Source of the DNA: Xylogone sp. PMI_703 | Lineage: Eukaryota; Ascomycota; Leotiomycetes | NCBI GenBank assembly: GCA_021399445.1 | Contig: JAJTUQ010000004.1 | Location: 4,774,001 to 4,838,000 of the forward strand | Direction: 5' to 3' | Length of the DNA stretch: 64,000 nucleotides | In this document: positions 1 through 64,000 of the stretch, piece by piece | Numbering within the stretch: position 1 is the stretch's first letter | Layout of the letters: each line of letters opens with the position of its first letter | Translations under genes and position numbers: made by a program | Notes under the pieces: generated by a model | Databases searched by the model: none | The model's input: the letters and a program-made list of their open reading frames with translations, nothing else | Told to the model about the DNA's origin: nothing

Positions 1-3000
1 TACTTTCCGTCCAGTATTACAGTAACAGTACAGTCATCCCCCAATTTGCTCACTCATCAGATTTCGCCACAATGCCACTTAACTGAGCTAGAATCCACCA
101 GCGCAACAAAAAAGATATAGCATGATTGCAGTGCAGCAAGAAGCTCCAGCGATCAGCAGCAGTAGTAGCAGGCAAAAATGGACCAGTCCAGCTGAGCTGG
201 CCTGCAATTTTACCCCTCCTACCACTTCCATCGTAGCGCGGCAAAGCTCACAGTAGCTCCCTGGGTTTCTGGCCCACGCGCTTCTTCGTCTTCTTCTTGG
301 CTGACAATCAGATTGATTGCGACAGGGAAGGTTATTGTGCTGTTAGTCAAGACAGTGCCACTGTAGGATCTCCGGGGCGCCTTTACGACATGTCATATTT
401 TGTTCGCTACGCTGGGGATCGTGAGGCGAGGGCGTTGGATGGAGATTCGCTGATGCAGGTGTGCACGTGTACAGACTATTTCATGTTGTTTGAGGTTGGA
501 TGTGGAAGGAGATTGAGGAGAGGAGAGAGAGGAGAAGAGAGGATTCTTCGCCCCTTACGTACGAGATGGATACGGCTTGTCTGAGATGAGGTTGAGTTGT
601 GAGTGTACGGTACCTTTCGTACTCGCTGACTGGGTGTAGATGTGGAAGGTCGAGAGATTTGATCCTGTTCCAGATTTATTACCCCCCCGGAGCATCTGCT
701 CAGGTCGATCTGCCTTCCCCATGCTTCTTCGATCTCGGGGTTCGGTTTCTCGGTGTTGTTCCAGATTGTATCTCATTCGACTTCATCTCGTTTCTTCATC
801 CAGAGCAGAACCGTACTGTGGTAGAATACGCAGTCTGCTCACGAGATCATGTCTAATAATACCACGGTACAACCGCTTTTCGCCGCACCCGATATTGCAC
901 ACTGCTTACTGCCACCCTACCTCCAGCACATCATCATTAACCAACAACTAGTACCGTGCTGTGCTGCCATAGATTGTTGGCGTATGGCAGTACCGGCACT
1001 GTAGCTAAGACGGGCGCTGTTCCCGTGCCGTACTCAGCTACTGCACGCAGCGTTGCAGCGCTTCCAGCCAAATGCTACGGTAATTATTTCTTGGAAGTGG
1101 ACGACTAGAAGCTACAGAGTTTCTATTCTGCCTAACTTTCGACAGACTGCCCGTATTGCCGCGCATCTCTGAAGCTGGAGTTGGAGTTGGAGTTCGCGGC
1201 TCTGGTTCAGCCAGTTCTTTGGTATGTTGAGATATCCATCATACTGTATTGTAATTCCTTTTCATCTTGTTGCTATGCCGTCGTGCCAAGCAAGCTGCCA
1301 GAGCACCAGTCCTTTATCGCATTATTGCAGCAGAGACAGAATCCGAACTAGAACATTGGACCAAGACCGAGTAAGAGCTTAGCTTGTTGTAATTGCGAAT
1401 AATTTGCGTTGAAAACTGTACTTACTAGACTGTAATGTACGGACTCCGAAATGCTGATTGCCCCCGTTAATACGCCTCGCTGGATGACCGACAGCCTGAT
1501 TGATTACCTGACTTGGCTTCTAAGTTCTCCCAGCCAACACGTGCTGGGCTTGATAGGGCGATTGATGCGCCAGCAAAACAAACCACCAGAGCGATCTCGT
1601 GAGTATCTTGTTGTCTTGTGGTGCCTTCGGGGCTTGGTGGTCTCGTGGTCTCGTGGATTGTTTGAGGCTTGATTTTTTATTCTTTTCGTTTTTATTAGTT
1701 TCAGGTTTGGGTTTTCCAAGGATGCTGAGATGTGTGGCTGGGGGAGGTGTCTTTGTGTCGTTTGTGGGGGAAGATTATTGAGATTGTGGTCGTGGATACG
1801 AGTGAGCGATTTTTGAAATTTTGGGAAGTTGGGATGAACCTAGGAATTTTTACGAATTTTTAGTTATTTGAATATGTTGTCCAAAGTAATGAAGAGTGCA
1901 GTAAAAATTAGTAAAATAATAACTACTAGTTTTACCATATTCATTTTGACGCGTAAGTATTTTTATATACAAGTAATTTTCGGCTTTAAAATTGGAAAAT
2001 ATAAATATATCAACTTGAATGGTACAGTGAGAAACCAACCACACAACCCACCTGCATGATCTCAATATTCAAGATCCAGATCAGATCAGATCAAATGCAG
2101 AATGCAAATGTAATGCAAAAGGCTCGAAAAAAGAAAACATAGAGGAGTGAGGCCAAAAGCCTAACCACCCCTCATCCATCTCCCACTCCCACTCGCACTT
2201 CCCTCCGCATCTCGGAGACCGCCGCCAACAAGAATCCTTCGACCCAAACTCCACCAAAGAAAATTACTTCAGGAAAAAAAAGAAGAAAACCCCCACTCTA
2301 AACTTTCAGAATCTAACCCAGAAATAATTGCCTCTTTTAGTCACAAAGGCAAAGACAAAGACGGGTAAAAGGTAACAATCCCTCAAGGTAAAAGCCATCC
2401 CCCGAGGACTTGGTTCCTGGGAAAAAAAGAAAAGAAAAACAAAAAAAAGCTATATCAAGGAACGGCAATCAACACTCAATCCAGAAGTGAATCAATCCAG
2501 ATTAAGTGATGACGATAATGCATCGGTGTGGTATAGTATGGTGGTGTACACATATGACTGCTAAATTATGCCACCAACCTCGGAGAAGCAGGTGGAGAAA
2601 AAAAAGTTTGAGGAGAAAAAAGTGGGATGGAGATTTAGGATGTGATGGGGTGGCTGGGGGGTTGGGATTGGAGATCTAGAACTCTGGAATAAGAGATGAT
2701 TATGGAAGCAATACTATGAAAGTTTTGGGCGGCTTTCACGGCACGATTGGGTTGAGTTTTCGCGTTTAGAGGCTTGGTTGACGACATTGGTCTATGGCTT
2801 GTCTGGTTCTTTTGTGCCAAGATGTGGTAGAGATGTATCTTGATGTTGAGGGTCACAGGTAAGAAGAAGAAGAAACTTGATATGACTACTTGAGGTATAG
2901 TTCATCTTATTAATGGGCCATATCTCCTTGAAAGGGGATGTTTGACTCGAACGAGTGCTAAAGATAAATAAATATATGATATACAATGCAGTTCCCCAGT

Positions 3001-3184
3001 GACCTGCCCATCAATATGTAACCAATGTTTACCTCCTGGTATATAACAAGTCCATATAATAGACAATAACTGCTCTCCAATATGTAGTCCTGCCATACCT
3101 GCCCAAAACTAAAAGTTCATCCATCCCATGTCCCAGAGTAACACCCTATCAATTAGCCCCCAAGTACGTAAATACTGTAAACAT
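1..3184. other. Gene-poor 3.2 kb flank
   Basis: I see no convincing coding region on either strand. The open frames are all under about 105 codons, overlap each other and have no recognisable sequence. The stretch holds pyrimidine-rich and purine-rich tracts (about 2155-2300 and 2400-2450), a CACGTG at 1538-1543 flanked by CCCAGC/GCTGGG arms (1529-1534 and 1543-1548), and AT-rich sequence around 1850-2010. The right end presumably contains the 3' UTR of IML1. It could be a long promoter of a gene lying to the left, or hold a non-coding transcript. Confidence 0.5.
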
Positions 3185-6100
3185 CTACTTCCCAGGCTCA
3201 GTAATGCTCCCTCTTGGGCTCTCCTGTCTTAGACTCTCAGAGCTCAGGCCAACTTGCACACTCGGCCTCCTTCCCATCGCCGGCATAGACGACCCCACGC
3301 CTTGCATATTCGACAGCCTAAATACACTAGAACTCGAATCTGAGGTGAAGTTGCTCGGTGGTAGGCCCAGTACTGGGATGTTCGCATCGAGAATGCTCCC
3401 AACGTGTGGACTCTTTAGCGAGGGAGGTGTGACTTCAGGTGGTGTAGCTTTCTCGTAAACTTCCTTGTAGAAGACATCTAGCAGAGTCTCATTGTTGCAG
3501 AAGGCTTCGAGTTCATCCTTAATCCCCCCTGGAGTTATCATACCAGCCAACTTGGTTCCAATGAGATTTCCGCTAAGAACCTCGCTCGAAGCCTTCAGCT
3601 GTGGGGAGCCTGCGTACATACTAGTTGGCCGTACGACAGGCGACGCGAATGGGCTTTGCTTGTTCGAGTTATTACCATGCTTTGGCCAATTACCACGGTC
3701 TCCTAGCTCCCCTTTATTGTATCTCTCTGCCTCTCGAGCCGCAGTGGTTCGATTGCTATATAGGCTGTTGGCGAGGAGTAGGAAGTGTCCTTCATCTGTA
3801 ATCTCCGCCAGTAGGACCCCAGATCGATGGATATATTGTGAATATTTGAAGTCAGGTTTGCCCCAGGAATATGTAACATCCACATTGCCGGGAAAATTTT
3901 TCGCTGCCTCGAGATCCAGAACGAAGTTAAACTTCCGTAAGATGGCTTTGTGATAGTAATGCCGGTTTGCTAATGGCTGTGGTGTGAAGGAGCTGACATC
4001 AAAATACGTGTTTGGCTGGCGTTCCGGTGGCTCCAACGCAAGCTTGACATAGTATTCACTCCGGAATGGATTGACCGACGTTATCATACAGGCCTCGCGA
4101 ACCGGTACCTCGACCAACTTAAGCCCATGCCGTTCTGCTGTTCCCGCCCATGATTCAATAGCATCCTCAATCAGCTTTGCTGTCGTGCTCATCCAGTCAA
4201 TTCGAATATGATAGCAACTGTCTGGATTGTGGAGTCGGTCATAGTGCAAGTTGATCCGTTCCGGACGATACGAACGCTTCCGGGGATCAACATCATACCT
4301 CATAACCTTGCTTAAAAACACTTTTGGCCATTTCCCAGTGGGCGTTGTAGTTCCTGATTCTTCTGACCCGTCGTCATAATTGGAACTCGATCTTGAACGT
4401 TCCGGCCTTGGTGAGTCTCTTGATGTGCTCTCTGTCATGGGAGTTGACGGGACCGAGCTGTCACGCTTTCTTGAAGCAAACCAGGCACTTCTACTCTCAG
4501 GCCGAGTCTTAGCATATTCACCACCCATCTGGTAGAAGTACTGGCCATCTCGGAAGGGGTGGCGCTTTTCAACATGGACGAATAGTCCCATATCCTTTTC
4601 TTTGCCCTTCTCTTTCTCGTCGCTAATCATTAGTTTATTACCCAATTCGACTGCTTCCTCTCTCGTTTCTATATCCTCAAAGTTCTCCAGCAGCCAGGTA
4701 GTCATATCAGATCCGATAAAACAGTTGTAATGTAATCGCAAGTGCCATCTTCTATTTTGCATACGGACGCCTCCTCGCTCTACTGGTGCCTGGATTGCTT
4801 CTGCTAAACTTGCTATATCTAGTGAAGACCGACGGAATCGCTCTGAATCCAGCAGTTGGCCGCGTCTAGTGGCAGGCTCTCCAGTCTCGAGTAGTGGGAG
4901 AGTCTCAAGCTCGGCCGAAATAACGACTGATGGATCTTCAGTCTTGTAGACAATATCAAGCGGATTAGGATCCTTTGATTTCCGTGACCCATTACTTTGC
5001 CAGCGACGCTCTGATGGAGTGAGGTATCTATGTCGCTGCCAAAGCTGCGTGAGCTTCTTGATCCCTTCAAGTCTGGTTTCTTCTTCATTATCTCCCTGTT
5101 TACCGCCTGAAGATAGCGTTGGACGAGCCACTGGGATTAGAACAAACCGAGCTCTCCAAAATCGTAAGTTCTCTGTCATATCTTCGCCAAATCCGGCGAT
5201 GAAAGAGTCTACATAATTCCAGTTGTATTCACCTTTGCCAACCCCAAGAACAACCTGGCGGGATTCATAGGTCGGGGAGAGACTTGTCCGTATAGCTAAG
5301 TTATATGACCTCCCAGCAGAATATTTACTCGCTTCTGTGGGCCTTCGAATAAACATATTAACTTCTATTTCTGTACCGTTGACACATGAAAGCTGGTGAA
5401 TAATATTTCCCATGGACATGAAAACGTTCTCCCCATCCCTTGCAATGTGGTCCTTGTCGAAGATATTGGCAACCTTCAAAGCCTTTTGCCCGAATGCTTC
5501 AGCAACCGCAGGTCCGATGACAATCTGAAATCCCTGACACAGGCGTAGACCAACAAGTTCCCGTAGAAAGTCTTCCCTGGACTTGGGTGACTCATTTAGC
5601 TCATCATCGGCGTTTTGGGAGATGTTGTATGGCATTTGCTCATATTCATCATCAAGCTGGTGTTTTGTAGGGAAAAATTCAGTGGTTAAAGGCATAGATG
5701 CAGGAGAACAAAGGGATTTCCACTTCATCGTTTTGGTGTGTAGAGGCCGCGGGAATACGTGTTGCCATCTGCGATATTGACTAGCACCAGCAAGATCATT
5801 CGAGGAAGGATTGGATGGATTCAACGTGGTCAGCCATGGTGCCATTGCGGTAGTAGGAGAGAGTGTTTTCGGCAGTTCACTACCCCAACCAGCCACGAGT
5901 TTAGAAGTGAAGAGCTTTTGAGTGTCCTCAGCCTTCATTGACTGCCTATGTAACTCTTCAAGACCTTTGGGGTCTATCCCCTCGTAGAGGGAGCCCAGAA
6001 CGTATCTTGCCTTCAAGGGGCTGGTTTCATGGTTTTGATGCCCACTTTTTATTGCTATTGGCTGGCTTGTAGTAGTCTTTTCAGTCGCTTTAGGCTCAAC

Positions 6101-8887
6101 AGGTCGCGTTAAAGGGCTTGTAGCTGACTTCTCACCTTGTGCCGAAGGAGGTCTATCCCGTGGAGTTAAAGGAGGGGTACCAAGTAGGTGAGTTGACTTT
6201 GAGGTTGTTGGCTTTGCTTTGGTTTCAGGTACCTTGTTTGAACTGGGAATCAATCGTCCTGCACTGGCATGCTCTGTATGAACTTCAGCTGTCAAAGCTT
6301 TTGGAGCGGCAATACCAAACCCATATTTCCCAAAACTGATCTGGCGTCCAAATTTTGGGGCCTTGGCTGACACCCTTGGGGCAGGCGTTGGTGTCATGAC
6401 GCTGTTGACACTATCCTTGCGATGTCTCGCAACATCTTCGCTGGTCTGTAAATCTCTCTTGGAGCGCGCCGTGATCGCTCCGGCGGCCAGGGACATACCT
6501 TTAGATGTCCCTGTATCGTCTCCCAATGAGGTACCAAATACCTTGCGATCCTCAAGCAGTAGTTTCTTTGTATTCTCTTCGCCACTTGTTCTCAAGCTCT
6601 TCTTCACATCTGCTTTCTGTTGATGCCCCCGACCTAGTTCAGATAACTCCGATGCACTTATGTCAAATGCATCCAGTGATCTGAAGAAGGGTTTTTCGAC
6701 ATCAGAGGTATGCCTATCAATAACAGACTTCGAAGGCCCATTAACAAACTCAGAGAGGCCATAATAGACTGTTTCTCGCCGAACAGTATCGGAGGGTAAT
6801 TTCAGATCTCTGGGAGCGAGCTCATTTCGATTGATTATCATTTTAGAAAAGTGAGGGTTCTCTTGAAGGGGTCTCACAGAAATCTCTGACATAATACTCC
6901 CAACAACGCTAGCCATCTCCATTTCATACATTTTGCAACGGATATCAAATCGAGTGGATGATTTACGGTGTTCTCTTCCCCATGGTGGTTGATATTGTGT
7001 GAGAAATGACTGCGAAGTTAAATCAGATAGCGGGGTCTGCGAAGCGCCTGTCCAGAATGATACATCAAGCCAATATGGGATGGCGTAACACCACTCAGCG
7101 ATAGTATTTCTAGTTGATGACTGTCCATTGCGGTGATTATGTTCGTACGAGGAGGACTTGCGTGGCGAGATTGAATCATTCACTGATGAATAACTTCCAA
7201 ATATGGGTGTATTTTGTCTGGGAGTATTCTCTTCGGTTCGAGGCGGTTTGTATCGAATTCCCTCCTGAAAAGCTCTGTAGCGAGGATTCCTATATCGAAA
7301 AAGAGGGACAGAATGGAGAGGCATCTTGGGGAGGCAGACTAAGTCTATACCAATACCATTGCCAATCAGACTCTCGGTAGTCATCCTTAAAGCATCATAA
7401 TCAACTTCAAACATGCCAGCACACGGTGTTATAACAACAAGAGATATGCCAGTTCGCACGAGATCTCGATCAATATAGTCATATGCAAATTGAGAAGCGG
7501 CCAGATTGATAGCCTCTAAAACATTTCCATGCATCGCAAGAGATGGCTCTGCTTCGATTCTAGTTCCCAGCGCAGTTTTCGCATCGCTGTCCTTAACTGC
7601 TCTATCGGCAGTTCCCATCATTTCAATTCGATGCATTGATATGTCTCTTCGAAAGAATTTAAACTCTCGCTTCAGTTGGTATAAAATCGTCGTCCACTCG
7701 CCGCTTGCCATTTCGCTAACAACGACTCTGTAAAAGTCTTTATAGGGTTTCCTGCTTGCTCCGGCTTGAATACCTGTGTGATATTCACTGTCGTGTGTAC
7801 TTTCTCCTAGCTCGGATGTCATCCCTGTATCATATTCAACTCTCGAGAAAAGAACGATGCTGACGAGATGCTTCACTTTGAGAGCCATCCACTTCTTAAA
7901 AAGCGCCGGAAGAAAACCGTTCACAACTTTATTGAACATGATTTCGCCAGATCCTTCGGAGTCAAAGTCCCACATCTCTCTAGACATCTGGATAAAGAGC
8001 ACATAACGTGCAGATTCGCTCCGGAATATAGGCTTTGTATCGGTTGAGAAAAATGCTGACTGGACCTTTCTCCCATTTACGTATACGGTGGTAACTTGCG
8101 CTTTAATTGTGCCCATAAAGAGAATTTTTTGACCTTTGTAGACAGTTGTGTTGCTCAAGTCACCAATCACTAACCTCCACATGTCAGAGCGAGTAAGATA
8201 CTCATCTTTGAAAGTCATTTCTACATGAGAGGCAGACACGATGTTGGGGTCAGCCTAGGTCATTAAATCAGTAAATACCTCAAGTGCTTTAAGCATCCCA
8301 CGTACAGTAGTTAGAAGCACAGTAGAACGAAGCTTGAGACAGAATGCGTCCGCTATGTTCTTGGAGACGGATACCTCAAGACTGGGAAGTTTATTCTTGA
8401 GATCTTTTGGCATTTCTTTCGCAATGAACAAATACCGTTTGCTGGGATCCACATCGTAGTTCTGTTTTACCCCATCCAATTCAGAGCCCTCCCGAGAATT
8501 AGAATTGCTTCTTTCACGTCGTAAAGAGAGACCAAGAGCCTCCAATTCATGTTTATGGGTTTGCGCTTTATCATGAAAGTCCCGAACACCGGAATCGGTC
8601 TTCAATGCCATGATAGCCATAAGTTCTCCCGGCTTCACACCAGGGAACAGATCCAGGTTTATGATAACATCTTCCTTTGAGAATGACTCATCGTGAGTCC
8701 ACAGAATACACTTTCTCTCTACAAGCGATGCGGTGGGAGATGGGACATGTCTAATCGTCCCCGTACTTGAGGTAGCAGTCACAGGTCGATTCGGACTAAG
8801 TGGCTCATTGCTCTCGTTGCTCACTTCTCGTAGATTGCTTGACGCAAAATTCGAGCGCCGCCGAGGCGGGAGAGAAATCCCTGACAT
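3185..8887 (-). CDS. IML1: Iml1/DEPDC5-like subunit of SEACIT (GATOR1)
   Basis: Vacuolar-membrane protein of the GATOR1/SEACIT complex, which acts as GAP toward the Rag/Gtr GTPases and restrains TORC1 when amino acids are scarce. There are two exons: 8887..8306 and 8254..3185. The 51-nt phase-0 intron 8305..8255 starts GTACGT, ends CCTAG and contains an in-frame TAG, so splicing is needed to join residues LLTT to ADPNIV. The protein is about 1883 aa, the usual size for filamentous fungi. The DEPDC5-family block with the motif EMWDFDSEGSGEIMFNK lies near residue 270. A long Ser/Thr/Pro-rich low-complexity region follows, and a DEP domain sits near residues 1355-1445 (HYNCFIGSDMTTWLL). The C-terminus is also family-like. 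The gene is divergent from URB1, with 290 bp between start codons. Family identity is secure from the conserved blocks; the function is taken from the family. Confidence 0.93.
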
Positions 8888-9177
8888 TTGGAACTATGAG
8901 GCCTGTGGCTCATGTACATTAAGCATTCAAGTCATAATGTTGTATATGAGAGACTATAAACCTGCAAGTCACATAGCTTACAGATTCCTCGAAATCGCGA
9001 TCATATGTCAGCTTTCACCGCCTAGAAGCTGCTCATATGAGGTTAGCAAAAATGCAAGCAACACGGACCGACGTTCTACCGACAACTCTTATCACCGAAG
9101 AAAAAGTTCCCATGCGGGAGGTGCGATTGCGAATCATGGCTTAACAGATTTCCGCACCAGACGGGCTGACATTAAAT
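8888..9177. promoter_or_regulatory. Shared divergent promoter of IML1 and URB1
   Basis: The start codons of IML1 (minus) and URB1 (plus) are 290 bp apart, so both 5' UTRs and promoters must lie in this interval. I see no TATA box or other element I can name with confidence. Confidence 0.6.
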
Positions 9178-12100
9178 ATGGTTAAAAGGCCTTCCACCGA
9201 AGCCAACACTGGCCAAGAGGCCTATCAAAAACGCCAAAAGATTTCGGGCCCTAGAAGCATTAGCGCAATTGAAGATGTACAATCTGGGAAGCAGCTCCAA
9301 AGATTGCTCGTCTTTGACCAAGATAATGGGCGATCAAAGCACGGTATATATCTAGCACCCATTTCGAAACCAGTCTACTAACCCACGCAGGCATTCAAAC
9401 CTTTAAGTCATTTTTAGATAGCTTCTCCACCCCGGAGAGTGATACGGCCCTCAGAGTAAGAATTCTAAAAGAGTATTTCGACTTGGAAAAACCATTGGAT
9501 GAAGAGGATAAAGAAGCTGTATATCTATCGAATATCATGCAAACATGGAGTTTTGCCTCTCAATCAAATAACGAGTCGCTGTTATCTGCTGTGCCAGCGG
9601 TCTTAGCCTTACTCTTCAAGACAATATCCAGTATATTTGAATTCACTGAGTATGGCACAAAGCTGGGTAGAACCATTCTTCAGAAACGACAGCAGGAGCT
9701 CATTGCGAGAGGTCTCACAGCAAACAAGACTAAGGAATTTATTATATCTCCATGCCTACGACTTCTCAAGGAAGTAACATCGTTTAATGGCGGTGCTTTA
9801 GCAAGGAGCGTCTTTCGCGGACGAGATCACACGTTTAAAAGCCTGGCGCGCAATCTCGGACTCAAACATGCCGGGGACACGGTAGAAGATCGAAGAAAGC
9901 CATCTGTTCGAACCAATGCTGTGCGATTTTTATTAACTACCCTAAAATTTTTACCTGCCGAGGCCAAACGAGAGCTTTTAAACCAAAAGGACATTGTATC
10001 AGCTCTCACTAGGGATATCAGGGATGATCCACCATATATCGTCCTGGAAATTCTTGAGACGCTGACTGTTCATGTTCTTCGGGATGAGGGCCTTCCAAGG
10101 GATGCCAAAACCAAGATCATAAATGGGACATTGCTGCAAAGAATTACCACGCTCTACGGATACTCCCAGTTAGATGACGAGGAATCAAAGAATAAAAAGT
10201 CTGTGGATCAGGCGGCTCATGAATTTCTCATTCTTGCATGCACAAGTCCAGATTTTGGTGTACTGAATTATCAAACAGGATTTTATCCTCGCGGAGTTGA
10301 TCCCGACCAAAGTCAAGATATGGATGGTGATTCACATATAGACTTAGGGCTTGATAATATCGAGTGGATAAAGAAATACACAGGGAAAGTTCCTATACGA
10401 AATACCATTTTATCAGATTTCATACAGCACCTACGGCCATGGTCGAATACTCGACAAAGGGATCTCTTGCTGGCCATCTTTGGAGCCGCCCCTGAACTCG
10501 TGGCGGATTATTTCTTTGGAAAACAAACATTTCCCTTTGACCCTAAACTTACTGCGACATGGGTGGGCTATTCGTCGTTTCTCTTTTCATCATTACAGCT
10601 TCCTATTCCACAATATTTTGGACATAAGAAAGGATATGCGCGACTACCACCGCCACCGTCAATAGTGTTAGAAAGTATTTTACCTCAGCCCCTTACTCAA
10701 AAGGCATTAACTCGTTGTCTTAACCAGCCATATCACATGATCACCTTTTTTGCGATTCGAATTCTCTCGGTAGCATTCGCCAAGTTGAAAGTTGTTTTGA
10801 AAACGTTTCATGAAGCTGCAGCTGCATCGTCTTCTATCTGGACCCAAGCAGCGAATAAGTTATTAGAAGAATTCCGTCAACGATGTCCTTCCATAAAAGA
10901 TATCATTGGTGTATATCGGAATATGCACCGCACAGATTTTTTGCAGCGAGAGGCTGCTACACGGTTGTTAATCTTATATTACGAGACAGTTCCGCAAATT
11001 GCCTTGGATGCAAAATTTGACGTATCAGGCGCTCTTGCTCAGGCTCTGGATGCTGTGGAAGATAGCAAACTGGGTCTAAGTGATCGAGCTTTACTTGTTA
11101 TGGAACTGGAGAATCTTTTCCAGTTTGCCCGATTTTCCCCTGGTATGCGTTGGTTTACCAAAGCCGAGGGTCGAGACTTGTCGCCTTTTATGGCTATGTT
11201 GAAACTTCTAGTGGATGCTCCTTCAGATGTTCCGTTGGTTCGACTGCGAAACGTGATGGCTTCTATCATGCAAGAGCATCGAATACTACAATCTGACACG
11301 GCTACCTCGGCGCTCAATGGACTTGTTTGGCTTCTAAAGTCAGGCAGCGGCAAGTTTACCACAAGCGCCTTATATGAGTGGCTCGATTCCTGTATATCAA
11401 GGTGTACAAGCAAGCCCGTGAAATATATATTTGCTTTGGAAGAGCTGCAGGCTAAAGTATACGGCCCCAATCCAGCTTCCACTCCGGTGAGCCTCCTGAC
11501 TATGGCAATAATTGAACAGTGGCCATTCGTCCTCAAATCCGGTGATGAGAACCTCTCAATTGATGTCGCACATTTTGTTGCGAATTATATTGCAATGTCT
11601 ATAAAAGCAAACGAAGATGTGATTGTTCTAAAGGACATTGTAAAAATATTGCTTTCTCAGACATCTATCCCCGATATCAAAACTATTATCGAGACTGCGC
11701 CAGACCTTGTTGGCAATATTATGATCCCCGTACCCCAAGAATCAAGTCTGACCAAAGAGGAGGGATCAATTACGAATGAAAAATCCTTTGAGGATACGAA
11801 GAATGAAATAATAACAAAGTTCTTTGAGGATGTTCAGACCGCTGAAGAGGATCCTAGCTTCCTTGTAAAATGGACCTCCAAAGATGTGGATGAAGTTATA
11901 GAAGATGGCTACGCAGCAAAACTCGTTATGCTTCTCTCTTCTAGTCATTTAAGCGTACGAAAGGAAGCTATGACAAACATTTCGAAGCTCGCTGCCAAGC
12001 TCAAAGATTCAACATTTGCGGAGAAGGATCAGATTTGGCTTTTACTCTGTGAGGTTGTTGAGACGGCAAGGAAGATTACCGACCAGCATCCGCTCCCAGC

Positions 12101-12641
12101 TGTCATTGCATCATTTGCATCTCATGTCATAAAGGTTTTGAACGACCCGTTACACTGTCTCTATCCTAAGATCAACAAATTCCTCTCTCAAGGGCCAAAT
12201 TGGGACGTGGACAAGGTTCCCCTCATGTTCAAGATCCTTGATGAGCCACCAAGCTTGGATGATGGCCGCTACGTGGAAATTGGATGGCTATTGGGATATA
12301 TGTTAGATGGGCTCCGCACACCTGAGGATATGGCCATTTTCCGTAAACGGAAGGTCTTTGAGAAACTCTTGTCTCTTTACAACAACCCTTATTTGGCGTC
12401 TTTTCTTCGAGACAAGATCCTGCAGATTGTCTTCAAAGCGAGTACTATCGAGGGTGGAAGCACTACACTCGTAACTCGGTTTAGCAGTGTGACGTGGTTT
12501 CAGGTACAGCTTGCACTGGGAAGTAATCCCCCCTTAAAGGTTCTGATGGAGAGGATATTGGAGTCATGTGACCAAAATCGGATCGGTGTTTGGACATCCA
12601 AAGGAGTTGGGCAGGCAAAAGTTGATGCTTTACGGTTCTAG
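9178..12641 (+). CDS. URB1: Urb1/Npa1-like nucleolar pre-ribosomal-associated protein
   Basis: Nucleolar protein of early pre-60S particles, needed in yeast for processing of 27S pre-rRNA. Exon 1 is 9178..9343 and exon 2 is 9391..12641. The 47-nt phase-1 intron has donor GTATAT, a CTAAC branch at about 9378 and acceptor CGCAG. The spliced protein is about 1138 aa, which fits the fungal family. The N-terminus is basic (MVKRPSTEANTGQEAYQKRQK). The conserved Npa1 region starts just after the splice with GIQTFKSFLDSF and runs to about residue 440. The rest is predicted to be helical and HEAT/ARM-like, without catalytic motifs. The C-terminus ends in the family-like stretch GVWTSKGVGQAKVDALRF. No frameshift is visible. 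The gene is head to head with IML1. Confidence 0.9.
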
Positions 12642-13337
12642 ACTCACAGATACCCAAATATAATTGTATTATAATAATCTATGTATCAATTTTTGCCTAA
12701 ATAATATTTCCACGATGGGGACGTTTTCAACTTGGAGTTGATACTTCCTACATCATAGTATGTCCTTTGCGTTGGGTACAAGGCCAGCCCTGAGCCTTGT
12801 GATCGGGCTGCTTCGCTTCCTCTGGCGAATGAACTAGTAGCGCTATCCCTGTCGCATCTTTAGATACCACTCGCACCTCCATCCTTGGGACCTCACGACC
12901 ATATTGAATAAATAATCACGATTTCACTACAAAAGAGCTCTAATATAGTGTGGATTTACTCATATTTCTTTCGACACTGTCTACGATATTATTTGCCTTA
13001 CCACAGTACTCCTGTTAGGAGGTCTTCCACTGCACTTCGCAGTCACGCACATGATCACACACTTTCTGGCTTTGCGCGCATATCCTTCGATGCGTTAGCT
13101 TCGTCCTGGGGCTATTATTAAACAATATTCCGCCTGTATATTTTCTGATAAAAATTCATATTCACTGGAAATTTGCAGATCGACTGTTTGGGGTTCTCCT
13201 TCAAGCGATTGTTGGCGATTTGCCAACAATATCACCGCCTCTTGAAGGCAACATTAACCACCGGCCATTGTTGGCTGGTATATTTACAGCGGCAGCTACT
13301 CTATGACGTTTTACAACCATATACGGCATAATTTACA
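12642..13337. other. Intergenic region with 3' UTR of URB1 and leader of the 4E-T-like gene
   Basis: No gene is visible in these 696 bp. AT-rich sequence directly after the URB1 stop is probably its 3' end. A nested inverted repeat (13198-13248) lies about 90-140 bp before the next start codon and is listed separately. Confidence 0.5.
13198..13248. repeat. Nested inverted repeat upstream of the 4E-T-like gene
   Basis: The inner arms ATTGTTGGC (13208-13216) and GCCAACAAT (13222-13230) are perfectly complementary around a 5-nt loop. The outer arms CCTTCAAG (13198-13205) and CTTGAAGG (13241-13248) are also perfectly complementary. A third direct copy of ATTGTTGGC is at 13267-13275. This could be a hairpin in the 5' UTR or a dyad bound by a regulator. 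Confidence 0.6.
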
Positions 13338-15833
13338 ATGGCAGCAAGCGTTGTTATAAGATACACGCCAGAGGAGCTACTCCATCTGAGAGACTCTCCA
13401 TTAGTTGCCAAACCTCCAGGATTACCACCTGTAGAACAATGGATGGGGTAAGCTACAACTCGTGGTCTTTATATATAAATGCATATTGACATATATCAGA
13501 CCGCCAGTGGAAAATAATGCTCGCAAAGTTTCGGACCATAGGTCCAAACCCGAAGGCTCAACACTTTTAGAGCAGACTGGCAGGAGATCAGGTGTGGAGA
13601 GACACATGTCACGCAATAGTGCGAGTAAGAAGCTTCTTCTGCCGTTTCAAGTCATTCTTTTTGCTAAATACCTGAAGATCCTGATGATATTATCCTTGGA
13701 CCTCCAAAAACATCTTTTATGTCTTCAACATCGGCGCGCAATAACGGAAGTAGCTATGATTCAGATCGGCCATCCATGCGCGATGCAGACTCAAGGGATA
13801 GATATAGTTACCGCGGCAAAGGTTTTGATGCAGACGGTGAGCGGATGAGAGAAGGAAGATCAAACATGTTGCGCCCAAAACCCAATGATGGCGAACAAGA
13901 CAGTGATGGCTGGAGTACTGTGAAATCACGCAAAAGCTTTGGTGCAGAAGGCGCCGAGCGTTTCAACATACGTTCGTTGGGAGATAAAGATCGGGACGAT
14001 AGGCGATTTAGAGACAGGGAGGATAAAAACACAAAAGAGAGGCCCGTTCGAGGTTTTGATTCTTACTCTCGAGATAGTCGAGATAAAGATCATGATCATG
14101 CACCAGAGGGAAATACCCGAAGGAATGGTGCTGGAAGAGGGAGATCTGAACCATCATGGTTTAGAGACAACAACGAAACACCGTCAACGCCACGAGATCG
14201 TACGAGTAACGGTGACAAGATCACCGATCGCAGCAGAGGATGGAGAGATAGGGATGAGCGCCCATCAGAGAGGACAAATGAACGAGGAGATCGTCGATGG
14301 GATCGCGATAGGGAACAGCGTCAAGAAAAGGAGCCTGAGTGGATGGACGAACCCGCAGAAGGGAAGAGCCACGGTCATACGCAGGAGGACTTCGAGAAAT
14401 GGAAGGAGGCCATGGCTGGAAAGGACGGAAAATCCACAGCCGGCAAGGCTTCTCGGGAAGACAAGCCGATGCCTGATCTCAATGGCCAAGCTTCATTCTT
14501 CGGTCTGGAGAACCCAAAGGCTGAACCACTACTACCAATAGATACTGGCCCAGATAAATTCTTTGTTAAATTTCTTGGTAACAAAGAGGAATCCGATCCA
14601 AAAACACCGAGCGACGTTGCAACTGAAGGACTTCCGAAATCCAGACCTACGGGAAAGGCCTCTCGGTTTACTTCATTCTTCTCTCCGCAAGAGGAGGCCC
14701 CAAGGAGACAACCTGAACTTGCTTCTCCTCAGTCGAATGGTCTTGGAGCTCTCTTTTCTAGTCCCACTAATGATCAATCTAGTGCGGAAAAGGAAGCATT
14801 CCAAGCCCTCTTGCAAAAGCTGCAGCGACAGAGTATGGGTAACACATCATCTACTCCTCCGGCCGATGCTTCCCAACAACCAAAACCGCCGGGGATAGAG
14901 CGGATTGCAAACATACCGCTTCCTCCTGATGCTTACCATCCGTACCGAGGTCCTGAAATTCTTGAAGACCAACGGTCTAGCACGCAGAACTCGCAGCAAC
15001 AGGCCCTTCAGGAGTTGCTTAATCAACGAAATGCTGCAGGCAGCCAACCCACTATTCGACCAGACCAGATGTTACAGGAGTTGGTAGGCCAGCGTCAAAA
15101 TGCTCTTAGCCAAACCTCCATTCGATCAGATCAGTCTCAGAGTCGTAACAGAAACACCGAATTTTTAATGGGGCTTATGCAAGGCTCTAAGACTATATCA
15201 GATCCTCAAAGAACTGAACAGCTTCTAGCGGGATTACGCCCTCTTCAGAAGCCTGTCGACAGCAGACAGTTGCAGCAGCAATTGCTACTAGAAAGAGAAC
15301 AAGAAATGCAACGAGAAGCTCAAGCCCAACGTGAACGAAGTGCATCTCAACGCCAAGTACCTCCCCCGCCGCCAGGATTCTTTGATGAGGCTTCTTTCCC
15401 GCGCCGCCCAATGGCTCAACACGAACCTAACAGTCGAAATCCACCACAACCAACTCAAATCTTGCAACGCCAACCACCCCCTGGCCTGGAACAGCTTCCG
15501 CCCAACTGGGCACCACCGCCAGGCCAAATACCTCTTCCTCAACAACGACACATCGCACCTCCACCTGGTCTTGCGGGTGTACCAAATCGCGGAATGCCTA
15601 TGCCACAACAAATGTTCCCTCCTGGATTTCCAATGCAGAATTTTCTCCCTCCAGAGCCACCAATGGGTGGCCCTCCCCGTAACATGCAACCTCCGCCTGG
15701 ATTTTTCAACGGTCCTCCTCCAGGCTTCCTTCCGCCTGGGATGAGCGGATTCCAGAGCCCCGAAGGCGTGGCTTTTGGCCCCCCTTTCGATGGGAGAGGG
15801 CCGCCTCCTCAAGGGGGTTTTAGAAGACAATAG
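13338..15833 (+). CDS. eIF4E transporter (4E-T/EIF4ENIF1)-like protein
   Basis: Probable eIF4E-binding translational repressor or P-body scaffold. There are three exons: 13338..13447, 13500..13624 and 13678..15833. The introns are 52 and 53 nt (donors GTAAGC and GTAAGA, acceptors TCAG and GAAG), and all phases agree, giving about 796 aa. The N-terminus carries YTPEELL at residues 9-15, an exact YX4L-phi eIF4E-binding motif in the same position and context as the animal 4E-T motif YTKEELL. Further 4E-T-like features are a DPDDIxLGPP-type stretch (here NPDDIILGPPKTSF), a long RD/RE-rich region and the EPEWMDEP motif. The C-terminal 200 residues are Gln-rich, then rich in PPPG/PPGF repeats, typical of P-body proteins. 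I infer 4E-T identity from motif order; the biochemical role is not shown. There is no RNA-binding domain. Confidence 0.72.
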
Positions 15834-16515
15834 CCAGGTAGCAATTATTGACTGCAAACGCAGAGGCAATCATACAACGATCATGTGGAATGTCATAAAT
15901 GTGTGGACTACTTAATTAAATTGTAGCAAGAACTAGCTGGCCTGGATATGTACTGGAACTTATCCCTTGAGGATTGTGGCTCGAAGAGCTAGAGTTCGTT
16001 AATATACGATTTCATGAACTCGTATTCCGACCTTGTCGGTAAATCTCAAAAGTAGAAGTTCCTCCATATTACATTGAGTGAAGTACTCCGTATGAAAATT
16101 ACTTTCGCGGTAAATATTTCTATCCATTTATATCATCAGAATCTACCAGTATTATGCTGTAATGACTATGTAGAATATCGAAGAGACTTACCAGAGAGTA
16201 TAGTAATAATTGTCTCGTATTTTTGCCTCGGGGAGGATTCAGGTGTGGAGGTTGTGCACATGGTCACATGTGGCGGTAGGCGGGATCCCTGCACGGATTG
16301 TGAGAACACCGACAATTGCAACAATTTGAAACCACCATGTTTCCCAGAGCTCCTGTTTAGACTTTCCACTGAATTGATACCTCCAGCCCTAGCCCTCTCC
16401 GCCTCAACAATCTTTGCTTGTCGGCGCATCCAGATCGCGAGTTATATTTCTTTGACCTGTCGTTCTATCTGTTCCTGGATCCTTTAGCTAGCACCCCGCC
16501 TCCTTATACCCCACG
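15834..16515. other. Intergenic region upstream of SEC1
   Basis: I see no supportable gene in these 682 bp. They should contain the 3' UTR of the 4E-T-like gene and the promoter of SEC1. Confidence 0.5.
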
Positions 16516-18842
16516 ATGGGGGCTTCAATTATCCAGGAGCAGCGCGACAGTGAGTATCTGCTGAACTTTGCACTCGCTTTCAAGCTCTTTGCTGAATCTC
16601 TTCGAAGTCATCATTGATGCTATAAAACGCATAACACGTGGCGATGTATGGTTCACCTATTTCTCTCAACAACGAGCTGGCCCTGACTTTCCTTGCAGTG
16701 GAAAATACTGGTTGTAGACGACGAGTCGAAGAAGCTCATTGACAATGTAGTGAAAGAAGATGATATTCTCAATGAGAATATTGCGAGTATGCTCACAACT
16801 ACCTTACCAGTACGTAGATAAATGCTTACGCCCACCAGATATCGAGAGGATAGAGGAAAGGAGACAAATGAACCCTGACATGGATGCAATATATATCCTG
16901 ACCCCACGGCCACATATCGTCGACTGTTTGATGGCTGATTTTGAAAGGCGGAGGTACCGAAAGTCATATCTGGTTTGGATAGCACTCCTAGACCCACAGA
17001 TGCGCCGGCGCATTGATGGCTCCAGATCTGCACAAGAACAGCTGGCTGGATTTGAGACTTTATCGATTGACTTTTACCCACGAGAAGCACAATTAGTAAC
17101 TTTCAGGGATCCTTGGAGCTTTCCAATTTTATTCCACCCAGCTTGCAATAATCTTGTCCGGGAGCATATGCAAATACTCGCACAGAAGGTGACTTTTGTT
17201 TTGCTCATATATCCTCAATAAATGCTGACTTTACAACTAGATTACGGGGCTATGTGTTACATTAGGAGAATATCCCAAAGTACGATATTATAAACCCAGG
17301 AACCCCATACACGAAGCAAGTGTGCTATGTTCCCACCTTGCTAGGTTTGTGCAGGAAGAGCTTGATGCATATGCGCAATGGAACCAAAACTTTCCACTTC
17401 CAGCAGCGCGACCACAAGGAGTCCTTATAATTACCGATAGATCCATGGACCTGGTAGCACCTCTCGTTCACGAGTTCACGTATCAGGCTATGGCACACGA
17501 CCTTTTGCCTATAAAGGAAGGAGACAAGGTCCAGTTTAAAACAGTGATAAACGAAGGCACACACGAAGCACAGGAGAAGGAAATGGATATAGGAGAGAAA
17601 GATAATATCTGGGTAGAGAATCGTCATAGGCACATGAAAGACACGATTGAGAAGCTTATGGGTGATTTCCAAAAGTTCATTGATGACAATCCCCATTTTA
17701 CTAATCAGAACGCGGATGCTACGAGCTTGAACGCCATCAAGGACATGTTAGCAGGATTGCCTCAATTTCAAGAGTTGAAGGAGGCATATTCGCTCCATCT
17801 GAACATGGCGCAAGAATGCATGAACATTTTCCAGAAGCATAAACTCCCTGATCTGGCATCGGTAGAACAAACACTAGCAACCGGATTAGACGAAGATTTC
17901 CGGAAGCCAAAGAATATTGCTGACCAAATGGTCCGATTACTCGATGACGAAAGCATACGGCCAGAGGACCGTTTGAGACTAATAATACTTTATATAATGT
18001 ACCGGGATGGCTTGATAATGGAGGATATCACTCGCCTCCTAGCACATTCGTCTCTTCCAGCACAGAATGGGGAAGCTATTACAAATCTGGAGCTCCTAGG
18101 AGTGCGCGTTACGAAAGCTTTAAAGGATAAGAAACCACCGCCACAGCCCCTTTTCCCACCTAAAGTCAATCAAACTGCGCAAGATGAAGAGTATGCGCTC
18201 TCTCGATTCGAGCCTGCTATGAAGATAATGCTTGAAGATCTCTCTAAAGGATGCTTAGATCAAGCAGTCTTTCCGTACACAAAACCGCCGTTGGATAACT
18301 CCGAAGATATGGCTGGAGTAAATCAAGCCTCCCTCCGTAGTGCGAAGCCAACATGGGCACGAAATAGACTTTCCGTGATCGATAATCGGCAGCGTGTTAT
18401 TGTTTTCATGGCTGGAGGAGCGACATATTCCGAGGCTAGAGCATGCTACGAAGTTTCCAAAACAAGTGTTAAAGATGTTTTCTTAACCACCAGCCATATG
18501 CTCACACCATCGTTATTCCTGCAACAGGTGGGTGATTTGAGTGCAGATCGTAGAAGACTAGATCTGCCTTCTGAGAGACCAAAACCGAAAGCACCGGCAC
18601 ATCTGTTCGAAAGAGATGAACCGCGTCCTCAGCCTCCGTCTCAACTAAGAGCCCAAGCACCACCAACTGCTGGCTTAGCAGCCATGAGCATAAACTCGGC
18701 TAATTCTAAACCTTTGAATGGGTCTCATGCACCAGCACCCTCGCCAGTTCCGAGTCCTCAAGTACGACATCACAAGCTATCTAAGGATGAAGGGGCCGAG
18801 AAGAAGAAGAGACACCATTTTGGATTTGGATCCAAGAGATAA
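16516..18842 (+). CDS. SEC1: Sec1 (SM-family syntaxin-binding protein)
   Basis: Sec1/Munc18-family protein that binds plasma-membrane syntaxin/SNARE complexes and promotes fusion of secretory vesicles. Five exons were joined by phase: 16516..16549, 16608..16645, 16699..16786, 16839..17188 and 17241..18842, giving about 703 aa. Four short introns crowd the first 730 bp, and the first two exons are only 34 and 38 nt. The N-terminus reads MGASIIQEQRD, then the SM-family stretches ITRGDWKILVVDDESKKLID and EERRQMNPDMDAIYILTP. FRDPWSFPILFHPAC, the GVLIITDRSMDLVAPLVHEF block and the domain 3 region follow. The C-terminal about 110 residues are a proline-rich basic tail ending RHHFGFGSKR. All SM domains are present. 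A role at growing hyphal tips is inferred from the family. Confidence 0.93.
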
Positions 18843-19339
18843 GGAGACTTTATCTTGTAGGAGAGCATCTGTTACAGCGTTTGGCGCGATTGTTCTATGT
18901 GTCAGGAGTAGGGACGTTGAATGCATTTCGTGGCGTTGAATGATCTTGAAATTGGATGTTCAGGGTTACGATTGTGTATATCTTGGGGTATTTTTGGCGC
19001 GAGGAAAGAGCATGTACCAGGGTAGCATACATTTCGTAGCATACTTCTTTTTTTGACCATCGCTTTTTTCTCCTTCTATAATGGGTAGTTAATAATAGGA
19101 AGCCTAATGGAAGATCGGGAGATACAAATAAAGCCGGTCATATTTGAAATTCAGTTGCGGTGATAGTATTGCAACCTTTTTTACTTAACCAGAAAACTCT
19201 ATTCTAACAAATATAATAATGCATTTAACGCCAATTCCTTAAAATAATCGCGAAAGGGGGTATCTCTATTCTCGTAAAAAATTGCATCTACAAAACTCAT
19301 TCCCACAGTGCAAAATATCCATATGAACACCGCCACCTA
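18843..19339. other. Convergent 3' ends
   Basis: SEC1 (+) and the G-patch gene (-) converge here. The 497 bp contain AT-rich sequence consistent with two 3' UTRs. I see no gene. Confidence 0.5.
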
Positions 19340-20086
19340 TCAAAATCCATCACCACCACCAAGATACTTCATCACCTTCTCATCCCGATAAAAAGCCTCC
19401 CTCAACCTCTCCGCCTTCCTACGATCCCTCTCCACCAACTTCCTCACCTTCCCCGCATCAAGCCCCACCCTCTTCTCCTTCTTCCGCCTCTGCTCCTCCG
19501 GAGGCAACACCAGTCCCAGCCCCATCTTATCGTGCTTTTCGACAGCCTTGATCGGGAATTGGATGCCTTGTCCCTTGGATCCGAGACCTAGACGCGAGTC
19601 TGGGTCCCAGCCTTGGGAGGAAAGGATCGTGAGGCCTTTGCGGCGGCGGTCGAGGTGGGAGGGGGGATGGGAGTGCGCGAGGCAGACTTGGTGCGAGAGA
19701 GAGGCTTCGTGAGGGCGGAGAGGTAGCGATGGGGAAGATGGAGTGGTGGAGGCGGTGGTGAGGGGGAGGTTGCAGACTTCGCAGAGAGGTGGCGACGAAA
19801 GAGGAAGGGGTTGTTGATCTGGGGGAGCTGGAGTGGAAGTTGTAGAGTCGTTTTCGATATTGGTTTGGGGAGAGTCTGAAGGTGGTGTTTGGCTTTGTTG
19901 TTGCTTTGATAGGACTCGTTCGAGGTATCGTTCGCTAATGGATCTTCCGCTGCTGGATGGTGTTGATGAAGAAGATAGCTCTGTGGCTGAACTCGAAGGG
20001 ACGAAGTTTATGCGTTTGCGCTTGAGGCCTGCTCCGAAGACCCTCTGATCTTGGAGAGGAATCTCGTATGTGTCGTCATCGGACAT
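19340..20086 (-). CDS. G-patch domain protein, GPANK1-like
   Basis: Intronless gene of 248 aa. The first 90 residues are Ser/Thr-rich and disordered. A CxxC...H...H-type element (CEVCNLPL, then HEASLSHQVCLAHSH) lies around residues 100-140. A G-patch-like segment follows (GWDPDSRLGLGSKGQGIQFP and KMGLGLVLP), and the end is strongly basic and helical (RKLVERDRRKAERLREAFY). The order Cys/His finger, then GWDP...G-patch, then basic helix, matches the C-terminal half of animal GPANK1. G-patch proteins usually activate DEAH helicases in splicing or ribosome assembly; a similar nuclear role here is inference. The gene is divergent from the ENV9-like gene, 360 bp between starts. Confidence 0.78.
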   Translation of the reverse strand: MSDDDTYEIPLQDQRVFGAGLKRKRINFVPSSSATELSSSSTPSSSGRSISERYLERVLSKQQQSQTPPSDSPQTNIENDSTTSTPAPPDQQPLPLSSPPLCEVCNLPLTTASTTPSSPSLPLRPHEASLSHQVCLAHSHPPSHLDRRRKGLTILSSQGWDPDSRLGLGSKGQGIQFPIKAVEKHDKMGLGLVLPPEEQRRKKEKRVGLDAGKVRKLVERDRRKAERLREAFYRDEKVMKYLGGGDGF

Positions 20087-20446
20087 ATTGGATAGTCATG
20101 GAATAATTGGAAATGGAAAGACGAGTTGGCAGAAGTCGCAGAGGTTAGAGAGAGGGAGAAGATAAAGTGATGATGGGCGATTCTCAGCCTTGCAGCCCGC
20201 CAAACCTTAATTTTAGGGTGGCGGAAGGCTGAGAGACGGTGATTGGTGCGATGACGTGGGCCTGCGCTCCCTGAGCTTTCTGGCCTTTCTCACTTCTCAG
20301 ATATGTTACAAGTCAAGATTACAAAGTAGCTCGACCCCTTTTCTTTTCAACGACAGAAAGAGCCCCTGCACTCACGGCTACAGTGCAATGGATTGATGTT
20401 TCTACCTTAATAACCACAATCTTTTCCACAACCCTCAGCCGCCAAA
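20087..20446. promoter_or_regulatory. Divergent promoter region (G-patch gene / SDR gene)
   Basis: The 360 bp between two divergent start codons must hold both promoters. Purine-rich sequence lies next to the G-patch start. No specific element was identified. Confidence 0.45.
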
Positions 20447-21712
20447 ATGCCTATCCCGTTCATGGCAGAAATCTTCTTCAAGATGCTTGAGCATCTCCCA
20501 AGCTCCTTGGGCTCCCTGCCCATCTTCAAGATCATAGGAGCACTCGCTGTCGTTGCCCTGATTAAATTCTTGTGCATGGGAGCTACCAATAGGTCAGAGC
20601 GAAAGATGCACTCGAAGGTCATCATGATAACGGGCGGCACATCCGGGATAGGTGCAGTGGTGGCATTGGATCTTGCGCAGCGAGGTGCGCAGATCATCCT
20701 TCTCACACGACAACCTCCCTCCGATATGTTCATTGTGGACTTCATTGAGGACTTGCGAGCACGGTCTGGGAACCAATTGATATATGCGGAGCAGGTCGAC
20801 CTGTCCAGTCTCTATAGCATTCGACAGTTCGCGACGAAATGGATCGATAATGCACCGCCGAGACGACTAGACATGATAATATTGTGTGCTGCTACGCTTA
20901 CGCCGCCCGGGAAACCTCGATCAAAAACCGTTGAAGGACTAGAGGAGATGTGGATGGTGAATTACCTGGCCAACTTTCACCTCCTCAGCATACTCAGTCC
21001 TGCTATTCGAGCTCAACCTCCCGGACGAGATGTGCGCATCATATTTGCAACCTGCTCCTCATATCTGCGATCCCCGCCTATAGTAAACGGCGACGAGGCC
21101 GCTACAAGTACTAAGGACTGGTCAACTTCCAAAGCGTATGCACGGAGTAAGCTCGCGCTGATGACGTTTGGACATGCTTTCCAGAAGCATTTGGACTCAT
21201 ATAAAAGACCTGATGAGATGCCTATGAGTGCCAAGGTTATTTTTGTTGACCCGGGCTATTCAAGGACGCCTGGAATGCGAAGATGGCTGACGAGGGGGAC
21301 ATTGTGGGGATTGGCAGTATACCTGACTCTGTGGCAGAATATCTGGCTTCTACTCAAGAGCGCAGAGGGAGGCGCGCAGAGTGTTTTATATGCTTCTATG
21401 GAAGCTAGTCTTGAGCGAGGTAGTGGGGGTCGATTGATAAAGGAGTGTCAGGAGATGGCAATTGGGAGACCGGATATCAGAGATGAGGCCGTTGCTAAGA
21501 AGCTATGGGAAGGGAGCGAGAAGCTTATCGAACGAGTAGAGAGAGAGGAAGCTGTTCGAAGAGCAATGGAGAAGAAGCTACGAGAGGCGGAGCAGCAGAA
21601 GGACACAGCTGGTGGGAAGACGGCTGGGAAGGCTGAGGCCGAGGTGAAGGCAGATAATAGTAAGGAGGGCAAAGACAAGCCTTCTCGAAGACAGCGGAAG
21701 GCAAATAAATAG
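20447..21712 (+). CDS. Membrane-anchored short-chain dehydrogenase, Env9-like
   Basis: NAD(P)-dependent SDR-family oxidoreductase of 421 aa in one exon. A hydrophobic segment at about residues 26-45 (IFKIIGALAVVALIKFLCMG) probably anchors it in the ER or lipid-droplet membrane. The cofactor-binding glycine motif TGGTSGIG is at residues 62-69. The catalytic YxxxK is visible as YARSK, preceded by the usual serine-containing segment. The last about 60 residues are charged and helical (EQQKDTAGGKTAGKAEAEVK), ending in a basic tail. Layout and length resemble yeast Env9 and vertebrate retinol-dehydrogenase-type SDRs, so a lipid-droplet-associated reductase is plausible, but the substrate cannot be read from sequence. 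The start is the first ATG after the divergent promoter. Confidence 0.82.
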   Translation: MPIPFMAEIFFKMLEHLPSSLGSLPIFKIIGALAVVALIKFLCMGATNRSERKMHSKVIMITGGTSGIGAVVALDLAQRGAQIILLTRQPPSDMFIVDFIEDLRARSGNQLIYAEQVDLSSLYSIRQFATKWIDNAPPRRLDMIILCAATLTPPGKPRSKTVEGLEEMWMVNYLANFHLLSILSPAIRAQPPGRDVRIIFATCSSYLRSPPIVNGDEAATSTKDWSTSKAYARSKLALMTFGHAFQKHLDSYKRPDEMPMSAKVIFVDPGYSRTPGMRRWLTRGTLWGLAVYLTLWQNIWLLLKSAEGGAQSVLYASMEASLERGSGGRLIKECQEMAIGRPDIRDEAVAKKLWEGSEKLIERVEREEAVRRAMEKKLREAEQQKDTAGGKTAGKAEAEVKADNSKEGKDKPSRRQRKANK

Positions 21713-22532
21713 AAAATCGATAATTATGATAGGCTAAGGGAAAAGGAAAGAAGGAGAGGTTTGAGCGTACCACTGAGATATAGTAGTTCATGGTATCTGG
21801 AGTTCTGAGGTAACATTGGGAAGCATAACAAAAGGCGTTCTGAATGAATGAATATTTATTTACACCACTAGATGAATGACTATTTAGTGCAAAATACTAA
21901 GAGCAGAAATATAGCTCTTCCACGTCGTCAATTGCGGTCTGCAAGCTCGCACAAGCCCCAGTTACCATAGTCATTCCATCCTTGATTCACAAGCTCATTC
22001 AATCAATCGCCTGCATTATAGAGAGAGCAAGGAAGACATTAATACCATCTAATACAAAGGCTCATCATCTCTCTGGCCTTCATTATTCGTATCTATGTCC
22101 TCCAGAGATAGCTCCTCTACGTTCGACCCCATTCTTACCTTACCACTTCCAGTACTCAACCATCCCGAGCCAACATCGAGATTCGTCCGGGAAACGAAAG
22201 AAGGGTCAAATCCCGGAGCAACTCTTTGTCCAAGAGGCCCCCTTTTCCTCCAATTAATTTTGACTTTGACTGGCTGGCTAGCTGCTCCTAATTCCCAAGC
22301 GTCATTGTACCAAGAGACGTCACTATTTTAACATACTATACTGTGACATGTGCCTCCACACTTGACACCTCTCGTCTTCTCTGAATTCTGCGCAAAGAGA
22401 ATTGAGGACTAATTGAATACTCCATCAACATATAATCCTCGAATTGATTCTAGATATACTCGTGGTTGAATACGCGATCGCTCCCTCTACAATTATATAC
22501 CGAGACCTCGGCATTGGGGCCGCGTGCAGATT
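21713..22532. other. Intergenic region
   Basis: Only short overlapping frames are present in these 820 bp. I find no supportable gene. The stretch separates the SDR gene from a small hypothetical gene. Confidence 0.45.
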
Positions 22533-23167
22533 ATGCTTCGAAGGTCGGCGTCGCAGATCTTTGGGGACTCAACCCCGCAGAAGCAATGGGCAGCGGCCAT
22601 GAGCTCCTCTTCCTCCTCTTTTTCACCACCAACACCATCACCTCCTCCTCACGTAAGCATATCCTCTGTTTGAATTACTATTCCATACTAGATTCATCAA
22701 ACAATATTCGAAAGAAAAGCGAACATTCCGATACATTGGGCCTAATTAGCTTACACAATAATCATTCGCAGTATCAAGACGCGGAGCTCTCTCCGCAGCT
22801 CCCGCATACCTCGGCATTCGCGTCGAGCTCTAATACCGCTGCACCGTCGTCATCGTCGTCATCGCCATCACCGCCGTCTTTAACTCTACCTCTGCCTATG
22901 TTACCGCGCACTCAAATCCAAGCTATGCCTCCCTCACTCCCTGCCCAAGATCAACGATCCCATAGAGAAATTGAGGCTGCTTGGAGCCAATTCCCGTCGT
23001 CCACCATGATCCCCGATCCGAGCACGCGACATCCAGTGTTCTTTACTGAGCGGTTAAAGCGCGCTCCCAATGGCGTTGGAGCAGGTGCTTGGATCAGTCC
23101 TGTAGCGGCCGGGTATGTGTTTGAGAGCCAGGATGTGAGGAGGAGGGAGGAGAATGCGAGGTTGTAG
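22533..23167 (+). CDS. Small Ser/Pro-rich hypothetical protein (two exons)
   Basis: I do not recognise this gene. My preferred model is exon 1 22533..22652 and exon 2 22772..23167, with a 119-nt phase-0 intron (donor GTAAGC, acceptor TTCGCAG), giving 171 aa. It starts MLRRSASQIFGDSTPQKQW, and the Ser/Pro-rich composition continues smoothly across the splice. The C-terminus (about residues 105-171) is more ordered, with IEAAWSQFPSSTMIPDP and GVGAGAWISPVAAGYVFE. An alternative is an unspliced 233-codon frame from 22466 ending at the same stop, but its upstream part reads like intron. No domain or targeting signal is clear. Confidence 0.45.
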
Positions 23168-23704
23168 AGCGTCTCCTCGGGGACTGGAAGGGTATTCATG
23201 GGAGATATTCATGGGAGAAATGATGCGAGGGAAGAGTGCTAAAAAGAGCGCAATTAATTGTTTGACGGCGAATGAGGAATTACGATAATGAAAGACAGTA
23301 CACAGGATGAGCAATGGGGAATGTGTTGCGAGATTGTTTCCTTTTGACGAGAGTTGGGATATATGAGATACCTTTTGTGTCAAGTAGGAACCTGTGGTGG
23401 AAAATCCGGAGATCTGGTTGATAAAGTAGCCTTTGGTCTGGCTCTCTGAACCAGAAGCCTCTTGCTTAGAGGCGTTGGCCCTCTGCAGCTGTATAAATAA
23501 ACATACTGGCTGCGAAAACACCTTTGAGCACTGATCCCGAAGCTAATGTGGATGTATGAGGTTAATCATCTCGAGGAATCTATGTGACATGGCATATGGG
23601 TTGTACTTTTTGAAATATTGAGACATTATGTATGTGCCTGACGGCCGTATGTCAGCCACAGTAATGGGTATCTTCTGCAAACCTGTGTTCTAAAAATTAT
23701 ATTC
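23168..23704. other. Convergent 3' region
   Basis: These 537 bp lie between the small hypothetical gene (+) and the RAD18 stop (-). No gene is visible and they are probably two 3' UTRs. A 155-codon minus frame overlapping the hypothetical gene has no recognisable features. Confidence 0.45.
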
Positions 23705-25159
23705 CTAAGGCCCCTGTGTAACCTCCTGACGATCTGACGATATCATAGTCCTGGAACTCGTAGGAGGTGAGTCTATATTATTATCCAACTCTTCAAAAAA
23801 TCTGCTTCGAGCATGCCTTTGTTGCACGTTCTCTGCAGCTCTTACATCGCTTCCCGGAATAGCAGAAGCTATTTCTCCAGGGCTGGCGGGTGCGTCCCAG
23901 AATTGATCAGGAGGTGCTGAAACTTCGGTAGTTGAGTTTGTATATAGGGTGTGATTAGTGGTTTCTGTGGCATCCTGGTGGTCATCATCACTGTTATTTA
24001 TCGGAGTTCTAAGAATATTTGCAGGTAGATCATCCCTAGTCTCATTACTGCCGCTGGCCCCAGGAGATTCTGAAGCCGCCTGTTTTGCAGCCCTCTTCTT
24101 CCTTGCCTCAGCAATGAGCTGCTGGAAAGAACCTTCATGTTTGCTAGCCCAGGCCGCACCATCGAAGTCCTTACTAGCAATATTGCTTCCGGGGTTACTG
24201 GAGGCGTTCACTGTCGGAGCTCGACCCCCTTGCGTCCGCTCCCAGACCTCTAAGTCATGTTTCAGCTCTTGCTTGCTCCTCGGATTTTTTGAGTCGCAGT
24301 TAGCATTCCACAATGTGATCCACTCCGTATGCCTCCTCTCCAGCAGCTGGCGCGGTCCAGTAGAGGATATACCTAATTCACTGAGTTTCTTCCGTAATGC
24401 ATTCTCCTTATACATTGAATAGCTAAGATGGGGAAGCCTTTCCGGTCGTTTCGTGGGTTTTGTAGAAGCATTGAGTGTCACCACTTTTTGTTTCGTATTG
24501 GGCGGATTCCCATCGCAGCGATCGAGGTGAGGATTTATTTGCTCCATCTTCACTCGGCCCTGGCATATAGGGCATGTTACCATTCCATCTTCTGCCTTCA
24601 TGTTAGAATTTGGGATAGCGTATATATGTTGGGGCTTGAAAGCATGCCACTCACCAGGAATGTAATCTTCATCACCATCCTCTTCGTCAACAGCAATTGG
24701 TTCCTCTTCGAAGGCAGGAGCGTACGTCTTCCTTGCCGCAGACCGTGTCCGTTTCCTTGGTTGATCTTCACCCTGCTGTTCCAGCCCGGCTTCTTCTATT
24801 GTACGTTTTGGAGAGGCACTCCTAATCTGCACCGGCTTCTCGGCGTATTCTAGGACCTTTGGTCTTGCATTTTTGAATGCCTCGACTATATCCTCTAGAG
24901 CCAAATTGCTCCTCAGTTTTAATTCTTGGTCTGGCGTCCGACAAGCTGGACATTTCCCATCATTGTTTAAACACCGTCGTATACACAAAGAACAAAATGT
25001 GTGCGAGCAAGATGTCATCATCGGGGTCTCATAGAAGTCTTTGCACACCTGACATCGAAGAGCTGAGTCTACGGGGGCCAGTGACGCAAGAGGAGTTGGA
25101 AGCCAGTCCGTCGAGTCTGCAACTCTGAAGGCGTCATCTTTGAAAACCTTAGAACTCAT
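23705..25159 (-). CDS. RAD18: Rad18 postreplication-repair E3 ubiquitin ligase
   Basis: E3 ligase that works with Rad6 to monoubiquitinate PCNA at stalled forks, opening translesion and error-free bypass. Intronless, 484 aa. The domain order is complete: a C3HC4 RING with C36, C39, C51, H53, C56, C59, C70 and C73; a UBZ4 finger at about residues 195-215 (CPICQGRVKMEQINPHLDRC); and a SAP DNA-binding motif at about 247-280 (LSYSMYKENALRKKLSELGI). A helical region for Rad6 binding follows, then a disordered Ser/Thr-rich tail. The start is supported by the classic pre-RING sequence DSTDWLPTPLASLAPVDSALRC. The gene is divergent from the polymerase delta subunit gene, 209 bp between starts. Confidence 0.95.
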   Translation of the reverse strand: MSSKVFKDDAFRVADSTDWLPTPLASLAPVDSALRCQVCKDFYETPMMTSCSHTFCSLCIRRCLNNDGKCPACRTPDQELKLRSNLALEDIVEAFKNARPKVLEYAEKPVQIRSASPKRTIEEAGLEQQGEDQPRKRTRSAARKTYAPAFEEEPIAVDEEDGDEDYIPGEWHAFKPQHIYAIPNSNMKAEDGMVTCPICQGRVKMEQINPHLDRCDGNPPNTKQKVVTLNASTKPTKRPERLPHLSYSMYKENALRKKLSELGISSTGPRQLLERRHTEWITLWNANCDSKNPRSKQELKHDLEVWERTQGGRAPTVNASSNPGSNIASKDFDGAAWASKHEGSFQQLIAEARKKRAAKQAASESPGASGSNETRDDLPANILRTPINNSDDDHQDATETTNHTLYTNSTTEVSAPPDQFWDAPASPGEIASAIPGSDVRAAENVQQRHARSRFFEELDNNIDSPPTSSRTMISSDRQEVTQGP

Positions 25160-25368
25160 TTCTCAGTAATATCTATCCTTCAAATAAATTGCTCCCAGGA
25201 TCTAGACCTGCCCCCTCCTGCCTTGCTGATGTAGTGTGTATGATTGCCAATCGAGAATTCGCGTAAAGTGGAATTTCAGGTCGCGTCCCGCAGGCATCAA
25301 ACGCGTCTCGCACCTGCTGGAAATTTGACCACACCGAGCAACGACTCTAACGGCAACGGAAATTGATA
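25160..25368. promoter_or_regulatory. Divergent RAD18/POLD3 promoter with an MCB-like element
   Basis: This 209-bp interval separates two divergent starts. It holds ACGCGT at 25300-25305, the consensus MluI cell-cycle box bound by MBF at G1/S in yeasts, and a nearby CGCGT at about 25281-25285. Both genes act at PCNA during DNA replication, so joint S-phase control is plausible. The motif is visible; the binding is inferred. Confidence 0.55.
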
Positions 25369-26996
25369 ATGGCGGACTATAAATCGTATTTAGCTGCTAG
25401 GATATTGAGCGAGGACCAGGTGGTGAGTATAATCTCTAAATTGCCAAAATATTATGTCTAACAAAGGCGCAATGTAGGTCACCTATCGGTTGCTCAGTCG
25501 GGCTCTGAAGATCAATGTCAATGCAGCTAAGCAGTCAGTGTGGGTGTATTGTTCCCTAGAGTAGTTTTCTAATATTATATAGAATGCTCTATGACTTCCA
25601 CCGCGTACAGAATGGAAAGAAACCAGGGACTATTCATGCGACCTATCTGCTTAGTGGCACAAAGAAGAAGGAAGAGACGACCAATGGACACGCCGTGAAG
25701 GATGGAGAGGATGATCATATGCAGAGCAGTCTCTTTATGAGCTCTCTGCCACAACAGGAAGAAGCTGCGGAGGAGATTCCAGTCATGACTATCTCTCTAG
25801 TCAAGGAGGAGGATCTAGATGGTAAGGATGGTCCCTACAATCAATTGAATGTCGTAACTGATGGTACTACGACAGAGGCAAAGTCTCAATATGAACAGAT
25901 ATCCTGTATACATGTCTACAGTCTAAGCCCTGGGCCAGTTAAGGTATTGACCTCGCCACGACCATTGTTGCTTATGCTGATATTGGACAGGATATACAGA
26001 TGTTATCAGATGTGGCACGGGAAATACAAGGACTGTGTGCGAATGAGGATCCATTGGAACAAAATAAAACCTACGGAATCATTCTTAATAAAGACGTCCG
26101 AAGAAGAGCAGTTCGACGACCTCCTACAGCATCGACAGTGGCTTCGAAAGCTCCGCCTCCCAAAGCAAAGGTACTAGACACAAAGGAAGTAGCGAAGCCT
26201 TCTTCTACCTCGTCTACAAATATTAAAAAAGAAACGAAGACGAATGCAAAAGATTTCTTTGGCAAGAGTTCATCTACCAAGGCAGAGCCCAGTACCGCGG
26301 AAAAGAAACCACCCCCGGAAATAAAAAAGGAGCCTTCGAATCTACTCAAGGCATTTGCAAAAGCCAAGCCAAAGTTAAAACGTGAAGAGACAGATAGTTC
26401 AGCGGGTGGTACACCAGCGGCTGCGAGCCCTGCTGAGGACTCACCTATGGCAGGAATGGACGACGATGATGACGAGGACGATGGATATGTCCCACCGCCG
26501 CAGCCAGCTAAGGAGTCTGACACTGATAGGAAATCAAGGAAGGAGAGGGAGGCGGCATTACGGAAGATGATGGAAGAGGATGATGATGAGGAAGAAGTGG
26601 CTAAACCTGATGTAGAGATGAAAGAAGAAGGTGAAGCGGAGCAGGAAGAGAAGCCTGAACCCGAACAGGAGCCAGAACCGACAGTTACTGTTAGTGGAGG
26701 AAGGCGACGAGGAAAGCGAAGAGTAATGAAGAAGAAGACCGTTAGGGATGAGGAAGGTTATCTTGGTGAGTATTGCTCTTCTTTTGCCGCTGCGATCTTG
26801 TGGTATTTATGTTCGAATTACTAATACACCTTTTGCTATAGTGACCAAAGAAGAGGCTGTATGGGAGTCCTTTTCTGAGGATGATACACCGGCCCCTCCT
26901 AAACGGCAACCATTATCTTCAACAGCCGGTAAACCTAAGAAAGCAGCAGGAAAACCAGGGCAAGGGAATATCATGTCCTTTTTTGGAAAGAAATAG
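25369..26996 (+). CDS. DNA polymerase delta subunit Cdc27/POLD3-like
   Basis: Third subunit of replicative DNA polymerase delta. It bridges the small subunit to PCNA. Five exons: 25369..25422, 25478..25533, 25583..25943, 25991..26765 and 26842..26996, all phases consistent, about 466 aa. The N-terminal winged-helix region reads MADYKSYLAARILSEDQVVTYRLLS, then KQMLYDFHRVQNGKKPGTIHATYLLSG. The exon 3-4 junction restores PGPVKDIQMLSDVAREI. The middle is acidic and Lys-rich, with many basic clusters. The extreme C-terminus GNIMSFFGKK is a PCNA-interacting (PIP) box of the QxxIxxFF type, at the place expected for this family. Intron 2 starts GTCAGT directly after AAGCA and rejoins a CAA codon. It shares its promoter with RAD18. 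Confidence 0.93.
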
Positions 26997-27219
26997 ATTC
27001 ATCGAGAGGTCACTTTAATGTATCGATACGGATATTTTCTATTCCGAAATATTCTAATGATGTAGTTGCTTCTCATCCAGCTGATGGTGCCGTTCTAGAA
27101 GAGACTCGTGAAAAGTATCATAAATAATATATCCTAATATCTGCATAAATATACCTTGACGCCTAACCTGACCCAGAGTGGTTCTAAGAGTTTATATATA
27201 TACTATCCTAATGCAGCAC
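26997..27219. other. Convergent 3' region
   Basis: The 223 bp between the POLD3 stop and the GH125 stop are AT-rich, with no gene; they presumably hold both 3' UTRs. Confidence 0.5.
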
Positions 27220-29129
27220 TCATTCAATAACGTATGGCTCAGCTCCCTCACCGAAGATCAAGTGAGGTTTTCTTTGAGCAAGATCGAGGATAGTTTGCGC
27301 AAAGACACTATTAGCCCCTGAAAAATTGTTAGTATACCGATTCTGTGACCAGCATGTCGTAGGTCATTCGAAAAACTTACAAGCAAACCAACTCCCTACG
27401 AATCATTAGCCATCATTGAATTATCATGCATGGTTGCTATATTTACTTACTGGTATAATCCATTATGAAGTTTACGTTTATGCTTTCGTGCACAAGGCCC
27501 AGACGACTTGAATCAACAACGTACTTTAAGCAGGTTTCTATTTCTGTGTCATTATCACTTGTCCTAGCCTGCATTAATAAGCTCATTGGCCAAGCGTATT
27601 CAACTCCAATATGTGGTCCTTGATTGATGTTAGTAGTGGATATGGATATTAGAGCTGATAAACTGACCTCCGATTCCATGGAAAGCCCTTCCTTTGAGGT
27701 AGTATGGATTTCCTGATTTCTCCAGCAACATTCGACGAGTATTCTTGTAGATTTTGTTTGATTTGGGGACAAACCCAAGGATAGGAAGGGAAAGTAAGGA
27801 TGGGACATTGGCATCATCCATTAAAATATGAGATCCATAGCCGTCAACTTCATACGCAAAAACATCACCATAAACTTTATGGCGCACGACGCCGTGCTCC
27901 CAAATTCCGTCAGTAATTAGTTTTGCCCGTTCTTCAAGTACATCAGCAAGATCCTCTCTCTCCTCCTTTCGCAGTATTTGGGCAGTGTTTTTCAACTCCA
28001 CGGCAAGCATTGCATTTCCCGGAATGAAGAAGCCCAGGATTGTAGCATCATCACTTGGACGGAAGGCACTTCGCACAAGGCCAGTTCCGTAATTCAGTGG
28101 GTTTCCAACCCCGGAAAGTGGGAGTGTTTCCGTGCCTTGTTCAGTTCGCCGACTAAAAGTGTATCTGTTCTTCTGGAATTTACCTGTTTCTTCATCAAAA
28201 GTTGACTCTGATTGTTCCTTGATGACATTCATGACAGTGTCCAACGCCAGATACCATCTTGGAGTCATGAAGTCTGTGGAACCTGTATGATTATGGAACG
28301 TGTTCCCTATAGCCAAGAATGCAGCTAGGGAATCTACTTCGTACTTGCATTCGAACACTACACTTGGCTCGTAGACAGGGTGGACTACGTCGTCCTGCCC
28401 ATTTTGTGTAGGTGATAAGCGACTAGGAGGTGGTGGCTGAAAGGCATTGCAGTAGGGAGACTGGATAACGAATTCTGCTTGTGTGTTGATTGCACCTAGA
28501 ATTAAATTAAATATGGCCTTATCTTTCTTTGCTAGCGGCTGATATTGTAACAGTTGGTTGGTAGAGTCGCGGAGCCACTCTGCGTTAATGTCACCTGCAG
28601 ACTCCATAAGCACATGAACAGCAAGCTCGGGACTTATAACAAACCTGTTACTACGAATGATTGCGGCCCTGTCCACTTCCCAGGCTCTGAAGATCCACGT
28701 GCTTTTAGTTCTGTGTGCTTTTTGGTTCCATCTACATGCCATCGCACTGTCGTATCGAGTGTGTTGGGAAAGGCATTTTCGAAAACCCTAGCGAGGTCTG
28801 GATCCGGTATTCTTTCCGTAAGGTCTGTGATGATCTTTTCAACTAACGGAGAGGTAAATGTTCTACAATGGATTGATGGACGCTGAAATGGGAGTCTCAG
28901 TGGGCCATCCGTAAGTGGTACACTTTGAGGTGTAAGCTACTACGATGTGAAGTGGATGCTGTGGGTCATACTGTAAATAGGTCGAATATCGTGTATAGTC
29001 AGGGCATGCCTCTTTGAATAAAAAGCCTAGCGTGTCTTGGTCTTGAGCTCCAGCTTCAGATGCAGCTGAAGAAGCTGGTCCAAAGATGCCAATGCCTAGC
29101 AACGCTAGGCGTAATGTAAGGCGACGCAT
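27220..29129 (-). CDS. Secreted GH125 exo-alpha-1,6-mannosidase-like protein
   Basis: Glycoside hydrolase family 125 protein; members cleave terminal alpha-1,6-mannose from N-glycans or fungal mannans. Six exons on the minus strand: 29129..28972, 28922..28645, 28594..27668, 27618..27451, 27395..27381 and 27317..27220. The length is exactly 548 codons (547 aa). Exon 5 is a 15-nt microexon encoding part of RSWFAW. A signal peptide is likely (MRRLTLRLALLGIGIFGPASSAAS). Family blocks in order are GPLRLPFQRPSIHCRTF, DTTVRWHVDGT, GPQSFVVTGDINAEWLRDST, NPYYLKGRAFHGIGGPHIG, EYAWPMSLLMQA, LVHESINVNFIMDYTRSWFAW, then PHLIFGEGAEPYVIE. Each splice restores one of these blocks. The protein is probably secreted and acts on mannoprotein glycans. 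Confidence 0.9.
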
Positions 29130-29613
29130 CGTCGATATAGTTCGTGGAGCAATTATGCAACGCTAAAGAACATGGATGCGCCGTGCAATGGAGACGTGAA
29201 GGGGTATGTTGTTTGTCTCCAATTGAACAGATCAATGGAGTTGCAAAACACTGCACAATGCTTGATGCTGACTACTCGCAGCTTGAATTAAACGGTGTTG
29301 GGCTGTGAGCCTTGTGGAGTAAGGCTGTCATGTCACAAGGCGGGGAAGCTTGTAACACTAAAGTTACACCTCAACTTGATACGGACACCCTCTGAGAGCC
29401 AGTGGGCTTGGATACGATAGATTGTTATAGAAAAGCTTATTTATCCAATTGGTTTGAGATCTATCTTTGTAATAATGCTGATAGAATTGCAAACTATGAT
29501 GATACATCGGATCTATTGGTGCTTGCATATTAATACACAGCTTCCGGGACGCCAACCTTGAACCGTTCCTTAAATATTCCCAAAACGCTCATGCTAAAAC
29601 ATGTGCCGGCCGT
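29130..29613. other. Promoter of the GH125 gene and 3' flank of CHM7
   Basis: No gene is visible in these 484 bp. The left half should hold the GH125 promoter and 5' UTR, the right half the 3' UTR of CHM7. Confidence 0.5.
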
Positions 29614-31197
29614 TTAACTCAAAGACATATCCGTCAGCGCTTTCACACTCTGTTCTATGGCCTTCTCAACTTCAGGATCCTCTTCCTTACCTTGCTGGTC
29701 ACTTGACTTGGGTTGCCTCATCTTCATTTCAACCTCACTGAGCTCATCCAATTTCCGCATAGCCTGCTCAGCTTCGACTTCCTCTTTCTTCTCCTTGAGT
29801 AGTTTCTGTTGCTCTATCTTCTTCTCCGTCTCCTCGCGTTCCATGGTCTCTAGTTCATCATCAACCTCGGCATCGTCAATTACTACCGCTCCCTGTCCGG
29901 CCTCAGCAATGACATTGCCAACCTCATCTACTTGTTCCATCTGCTCTCGCAGCCGGTCGACAATGTCATCAACTCGTTCGACGCCGCCGACCTCAGTATT
30001 GAGAGTAGATAGCACACGTGTGCTGGCTTCCATAACCCTCACCAATTCTACTTGATCAGCAGCTTGCTCGATCCTTGAAAACACCTCTTCTAGTTGCCCA
30101 AGTGTTGCCGATCTTTTCGTGAGGGTGGATTCAGCTAACTTCTTGGAGCGCAACGCTGCGAGAGCTGCTGCCTTGTTATTACGGGCAACTGCATCCCGAG
30201 CAGCAATGCTCAGTTCATCAACTCGTTCACTAAGCGTATGCATCTGTATCTCAAGGTCTGCAATGAGTGACTTGAGTGAAGCGATTGAGGTATCTTCCGT
30301 GGTGACGGGGACAGCAGTTGTTTCGCCTGATGCTTTGATTTTCACGGTATGTCCATCATAACTTATTAAGCCCTTGTCTCTGGAGAGGTATTTTAGGAAT
30401 ATATTCATATCAAGATCCGACATCTCTTTATTCTCAAGGACGCTAGCAAATGTCTGCTGAAACATCATCTTTGTATAAATCCGGTCTACTCGAGAACCGT
30501 GGCCAGATATTGTGCTGGAGAAATTTCTTGCGGCTTCTTCCAGATTTGAGAGTATCACAAAAGTCCCAACTCGTAGCTTGTCGTCTGCATATTGGCCGCT
30601 CGTAAGCCCCAGTTGCTGCAGGCCCCAGGATACTACAGCCCAGGGATTGATGGTCCAGGATCTCTGATAGATACTCTCTTTCGCCGCTAGATATTCTGGT
30701 ACTGATATCATTTCTTTCCTAGAAATAGCCTCGGTGATAACCGTACCCAGAGCTAAAGGGCGTCCCCATTCTTTGGTTTCAAGAGCACGTAAGAGCTCCG
30801 AGCCAACATCTACCACTAGTAGATTTCTTTTGGATCCTTGCGTTGGTACTTTCCCCGCCCGAGCAGCATCTGCCAGTCCTTTCCGCCATGCCTCGATATT
30901 TGCATTGTAACCGTCTGGGTTTAGTGTTCGGAGCTGTCTAAAATCGGAATAAAGGGCAGCTAAACGGGCTCTGGTTGTAGTAGGTTAGACATTGTACGAT
31001 AAATGTGTAGCATTTAGAATATTGAGATACCTGCGGAATTGCTCCTCATGTTCGAGTAGGTATGCGAGAAGCTCACTCATTTTGGGTGAACAGTCGCCAT
31101 ATAAGCGGCTGACACAGGTTGAGGAAGGTGAGCTTGTTTTGAAGGCATCCCTATCGCGTCCTTCCGTCATCTTATCGGCACGTGATAAAGGACTCAT
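29614..31197 (-). CDS. CHM7: Chm7/CHMP7-like nuclear-envelope ESCRT protein
   Basis: ESCRT-II/III hybrid protein that recruits ESCRT-III to the inner nuclear membrane for sealing and nuclear-pore quality control. Exon 1 ends at 31031, a 60-nt intron spans 31030..30971, and exon 2 is 30970..29614. The splice gives EEQFRRARLAALYSDFRQLR. Two starts are possible. The ATG at 31080 (MSELLAYLLEHEEQF, 468 aa) fits the family. The upstream in-frame ATG at 31197 adds 39 Ser-rich residues (507 aa). The N-terminal half is the tandem winged-helix region. The Snf7 core (about 245-400 of the short form) contains the long coiled coils SLIADLEIQMHTLSERVDEL and AALAALRSKKLAESTL. The tail holds an acidic stretch and a final helix, VEKAIEQSVKALTDMSL, that could be a MIT-interacting motif. 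No yeast-like truncation is seen. Confidence 0.85.
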
Positions 31198-31384
31198 GTG
31201 ATTCTATTCCATCTAACTCCAGGCTACCTTCACTGTACAAGGAAAAATGGCAAGCCCAAATACAGCCATATTACGTATTCTAAACGTTCCAACGCCATGC
31301 CAATGCGCTTCCCAAACCAATAGTTGACACAATACTGTTTTTATCAGGGCAGCGCCACACCACAGACAGAGCTGCAACGACGTG

Positions 31385-33733
31385 TTAATCTGACTCAAAG
31401 TTATCTGGCCTTGCTGCTACAGACTCTTCCTCAAGCATTGTGCCGTGAAGAGGTGCAGATTCAAGCCCAGCAAGTGGAGGCGCTATGGCACCCATAAGAC
31501 TCCTACGATGGCTGCGTGTTTCTTTAAACGCCTCAGTTTCTTCATCAACAGTCGTCTCGATTTCAGTCTCTTCCTCTGGAGGATCATCCAAGTCTATTAG
31601 AGGCTGAAGTGACGCTTGTACATCGCGATGAAGCCCTTGTATAAAATCATTTGCCATGGAGAAGTGTGAGAGACTATCCTTATGAGGTAGGCTGGCATAT
31701 TTTCTCATCGCTTCTTCTAGACGTTGCTGTGCCTGTTTTGGCTTGTCTAGAGCCAGCCAAGCATCAGCAGCTAGAATACTCCATAGTGCCGACTTTCGAA
31801 TCCTTGAGCCCCATAATTCTGAACCTGTCCCCTTCTTGGTTGAGTAGCATGCTGCAATCCGTTCTTTTATCAGAGCGTCACCGATGGGACCCACAACCTT
31901 GGATTCCAATAACTTCACGCCCCATCTGGCAGCATCATCTATTGCAGAGCCGCCACGTAGCCTCAGTAACTCCATTCCCAGTGTAAGACATCTTAATGCC
32001 CCGTATGATTCCGAGCAGCGAGTTACGTATGAATATGAGGCGGTCTCAAGCATTTGGTCGACGGTCTCGGCGCGAACTTTTGAACTCATGCTCTGGGGTA
32101 GCATGAGCTGACTGATAGCAGACATTTCATTCACTGCTGCGTGGTATCTCCAGGCCTTGTCATTACTAAAGTCAGACCGTAACAGATCATAAATTGATTG
32201 CGCCAATTTGTAATCGCGCAGCATGAAAGCGTAATCTGCGAGTTTTCTCATAATGGCTTCAGGAGAATCAGGTCGATAGAATCCATGGAAGCTATCGTAA
32301 TTACTATTTGACCCAGATGCACCGTATCCAGCACCAGTTGACGACCTGCCACTTCCGAAAGGCCACTTTTTGGACATAGTCATAAGGCGGCCACTGATAC
32401 CCCTGCGTTTAGATGCCACTTGATCATTCCAAAGGGCTACACATCTTTCCATGGATGGTACCACGGACTGAGTTACCATTTCTCTAATGAAAGTTTTGAT
32501 GGCAGTGATGTCTGATTCGTAGATATATGGAGACGAGTCCTCGATATCATCATGCTTTTCAATTTCGGCAGCTTCTTCTGCTGCAGCCATCCAATCACTT
32601 CGTGGCATTTGAACACTATCATCATCAGTTGCCACGCACTGACTGCTCCTTAACCTTAGAAGATGACAATGAAGCCCGAAGGAACGTTTCATTTTGTCAA
32701 AGAGCGCGATAGATGTGCCGATATCATCCCTCTCTTCGTCGTGAACAAGAATGTAGTAACGTAGATAGTCATTATTAACCCAAATAGGGACACGTTTTTC
32801 CCCACGTGTAGATTCATCATAGAGGTTCTTTAAGGTCTCAATGGGATTTCTGTTCCGCGAACTAATAGCAATTACACATGCTACTGGGTGTGAGAAGGTT
32901 TCATGAGGAGCTAGTGGGATTCCAGATAGAAGTCGTCGCAGATAAAGAGTATAAAACGGTGAGGTGGAGTCGACTTGTGCGGATTGCCCATCATCCAAAT
33001 CAGAACCTCCAATATTTCCATTTCCAAATGTCTCAGCATATGCAAGATGGCGGTCTACAAGTTCCTCAACTTTAGCTCTATCGCCGCCGGTTCTAACAGC
33101 ACGCTCCGGAGTAACATTCGTGGCAATGGGCGTTGAGCCATTGGAACCCAGAGTCTTCGCTTCTCCAACCCTGCGCGACTCATCTGGCGTTTGTAAACCG
33201 TCGCCCAACTCTACGAACCGGACAGTAAAATCCTCACATATTCTAGAGGCGCCGATACTATCTCGTATATTTACTTTCCCTTGGATACGGTCTCCAAAAG
33301 GACGCAGTAGTTCCCACAGCCCTCCCGCAAAACCCTTATCCTGAACAAGTTCCTTCGTATCTGTTGAGGTATGGACGGCTATATGGGGCACGAACGCTTG
33401 TGATATCAAGTTTCGAGGATCTTCTGGCCGATCTGCGGGCTTCATATACGAGTCATTCGCAAAACTTCCAAATACCGAACCAGCTAGCATTCGCGTGGGT
33501 GTTGAGGATCCATTGGGAGATATTGACCTGGATCCGGGCGTTGAAGTGGAAGCAAACAATGATGAGGCGGAGGTGCTTGCTGGTCGGTAGGGTAGAGAGG
33601 ATATAGATGATGCTATGGATTGGCCTCCGGTTGAAGCTCTTGACACCGGTCTCAGCGAGGAAGTGCTCAGCGGACGCAAAGGTGGCTCAAAGGGAGAGGA
33701 CGAGCCATCGTTCGGAGGTGGCATGAATGCCAA
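31385..33733 (-). CDS. TRS85: Trs85/TRAPPC8-like TRAPPIII subunit
   Basis: Subunit that defines the TRAPPIII complex, a Rab1/Ypt1 exchange factor in autophagy and ER-Golgi traffic. Intronless, 782 aa. The first 95 residues are Ser/Pro-rich and poorly conserved. Family blocks then follow: NLISQAFVPHIAVHTSTDT, GGLWELLRPFGDRIQGKV and SIGASRICEDFTVRFVELGD, then FYTLYLRRLLSGIPLAPHETFSHPVA. The distal half is helical and TPR-like (FMLRDYKLAQSIYDLLRSDFSNDKAWRYHAAVNEM). The length is normal for filamentous fungi and no catalytic motif is expected. It is on the same strand as CHM7, 187 bp upstream of the longer CHM7 start. Confidence 0.9.
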   Translation of the reverse strand: MAFMPPPNDGSSSPFEPPLRPLSTSSLRPVSRASTGGQSIASSISSLPYRPASTSASSLFASTSTPGSRSISPNGSSTPTRMLAGSVFGSFANDSYMKPADRPEDPRNLISQAFVPHIAVHTSTDTKELVQDKGFAGGLWELLRPFGDRIQGKVNIRDSIGASRICEDFTVRFVELGDGLQTPDESRRVGEAKTLGSNGSTPIATNVTPERAVRTGGDRAKVEELVDRHLAYAETFGNGNIGGSDLDDGQSAQVDSTSPFYTLYLRRLLSGIPLAPHETFSHPVACVIAISSRNRNPIETLKNLYDESTRGEKRVPIWVNNDYLRYYILVHDEERDDIGTSIALFDKMKRSFGLHCHLLRLRSSQCVATDDDSVQMPRSDWMAAAEEAAEIEKHDDIEDSSPYIYESDITAIKTFIREMVTQSVVPSMERCVALWNDQVASKRRGISGRLMTMSKKWPFGSGRSSTGAGYGASGSNSNYDSFHGFYRPDSPEAIMRKLADYAFMLRDYKLAQSIYDLLRSDFSNDKAWRYHAAVNEMSAISQLMLPQSMSSKVRAETVDQMLETASYSYVTRCSESYGALRCLTLGMELLRLRGGSAIDDAARWGVKLLESKVVGPIGDALIKERIAACYSTKKGTGSELWGSRIRKSALWSILAADAWLALDKPKQAQQRLEEAMRKYASLPHKDSLSHFSMANDFIQGLHRDVQASLQPLIDLDDPPEEETEIETTVDEETEAFKETRSHRRSLMGAIAPPLAGLESAPLHGTMLEEESVAARPDNFESD

Positions 33734-34235
33734 TGAGCAGGTTCACTGCAGAGTATTCAAGTATTTTTTGGGTGTCCTACTCAAAATTTGTTTTGCGGAA
33801 CCATCAGCATAACTTTTTCCACTGGGAGATTTCTCTACAGGACGGTCAGCATGTGCAGAACTGGCGCTTGAAAACCTATGTTCACCTTTGTGGGGTATAC
33901 TTTCATATCCAGAGCCGAGGATGTATCTCAGGCATGGAGCCACTCAAGAGGAATTGTTAACGAGCCGGTTTCTACAGGTTCAAAGTTGGGGTTCACTTAA
34001 ACCTGCGTCATTATTCGTAACTGCTTCGGCGGGTCGAGATGTTGCGCAGGCTTCACGCTAAAGGCTATCACCACGTGACAGCTGCCTATTATCGTACTTT
34101 TCCATTCACTTGAGAGCTAAAAACCCATAACCTACTAATAGTATTATGCAGTAATTAATTTCCAGATGCAATATTACGTCCTGATGGGTATGTAGCTCTT
34201 CAAGTCATGTGTTTGAGATAGAGAATCTCAGGGTT
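33734..34235. other. Divergent promoter region TRS85/CCA1
   Basis: No gene is visible in the 502 bp between divergent starts. A minimal upstream ORF (ATG TGT TTG AGA TAG, 34207-34221) lies 14 nt before the first in-frame CCA1 start codon. Confidence 0.5.
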
Positions 34236-36031
34236 ATGATCCGCCAGCCTTGTGTGTGGGCCAGGAACCATCGAGTCATAGGAGGGGTCATAAAAAAGAA
34301 CATAGTATTCTCGCTGCCTCAGATGAAACGAACATACAGTTCCCTACAGAACACCTCAGAACTAGAGCCAGTTCCTAAAAGGTCAAGAAAAAGAATGGCA
34401 ACCACCACTATCAAACTCACAGATCGAGAAGCACAACTCCGAGACCTTTTGTTAGATGTTGCACGCTATATCGATGAGTCGAAGGAAATAAAAGACGAAA
34501 TAGAGCTCAGATTTGCTGGTGGATGGGTCCGTGACAAACTCCTTGGCATCCAGAGCCATGATATCGACACAGCTATTAACGCCATGACTGGCTACAGCTT
34601 CAGCATGAAAATGAAAGAGTATCTAAGCAGTGAAGAAAATATGAAGAAGCATTCAATCGAAGCAAATGATATAGGGAATCTTCATAAGATAGCAGCAAAT
34701 CCAGAGAAGTCAAAACATCTTGAGACAGTTACTACAAAGATCTTTGGGTTTGATGTTGACTTTGTCAATCTGCGGAAAGAAACATACTCGGAGGATAGCC
34801 GTAACCCCCAAATGGAGTTTGGTACTGCGGAGGAGGATGCATTGAGACGCGACGCTACTATCAATGCACTTTTCTATAACCTTCATACTGATCTTGTTGA
34901 AGATTTTACTGGAGGACTTCGAGACATGGACGCAAAACATATTAGAACGCCTTTAGATCCATACACGACATTCATGGATGACCCGCTAAGAGTATTGAGG
35001 CTTATAAGATTTGCAAGTCGCCTAGGTTTTGAAATTGATAAGGATTCTGAGATATCTATGAGCGATATGTCTGTCCAGCATGCACTTGAAGTCAAAATCA
35101 GTCGAGAGAGGGTCGGAGTCGAGCTCGAAAAAATGCTGAAAGGTAGGTTTGAGATGCATCAGGACCTATTGCTCTTATGACTGACAGAATAAGGCCCTGA
35201 CCCTCGTCGATCTCTACAAATTATTGATAGACTTCGACTGTATTCGACCATTTTTACGGATCCTACTAACAACGGACTTCCGCAACCGGCAACCTCCTCA
35301 TGGTCAAAAGCATATAACTGCGTAGAGCAACTTAAATCTAACGAAACTCCTGGTTCAATATATAGAGTGTTGGTTCGCTCTGATGATGCTAAATACCTCT
35401 CCTGGTTGCTTGCAGCCCTTGCACCCTGGGCAGGATTGCATCCTCCAGCAAAAGCTGGCGGCAAACTACCGGTGCCATATGCCACCGCTGTTGCAAGAGA
35501 AGGTATTAAGGCTGACAATAAAGTTTGCAACGTTGTTACTGGAGCACTTCGAAATTATGACGAGATCACCTCCTTCAAGGCAGCTGTAAAGGAAGATCGG
35601 CCAGTTATTCGTGAACGTGATACACTTGGTATGGCAATTCGACGGTGGGAATCCCAGGGTGGACATTGGAGGCTTCAAGTACTTTATGCCCTTCTTGTCG
35701 AAGTACTCAATTCTAGTTGTGGTAAGTGTCTGGAATGCGTTATACATGATTCTCATGCTAATCTCTACCAGTCACCGACCAGATTCTCAGCGAGTGGCAA
35801 ACATTTCTTGACCATTTGGATAAAATGGATATTATGGATGCTCCTTCAATAAAACCGCTGGTTGATGGAACGCGACTGACCAAGGATTTAAAAGCAAAAC
35901 CGGGCCCCTGGATGAAATCAGCTTTAGATATTTGCATGGCATGGCAACTCCGCAATCCTGACGAGCGAGATCCTAGTGAGGCAATCGAGAGTGTAAGGAA
36001 TAACAAAGAATTAAATGTACAATATGTGTAA
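34236..36031 (+). CDS. CCA1: CCA-adding tRNA nucleotidyltransferase
   Basis: Adds the 3' CCA to nuclear and mitochondrial tRNAs. Three exons: 34236..35142, 35194..35721 and 35772..36031. The introns are 51 and 50 nt, and the product is 564 aa from the first ATG. Class II catalytic motifs are intact: FAGGWVRDKLLG, then the metal-binding pair in HDIDTAI, then EEDALRRDATINALFYN, and DDPLRVLRLIRFASRLGF of the neck. In-frame ATGs occur at 34236, 34323 and 34395 (lengths 564, 535 and 511 aa). The first extension (MIRQPCVWARNHRVIGG) is basic and low in acid, like a mitochondrial presequence. The second segment holds the nuclear-signal-like PKRSRKR. Which start is used, and whether both are, cannot be read from sequence; yeast CCA1 uses several starts for dual targeting. 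Confidence 0.92.
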
Positions 36032-36375
36032 AGGTTACAACCGCGGTTTTATAGATATGATAGAGGGGCGCTGGTAGTCATATTAATCAGAATTAATGCA
36101 TTATTCAAGTTACTGTTCAAGTCTGTGAATGCTAAACGTAAATTTCTGCATGATTTCAGTAACACTACACAAGACCTCCGAATTTTTTCATATAAAAAAT
36201 TTGGCGAGTAATATCTGGTAGTATTGCGTTTATTGTGATGCATAGCTCTATATAGATGGACTTGCATGACGATGACAAAAGATATTCAGGCGAATCAGTT
36301 TAGTCTCCTACAATCGCATGCGAACTCAAAAGTTTAGCGAAACTCCTCTCAATGTAACAACTTCAAACCGACAAC
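36032..36375. other. Intergenic region CCA1-TTI2
   Basis: The 344 bp are AT-rich, with no gene. They should hold the 3' UTR of CCA1 and the promoter of TTI2. Confidence 0.5.
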
Positions 36376-38283
36376 ATGTTTTCGAAGAGTTTAGCGAAGG
36401 CTAGAGAAAGAGTCAAAAGTGACTGTCATAGTTCAAGAGATGTGGAGTTATTACCATTAGATTGTCCGCTTCCTAACCCCCTTCAAGAATGGGAGTTTTC
36501 GACTAATTTCTAGAAGGCTTACCAGAAAGTTATACGCTTCAACAGCTGTGTAGTAATGCGCAGGATGAAGCCTCAGGTAACAACATACGTGTAGGATATC
36601 TCGCATTAACTTTTATAAATTGTATGCTGATTAGATCTTCAATTCAAAGGATGAACTTGAGTGGCTTCTCATTTTTGCCAGTTCACTTGAGCATCCGGAA
36701 AGACTTGTTCGAGAGCAATTAGACAGCCAATACACTCGAAATTTATTGACTACAGTTTCAAGGCAAATGCTTCCCAATGGAGATATTGTCACTCTTGATG
36801 AGGCGCCAGAAGGTGTGCAATAATTCCAACTTCGCCAACTCCACTAACAATAATTTTAGACGACAAAAGCTCCGAAAGGAGCGCTGCTATTAGAGCTACC
36901 AAATATAAGGCAGAAGTATGCTTTAGGATTATAAACAGTCTATACTTTTTAAGTAAAGAGTCAGCACCAGTATTAGATCAAAACGTGCTGCTTTCAATAC
37001 TGGCTTTCACAGACCTAAGAGATCCGTGGATGACTGGAGTATCCAACGAGATCGCTTTACAAATTCTCCAACAATCAAAAGACCTCGTGTTAATTCCGGA
37101 ATTTATAATTGAATTTGTTCTCAAGAGCTTCCTTAGACCTCTATTTTTAAAATCAAAGCCGTCTACTATCACAGCAACAGGGCGTAAAGCCATGCCCTCA
37201 TCAGCGCCGCCAAAAAGATACGAGGCAGCAAGCGTTGATCGGTCAAATAAGCCGTGGAAATATGATAAACCATACGCAGTTACTATTCTTCGATGGGTAG
37301 TCCAGAATTCTTCTGTGAGCTCCCCGAAGCCTCGAAGGAATTTGTTTTGACTCTTGATATAGGCAGAGGTAACCCAACAATCTTGGAACCAATATATTCC
37401 ACCTTTGTTAACCCTTCTCGACGAAGGGAATAGTGAAATTCGTGCTAGAGGGCTTGAAATAGTAGTGGACTTTATTCCAAAATTTTCCACAAAGCTCCTG
37501 GATCAGACTGGGCTGGGAGATGTTATTGTTGATGCAATAATGCCTACATTGCTCTTCCTCCCAAATTTGACACCGGTTGATGAATCAATACGATTGCAAA
37601 AGCCAGCTTACGAGGCACTATATATCCTGGCAGATATCCAGTATCCGCAAGGCAGTGACAATATACCGGACGGAAAAGTAAAGCTATACTTTAGGATTTT
37701 GAGACACGGAGTTTTGCAGGCTTACGCACATTCTTACGAATACCCTCGGATTGTAGAAATTCTGCTACAACAAGTTCAGATCCTAGTGGACAGATTAAAG
37801 TTAAATGCTGTGAAGCAATTAAAGGCAAGTTATTGGACCAACAATCGTCAGTATTTTCTATCTGGCTGACTATTCCCAACTTAGGACCTTATGCCGATAT
37901 TTTCCTCCGTTCTGTCAGATCCATTTGGCACGTCTACCCCATCTGTTCTACTGGCAGGTATCAAATCATTACAAATTACAATTTTAAATTGCTGGCCAAG
38001 GATGAGTGAGACCAGTCATAGGATTGAGGCGATCAAGGCAATTACGCTATGCTGGGGTGCTGTTATTACAGATGAGAGAGAAAGCTCAATTATTCCGGAG
38101 GCGAAACAGCGGAATAAAGAGATAGGAAATATTAAAGAAGGACTGAAGTCTTGTGGGAGAATACTAGTGAAAGCGGTAGAAGGGAGGTTTGATATTGAGG
38201 CCGAGCTCCAACCGCTGCTACGAGCCGATCCTAGCCTGGTCGATGTATTCGGCGTAAATATTAGAGATAGTAAGAGTGAATGA
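36376..38283 (+). CDS. TTI2: Tti2-like subunit of the Tel2-Tti1-Tti2 complex
   Basis: Helical-repeat co-chaperone subunit that helps Hsp90 mature PI3K-like kinases (TOR, ATM, ATR). Supported exons are about 36514..36590, 36635..36812, 36860..37314, 37363..37824 and 37885..38283. The body is clearly Tti2-like: KDELEWLLIFASSLEHPERLV, then YAVTILRWVVQNSS, then SWNQYIPPLLTLLDEGNSEIR. The intron 37825..37884 uses a GC donor (AAG then GCAAGT). The N-terminus is unresolved. From ATG 36376 the frame reads CPLPNPLQEWEFSTNF and meets TAG at 36511-36513. The plausible continuation LEGLPESYTLQQLCSNAQDE lies in another frame. A stop-free alternative uses an intron from GTGGAG (about 36442) to TAG 36513. 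So there is either an unusual intron, an assembly indel or a real lesion. Confidence 0.75.
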
Positions 38284-39182
38284 ACGAATTCATAATAAAG
38301 TGGCCTGTATTTTAAGGAAATCACCAAATCTATTACTGGACGTGGATTGCGATGAATATCACTAAATACTAGGAAGGAGGTAGACAAATACCAAGCAAAT
38401 CTTCTCACCCAAATTTTTTCGGAACGTATATCACTCTGGTACGTGCATCTCGTGTTTGTATTAGATATCCGCACTGAATAGAACAATTAAATTATGACCA
38501 TGCTGCCCTAACTAAGATTTGAATTGACACTTGTATCCCCACAACCTGGCCGCTATCGTCTTAGAGAAGAATAATAGAGATTGCAATAACGCTTTAACTC
38601 TAGCGGGCTATCTCCAAATCAAAGCTCTTGACTACAGCTCAAGTATCTAAAAAGTCTATACGCACCTGTTATAGAGTTACTTAAAACTTATATGCATCCT
38701 TTTATGCTATCCTTTCCCTCTGAATGTAGCTGATTCCTTTCTATCAGGCTTGACCGTGAGTTGAGACTTATTATAAAAAGATTCGGAATAACAATTATTG
38801 AGTTAAAGTAGATTAAACTCATAAACTCATGTTTTTAGTCTGAGAGAGGCACTATGGATAGCTTGTTTAGAAGTCCAGGGCCTTTATTCTTCCGCATTAT
38901 TTTTAGAGGGCATTGTTTATAATTACGGTATATTAAAGCAGAAGTATTTACAAGTCAATCAGTTTTAGCATATGAAGATGCTCATCGGGTCGTGATCATG
39001 ATATACGAGAGATTATATAACACAGCTAAAACAGTATATTATGCGTAGTACTCGTGAATATATGTGACAATAGCGCAAACTAACATTCAAAAACAAGATG
39101 CCAACCAAGACAAAGTAAAATATGCAGAAAACTTTTAGAATAAATGGGCCAACCATAATTCTAGATAACACTTCCTCCGGGG
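38284..39182. other. AT-rich intergenic block
   Basis: About 900 bp with no gene. From about 38,490 to 39,160 the sequence is conspicuously rich in A/T and in TA steps, unlike neighbouring intergenic DNA. This could be an old repeat degraded by point mutation (RIP-like) or simply terminator and UTR sequence. Confidence 0.4.
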
Positions 39183-39948
39183 TTAGTATTCTGGATACCC
39201 CCAGGACTCTCTTGGACGTCCAGTTGCCGGGTTATGTGAGCCTCCAGTGTGTTTATCATAAGTATCGTAAGGATCGGAAGCCATGAACTGACCCCTGAAA
39301 TAGCGTTTAGTGCCCGAACTCTGTAGTCTTGGGGGTATGAGATTCAAGTAAAATACTCACCCATATCTCAAGTGCTCATCTAGAAACTCCTGCGCCGCCC
39401 CAATGGAGTTATCGGCGCCGTCCGTAGCCTCATGATGTCTCATCTTGGCGGCTGTGCTACTGTATGCATGGGGCCACTTCTTATCAAAGTCTCTCCGCAA
39501 GTCTCGGTGTCTATCATAAATAATCAGTCAATGCTAACACACAACTCCGAGGATTACTGACTCAGTTGCACTGTCTTTCCATCTACTTGCCACGGGAATA
39601 AGTTCCTCATGGTCCTGACGAGAAAGCCCCCTTGGGTAGTATATCTCTGGTCTATGGCTGAGGGTCTTTACAGCAGCTTTCCTTCGGTCACGCTCAGTGA
39701 TGTAAGTTGTTTGGTCATCCCCGTGACGCTTATCGGCAGCTTTGTAGCCATAATAATCGGATTTTTTATCATCATGCCAGGGATATGGATCTCGTTGGTA
39801 ACCGTCACCTACACATATGTAAGGAAACCGTCAAATAGAAGCTGTGTGTCTTACCCTGCACTCGACGGTGGTATTCCGTCTCGTCTCTGTAGTAGCTTCC
39901 ATCTCTATAGTACTTCCCATCTCGGTAAAATGGTCTACTATCAGACAT
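39183..39948 (-). CDS. Tyrosine/arginine-rich hypothetical protein (four exons)
   Basis: I do not recognise a family. Four exons on the minus strand join with consistent phases: 39948..39855, 39808..39562, 39510..39361 and 39294..39183, giving exactly 201 codons (200 aa). Donors are GTAAGA, GTCAGT and GTGAGT; acceptors are TGTAG, GATAG and TTCAG. The N-terminus has a YYRDG-type tandem (FYRDGKYYRDGSYYRDETEY). A hydrophilic middle follows (GDGYQRDPYPWHDDKKSDYY). The third exon is helical (HRDLRRDFDKKWPHAYSST, then GAAQEFLDEHLRYG), and the tail is GRPRESWGYPEY. There is no signal peptide or membrane segment, and the protein is probably cytosolic or nuclear. Four clean splices without a stop make a chance model unlikely. 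Confidence 0.65.
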
Positions 39949-40865
39949 AATGTTTGTAGAGGAGAGTGTAGGGTTTAAAATGGAGAATATTATTAGGATA
40001 ATGATGAATGATGTAGCACTGTGTGATTTACTTGAACACTCACATCCTTCGAGGAACTTGCTGCCATACTTATAGATTTGATCAAATGAGTATTCTTCTA
40101 AACCTGTATCTCCTTAAGATTAAGAGCGACCTAGTCCCGTAGGTCGTCGGACAAAGAGTACTACTGTTGGGTTTCAGGAGACACACAATACTTCCTCGTA
40201 GCCATTGAATTTGAGGTGTTAGATTCACACAGCCTCGATGGCTGCATACCGGTCTCTGAGACGAAACATATACCACCAACATTCTGATTGCAACCGGACT
40301 GAATATTAGTTTTCCCGCGAAATCATCTCTCGACGTAGCCAGACCGAGGCTGGAGTCGTTGGAATTTTGAGCGAGTTGCTTTCTGGATGCACAAAGGGTC
40401 CCACGAAATGTGCCTTCTTGCGGCACATAAAACGTGCCGCCGTCGAGAGTCGCATATTGTCTAATTAGTTTTGGTGTAGAGATATTTTTACGGTACTGAC
40501 AGATAGTCTCGCAGCTTTGTTTGAAAGTGTTGGTTGGTAGCCGCGCGCGAGGTGAGGTCGTCGTTCCGGGGTGCATGACCGCCACCAATCACTTCTTTGG
40601 TGTGCTCCTGGCGGCCGCCTCATCACACTCCTACATATGCGACTCTTCTTTGTCCGGCATGTAGAGGGCGAGAAAACGTTTTCAGAATTCCACATTGTCA
40701 AAAGTTCCGTGTCCATAAAAGAACCTTGAGATCACCTTTCATGTTTAAGCGACCTCCAGTATTCACCATCTATCCTCTCTTAGTTCCCCAAGAGTGGTGC
40801 CGCAATGCTCGATATCTGAATCTACGCTCTCACAATCATTGAATATTCACACTCTTTTGTTCAAG
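39949..40865. other. Intergenic region with an unassigned minus-strand frame
   Basis: These 917 bp contain a 168-codon minus frame (40588..40082) whose middle reads LDGGTFYVPQEGTFRGTL. I cannot assign it to a family or find splice partners, so I do not call it a gene. The rest should be promoters of the two flanking divergent genes. Confidence 0.35.
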
Positions 40866-42046
40866 ATGTCTCACAAAGCGTGTTTCGACGATTTGCCTAA
40901 CGAGTTGAAAGTGGCTATCCTTCTGCAGATGCACAATACCCCGACTTTGCAAGCCCTGGTTCGATCATCTCCATCTTACCACCAAGCGTATATTGGCCAG
41001 CGTCGTCTAATTCTATCTACGGTATTACTTCGTGATCTCCCGGTAGAGGTGCTTCCAGATGCCATCGCTGTCCAATATGCTTTCAAGATCCCATTTGACT
41101 CGCGAGAGCAACGCAAGAAAGATATCGAGTCCACTCTTTCGCAATACAAATCCCAACGGACGCCATCTGCACCTGATGCATTGGAAACCATAGAAATAGA
41201 TACACTCACATCATTAGCTCGGCTTCAGTCTGTAGTTGTCGACATTACCTCTGATTTCTACAAATCGGCACTCGCTTTATGTCCGTTCAGCAATGGGACC
41301 ATTGAGTCACTCTCTCATAATGAGAAACGCCGGATCTACCGCGCTTTATATCGGTTTGAACTTTATTGCGTTATATTTAACGAGCGCATGCGTTTATTTG
41401 ACAATGTCGATCAAACTATAATCTTCTTTTCTATGTTCAAACCATGGGAGATGGAGGAGTTGGCATGCGTCCGAGACTACATCATGAGATCGTATTTTGA
41501 GTTCCTGGAACAATGCGCTTCTGAACTTACAAGACTTCATCCATCAAAGGACTTTTATAAAGGTATTTATTCGTTACTTTTATCACATTTTCCTGAAGCT
41601 AATGGAGGTTGAAAGACTCATGGCGGTCGCAAAACGCAGAGTATTTCATGACGCTAGGCCTCTCATATCTGCGGCGCGTCATCCAAACACCTTCTGATAG
41701 CGAGAGAGCGCATGTTCTTGCAAATGATATTCGAACTAGCTACGGGTTCCTCATGCATGCTCTAGAGGTGGAACCATACGACTGGATGTATCAAACGGAG
41801 GCGTATGATGCTTACGCTGATGAAGAACCTCTTCATTTTGAGAGTGATGATGATGTTGAGGGTCCCAATGCAGCTTGGGCATGGGCTAATGGTTACAAGG
41901 CTGAGATATGGTATTTTCGACCTGGTAGGAAAAACGTAAGGAAATGGGCCTACGTAATGTGGGACGTTGATAGATTAAGACGGTGGAAGGTATTAGATAT
42001 GGATGTAAAGGAGGTAGAAAACCTGGGCAATGCACCAAAATCATAA
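40866..42046 (+). CDS. F-box-like hypothetical protein
   Basis: Exon 1 is 40866..41562, exon 2 is 41616..42046, and the 53-nt phase-1 intron (donor GTATTT, acceptor GAAAG) joins DFYK to DSWRSQNAEYF; 375 aa. The N-terminus (CFDDLPNELKVAILLQMHNTPTLQALVRSSPSYHQAY) has the LPxEL...IL...L..L..SSP pattern of fungal F-box-like domains, suggesting an SCF substrate adaptor. The rest is helical, acidic near ADEEPLHFESDDDVEGP, with no LRR, WD40 or Kelch repeats. Such F-box-like genes form large, fast-evolving families in filamentous fungi, so the substrate is unknown. The start ATG follows a CAAG context at 40866; an upstream frame opening exists but is not conserved-looking. Confidence 0.65.
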
Positions 42047-42696
42047 TGTAGCTGAAGAAGGTATTACCAATACTTCGCCCTGAATTATTGCTGCAGAGCA
42101 TATATGTCAGTTATTCGTGAAACATACGGTACTTCATCATAGCGCACACTTTTGCATCCTGATGTACACTATTTTCAATTGTAGAACTGGTATTGATTGG
42201 AGTAGATAACACTTGTGATACTAAGTGCTACAGCTAATATGTAGCGCTATGCCAAATTGCAATTCACATTATCATGTTGGCCTCTAAACAGGGATGATGT
42301 ATCTACCGCGCTACCTACGTTCCCGAGTCTATCTTAGTTTCATTTGAAAATGCGTTGTTGCTCAATGAAATAAACTTGTTGAAACACCAGTACTATTTTA
42401 TCGGAGTGCGCGAGACATGATGTTTCAATCTATATTTAAAGTGTTAAGAAGTCGAGTAGTGTAAGTCCGAGGTTTGGAGCCTTGATATTTCTTGATCTTC
42501 CCCTGAAATAGGGCCTGCATTTCCCGGTAAGTTCGAATGGGGATTGAGCCGGATTCTCGGTGCACCGTGAGCTTTGTTTCAGAGGTTAGACAAATGGATC
42601 CGAACAAAGAATGATGCTTAAGCTATGCAGTTATTTGGTAAATTCTGAATTGATAACTATTTCTATAAATACATGAAACATGGACCCGTAATTCTC
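42047..42696. other. Convergent intergenic region
   Basis: The 650 bp between the F-box-like gene (+) and the protoglobin gene (-) hold no gene that I can support, only short frames and AT-rich 3' UTR-like sequence. Confidence 0.45.
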
Positions 42697-43716
42697 TCAC
42701 ACTGTTGCATCTGTGCTAACCATCTTCTCGTCACTCATTGATAGTTTGCCCATACCAGTAGTCATGCCACTGAATGGACAACCACCGCCTAACGGGACAG
42801 ATGAAGAACTAGGTGCATTCTTTCCCTCTAGATTGTTGATCATATCGGCCTGCACACTATCCGACGAGCTCTCACCACCCTCGCTATCCTCATCGTACGC
42901 TAGTATCTTTTTACCATGGAGATATCCTTCTTTCTCAATGACGATTTCTTCGTCTTCGTCTTCTTCCTTAAACTCAGCGCCATCTTTCACATACCACTTA
43001 GCGAAGAGATCATTCTGAATCCAGATTACCTTGCTTAGGGCCTTAATCAGGGCCATCTTGCGTTGTAAAGGTAGCCGGGGATGGGAGAGGATTGCCTCAG
43101 TCAAAATATCTTGGATTAAAGAAAGGCAGGCGCCAATATGTATGTATTCAACATGGAGTGGATGAGCACGACCTAAGCCTACGTGCATCATTCTATACAA
43201 AAATAATCAATCAATATATGAAATGACAAGTGGTTCATATGATCTTGAGTCTTGACGTACCCAACTTTGTCTAAGTACTCCCAGAACTCCATCTGAGTTG
43301 GATCCGAACAGATCTTGTTGAGGTAGGCTCTTAAGAAGGCTTTTCGGTGCAAAAGTTGTGGGCTATTCTCATCTGGAACCTCATCCATGGGGCCTTCGAA
43401 GCTGGTACTTCGGGTCTCAAATGCTCGTGCTGTAATGTCATATTGGAGGAGCTTTCTGTAGACGATATTGACGATGGCAGGGATCAGGGCCTTGATGTAC
43501 TTGGCTCCGGTGACTAAAGCGTTTATATCTTCTGTTAATGGGAATAATTGTTAGACCATGTTGAAATTGCCAGAGTGTCACATATACAGAGTGATCTTAT
43601 GTAGACTTACGAGTGCTAAAGTCAAGAAAGCTATGCAGGTATTGTATTCGTGCATCAAGATTTGTGTAGAGTGACTTTCGATCAATGTGCTGGATTGGTC
43701 GCAAGACGGGACCCAT
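42697..43716 (-). CDS. Protoglobin / globin-sensor domain protein
   Basis: Three exons: 43716..43611, 43531..43261 and 43192..42697, introns 79 and 68 nt, 290 aa. The N-terminal about 195 residues follow the globin-sensor fold pattern: HIDRKSLYTNLDARIQYLHSFLDF, then INALVTGAKYIKALIPAIVNIVYRKLL, then QMEFWEYLDKVGMMHVGL and YIHIGACLSLIQDILTEAI. The His of MMHVGL (about H129, immediately after the second splice) sits where globin-coupled sensors have the haem-ligating proximal histidine. The C-terminal about 90 residues are acidic, then Ser-rich with a CPF motif, and carry no output domain. It may bind haem and sense O2 or NO, or scavenge radicals; that is family inference. The start fits MGPVLRPIQHID. 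Confidence 0.8.
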
Positions 43717-44841
43717 TTTGGGTGGTTTCCAGTGGGGCAAAGCTGGAGATTGCCTATAAATGGTGCCTGGGGGTGAGTCTAAACCTTCTCTGGATTTAAT
43801 GCCACAACAACCACAGATTTGTCACCTGGAACAACGCGATCGTGAATTGACACTTGAAGAGCATGGCCAGACCAGAATATGTTAGAAAAGAAGAATTTAG
43901 AGCTGCTTCCAGGTATAAAATAATTTACGAGAGCTACACTTCCCGAGGAGTGTTCGTCAAGTGGTGGTCTGATTAATGTACCTGGACAGTCCCCAGGGCG
44001 GCACTGCTGGGCACGCGCCCAGCTAGTCGTACCATATTACCGTCATTCGATACCGCTGGATTCTCAACCAATCTGCTACCTAAGGTTTTAATCCGCTTCC
44101 CAGTGGCTTTGGGAGCTTTAATCGCGCAATGATGAAGAAGCCAGACATGGTATCGTCTTGAAACTGTCCGCGGGCATTATGTGCTGGATTATTATACGTG
44201 CCGCGGGAGTGGTGAAGACGGCATTCGATAGCTGACTTGGAACTGGAGATTCGGAATACATGGATCCCCTCTTCATAATGGGCTCTATTCCGTAGCTCTG
44301 CCGTTTTGGTACAATTGGATAAAAGAATGTTCCTTGGTTTTGATCTTGACAGTGGCGTGAGAAGTCAGGGCCTCGAGAGTACCTGATGTTGGCTACTCAA
44401 CTATCTCTAAATACTGCCCGGGATGGGCTACTTCCCGGAAATTCATTTAACACTGTCACTCCAACCATACTGTAAACCTAATCAAATGTTTGATAGTGAT
44501 ACGGGTGTGAAGGGGACTGGGCAGTACTGTAACTGAAGAACTAAAGTGTCTCATCGTAACATTCAAGCGGTCCGGCCCGCTCCCGTTTTGCCCCTATCGG
44601 CCCTAACTGCAGCGTGATATGTTCCATCACACTATGATGATGAAGCTTTCATGCACATTTAGTTGGGTATACGTCGTAGCAAAGAGATTCATCACTTGTA
44701 GGCTCTCCAGACTTAATAAATATCAAAAGTCCCGTTCTAGCTACAATTATATACTCTCTGTAACTCAAGTTGAAGTATGTACGTTCTAGCAATGTGGTGG
44801 AACTATAAACTTTAAACACTGCTTAATAGATTACTTGGGTT
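43717..44841. other. Intergenic region
   Basis: About 1.1 kb without a supportable gene. The left part should contain the protoglobin promoter and the right end the 3' UTR of the transporter gene. Confidence 0.45.
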
Positions 44842-46453
44842 TTAACAACTAAACGGCTCTCCGACAGCTATAAGAGGATATAAGCATATTGTCTTAAACA
44901 ACTGGGATACGGATTCTTACCTCCGCTCTGATATGCATCTACGATCAATTTCACAGTAACGTAGGTGCCCGCGACACAGATAAAACCTCCACCAGCAATA
45001 GTTAAGAGACAGAATATAAACTGCACTGGACGAGCAAACCAGGCACGCACACCGTTATGTGTCAAATGATAGGCATCGTGGAGCCAGAAGAATCCCGCCA
45101 CGCCGTATGTAAACCAGCTAGCAAATAACGAAGCGGCAATACCAATCAGATACGAGAAGATGGGCACCCCGACGGCGAGGACAAAAGCCGCAGCATTCAT
45201 GATAAAGATCAATACCGTCCAAACACCCCATCCGGTAAAGGTATGGCTATGAAGGTGCCGCGAATGTCTAAATAGGCGTAAGAAGAGCAGTTTGGCAGCT
45301 GTATGGGCGTATAAACTTCCTGCAATCAAGAAATTGGGGATTGCAATCGCATAAGCGGCCTTTTGCCATTTAATTGACAAAGAAGAGAAACTAGGTGAGG
45401 CCACGGTAGATCCCAGATACCAAAAACTCACAACGGCGAAAACGACGTAGAAAGTTGTTGCGAAGCCCTGTAATACATAAGCGGCCTTCATTGCATCTCT
45501 AGGATTCTTCATCTCAGAGATCAGGATGAAGAACATAAAGTGCCCGGCATATGCAAATACAGGATTAGTAACTGACACGAAGGCATTCACGAAGCTGGGA
45601 TTCGCGAATCTTGGAATAGAGCGCGGGACAATTGGAGCGACTCCTGCGCCGATCATACCTACGATGCCTGCTACAATGATGGATGCCACTGAGAGGATAC
45701 ATAGCCAGGAAAGCCTGTCTAGGGTACGCGGGAATGAAAAGAGGAGCGTTGGGATAGCAAAGATGCCGGTGTAGAGCATGAGACAGAGCTTAGAGCTGGA
45801 GAGAGCACTAAGTGCGATTTGGCCCGCAAGAAGTTGTCCACCCGTGGCAAAAACGGCAAAGATGATGGTTCCAGCAGCGAGAACTTCACGGCCAATGGGA
45901 CCAAAAAGGATGTATCCAGCATCGCCCATGTTGTGAACTTCTGGATGGTTATGCTTGCTGATCTTGTAAACATGACTTCCGTTGCTTTAGTAACTGTGTA
46001 ACTGAACTCACAATTGTACTAAGAGATAGGCTGTATAAGTTCCCCAGATACCAAGAAAGATAATGAGGATGACATTGGGTACAAGCTGTGCGACAATCAG
46101 CATCAAATTCCTTTCGCGATCATGACAGCCCTCTGATGTCTCGATGCACGTACGCCAACCACTCCAGCACTACTTGGCAGACTGAGCATTCCATTTGAAA
46201 CAATCTCAGCGATCATGAGTACCGCGACCATCTGCCATGTCATTGTCTTGTACTTGATATCATGTCCAGCTTCCTCGCCGAAAACGTCATTTTTCATGCC
46301 AGTTTGCGGTGCAGCTTCTGTGATACCCTCCTCACGATCGTATGGGGAAATATTCGCGTCATCGTAATAGTACCTCTTGTCCATAATTCTAGTTGCAGTT
46401 TTGTAGCAGGCAGATACCGACGAGTTAGACCAAAGCCTCCCAAAAGATTTCAC
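44842..46453 (-). CDS. AAAP-family amino-acid transporter
   Basis: Plasma-membrane or vacuolar amino-acid/proton transporter of the Aa_trans family, like Neurospora Mtr. Four exons: 46453 or 46384..46154, 46085..46012, 45957..44921 and 44867..44842. The last exon is only 26 nt and yields AVGEPFSC, the family-like C-terminus; reading through that intron gives an unrelated tail. Intron 3 begins GTAAGA. The start at 46384 (MDKRYYYDDANISPYDREEG, 455 aa) looks more family-like than the in-frame ATG at 46453 (478 aa). The splices restore GVVGLVPNVILIIFLGIW and LVQFKHNHPEVHNMGDAGY. About ten or eleven hydrophobic helices are visible. The substrate cannot be predicted beyond neutral or aromatic amino acids by family. 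Confidence 0.85.
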
Positions 46454-48198
46454 GATATGTAGGAGCTTTGATGAAGTTTGATGAGAGTTAAGATTGAATT
46501 GACATTCTGGATGAATAAAGCCGTGGAGGAGGGGAAAGATCTACGCAAGGGGCATATGTACGTACAGCCCACCCTTATCGCATAACCAAACCATGCATCG
46601 GGCCGTCATAGCTACAGAAGAACACTATTATTAAGAAAACAATGGATAGGAAGGTTGCTATCTCCTGTAGTCAGGCGCCGCCAAGCTGCTTATCTACCCG
46701 CAACATACTGCGCTGTACCTGTGATAGTAAATCACTTATGTAATGTGCTCTTGTAGAATCATTAGTTTGACTGTATTTGGGTTACATATTGCCGAATATT
46801 ATTGGGCGGTGCCTTATGTTATCGATAGCTTTACTACTGTAACAAGTTAACGTGGTCAAGAGTGGATAGCTGCTACCCTTGACAGATAAATGGGTTGATC
46901 TTCTCTAGGGCAGCTACAGTGGATCAAGGCGGAGTGGGATTAAGTTACCGTGTACTTTATCCACTTGCCCGAAAGAGAAGACGGGCCAGCTCGCAGACAG
47001 CGTAAAAGTAAAGTTCACATGTGGCCAAGCAGCTGTGCCGTATCTTGCATAGGCTAATAACTGCTTCAAGAACCCACTCAAATGGTTACAATGTTTATGA
47101 TAAAGTCAGCTCGGTCGCCATACTCAGCAATTACTTGTCGGAATCAAAGAGCTATTGGCCTATAATGAGCAGTGGACCTAGATCCTGGGAGTCCCGATCT
47201 CATGTAAACTCATGAGGTGGATCTGCCTCTTAGCCTGCAGCCCCACATTGGCTTGATTAAGGCGACGAGGAAAAATGATAGTATCACCACGTCGCTGTCT
47301 ATTAATTCTAGAGTCATTAAGACAGAAATTGAAGTCAAAATCAATTAGTTAACATAAACGGCAACTACTATCATCAGGTTATTGCTAAACATTTTTCAAT
47401 GTTACCTATGTATTGTTCCAGAGCCGGGATACACCTAAGTCGCTGTTTCCTCCAAGGATATGTTTCTGGATGTACCTTCTTGAATCTCTTTCCTTTAGAT
47501 ATGAACACGGTAAATCAAGCTCCTGAAGTACCACACACTCCAACATGCTGTATGTTTCCGTCATAGCCATGCACTACAAAATCCCCACCACCCGTCGATA
47601 CGGGAGCCTCACTCAATGCAGGTATGATGCAAGCCTTGTTTCCGTGCTGAGGCCGCCCTCCGTCTGACTCCTCAGTACTGTGTAACAATTCTTCTGCACG
47701 CGTGAGTTGGTCAATGGCAATGAGGCCTTACCAACAAAAACCGATCTTTTTATTGGCTCTTGGGCTCACTCACATGTTCATTGGAAGGCTGCTAGTCTAG
47801 CATGAACTGCTCATGATCCAGCCATCTTACTGGAAGAAAAGTCGCCGATTTATGCATATGCCTTCCTAGAAGGACGGCATGGAGTTAGTATGATACATCT
47901 TGGAGTCTCAAGGAAATTCCATTGGTGGCATATTGGCGCCATCCAACACAAGAACGCCTGGCATCTTCGATGATGCCTAGGATGTCCAACATTCAGATTC
48001 ACATCCAACTGGGCCGCGTCTGGGGAGGCCTCAGATACATACGTGTATTTGTAGAGCCTTGTACCACTCGGCATGGTATTAGAGGAAGGATACAAGCAGA
48101 AAGAGGCTGCCAAATCGTTTATTCTATCTATATAGTCATCAAAATATCAACTTGCATCTAGAGAAGTCCTACTGAATGTGGTAAATCTCCACTATTCC
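46454..48198. other. Gene-poor 1.7 kb intergenic region
   Basis: Only short frames (up to 87 codons) are present, none with recognisable content or good splice partners. I see no repeat or RNA gene. It starts with the transporter promoter. Confidence 0.45.
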
Positions 48199-50441
48199 AT
48201 GAGCCGACGTCCCAACCACAGGTTCTCTATCGAAAGAAATCGCGAAGCTACGGCCTTCGAGGTTGGTGTCGATTTTATCAAGCGCAGATTAACGGGCTCG
48301 ATTTTTAAGAGAGATAAAGACCTTGGCGGGCCAGCGGTAAGTGGAATAACGCTTTAATATGATAGTAACACTAATATTTCTTTCTACGGTATAGATACCT
48401 TCTCATAGGATGCCACCAAAACAGCCGTTCTACGAAGATGGAAGTGCTAGCAGTAGCAGCAAAAGACGGGCTTCTACCGGTACAAATAGTAAGAAGAAGA
48501 AGAATATGACGATACACAACTGTAGCTGTACTAACTTAGAATAAGTGATAGGGGAGAACTCCGAAGCAAATCCGGACTTAAGGGCGTACACCGATCAACT
48601 TGCCTCATTGATGCAATGCGTTTCAGATACTTCCAAGGAATTACGGTCATTTCAAAAGGCTACTACAGGCCATGCCAAAAAGATAGATACGGCTATACGA
48701 AACTTCGAGCAGCTAAATGAGCTGAGAAAGGAAGTCCAAGATTATAAAGCGGCCATTAACGCCCTGAAAAGAGAAAATCGCGAGAGTGAGGATGCAATAG
48801 CCAAAAGTAGAGAGAAGCTTAAAGAGGAGGAAGAACAGTTAAAAAAAGACTTCATGAAATTCGAAGAAGAGAAAATGGCCGAGGATGAAGCGTTGAAGCG
48901 GAAAGAGATTGATTTAGAGTCAAGACATAAGAAAGCTCTGGAGAAGGAAGGGGCAAAACTCGAAAAGAAGTATCTTGACGAAAAGAAAGAACTGGTGGAT
49001 AACGCGTTGAAAAAAGAGAAGAGCTTAAGGGAAGAGATTAAGATACTGAGAAATGAGAAAGCTGAGGCGCAGAAAAAGCTCGAAGCCTCCGAGAGAAAAT
49101 TCGAAAATCAGAGTGAGCAATTAGCTGGAGTTCAAACAGATAATGAGAACCTGAAGAGGGCCAATAAAACTCTGATGGAGGAGAATAGGGCGCTCGTGAA
49201 AGAGCTGGATGACGCGAGGAATATATTTGCATTGAACAAACGGTCAACGGAATATTAGTGAGTTTATCTTGATATGGTCTTGTTATATGTCTAACAAGCC
49301 CTCAAACAGTCAGAAACAGTTCACACAAATATATAGTAATATTTCAGCAATATCTCGTCGATATTTTCAGAATTTGGAAGAGACTGTTTGTATTGCCAAA
49401 AGAAGCTAATGGATCTCCTACTGAACTACATTCTAGGATGCTCACCAGGTCCAAGAGCAACTCAAAGCTGTGGATAACTACTTTTCATCAATTCCATTCT
49501 CCAATAGCGATAATGCAAAGGCTCTACGAATGGCGCACGTGCAACGTATAATTTCTGAATATATTCGAGAACACATTTGGCACCCATTCTCTATTGCGAA
49601 GGTTCAACAAAACGGCGGACCGGTACTCCTTTTAAATACAATAGCAGAAATCCTAAAGTCAAACCAAGGAACCAATGGTGCCTATATCTCGAAGATCTGG
49701 TCAGCTCTTACGGAGCGTGCCCTACAATCACCAGAACTCGAGGGCCCTATGCAGGATCGTGCTACAAAAGTTGTCCAGGGGATACGGCATATCCTTCTGC
49801 CTCTAGTTAGTCAGGAAGAAGCGCAAAACTTCACAAACGATATCCTGAAACTTTCCCAGTCCGCAATTGCCGTTTGGAATGCCTCACAAACAGACGAATT
49901 AGAAATCAAGGTTTGCTCTGAACTTGATCCTGAACTTCGTGAGCAATGGCGGTGCAAAGAGCTTGATCCACCAATGTTACCAACAAATAAAAATGACAAG
50001 GCAAAGGCAGACATCCCATCAGCTACAACGAAAAGGATTTTTATTTTATTTCCACGAATCGAGGCTCGAAGCTTCTCCAAAACGTCTGGATCGCGTCCTA
50101 CTCTGCCTGGCGGTTGGCCCGAGGCGGAAACAGAGCAAGCTCTTGCTCCTGTAGAGACATGTATCCATCCGGGAGTTGGGCTACCCGAGTGGTCAGTTCT
50201 TGTAGTGAGAGGTCACGAGGAAGTCGAGCGTTTGAAGAAGGACAAGGAGGAAGAGGAGAGACTCTATCAAGAGAGTTTTCAGGAATTCAATAAGCAGTGG
50301 AAGAATCGCAAAGGAGGTGCAGGAGGGAAGAAGAAGAATCTAGTAGTGTCGGTCAATCAGGGTCCACCCAGTCCAACGGAGCAATGGAAAATGAGTGGTA
50401 AGAATACATCTGAGAGATCGAGCGAGAAGGATAAAGACTGA
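48199..50441 (+). CDS. Large coiled-coil hypothetical protein (five exons)
   Basis: I do not recognise a named family. Five exons join in phase: 48199..48336, 48395..48488, 48546..49257, 49310..49385 and 49437..50441, giving exactly 675 codons (674 aa). The N-terminus (MSRRPNHRFSIERNREATAF) and a Ser-rich basic linker precede a long coiled coil, about residues 80-320, dense in E/K heptads (DYKAAINALKRENRESEDA to LKRANKTLMEENRALVKEL). The second half is globular and helical (REHIWHPFSIAKVQQNGG, then EGPMQDRATKVVQGIRHILL), followed by a charged linker and a Lys-rich tail. There are no membrane segments. Exon 4 (76 nt) is bounded by weak sites, so isoforms are possible. A structural or scaffold protein is likely, function unknown. 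Confidence 0.65.
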
Positions 50442-50980
50442 AACAACAAGGGTGGGGGGTTTTGACTAATTTCTTTTGGCTGATGCAATAATAATGAGTT
50501 AATGTATATATTTACTTGCGTTATATTAATTGAGTGTATAAGTAATACTGAGAACATCTTGTGACCGTAGTGTTTTCTACTTAGTTTATGCTATGAGCGT
50601 GATTCTAATAGAATGAAATGAATGTTTGTCATATACCAATCACTTGGCTATTGGCACGGCTAGCTTCGGAACCCCCCGCCCAGCCCGGGAAATATTCTCC
50701 CGTCAAAACTGAGGGAGTTGTAGCTGATGATGACGTCCAAACAGACATCTGGTCCATTTAAAGGGCAGTATAACCACCAGGCCCATATTTGATTATGCCT
50801 ACTCGTTGTACTCGGAAGAACTCCCTCGTTGGCTTTCAGGACTTAAAACCCCTATATACAACTTTCATTCAAAAGTCCGGATCTTTACCTTGTCAGCTAT
50901 CTATCCATAATAGGGCGACTGCTAAGGTTGGGATCTAGAGTTACTCTCTATTCTTATCGTGCTGAGTATGAAGCCAAATT
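50442..50980. other. Convergent intergenic region
   Basis: The 539 bp between the coiled-coil gene and the HeLo-like/pseudokinase stop hold no gene; they are AT-rich next to both stops. Confidence 0.45.
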
Positions 50981-52706
50981 CTATAGATTAATATCTTGCA
51001 TCTTCTCTAAGACATTTTCAATGTAGCGTACCCCTATTGTGACGCCATCTTCATCTGTAACATCTAACCCGAACCCTTGATCATCTTGATTTTCACCATT
51101 TCCTGTATCCAAGCATCGTAAGCAAAGAAGCACAATATCACTATACCGCTTCCCTAATCGAGAGGGCAGCTCAGTCATGGCGAGCTCTTCAAACCGCAGC
51201 TTGTTTTCAGACGCGCTAACTTGGGCATGACCTAGCCATAATGAGTTGCCGATGGTCGAGGAAGATTCCCCGGTCTCAACATAATGTACGAATGATGTCC
51301 ATAGACCGATCTCCAAGAGGATGACTCCCAAACTATATATGTCATGTTGCATTTGATAGTTCACTTGCGGGTGTGTGCCTTGACGGCTCGGATGCCGATC
51401 TGATAGATGGCTGGTCAGAATAACTCTGAGAGATCATGAGATATCTTACATAGATTATGATCCCAGATATTATCTCCTCTTAGATAGGTATGCCCATCCT
51501 CAATTCGGAATTGCTCAAAACCTGCAAGGAATGGAGCTCCTATTTCTGAGTGTTCGTTTTTGAATACAATTATTGTCTCTGGTCGTATATTCTTATGCAC
51601 AAATTGGACTGTGTGTAGAAAGAGAATGGAGCTAGTCAGTCTTTTTGCTAGGTCTAACCGCTCATTGAGGGGGTAAGGGGTTCCCGAAAGAAGAATGCTT
51701 CTTAAACTCTTAGGATTGGAGATCTGAGGAGGGATGTTGAAGACGAATTTATAATCGAAGCAAGATGATTTGTTCAAGCGCGTGATCTTCATGACCCCAC
51801 GACACCTCAAAAGGCCAAAGGTGAATGGGTCAACTTCTGCTAGAATGCGAGCTAGATTTCGAACTTCTTTGAGGGTCTGGTTGGGATTAGCCGTGGGATT
51901 AGAGACCATTGTGTCGATGAGAACTATCTCATTGATCTCTTGTAGGACGGATATCTGCGCTGAAGAATAGCTGATACTTGATAGATTTAAGTCAATATCA
52001 TCAATCCAGATAGACCTTTGATCTTTGGCGTCTCCTTCTCGTCCAGATCTCACCGCGTCTCGGATTCCTTTTGCAGCTGCTATAATAGGAATCTGTTGAC
52101 GCTCTAGTCTCTGCTGTTGCTCATGAAGTCCTTCATCTATGTTACCAATCGACATCTGCATGATCAAAATCCAAGTCGGGTCATATCTTGCCTGCCACTT
52201 CTCAATATCGTCCAAAATTTGATAGAGTGTGCTCTTCTTGAAGACGTATTTCATCTTCTTCGAGACTCCCATTTCGCTTATACCTTTCATTCCTGTTACA
52301 ACATTCCGGTCATTATTCTTCGAGTTGCTATCTTTTGAGCTTCCGTATTCTCGTTTCTCACCGAGCATTTGGCCAATGGTTAAACTAGCTGTCTTGAGCT
52401 TCCCTTCAAGCTGAGAAAGCACATGCGATTGCATATCCTGCAGCTTTCTGTCCAAGCTGCCGGCTATTTTCTTCATAATTTCAATTTGAGTCTCTACCTT
52501 AACCCAGTTACTCTCAATTGAGACCAATAGCTCGGCTGCCTCTTCTTGTGCATGAAGGTAGGTACGGCATCTTTTAACGAATTTGTTGCCATATCTAATT
52601 GTAGTTGTTGTCAGCGACTCAGCCTGGCCCGCACAACAATGCCTCGCACTCACTTGAGACATTGATCCGCGAATGCGACAACGGCGAGGGCTGTCCCAGG
52701 ATCCAT
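50981..52706 (-). CDS. HeLo-like N-terminal domain fused to a pseudokinase
   Basis: Three exons: 52706..52654, 52594..51450 and 51399..50981, with 59- and 50-nt introns; 538 aa. Exon 1 gives the typical HeLo/MLKL-like opening MDPGTALAVVAFADQCLKYG. Helices follow to about residue 215 (AELLVSIESNWVKVETQIEI, FKKSTLYQILDDIEKW). A kinase fold follows from about residue 280, but the catalytic residues are lost. The HRDxKxxN loop reads HKNIRPET (about 348-355), so the catalytic Asp, Lys and Asn are all replaced, and the DFG position reads AGF. Family knowledge: HeLo bundles (HET-S, HELLP) permeabilise membranes and are homologous to the MLKL killer domain. So this is a candidate MLKL-type execution protein. 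It is divergent from a kinase-WD40 gene, 347 bp apart. Domain assignment of the N-terminus is by pattern only. Confidence 0.75.
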
Positions 52707-53053
52707 GGGAATTTGTTAAGAAGCTATTGACAAAGTAGTTGAAAACGGTTCCGATAACAGAGGAAGCATGGTTAACCAGTCTCGCGAGGCTGGCTGGGAT
52801 GCTGTTCGTTTGCCACGTTTGATCAACCTAGGATGAGGCCAAAAATAGAACTTCAAAAGCGGAGTGTCGACGAGGCTTAACAATTCACATCACACCATCA
52901 GTAAATGACTTATTATCTAACCATAGCCATACATTAGTACTATCCGTCCAGATGAAACGACCTATTTCATCGGTGCTATAGAGATTGAGATATAGTGCCC
53001 GCTTGAATGCTCGCATAGCGGCACAAGGCTGTGCTTGAGACTTCTCTTTGCAC
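52707..53053. promoter_or_regulatory. Shared divergent promoter of the pseudokinase and kinase-WD40 genes
   Basis: The two start codons lie 347 bp apart, back to back, so both promoters must be here. No named element was recognised. Co-expression is inferred from the layout only. Confidence 0.55.
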
Positions 53054-55561
53054 ATGATGACTGCCCCATCTGATATTAAGCATTGGAAGATTAATGCAAC
53101 AATCTATGAAGACCGTGTGGAGGAAACGCATTTTATGACGGATCCCGCCAGGAATATCAGACGGAGGCCTTATACGAAAGTATGGAGAGTCGAGCATCAC
53201 CTAGGTCGCGGGAGCTTTGGAGACGTGCGCCTTGAAAAGGACTCAGTCGATGGGAACGTAAGAGCGGTAAAAAGAATTGCAGGAGGGGGGATAAATTTAA
53301 ACGATGATAGATATCAGCAAGAGTTAAAGGCGTTGTTGGAGTTTTCGAAGCCCAAGGCAAGCCAATAATGAGTGAAATTATTTCCAGCATGCAAACTGAT
53401 ATCCAGTCAGTCTAAAGAGGCTGCCGTGTTTGTAGAATTTTATGGTTGGTTTCAGTTTGGGCCTGATATATTCTTTGCTATGGAATACATCCCTCTTGGA
53501 GACCTAGAAGAGAATGTGAACAGATACTCTGGCAAAATACCAGAAGTTGAAGCACGAGATATTACTGAACAGATACTTTCGGGATTGGAGATTATGCACG
53601 CCGAGTCATTTGCACATCGTGATCTTAAACCGCAGGTAACAGATACTACATATGCCAGCTTCAGCTATATGCTAATATTTGTATGATGTAGAACGTTTTA
53701 GTAGTCCATGGGCCCCCTGAGTGGTGGATTAAGCTTGCTGATTTTGGATTAAGCAAGAGATTAACTGGATCCACGGCATATCGAACGTTTGGTGGTACTC
53801 AGTATTACATGGCCCCCGAAATCCTAGACACAGCGAGCGAGGAATATACTAACGCCGTCGATCTATGGGCGGTTGGATGCATTACGTATCGATTAGTTAC
53901 TGGTATTGTTCCGTTTCTCAAAGTAAAAGATGCATTGAAGTATTGCGAGGATAAGTCTTTATTCCCAAACGGCGCCCTTCATGAGAACGGAGTTAAGAGC
54001 TTGTGCGCTAGGTTCATTAAAGAGCTTCTTGAAGCGGATCCTCAACGACGGATTTCAGCTTCGCAAGCTCTGAACCATGAATGGATTCTCACAGGTAGGT
54101 CGAATACTCCTTCAACAATATTATTTTATATATCGTCATCGTAGCCATAATCTAACCGGCCTATGCACAGTCTCTAATATGCAAAACCAATCAGTACAAC
54201 TTTTACATGCGGATCCAGAAAGCTCACGGTCTTTTGACTCTTCCGTATCTAGTCTAAACTACAATACGAATACTCATGATGGCCTAAAATCACATATTCA
54301 ACCTTTGTTGGGACAGACAGAGGATCCGGAACTTCACTCAGAAGCCTATTCTGTATCTGACAATCATTTACCAGCCGCTTCAAATTACGCAAGACCTGAA
54401 CAAAACCCAGCACCTAGAATTGAGGACCATCAAAGTTCCACAAGAGATAAAGCAACGTCACCAGCGCAAGAATCAGACGGTGTGAGCTCACCGCCTAGTA
54501 ATAAATACTTAACTTCACTGCAACCATCCCTGAATAATAGAAACTCATCGCCACAGTCTGAATTCAAAAGGCTCATTGCTCAGGTTCGGCGAGACGTGAT
54601 CCCAAAACCTATATTGAGGCCCAAAGGAGAGAGTAAATTACTACGCAAGTTTGAAGGACATACTGACTTGGTGTGTTCCGTGGCATTCTCTCATGACCGT
54701 ACAAGGATAGTGTCAGCTTCAAATGATAAAACTGTCAGGATCTGGGATGTAAAGACAGGTGCTGTTCTGCTAAAGTTTGACCGGCACACTACCTCTGTGC
54801 GATGTGCTACCTTCTCGCCTGATAGCAGGACAATAGCTTCAGGATGCGATGATACAATCCTGCTCTGGGATCCGGCCTCGGGCACTATTCTCAACAGGCT
54901 CCAAGGACCTACAGATGGAGTGGATTCGATAGCATTCTCACCAGATGGGACCAAGATAACAGCGTCGGGAAGTTATTATTCCAAAAAGTCGGCCTCGAAG
55001 GACAACGAGATTTCAATACGACTCTGGGATGTAGCAACTGGTAGCATTTTGAAGAGCTTTCCAGGATACAGAAGAACAGGGAATGCTGTGGCTTTTTCAC
55101 CTGATGGTACGAAGATAGTTTCAGGGTGCTCTGACTACGTGGTCAGGGATTGGGATACAACAACTGGGAATGTTCTACACGAGTTTAAAGGGCACGAAAC
55201 TACAGTGACATCCGTGGCCTATTCTCCTGATGGTGCTAAGATAGCGTCGGCTTCACTGGATAATACAGTACGAATTTGGGATGCGGCAACTGGTGCAATG
55301 TTGCTGAAGTTTACGGAGCACACATGTTGGGTGGTTTCTGTAGCCTACTCACCTGACAGTACTATGGTGGCTTCAGCAGCAGTCAATGTATTTGGAGTAG
55401 TCGATAATACTGTCCGGCTCTGGGATGCGTCAACTGGCACTGTTATACGGAGACTTGATCATCCCTCAGGGGTACACTCTATAGCATACTCTCCTGACGG
55501 CAGAATGATAGTCTCAGCGTTAGCAGATTCGACGATCTGGCTCTGGGATATAATAAACTAA
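53054..55561 (+). CDS. Ser/Thr protein kinase fused to a seven-repeat WD40 domain
   Basis: Four exons: 53054..53356, 53411..53635, 53692..54094 and 54171..55561; 773 aa. Intron 1 (53357-53410) uses a GC donor (AAG then GCAAGC) and is needed, because read-through stops after six codons. The kinase domain is intact: GRGSFG 51-56, K73 in AVK, Glu90 in helix C, HRDLKPQN 170-177, DFG 193-195, APE 217-219, and it ends near residue 308. A disordered linker of about 155 residues follows. Seven WD40 repeats cover about 465-773, enough for one closed propeller; repeats 3 and 6 carry insertions (around YYSKKSASKDNEIS and VNVFGVV). WD40 arrays in fungal NLR-type receptors act as sensors, so this could be a sensor kinase. 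It is head to head with the pseudokinase gene. The partner and ligand are unknown. Confidence 0.85.
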
Positions 55562-56767
55562 TCCTCCTACTTCTCGTAGAGTTACAGAGTGAGCGAAGTT
55601 CAAACACTTAGCATGCATGGCCAATGATTAGTGATATAGCAGTGTATATAGTATAGCCATAATATACGGATGGAGCTTAAATTGATCTTCAATATTTTAA
55701 GATAGACAAGAAAATACTAGTCCCTATAGCTGTAGAGCCATTGTCAATTGGTTGTAAGGTAACTGTGCGTTCCAGCTAACCTGCTAGCTTATTTGACCAT
55801 GGCCTCCTGTGTTCCGGCGCATTATCATTGAGACAAGAGAAAAGTTTAATGAATCATCTCGGTCTCGTTGATGGAATGATGGAAGCCCAATCCCTTGGGG
55901 GTGGGGAGGATGCTTGCTTACTTGGAATATCTGTTCTGTCTGGATCATCCCCGCACTAGGCTGCCGTGAAGAAGCAATTGATGATATGGTGAAGGAACAT
56001 GGAGACTAAAACCAAAGAATGACATATAATTTTAAGTACTGGATTCCATGGTTCCTACTTTGCGCGAGAGAGGAAAGTGTTGTTCAAATGTTAGAGGGCT
56101 TGTGATAATTTCATATGCTACCTTTGAGATGAATTCACACCTCCAAGGCATTATTGTGTTCACGTGGATAAACGAATACAAAGAAAGCCAGATAAGGTGT
56201 CAGATATTAGTGGAGAAAAGATCCAATGGAGTATTTCGAGGTGTCATTCTGATGTATAACCATTCCAAATTATCTCTAGTCAACACTCTATCATCACGCT
56301 AGTCATACTTATGATGAAGAATTTTTGACGCTGGGTAGTATTTCAATATAATTAGGGCCTGGATAGACTGTTCTAAGGGAGTATTTGAGTGGTGAAATTA
56401 CATTTTATACCCGAGACCCACGTGTGGATTGGTTGAGGAAGGAGATGCTGGCATGGTACGATTACAGCGACAAGGGATACGCGGAAAAGGCAGCATGCGT
56501 CCCCAGAACGGCCCTTCCCGTTCCGCGCTCGCCGATGGGCATTGCCACTAAAAAGCTAGAAAATCTGCCCAACCCATTATCATTCTACTAGACTTGCCGT
56601 ATCTCTAGAAACATCTGCATCTCGCAGCTCATTATTGTGTATATCGTTAGATTGATCCTCTTACACACTCATACTATCCTTCAGAGCCCCCTCAGTGTCT
56701 GCCGACTCCACTTTCAAGAGGCTACACACTTCGACCCCTAGTACAGTTCGTCAGACTCTTCTCGTCA
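55562..56767. other. Gene-poor region
   Basis: About 1.2 kb after the kinase-WD40 stop. Frames of 84 and 68 codons (56048-56302, 56385-56591) have no splice partners or recognisable features, and I do not call them genes. Some may be decayed coding DNA. Confidence 0.35.
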
Positions 56768-57031
56768 TCAACATAGCCGCCCATCGACTGTACTCACATC
56801 TTCTGTCTTTTTCTCTTCCTTTTTCGCTTTCTTGTTTTTCTTCGGTTTGGAGGAACTCGGACCGCTCTGTGTTGCGTCGCTATGTGCCTGTCTCTCCATC
56901 TCTCTCTCTATATCTGGTCCTCTCCTAGGTTCGAAGGACATGTCCTCTGAGAGGTCAGGCATGGGATCTTGCGTGAACTGTGGGTATTCTCTTCCTTTTT
57001 TCTGTGGTCTGGAGCCTGCAGATCCCGACAT
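56768..57031 (-). CDS. Possible small charged hypothetical protein
   Basis: A minus frame from ATG 57031 encodes 87 hydrophilic residues (MSGSAGSRPQKKGREYPQF, then SSSKPKKNKKAKKEEKKTED). A good donor, GTGAGT, follows the codons for TED, so the true 3' end may lie in a further exon to the left that I cannot place. Ordered acidic then lysine-rich composition favours a real gene over chance, but I recognise no family. An upstream in-frame ATG at 57061 would add ten residues. Confidence 0.35.
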   Translation of the reverse strand: MSGSAGSRPQKKGREYPQFTQDPMPDLSEDMSFEPRRGPDIEREMERQAHSDATQSGPSSSKPKKNKKAKKEEKKTEDVSTVDGRLC

Positions 57032-59209
57032 TTCGCTCCACCCTACACGATATACTGCCACCGTCTCTGGCGGCCCGTTTTTTTTTATGTTGATTTTTCG
57101 TGCTGCAAATGGAGAAGAGAGGAGTACTCTATTTTAAACCACTGAAGCTCTCAGGCACTTGACACCTTCCTTTAGTTTCTGTGATCGGTGTGAGGGAGCA
57201 TGCAGTTCGGCGTCATGCGTATCCTACGGCCCGCTTTGCTCTGCCAATCATGCTAAAAGACAATTGTAAGTCCGCATTCTCCTCTTAGGTTGTAGAACTA
57301 CGACCCCGGTAGAGTTGTGTGGCACTTGCCCGAAGTATGAAAACCATCCATCGTGCCATTGTCGCCTCGCGAGAACTTGTAGGGGGTGGCCTCCGTCCAC
57401 TTCAATGCGACTCTGGATTTGCTTTGCGATATTCACAGCCCCGCAGGTTCGGCAACTGCTCTTCAAATCAATAGCTGCTAGGCATATCTACTGCTAACAA
57501 GCGCAGCGATGGCGCTGCTATGTATATGCAAATTTCCTAATCTAACCAAGCAACTGCATGTCTATGTCTCAACCGGATGACCCTCTGCTGCGTGGTAGGG
57601 AACTTCCATCGACATGACATTCTTTCGTATTGTTTGAGGTCTCCCAGACATCCCTACCCGTTATGCCAGATGTCACTCACTCGTTCTTTCGGTCGAATAT
57701 CGCTCGTGCTGATGGGATTTAGATTCGGCGCGCAGCTAGGAGGGATCGGAAGAAGAGTAGACTGCCAGTAAGATGAGGATTAGATTTATTAGCTACCGCA
57801 TCAAAGATAGATATGAAGAATGTGACATAGTAGCTCCGGTTTTGGTGGCCTTGAATGAAATTTGCGCTTGAGGAGATAGATTTAGGGGATATCGTAGTCG
57901 CTGTCGCGCATGCAAGCTTCGGCCTTGCCACAGGCTGTGCAACATTTTTGACGACGGATCGGTCGAAATATATTTCTGTTATTGGATGGTGATTGCGATG
58001 GTATTCGAATCCTTCTGGTAAGGACAAATGTGGCCAGGAAGTCGTGTTTGTGAGGTAACCATGACATGTAGAAAGGACTGGAAAAGTTGTTCGCTGTGGC
58101 ACAAAGCTTTTATCAGCGTTTATCAAGAACTTCAAGTTGATGAAGATGATCGATTGCCTATATCGGTGCCCAAGCAACCGGTCTCCTGGTATACTCTGCA
58201 ATTCGATCTGACGCGTGTTCGTTGAGTTGTTCGCAAAACTCCGTTCTCGCCAGTAGAAGAAGCTAACTAAGACAGAGGGCTTTGACTAGCCACAACTGCG
58301 AAGATAGCGCCGTTCAAATTTAGTGATGACTAGTATTGCAATTGCAATGGCAATAACAATTTCTGCTGGGAAGCATTGAAGAGCAGAATGGAGGAAGTCG
58401 AAAGTTTGTGGGTAAGTCCACGTCTGCACCAACACCGCTAAATTATTAGCATACTACAGAGGAGAACCGCTGGAATCGGCAGGTACCGAGCACCTGCAGC
58501 CATACTACGGTGCATCCATGGTATTTCTGGAGGCGTCAGACGCTGGGTGACATCACGGATTCAATAAACCTAATTCGAAATACTGCGTTCTGCAGCAAGA
58601 GCCGCCATGCAGGAGGTTTAGTATTGCAGCACTTCCATGACAATCTGTGTAACACGAGGCTCCCAAGGAAAATCACGGTCTCAACATATGCGATCCTATT
58701 ATTAGAGAACGACTTGGCAGCAATTCATGTACATGGCAGGATATTGCTATAAGACATGGCAACGGCCATCATGGCATATTCCGCTGTTCCAACTATCTAT
58801 TTTCCCCGTGGACTTGTAAGTATACTTCTTCATTTCCTACTCTTGCTTGGGAGACTGAACGACCTGTAATTCTAGTTCCTCGATGTCATTGGCCCCCTCA
58901 ACTCGTGTTGCGGCTAGACCCTTGCTGGAAACCTAGAGCAATCCGTCCAAAGCGCGGCTTATTGTGACTTGCCCAAAGTCAACTTTCACTAGGCTTCAGA
59001 GGTCAGTTAAAAGACAATTAAAGGGCATTTATTCTGCTCTCCTATGTCATTTCACTATCCAAAAGCCATGACTATGTTCATAGTAAGGCCAAATAGCAAG
59101 CTGGGCTCACCATTCTCGACGGCGTCAGAGTTGGAACTATCGACGGCGCCGTCGACTCGGCTTAAACCACGTTAGCTAGGTAAGTAGCGGCATCGCCATC
59201 TCTCTGCTG
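57032..59209. other. Gene-poor 2.2 kb region
   Basis: A 160-codon minus frame (58201..57719) and several shorter frames lack recognisable sequence and convincing splice sites. I call none of them. The right end contains a 16-bp palindrome (listed separately) in front of the beta-lactamase-like gene. Confidence 0.4.
59140..59155. promoter_or_regulatory. 16-bp palindrome with CGG-N2-CCG core
   Basis: The 16 bases TCGACGGCGCCGTCGA are perfectly self-complementary and lie 54 bp upstream of ATG 59210. The core CGG (59144-59146), CG, CCG (59149-59151) has the inverted-triplet form bound by many fungal Zn2Cys6 regulators. The left arm TCGACGGCG recurs at 59116-59124. Function is inferred. Confidence 0.5.
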
Positions 59210-61027
59210 TTGGTTTCCCCCTTTCGAGATGGTCCTCTCGTCCGCCCCATCAAACCGTTTGGGACAGCGTTTCCCCCTCTATGTGCCTGCCATCACACCA
59301 TTTATCAACTTGCGTCAGGGATGAGCAGGAAATGGACACCTCTCCTCGATGGTCTTACAGATACCATTCTGGAGATTCTGAAGATTTCGAGGACGGAACT
59401 CTGCTCAGTGCTCATCGGCGTAAAGGGAGAGACGTACGCCTCCGCGTTCGGATTCCCTGATGGTGGGCGGCCAGAACGTATCACCGCAGATGAAGGTGAA
59501 CGTGTCTTTGCTTCATTCTCTCTTTTTAAGATTTTCATTTCTACCTCAGTCTCATTGATGATTGACAAGTTGTCCGCTAACCCCGATCCAACAAATAAGT
59601 TTAGTCGACTTCACGGTGTTTGGACGACCACTTTCACAGAAATATTCAACCAACACTGCGAAAACTTTCACCTTCGCAGTCTTGCTGGAAACCCAACTGT
59701 TCGGGAGATCGTCCATCATTTCAAGGGACCATGCGACATAAACCATCTCCTATTATCTCCAGAGAACAGTCCCATTCTTTCCAAAAATGCTTTCCTCGAA
59801 ACAATATCCCAATACACACGAGACACCCGTCAGAATATCGCTCAATCTGAATATTCGAATGCAAATTATATCTTGCTTGCCCTCTTCATTGAGGCCGTTT
59901 CGGGACAATCGCTTGCTGAATTCTTGAAGCAGTATATTTTCGACCCCCTTGAGATGCACCATACATACCTGAGCCCTGAGAAGCTGAAGGCGGCACCACA
60001 AGCACAACGAGCACAACCACACCAAGTGTCTAGTAATGGCAGACGTCAAGTTATTCGAGTTGAGGAAGGCCTTTTCCTCGCCGATACTGTGGAGATCTCT
60101 ACCATGGGTTGTTATATCTCTATTAAAGATATTGGCAAATTTTTAGATATGGTGATTAGGGGATTGAATGGTACCCCCGTCAATTCTAGATTCGACCAGG
60201 AGTTTGTTGAATCCCTCTTCATTCTGAAACATGGTTATTCAAGTCTCGGCCTTCTAACTACCACTGATGGAGATTTACCTGGTAGTCATTCTTTGAATAG
60301 GTTGATATCAACCCAAAACGAGTCCTCCGAATCATCAAAGTATGTCTTAGGCAAGACGCGTGATAACAAAAATATCGACGCATATTACGTGGCTGGATGC
60401 GGTACTGGCTGGCTTCACACAATCTACTTGCTACCGAAGCAGCGCACGTTTATTGTCGTAATGACGAACACTTGGGGGCCCCTCGACACGTCGGATATTG
60501 TCTCTCGTCTTTATCTCCAGGAGATGTGTGACCTTATTCCTGCCAAGATCGATGACCCAACATTCTCCTGCAGTCCAGAGAGATATGGAAACGGAACTGA
60601 GTACCAGCGATACAGGGCACACTACATTTGGCTAGCGAATAAAATGTACCAGGAGAACTCTGCTGTTCTACGAAACTTTGAGCGTAGTGACTTCTTGCTA
60701 GGTACACCAACTACAGACCGCCCTAATGCTACAGGCATTTTTGCCAATAGTAGAGCCAAGCAACGCCTACATATATTTGACCTCGGTGGTATCTTAGGGG
60801 TGCGCTTGGAGGGAGATGGCAAGACCTCAAAGAACATGAGATTCGTACGCACTCTCAAGGGATTTAGGATGTGTTCATACCCGCGTGGCTCCTTGTCCCT
60901 AGGCATAGATTGTTTTGGAGACTGGCGAAACTTGGAGTTCGGTTTCGAAGAGGATAAAGGGGGAAATATTGCCAGATTCACTAGGGAAGGAGTCAACATG
61001 GTAGATATATTTACAAGAGTTCGATAG
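59210..61027 (+). CDS. Beta-lactamase-like serine hydrolase
   Basis: Intronless, 605 aa. The serine beta-lactamase/penicillin-binding fold is shown by the SxxK motif SLFK at 104-107 and the YxN motif YSN at 215-217, followed by the typical LLALFIEAVSGQSLAEFLKQYIFDPLEMHHTYL segment. A third-motif candidate is GCGTGW, around residue 400. Fungal members include esterases, transesterases (for example in polyketide tailoring) and D-aminopeptidase-like enzymes, so the reaction is not predictable. About 150 C-terminal residues form an extra domain (GVRLEGDGK, FGFEEDKGGNIARF), as in D-aminopeptidase-like members. A start at M38 (59321) is possible, since residues 1-37 look unconserved. No signal peptide is clear. 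Confidence 0.82.
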   Translation: MVSPFRDGPLVRPIKPFGTAFPPLCACHHTIYQLASGMSRKWTPLLDGLTDTILEILKISRTELCSVLIGVKGETYASAFGFPDGGRPERITADEGERVFASFSLFKIFISTSVSLMIDKLSANPDPTNKFSRLHGVWTTTFTEIFNQHCENFHLRSLAGNPTVREIVHHFKGPCDINHLLLSPENSPILSKNAFLETISQYTRDTRQNIAQSEYSNANYILLALFIEAVSGQSLAEFLKQYIFDPLEMHHTYLSPEKLKAAPQAQRAQPHQVSSNGRRQVIRVEEGLFLADTVEISTMGCYISIKDIGKFLDMVIRGLNGTPVNSRFDQEFVESLFILKHGYSSLGLLTTTDGDLPGSHSLNRLISTQNESSESSKYVLGKTRDNKNIDAYYVAGCGTGWLHTIYLLPKQRTFIVVMTNTWGPLDTSDIVSRLYLQEMCDLIPAKIDDPTFSCSPERYGNGTEYQRYRAHYIWLANKMYQENSAVLRNFERSDFLLGTPTTDRPNATGIFANSRAKQRLHIFDLGGILGVRLEGDGKTSKNMRFVRTLKGFRMCSYPRGSLSLGIDCFGDWRNLEFGFEEDKGGNIARFTREGVNMVDIFTRVR

Positions 61028-61376
61028 GCAAGTTTAGAGGTTTGTGTTTTTCTTGGTCCTTACTGGTGGGTGGCAGCTCTGAGCGGTTATTTATGAATCG
61101 GGTACCTGGTAGTCGGGTCCTTGATTTCAGCTTTTGTTTAATATCTGATGAAGTCTATGAGTTGTTATGTCTCCATGTTGTTATGAGGATATGATATTTT
61201 ATTAGTTATACTTATTTCTATATTTACTTCTTTTCTTCCAGACCTTATTGGTTTTATTGAGAGTTTGGCAGCATAACCATACAGCCTCCACAAGTTGAAA
61301 CACCTTAATATACTTTATACATGTTCATCTTCTAAATATCATGGCTAATATCAATAATCATCCATATATCTTTTCA
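61028..61376. other. Convergent 3' region
   Basis: The 349 bp between the stops of the beta-lactamase-like gene and the DUF6594-like gene are AT-rich, with no gene. Confidence 0.5.
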
Positions 61377-62486
61377 TCAGGAACCAACATTTCCCGAAAG
61401 AAAAACGACTAATATCGCTGCATACCTATTGTGGACCAGGATTAGTTTGGACTCCTGAAGAAAATATCCACTATGGGATTTCAATATAAGTGGTCTATAA
61501 TGACTTACCCTGCAACCACAGCTAGACTGCTTTTGTTCGGAGTATTTAAGAGTCCTACGCAAAGAAAGGATGCTGCGGCCAGAAAGATCCCCAAGACGAC
61601 CAGCTTCCATACTTTGCTCTCTAGATAAGAGAGTAACACTACCGGGACTACTAGCAAGATGCAGAAACTTAAATGAAGAAATACGGCTTCCGCACGTCGA
61701 ACCTTTTCTTCTGAGTAGATTAAAGACGTCCCGGCTAGTGCTTTACTCTGATCAGGTGCCAGTTTTTCTTCCTAAAGATTACGATCAGTTCAGGCACGAC
61801 ACAGTAATACATGGATTTAGCATAACGTACAAACATGCTTCTTAAACGATGATGGCTGTCTATAAAATGGTGGGTCCAAGTCTTGTCAGTAGCGGCTATC
61901 GAAGCAAGATCCTTGAGGTAAGGCGTTGGCCCGGTAGGAGGTATCTCGAGCACTTCTAATATCTTATGAAGTTTGCCTTCGTCATTTTCACCTAAGGCTG
62001 CCCGCCTTCTAAACTGCTTGATAATATGTGTTTCAGGCTCCTTGTAAGACTTGAATTTTGCATAAGCTGCTAATGCCGAATCTAAAAAGATTACCATTTG
62101 TGGTTAGAGCTTCTATCAAAAACAAACAAAGCCGAACCGTAGTGAATCATACCATACTCAACTAAAGCAGCCTTGATTCTAGCTAATAGGTCTTCAATAG
62201 GGTGCTCCTGCTTCCCGGAAACATGCATATCTAGGGCATATTCGAGATTGGCCAGCTCAGATTGGATATGCAAGAGGTTAAAGAGATGAAGTTTGCCAAA
62301 CCGTCGAAACACCCAGAAGTCTGAGTCCACATCTAAAAGGCTTGCAGCGACGTCCAGATCTTTCACCCCAAAATTTGTTGGCTTTCTTCTGCTCCTGGGT
62401 GGTTCGTAAATGTCGTCTAGTTTTCCTTCTTCCATCGAGGATTCAGATGAGGCTTTGGACAGATGTCTCATTATGGATGGAGCCAT
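61377..62486 (-). CDS. DUF6594-like membrane protein
   Basis: Four exons join in phase on the minus strand: 62486..62153, 62081..61831, 61771..61509 and 61425..61377, 298 aa. The N-terminal region shows the fungal pattern DSDFWVFRRFGKLHLFNLLHIQSELANLEYALD. A helical middle follows (KEPETHIIKQFRRRAALGE, HFIDSHHRLRSMFEEKL). The C-terminus has membrane segments FCILLVVPVVLLSYLESKVW, LVVLGIFLAAASFLCVGLL and YAAILVVFLSGN. This architecture (long helical domain, then two or three C-terminal TM helices) is that of the DUF6594 family, common in Leotiomycetes and Sordariomycetes and of unknown function. The family name is from memory of the pattern. The third exon was recognised only after splicing, since raw frames break it. 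Confidence 0.72.
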
Positions 62487-63377
62487 TATTTCGAGTCTAT
62501 TGTAAAGATAGTTTCATCAAGAAAAAAGAATGATCGTATCAATAGTGACGGTGGTGGGTCGCAGGAACTCGTTATTATCCTCAAGTAGTGGTGGGCTGTT
62601 AGGCAGAACAGTAGAACTGTGTTACGGTACTCGTGAAATGACCAACATCCTCTTCATCCAACCCAGTCGAGAGCGAACACGTCTAATGGCTATGATATAT
62701 ACCCAATGTTGGAACATGGATGTTGACAGGGTTACGCGCCCAGGTGTCCGGGGCCGCATGCGCAGCGACAACAGCTTCAGTAGGCGCCGGGGAACCTCTT
62801 CCACGAATTATAAGGCTGGCATCGGATGAACCCCTAGTAAATGTGGAACATGTTGGTTGAGCCTCGTAGATGCAGACTCCTTATTGTTTCGATTGTATAG
62901 GCACAGGACTGGCTGGATCCAACAATGAAGCCTTACGATGAATAGAGCCTGTTGCCAAGGCTAAGGCTGAATGAACATGTTCGACCAAAAGCTCGTATCC
63001 CGGCCGCGAACACATTGGTTTTATTTGTCAATACCTCTTATTCAGCCTTGTCCTTATTGAACTCATCGCTGCCCAACTATGCACGAAATAAGGGTGGCGT
63101 CATTATGTGCGCCTCAGCCTCGTTGATTAGTAGCTGTCCCAAAGTGACATTAATTCTGGCTACAAAGCTAAAGAGTGTCGGAACAAAGATATATGGAAGT
63201 ATAAGCAGCTAAGCAACTGGAGTTCTCCTTTCGCTCTGACAACGAGCCAGCTTAGCTTCTCTCCTGGAATACTTTGCTTAATTGTATAAGGCTAATTCTA
63301 TCTTCTAATTAGATCACTGGTCAATGTGATACATCTTAAGAAGAAATTGAATCAAAAGTGAGTATTTTAGGAGCTAT
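62487..63377. other. Intergenic region
   Basis: About 890 bp between the DUF6594-like start and the aldehyde-dehydrogenase stop, both on the minus strand. Short frames only (up to 99 codons); no gene I can support. Confidence 0.45.
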
Positions 63378-64000
63378 CTAGCCATATCGAGCATTTACCA
63401 CATCTTCATCAAACCAAGACGGCTCTTGTCCATAATTGATGATCGTACTCTTTAATTTCGTATAACTCTCATATGCTTCAACACCATTCTCTTTACCCAT
63501 TCCGCTCTCCTTAAATCCTCCCCATGGTGATGAAGGGTCATTCAAATGATGGCCGTTAATCCAGACTATCCCAGCATCTATATTCGCAGCAACACGATGT
63601 GCTTGGTTAAAGTCATTTGTCCACACAGAGGCGCCCAGTGCAAAAGAAGTAGCATTTGCGACCCTGACTATTTCTTCTTCCGATCCACACTTGATGAGGG
63701 CTATTACAGGGCCAAATACTTCATTGCAAGCCAGATTGCTATCAGCAGTGGTCTCAATCAGTGTCGGTTCGAAAAAGAACCCCTTGCCGTTCACGTTAGT
63801 AGGATTCCCACCACAAAGTACTTTTCCACCTTCTGAAACAGCCCGTGATACAAATGCAGAACATCTTTCCACGCTTGCAGGAGAAATCACTGCTCCGATC
63901 TGAGTTTTGTCATCAGTTGGATCACCAATTCTTAAACTCTTTGTTCGTTTGACCAGTAACCCCACAAACTCATCGTATATGTCCGAGTGGATCAATAATC
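63378..64000 (-). CDS. Aldehyde dehydrogenase, partial (C-terminal part)
   Basis: The frame is open through the right edge of the window, so the N-terminal part, including the NAD-binding glycines and the catalytic cysteine, lies outside. Visible are about 207 codons: HSDIYDEFVGLLVKRTKSLRIGDP, then IGAVISPASVERCSAFV, GFFFEPTLIETTADSNLACN, the EVFGPV motif, FALGASVWTNDFNQAHRVA and SSPWGGFKESGMGKENG. The pattern is that of betaine-aldehyde/ALDH2-type NAD(P)-dependent dehydrogenases. The end EDVVNARYG is a normal C-terminus. No damage is seen in the visible part; the substrate cannot be assigned. Confidence 0.9.
   Translation of the reverse strand, partial: LLIHSDIYDEFVGLLVKRTKSLRIGDPTDDKTQIGAVISPASVERCSAFVSRAVSEGGKVLCGGNPTNVNGKGFFFEPTLIETTADSNLACNEVFGPVIALIKCGSEEEIVRVANATSFALGASVWTNDFNQAHRVAANIDAGIVWINGHHLNDPSSPWGGFKESGMGKENGVEAYESYTKLKSTIINYGQEPSWFDEDVVNARYG

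What the first reader, a model, noticed from the sequence alone, without database searches (positions are those of the whole stretch)
50981..55561. Head-to-head pseudokinase/active-kinase pair that mirrors MLKL-RIPK3 logic
A HeLo-like N-terminal bundle fused to a dead kinase (minus strand) sits 347 bp from, and divergent to, an intact Ser/Thr kinase fused to a seven-repeat WD40 domain. In animal necroptosis an active kinase (RIPK3) phosphorylates the pseudokinase domain of MLKL to free its killer bundle, and HeLo domains are MLKL homologues. The fungal systems I know of trigger HeLo proteins by amyloid templating from NLRs; a kinase-WD40 sensor paired with a HeLo-pseudokinase would be a different, kinase-gated design. 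The sequence shows the domains and layout; the pathway is inference.
Basis: partly seen in the sequence, partly recalled or inferred. Interest (0 to 1): 0.88.

Follow-up and report, generated by a model that had tools for sequence, protein, structure and literature searches.

The report
Fungal kinase–pseudokinase death-switch gene pair
In a mould genome, the gene for a protein predicted to be built like the animal cell-death executioner MLKL sits head-to-head with the gene for a protein kinase that keeps its catalytic motifs; such pairs occur four times in this genome and side by side in several other fungi, so the kinase likely switches the predicted killer protein on, much as RIPK3 does in animals.

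Summary
Window 50981-52706 (-) encodes a 538-aa helical-bundle + pseudokinase protein; 347 bp away, 53054-55561 (+) encodes a 773-aa kinase-WD40 protein. The genome is Xylogone sp. PMI_703 (Leotiomycetes). Four of 6 genes of this architecture in the genome lie head-to-head with a kinase gene; 0 of 13 other DUF7580 places and 0 of 3 HeLo-only places do. The four partner kinases fall into three lineages. In 9 other fungi a related kinase lies on the same contig, with adjacent locus tags in 5. Kinase and pseudokinase distances agree (Mantel r 0.92), while the kinase's C-terminal module varies. The pseudokinases lack the catalytic Asp and DFG but keep Thr/Ser in the activation-loop position (226 of 227). 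Best reading: a kinase-gated, MLKL-like death module with swappable sensors. Weak point: the window protein's own bundle is only weakly tied to HeLo and its fold search was inconclusive; sister pairs d and f carry clear HeLo domains. Phosphorylation and killing are untested. HeLo fusions with kinase/pseudokinase domains are in print; the linked kinase gene was not seen in my literature searches.

The parts
50981..52706 (-). Helical-bundle + pseudokinase gene (protein P0001, 538 aa, submitter name 'HET-s/LopB domain protein'); exons 52654-52706, 51450-52594, 50981-51399
   Evidence: exon 3 start corrected to fit P0001
52036..52706 (-). N-terminal helical bundle with brace-like last helix (residues 1-204), interrupted by intron 1
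   Evidence: AlphaFold2 model, helices 3-33, 35-64, 67-102, 128-163, 168-178, 187-204; weak HeLo profile match
50981..52023 (-). Pseudokinase domain (residues 209-538)
51589..51597 (-). HRD-equivalent motif His-Lys-Asn (catalytic Asp lost)
51514..51522 (-). DFG-equivalent motif Gly-Phe-Glu
51487..51489 (-). Thr387 in the activation-loop position; candidate phosphoacceptor
   Evidence: Thr in 35 of 35 aligned sequences, window's included; Thr 214 + Ser 12 of 227 with a residue there, 5 of 232 gapped
52707..53053 (.). 347-bp shared divergent upstream region
53054..55561 (+). Kinase-WD40 gene (protein P0121, 773 aa); exons 53054-53356, 53411-53635, 53692-54094, 54171-55561; the first intron is GC-AG
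53183..54092 (+). Ser/Thr kinase domain, catalytic motifs intact (HRD at 53615-53623, DFG at 53740-53748)
   Evidence: PF00069 on three exon frames, the first below cut-off; motifs
54623..55558 (+). WD40 domain, seven repeats, after a Ser-rich linker
   Evidence: PF00400, 7 stretches; linker judged by eye

Best explanation
The helical-bundle-pseudokinase protein, predicted to be an MLKL-like executioner, and the kinase-WD40 protein encoded head-to-head with it likely form a two-gene death switch in which the kinase would phosphorylate the pseudokinase's activation loop and so free the bundle to attack membranes. Shown: the two genes, their divergent layout, the lost catalytic residues on one side and the kept ones on the other, the recurrence and co-inheritance of the pair, and the differing C-terminal modules of the kinases. 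Inferred: the C-terminal module (WD40 here) senses a ligand or non-self cue and activates the kinase; the kinase phosphorylates Thr387 or a neighbour; the pseudokinase then releases the bundle, whose hydrophobic first helix inserts into the membrane. The result would be altruistic or incompatibility death of the hyphal cell. This would be the RIPK3-MLKL logic with a non-NLR, non-amyloid sensor arm.
For: Head-to-head kinase beside 4 of 6 genes of this architecture in the genome, against 0 of 13 other DUF7580 places and 0 of 3 HeLo-only places. Gaps of 347, 679 and 495 bp for w, p and f, and about 730 bp for d, read by me's frames. The pseudokinases are all related to each other, while the partner kinases fall into three lineages: w/p, d and f; none is a near duplicate of its partner. 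Clear HeLo domains in pairs d and f (PF14479, E 3e-25 and 1e-19); a profile of the HeLo domains of a, b, d and f hits the HET-s crystal structures (2wvo, E 2.7e-13). Same-contig kinase relative in 9 other fungi, adjacent locus tags in 5. Kinase and pseudokinase distances over 11 pairs correlate at r 0.92, 0 of 10,000 permutations as high, and both trees share the split of 8 pairs from p, Stipitochalara and Endocarpon. That split cuts across the species classes, so the pair seems to have been passed on as a unit. Activation-loop Thr/Ser kept in 226 of 227. The predicted fold order is bundle, brace-like helix, kinase fold. The kinase fold runs to within a few residues of the C-terminus, leaving no room for a HET-S-like amyloid tail. 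The first 20 residues are more hydrophobic than residues 21-200 in 6 of 6 proteins examined, the window's included.
Confidence: 0.58

Rival explanations
1. The kinase holds the executioner off: a toxin-antidote-like pair in which phosphorylation or binding by the kinase keeps the pseudokinase-bundle protein closed, and loss or diversion of the kinase releases it.
For: The same linkage and co-inheritance data fit.
Against: Two of 6 pseudokinase genes (a, b) have no kinase neighbour, which argues against a strict need for a linked antidote. The varied sensor-like C-terminal modules on the kinase fit a trigger better than a constant inhibitor.
Confidence: 0.15
2. Guard model without phosphorylation: the kinase is a sensor that recruits or oligomerises the pseudokinase through its domain, or the pseudokinase is a decoy watched by the kinase; catalysis is incidental.
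For: Linkage and differing C-terminal modules fit equally well. MLKL-type proteins can be driven by oligomerisation (recalled).
Against: The catalytic Lys, HRD-Asp and DFG are kept in the four partner kinases of this genome: HRD reads HKD in d and HGD in f; for p the pattern search was empty because my exon join cut it, but its exon frame reads HRDLKPQ. The activation-loop Thr/Ser is kept in the pseudokinases.
Confidence: 0.13
3. An ordinary co-regulated signalling pair with no role in cell death; the helical bundle is a scaffold or membrane anchor.
For: The window protein's bundle is only weakly linked to HeLo. I know of no death phenotype for it.
Against: Sister pairs d and f carry bona fide HeLo domains, and the pseudokinases of all six genes are related. 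The layout resembles fungal sensor-executioner gene clusters (PMC12881547, passages read).
Confidence: 0.1
4. The HeLo-type protein is triggered by an NLR through amyloid templating as in HET-S/NWD2, and the kinase neighbour is unrelated.
For: This is the established mode for HeLo proteins in fungi (PMC12881547, PMC10197012, passages read).
Against: There is no C-terminal amyloid-tail space after the kinase fold, and the neighbour in 4 of 6 cases is a kinase. I did not search the genome for NLRs with matching motifs.
Confidence: 0.04

Closest known systems
RIPK3-MLKL (vertebrate necroptosis)
   Same: Active kinase plus an executioner made of N-terminal helical bundle, brace-like helix and pseudokinase; phosphorylatable residue in the pseudo-activation loop; kinase-fold similarity includes human MLKL (4mwi).
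   Different: The kinase itself carries WD40, SH3, ubiquitin-like, TPR or, by inference, ANK modules; RHIM was not sought. Genes are paired head-to-head. Sequence homology of this bundle to MLKL was not shown. Phosphorylation is untested.
HET-S/NWD2 and HELLP/PNT1-type fungal HeLo gene clusters (PMC12881547, passages read)
   Same: Sensor gene next to executioner gene; HeLo domain in sister pairs d and f.
   Different: Executioner carries a pseudokinase instead of an amyloid tail; the neighbour is a kinase, not an NLR.
Plant MLKL proteins (Mahdi et al. 2020, recalled, cited in PMC12881547; Pm13, PMC10951266, start of abstract seen in a listing)
   Same: HeLo-type bundle fused to a pseudokinase.
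   Different: I know of no dedicated linked kinase partner there (recall).
Fungal gasdermin clusters with protease sensors fused to WD40/TPR/ANK or kinase-like domains (PMC12881547, passages read)
   Same: Modular sensor-executioner logic with interchangeable repeat domains.
   Different: Activation there is by proteases, and the executioner is a gasdermin.

Membership tests
HeLo domain (PF14479) | Match to the HeLo profile in the window protein | tested here: not met
   No PF14479 match in the main exon at E <= 1, in P0001 or any of 35 aligned sequences at E <= 0.01; weak hhalign link to four true HeLo domains, probability 73.5%, E 3e-5, 38 columns, about 3% with other alignments, where reversed controls score 12-14 against 22
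HeLo domain (PF14479) | Match to the HeLo profile in sister pairs d and f | tested here: met
   E 3e-25 (d) and 9.7e-20 (f), over cut-off
MLKL-like executioner | N-terminal helical bundle, linking helix, C-terminal kinase-fold domain | tested here: met
MLKL-like executioner | Bundle fold matches MLKL 4HB or HET-S HeLo | tested here: inconclusive
MLKL-like executioner | Pseudokinase (catalytic residues lost) | tested here: met
   Window protein HKN and GFE; HRD-Asp replaced in 228 of 229 relatives with a residue there, Asp kept in 1
RIPK3-MLKL module | A linked kinase gene with intact catalytic residues | tested here: met
   Head-to-head kinase in 4 of 6 loci, motifs kept; that it is a dedicated partner is inferred from linkage and matching distances
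RIPK3-MLKL module | Kinase phosphorylates the pseudokinase activation loop and causes death | not testable with these tools
   Only the conserved Thr/Ser is shown
RIPK3-MLKL module | RHIM amyloid motif in the kinase | not tested
   No motif search was run
NLR-amyloid HeLo system | NLR neighbour and amyloid tail on the HeLo protein | tested here: not met
   Pfam scans of the neighbour genes show kinases, no NLR domain among the families listed; the protein ends with the kinase-fold domain. Distant NLRs were not searched

The most novel reading that the evidence does not exclude
Filamentous fungi hold a kinase-gated necroptosis: HeLo/MLKL-type pseudokinase executioners encoded head-to-head with dedicated kinases of several independent lineages, whose sensor domains are swapped like NLR repeats, the pair being passed on as a unit across classes. 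It would be a RIPK3-MLKL-type circuit outside animals, independent of amyloid templating.
Probability: 0.5. Interest if true: 0.93.

Novelty: new variant of a known kind. Interest (0 to 1): 0.8.

Why it matters
Fungal HeLo executioners are known to be switched by NLRs through amyloid templating. A kinase-switched, pseudokinase-bearing executioner with its own sensor-kinase gene would show that the RIPK3-MLKL design is not limited to animals, or arose more than once, and would give a new set of candidate fungal allorecognition or antiviral death genes. It makes a long-standing question directly testable in yeast and Podospora: is kinase control of MLKL-type proteins ancient or convergent?

Tried and rejected
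Chance neighbours: made unlikely by 4 of 6 against 0 of 16 controls. The kinase scan scored 124 of 223 candidates and I could not fetch the control neighbourhoods, so a kinase beside a control gene could have been missed. Recent tandem duplication of a kinase into a pseudokinase: rejected, since the partners share only short, weak similarity (9 of 36 residues), and different kinase lineages are used. Abi_2 match of the bundle (E 0.007, E 0.0016, below cut-off): seen in 2 of 44 and treated as chance. PF17111 match (5 of 44, best E 0.029): I recall its older name as a HeLo-like N-terminal domain, too weak to use; its genome scan did not list the six genes. Fold search of the bundle: no MLKL or HET-S chain in the rows listed, which excludes nothing. 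Profile of the bundle against PDB sequences: none. Viral contigs: 13 stretches, no relative. Prokaryote genomes: 60 stretches, 1 locus, by its frames a bacterial phosphatase-kinase, not a relative of interest. A bacterial-type promoter scan of the gap says nothing for a fungus. Co-folding of the two proteins was not on offer. The kinase tree has 22 rows; of 14 own-genome control loci asked for, 4 (L016, L017, L021, L061) gave no usable row, and K_d and K_f have very long branches, so their exact place is unsure. In one search, 113 of 232 relatives gave an N-terminal piece. The pattern count (218 of 232) is replaced by the aligned count. In one search the HRD-equivalent printed for gene b is a wrong site; the right one, read, is HKG. 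Searches listed 120 of 179, 4275 and 1228 hits, so pair counts are lower bounds; contig lengths and tags were compared by eye.
Full report
What is there. The window lies in contig C20 (4774001-4838000) of a 50.1-Mb genome. The proteins P0001 and P0121, named in public records as a 'HET-s/LopB domain protein' and a 'WD40-repeat-containing domain protein' of Xylogone sp. PMI_703, are the window's two genes; Xylogone is placed in Leotiomycetes incertae sedis. The minus gene (50981-52706) has three exons and encodes 538 aa; the plus gene (53054-55561) has four exons, the first intron being GC-AG, and encodes 773 aa. They are 347 bp apart, head-to-head.

Is the bundle HeLo? For four other genes of this genome Pfam says yes, clearly (PF14479: a 1.1e-44, b 7.9e-25, d 3e-25, f 9.7e-20), and their profile finds the HET-s crystal structures (2wvo E 2.7e-13). 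For the window protein Pfam does not match. A profile of 12 such bundles against the four true HeLo domains gives probability 73.5%, E 3e-5 over 38 columns; with larger and different alignments the probability is only about 3%, with score 22 against 12-14 for reversed controls. A separate model of residues 19-212 (pLDDT 74, pTM 0.60) gave no clear PDB fold. I therefore call it a HeLo-type bundle with weak support, not a proven HeLo domain.

The kinase protein. The catalytic motifs are present. Seven WD40 stretches follow a Ser-rich linker.

Recurrence in the same genome. Searching the genome with the pseudokinase exon found one close relative (35% identity) at C20:1515324-1516451 (+), and searching with the kinase found a relative at C20:1513514-1514193 (-), next to it and divergent (pair p). 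Pfam scans of the genome gave 17 DUF7580 places (one below cut-off), 8 HeLo matches in 7 places and 140 kinase matches, merged to 109 loci. Six genes combine a HeLo or window-type bundle with the pseudokinase: w (window), p, a, b, d, f. Four of the six have a kinase gene head-to-head: w, p, d (C25:560569) and f (C12:5438716). Of the 13 other DUF7580 places and 3 HeLo-only places none has one; the nearest kinase match is 11.6 kb away on the same strand. The kinase scan scored 124 of 223 candidates, so a kinase beside a control could have been missed. With 250 kinases assumed, the chance of 4 of 6 is 9e-8 to 6e-6. Without the window gene (3 of 5) it is 5e-7 to 1.5e-4 over the whole range of assumptions, and with both w and p dropped (2 of 4) 9e-5 to 4e-3.

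Different kinases, same partner type. The six pseudokinase proteins are related to each other (pairwise E 2e-3 to 3e-113). The partner kinases w and p are related (39% identity), but d and f are only generically similar to them; the d kinase search did not list the w kinase among 36 matches, and the f kinase search gave 3 matches, itself included. A tree puts the w/p-type partners in one clade (94/93) without d and f, whose branches are very long. Their C-terminal modules differ: WD40 (w), a zinc-finger-like cysteine pattern judged by eye (p), ankyrin and Sel1 repeats in the next frame (f), none recognised (d). That the f kinase and the ankyrin frame are one gene is inferred.

Recurrence in other fungi. 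Among 21 NCBI-sourced relatives of the window pseudokinase outside Xylogone listed, 8 have a relative of the window kinase on a contig of the same length and organism. Adjacent locus tags: V494_08234/08235 and V502_00200/00199 (two Pseudogymnoascus strains), PAC_08503/08504 (Phialocephala subalpina), IFR05_011018/011017 (Cadophora sp. M221). Three tags apart: ONS95_001499/001496 (Cadophora gregata). Same 47-kb contig, kinase tag not shown: Helicocarpus griseus. Same long contig only: Thelonectria olida (724 kb) and Stipitochalara longipes (1.35 Mb). Among 31 further NCBI-sourced relatives, one more: Endocarpon pusillum GJ744_001725/001724. That is 9 of 52; the kinase list was cut at 120 of 4275 and tuned to the window kinase, so misses are not evidence of absence. 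Orientation is known only in Xylogone. C-terminal modules: SH3 (Cadophora M221) and ubiquitin-like (Helicocarpus); SH3 (C. gregata), WD40 (Pseudogymnoascus, Thelonectria) and TPR (Endocarpon) by precomputed domains.

Co-inheritance. Over 11 pairs, kinase and pseudokinase distances correlate at r 0.92, with 0 of 10,000 permutations as high. Shared species history alone could give such a correlation. However, both trees split 8 pairs (the Leotiomycetes Xylogone w, Pseudogymnoascus, Phialocephala and Cadophora, with Helicocarpus of Eurotiomycetes and Thelonectria of Sordariomycetes) from Xylogone p, Endocarpon (Eurotiomycetes) and Stipitochalara (Leotiomycetes, Helotiales) (pseudokinase 100/99, kinase 89/92). 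The pair therefore seems to have duplicated, or moved, as a unit. Within the group of three the trees are less resolved, and some kinase gene models are incomplete (P0131, P0134).

What is known in print. The 2025 review PMC12881547 (passages and section 18 read; [quoted passage not shown] in the passages read no kinase partner gene is named. Passages of PMC9815663, PMC10197012, PMC9119436 and PMC12258605 name none either. In the listings no title or abstract start describes the pair, and one search found no paper with its six phrases; the full texts of most listed papers were not read, and the PNAS 2016 paper by Daskalov and colleagues was not held. The library lacks most subscription journals and preprints, so novelty is provisional.

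Judgement. The layout and its recurrence are solid; the death-switch mechanism is inference from architecture, linkage, co-inheritance and the kept activation-loop residue. I put the kinase-activates-executioner reading at 0.58.

Noticed in passing
L027/L028 (G000 C21:3314500-3330000): The closest relative of the window kinase-WD40 gene (68-69% identity) has no pseudokinase neighbour; it lies between an F-box gene upstream and a HET-domain (PF06985) gene downstream. It may serve a different executioner.
   Followed up: partly
L029/L030 (G000 C20:4699000-4712000): A fourth member of the partner-kinase family, about 70 kb before the window, without a pseudokinase neighbour among the frames listed and with no WD40 in the frame scanned.
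   Followed up: partly
L036:1441-2658: A DUF7580 kinase-like domain followed by a subtilisin-like stretch (motifs judged by eye; Pfam listed only DUF7580), reminiscent of the protease sensors of fungal gasdermin clusters.
   Followed up: no
G000 C12:5444549-5445346 (+): A second kinase lies about 3 kb downstream of pair f's HeLo-pseudokinase gene.
   Followed up: no
window 53357-53410: The first intron of the kinase gene is of the rare GC-AG type; the public protein fits this model.
   Followed up: yes
window 59210-61027 (+): Beta-lactamase-family serine hydrolase gene (PF00144), an ordinary fungal neighbour.
   Followed up: no
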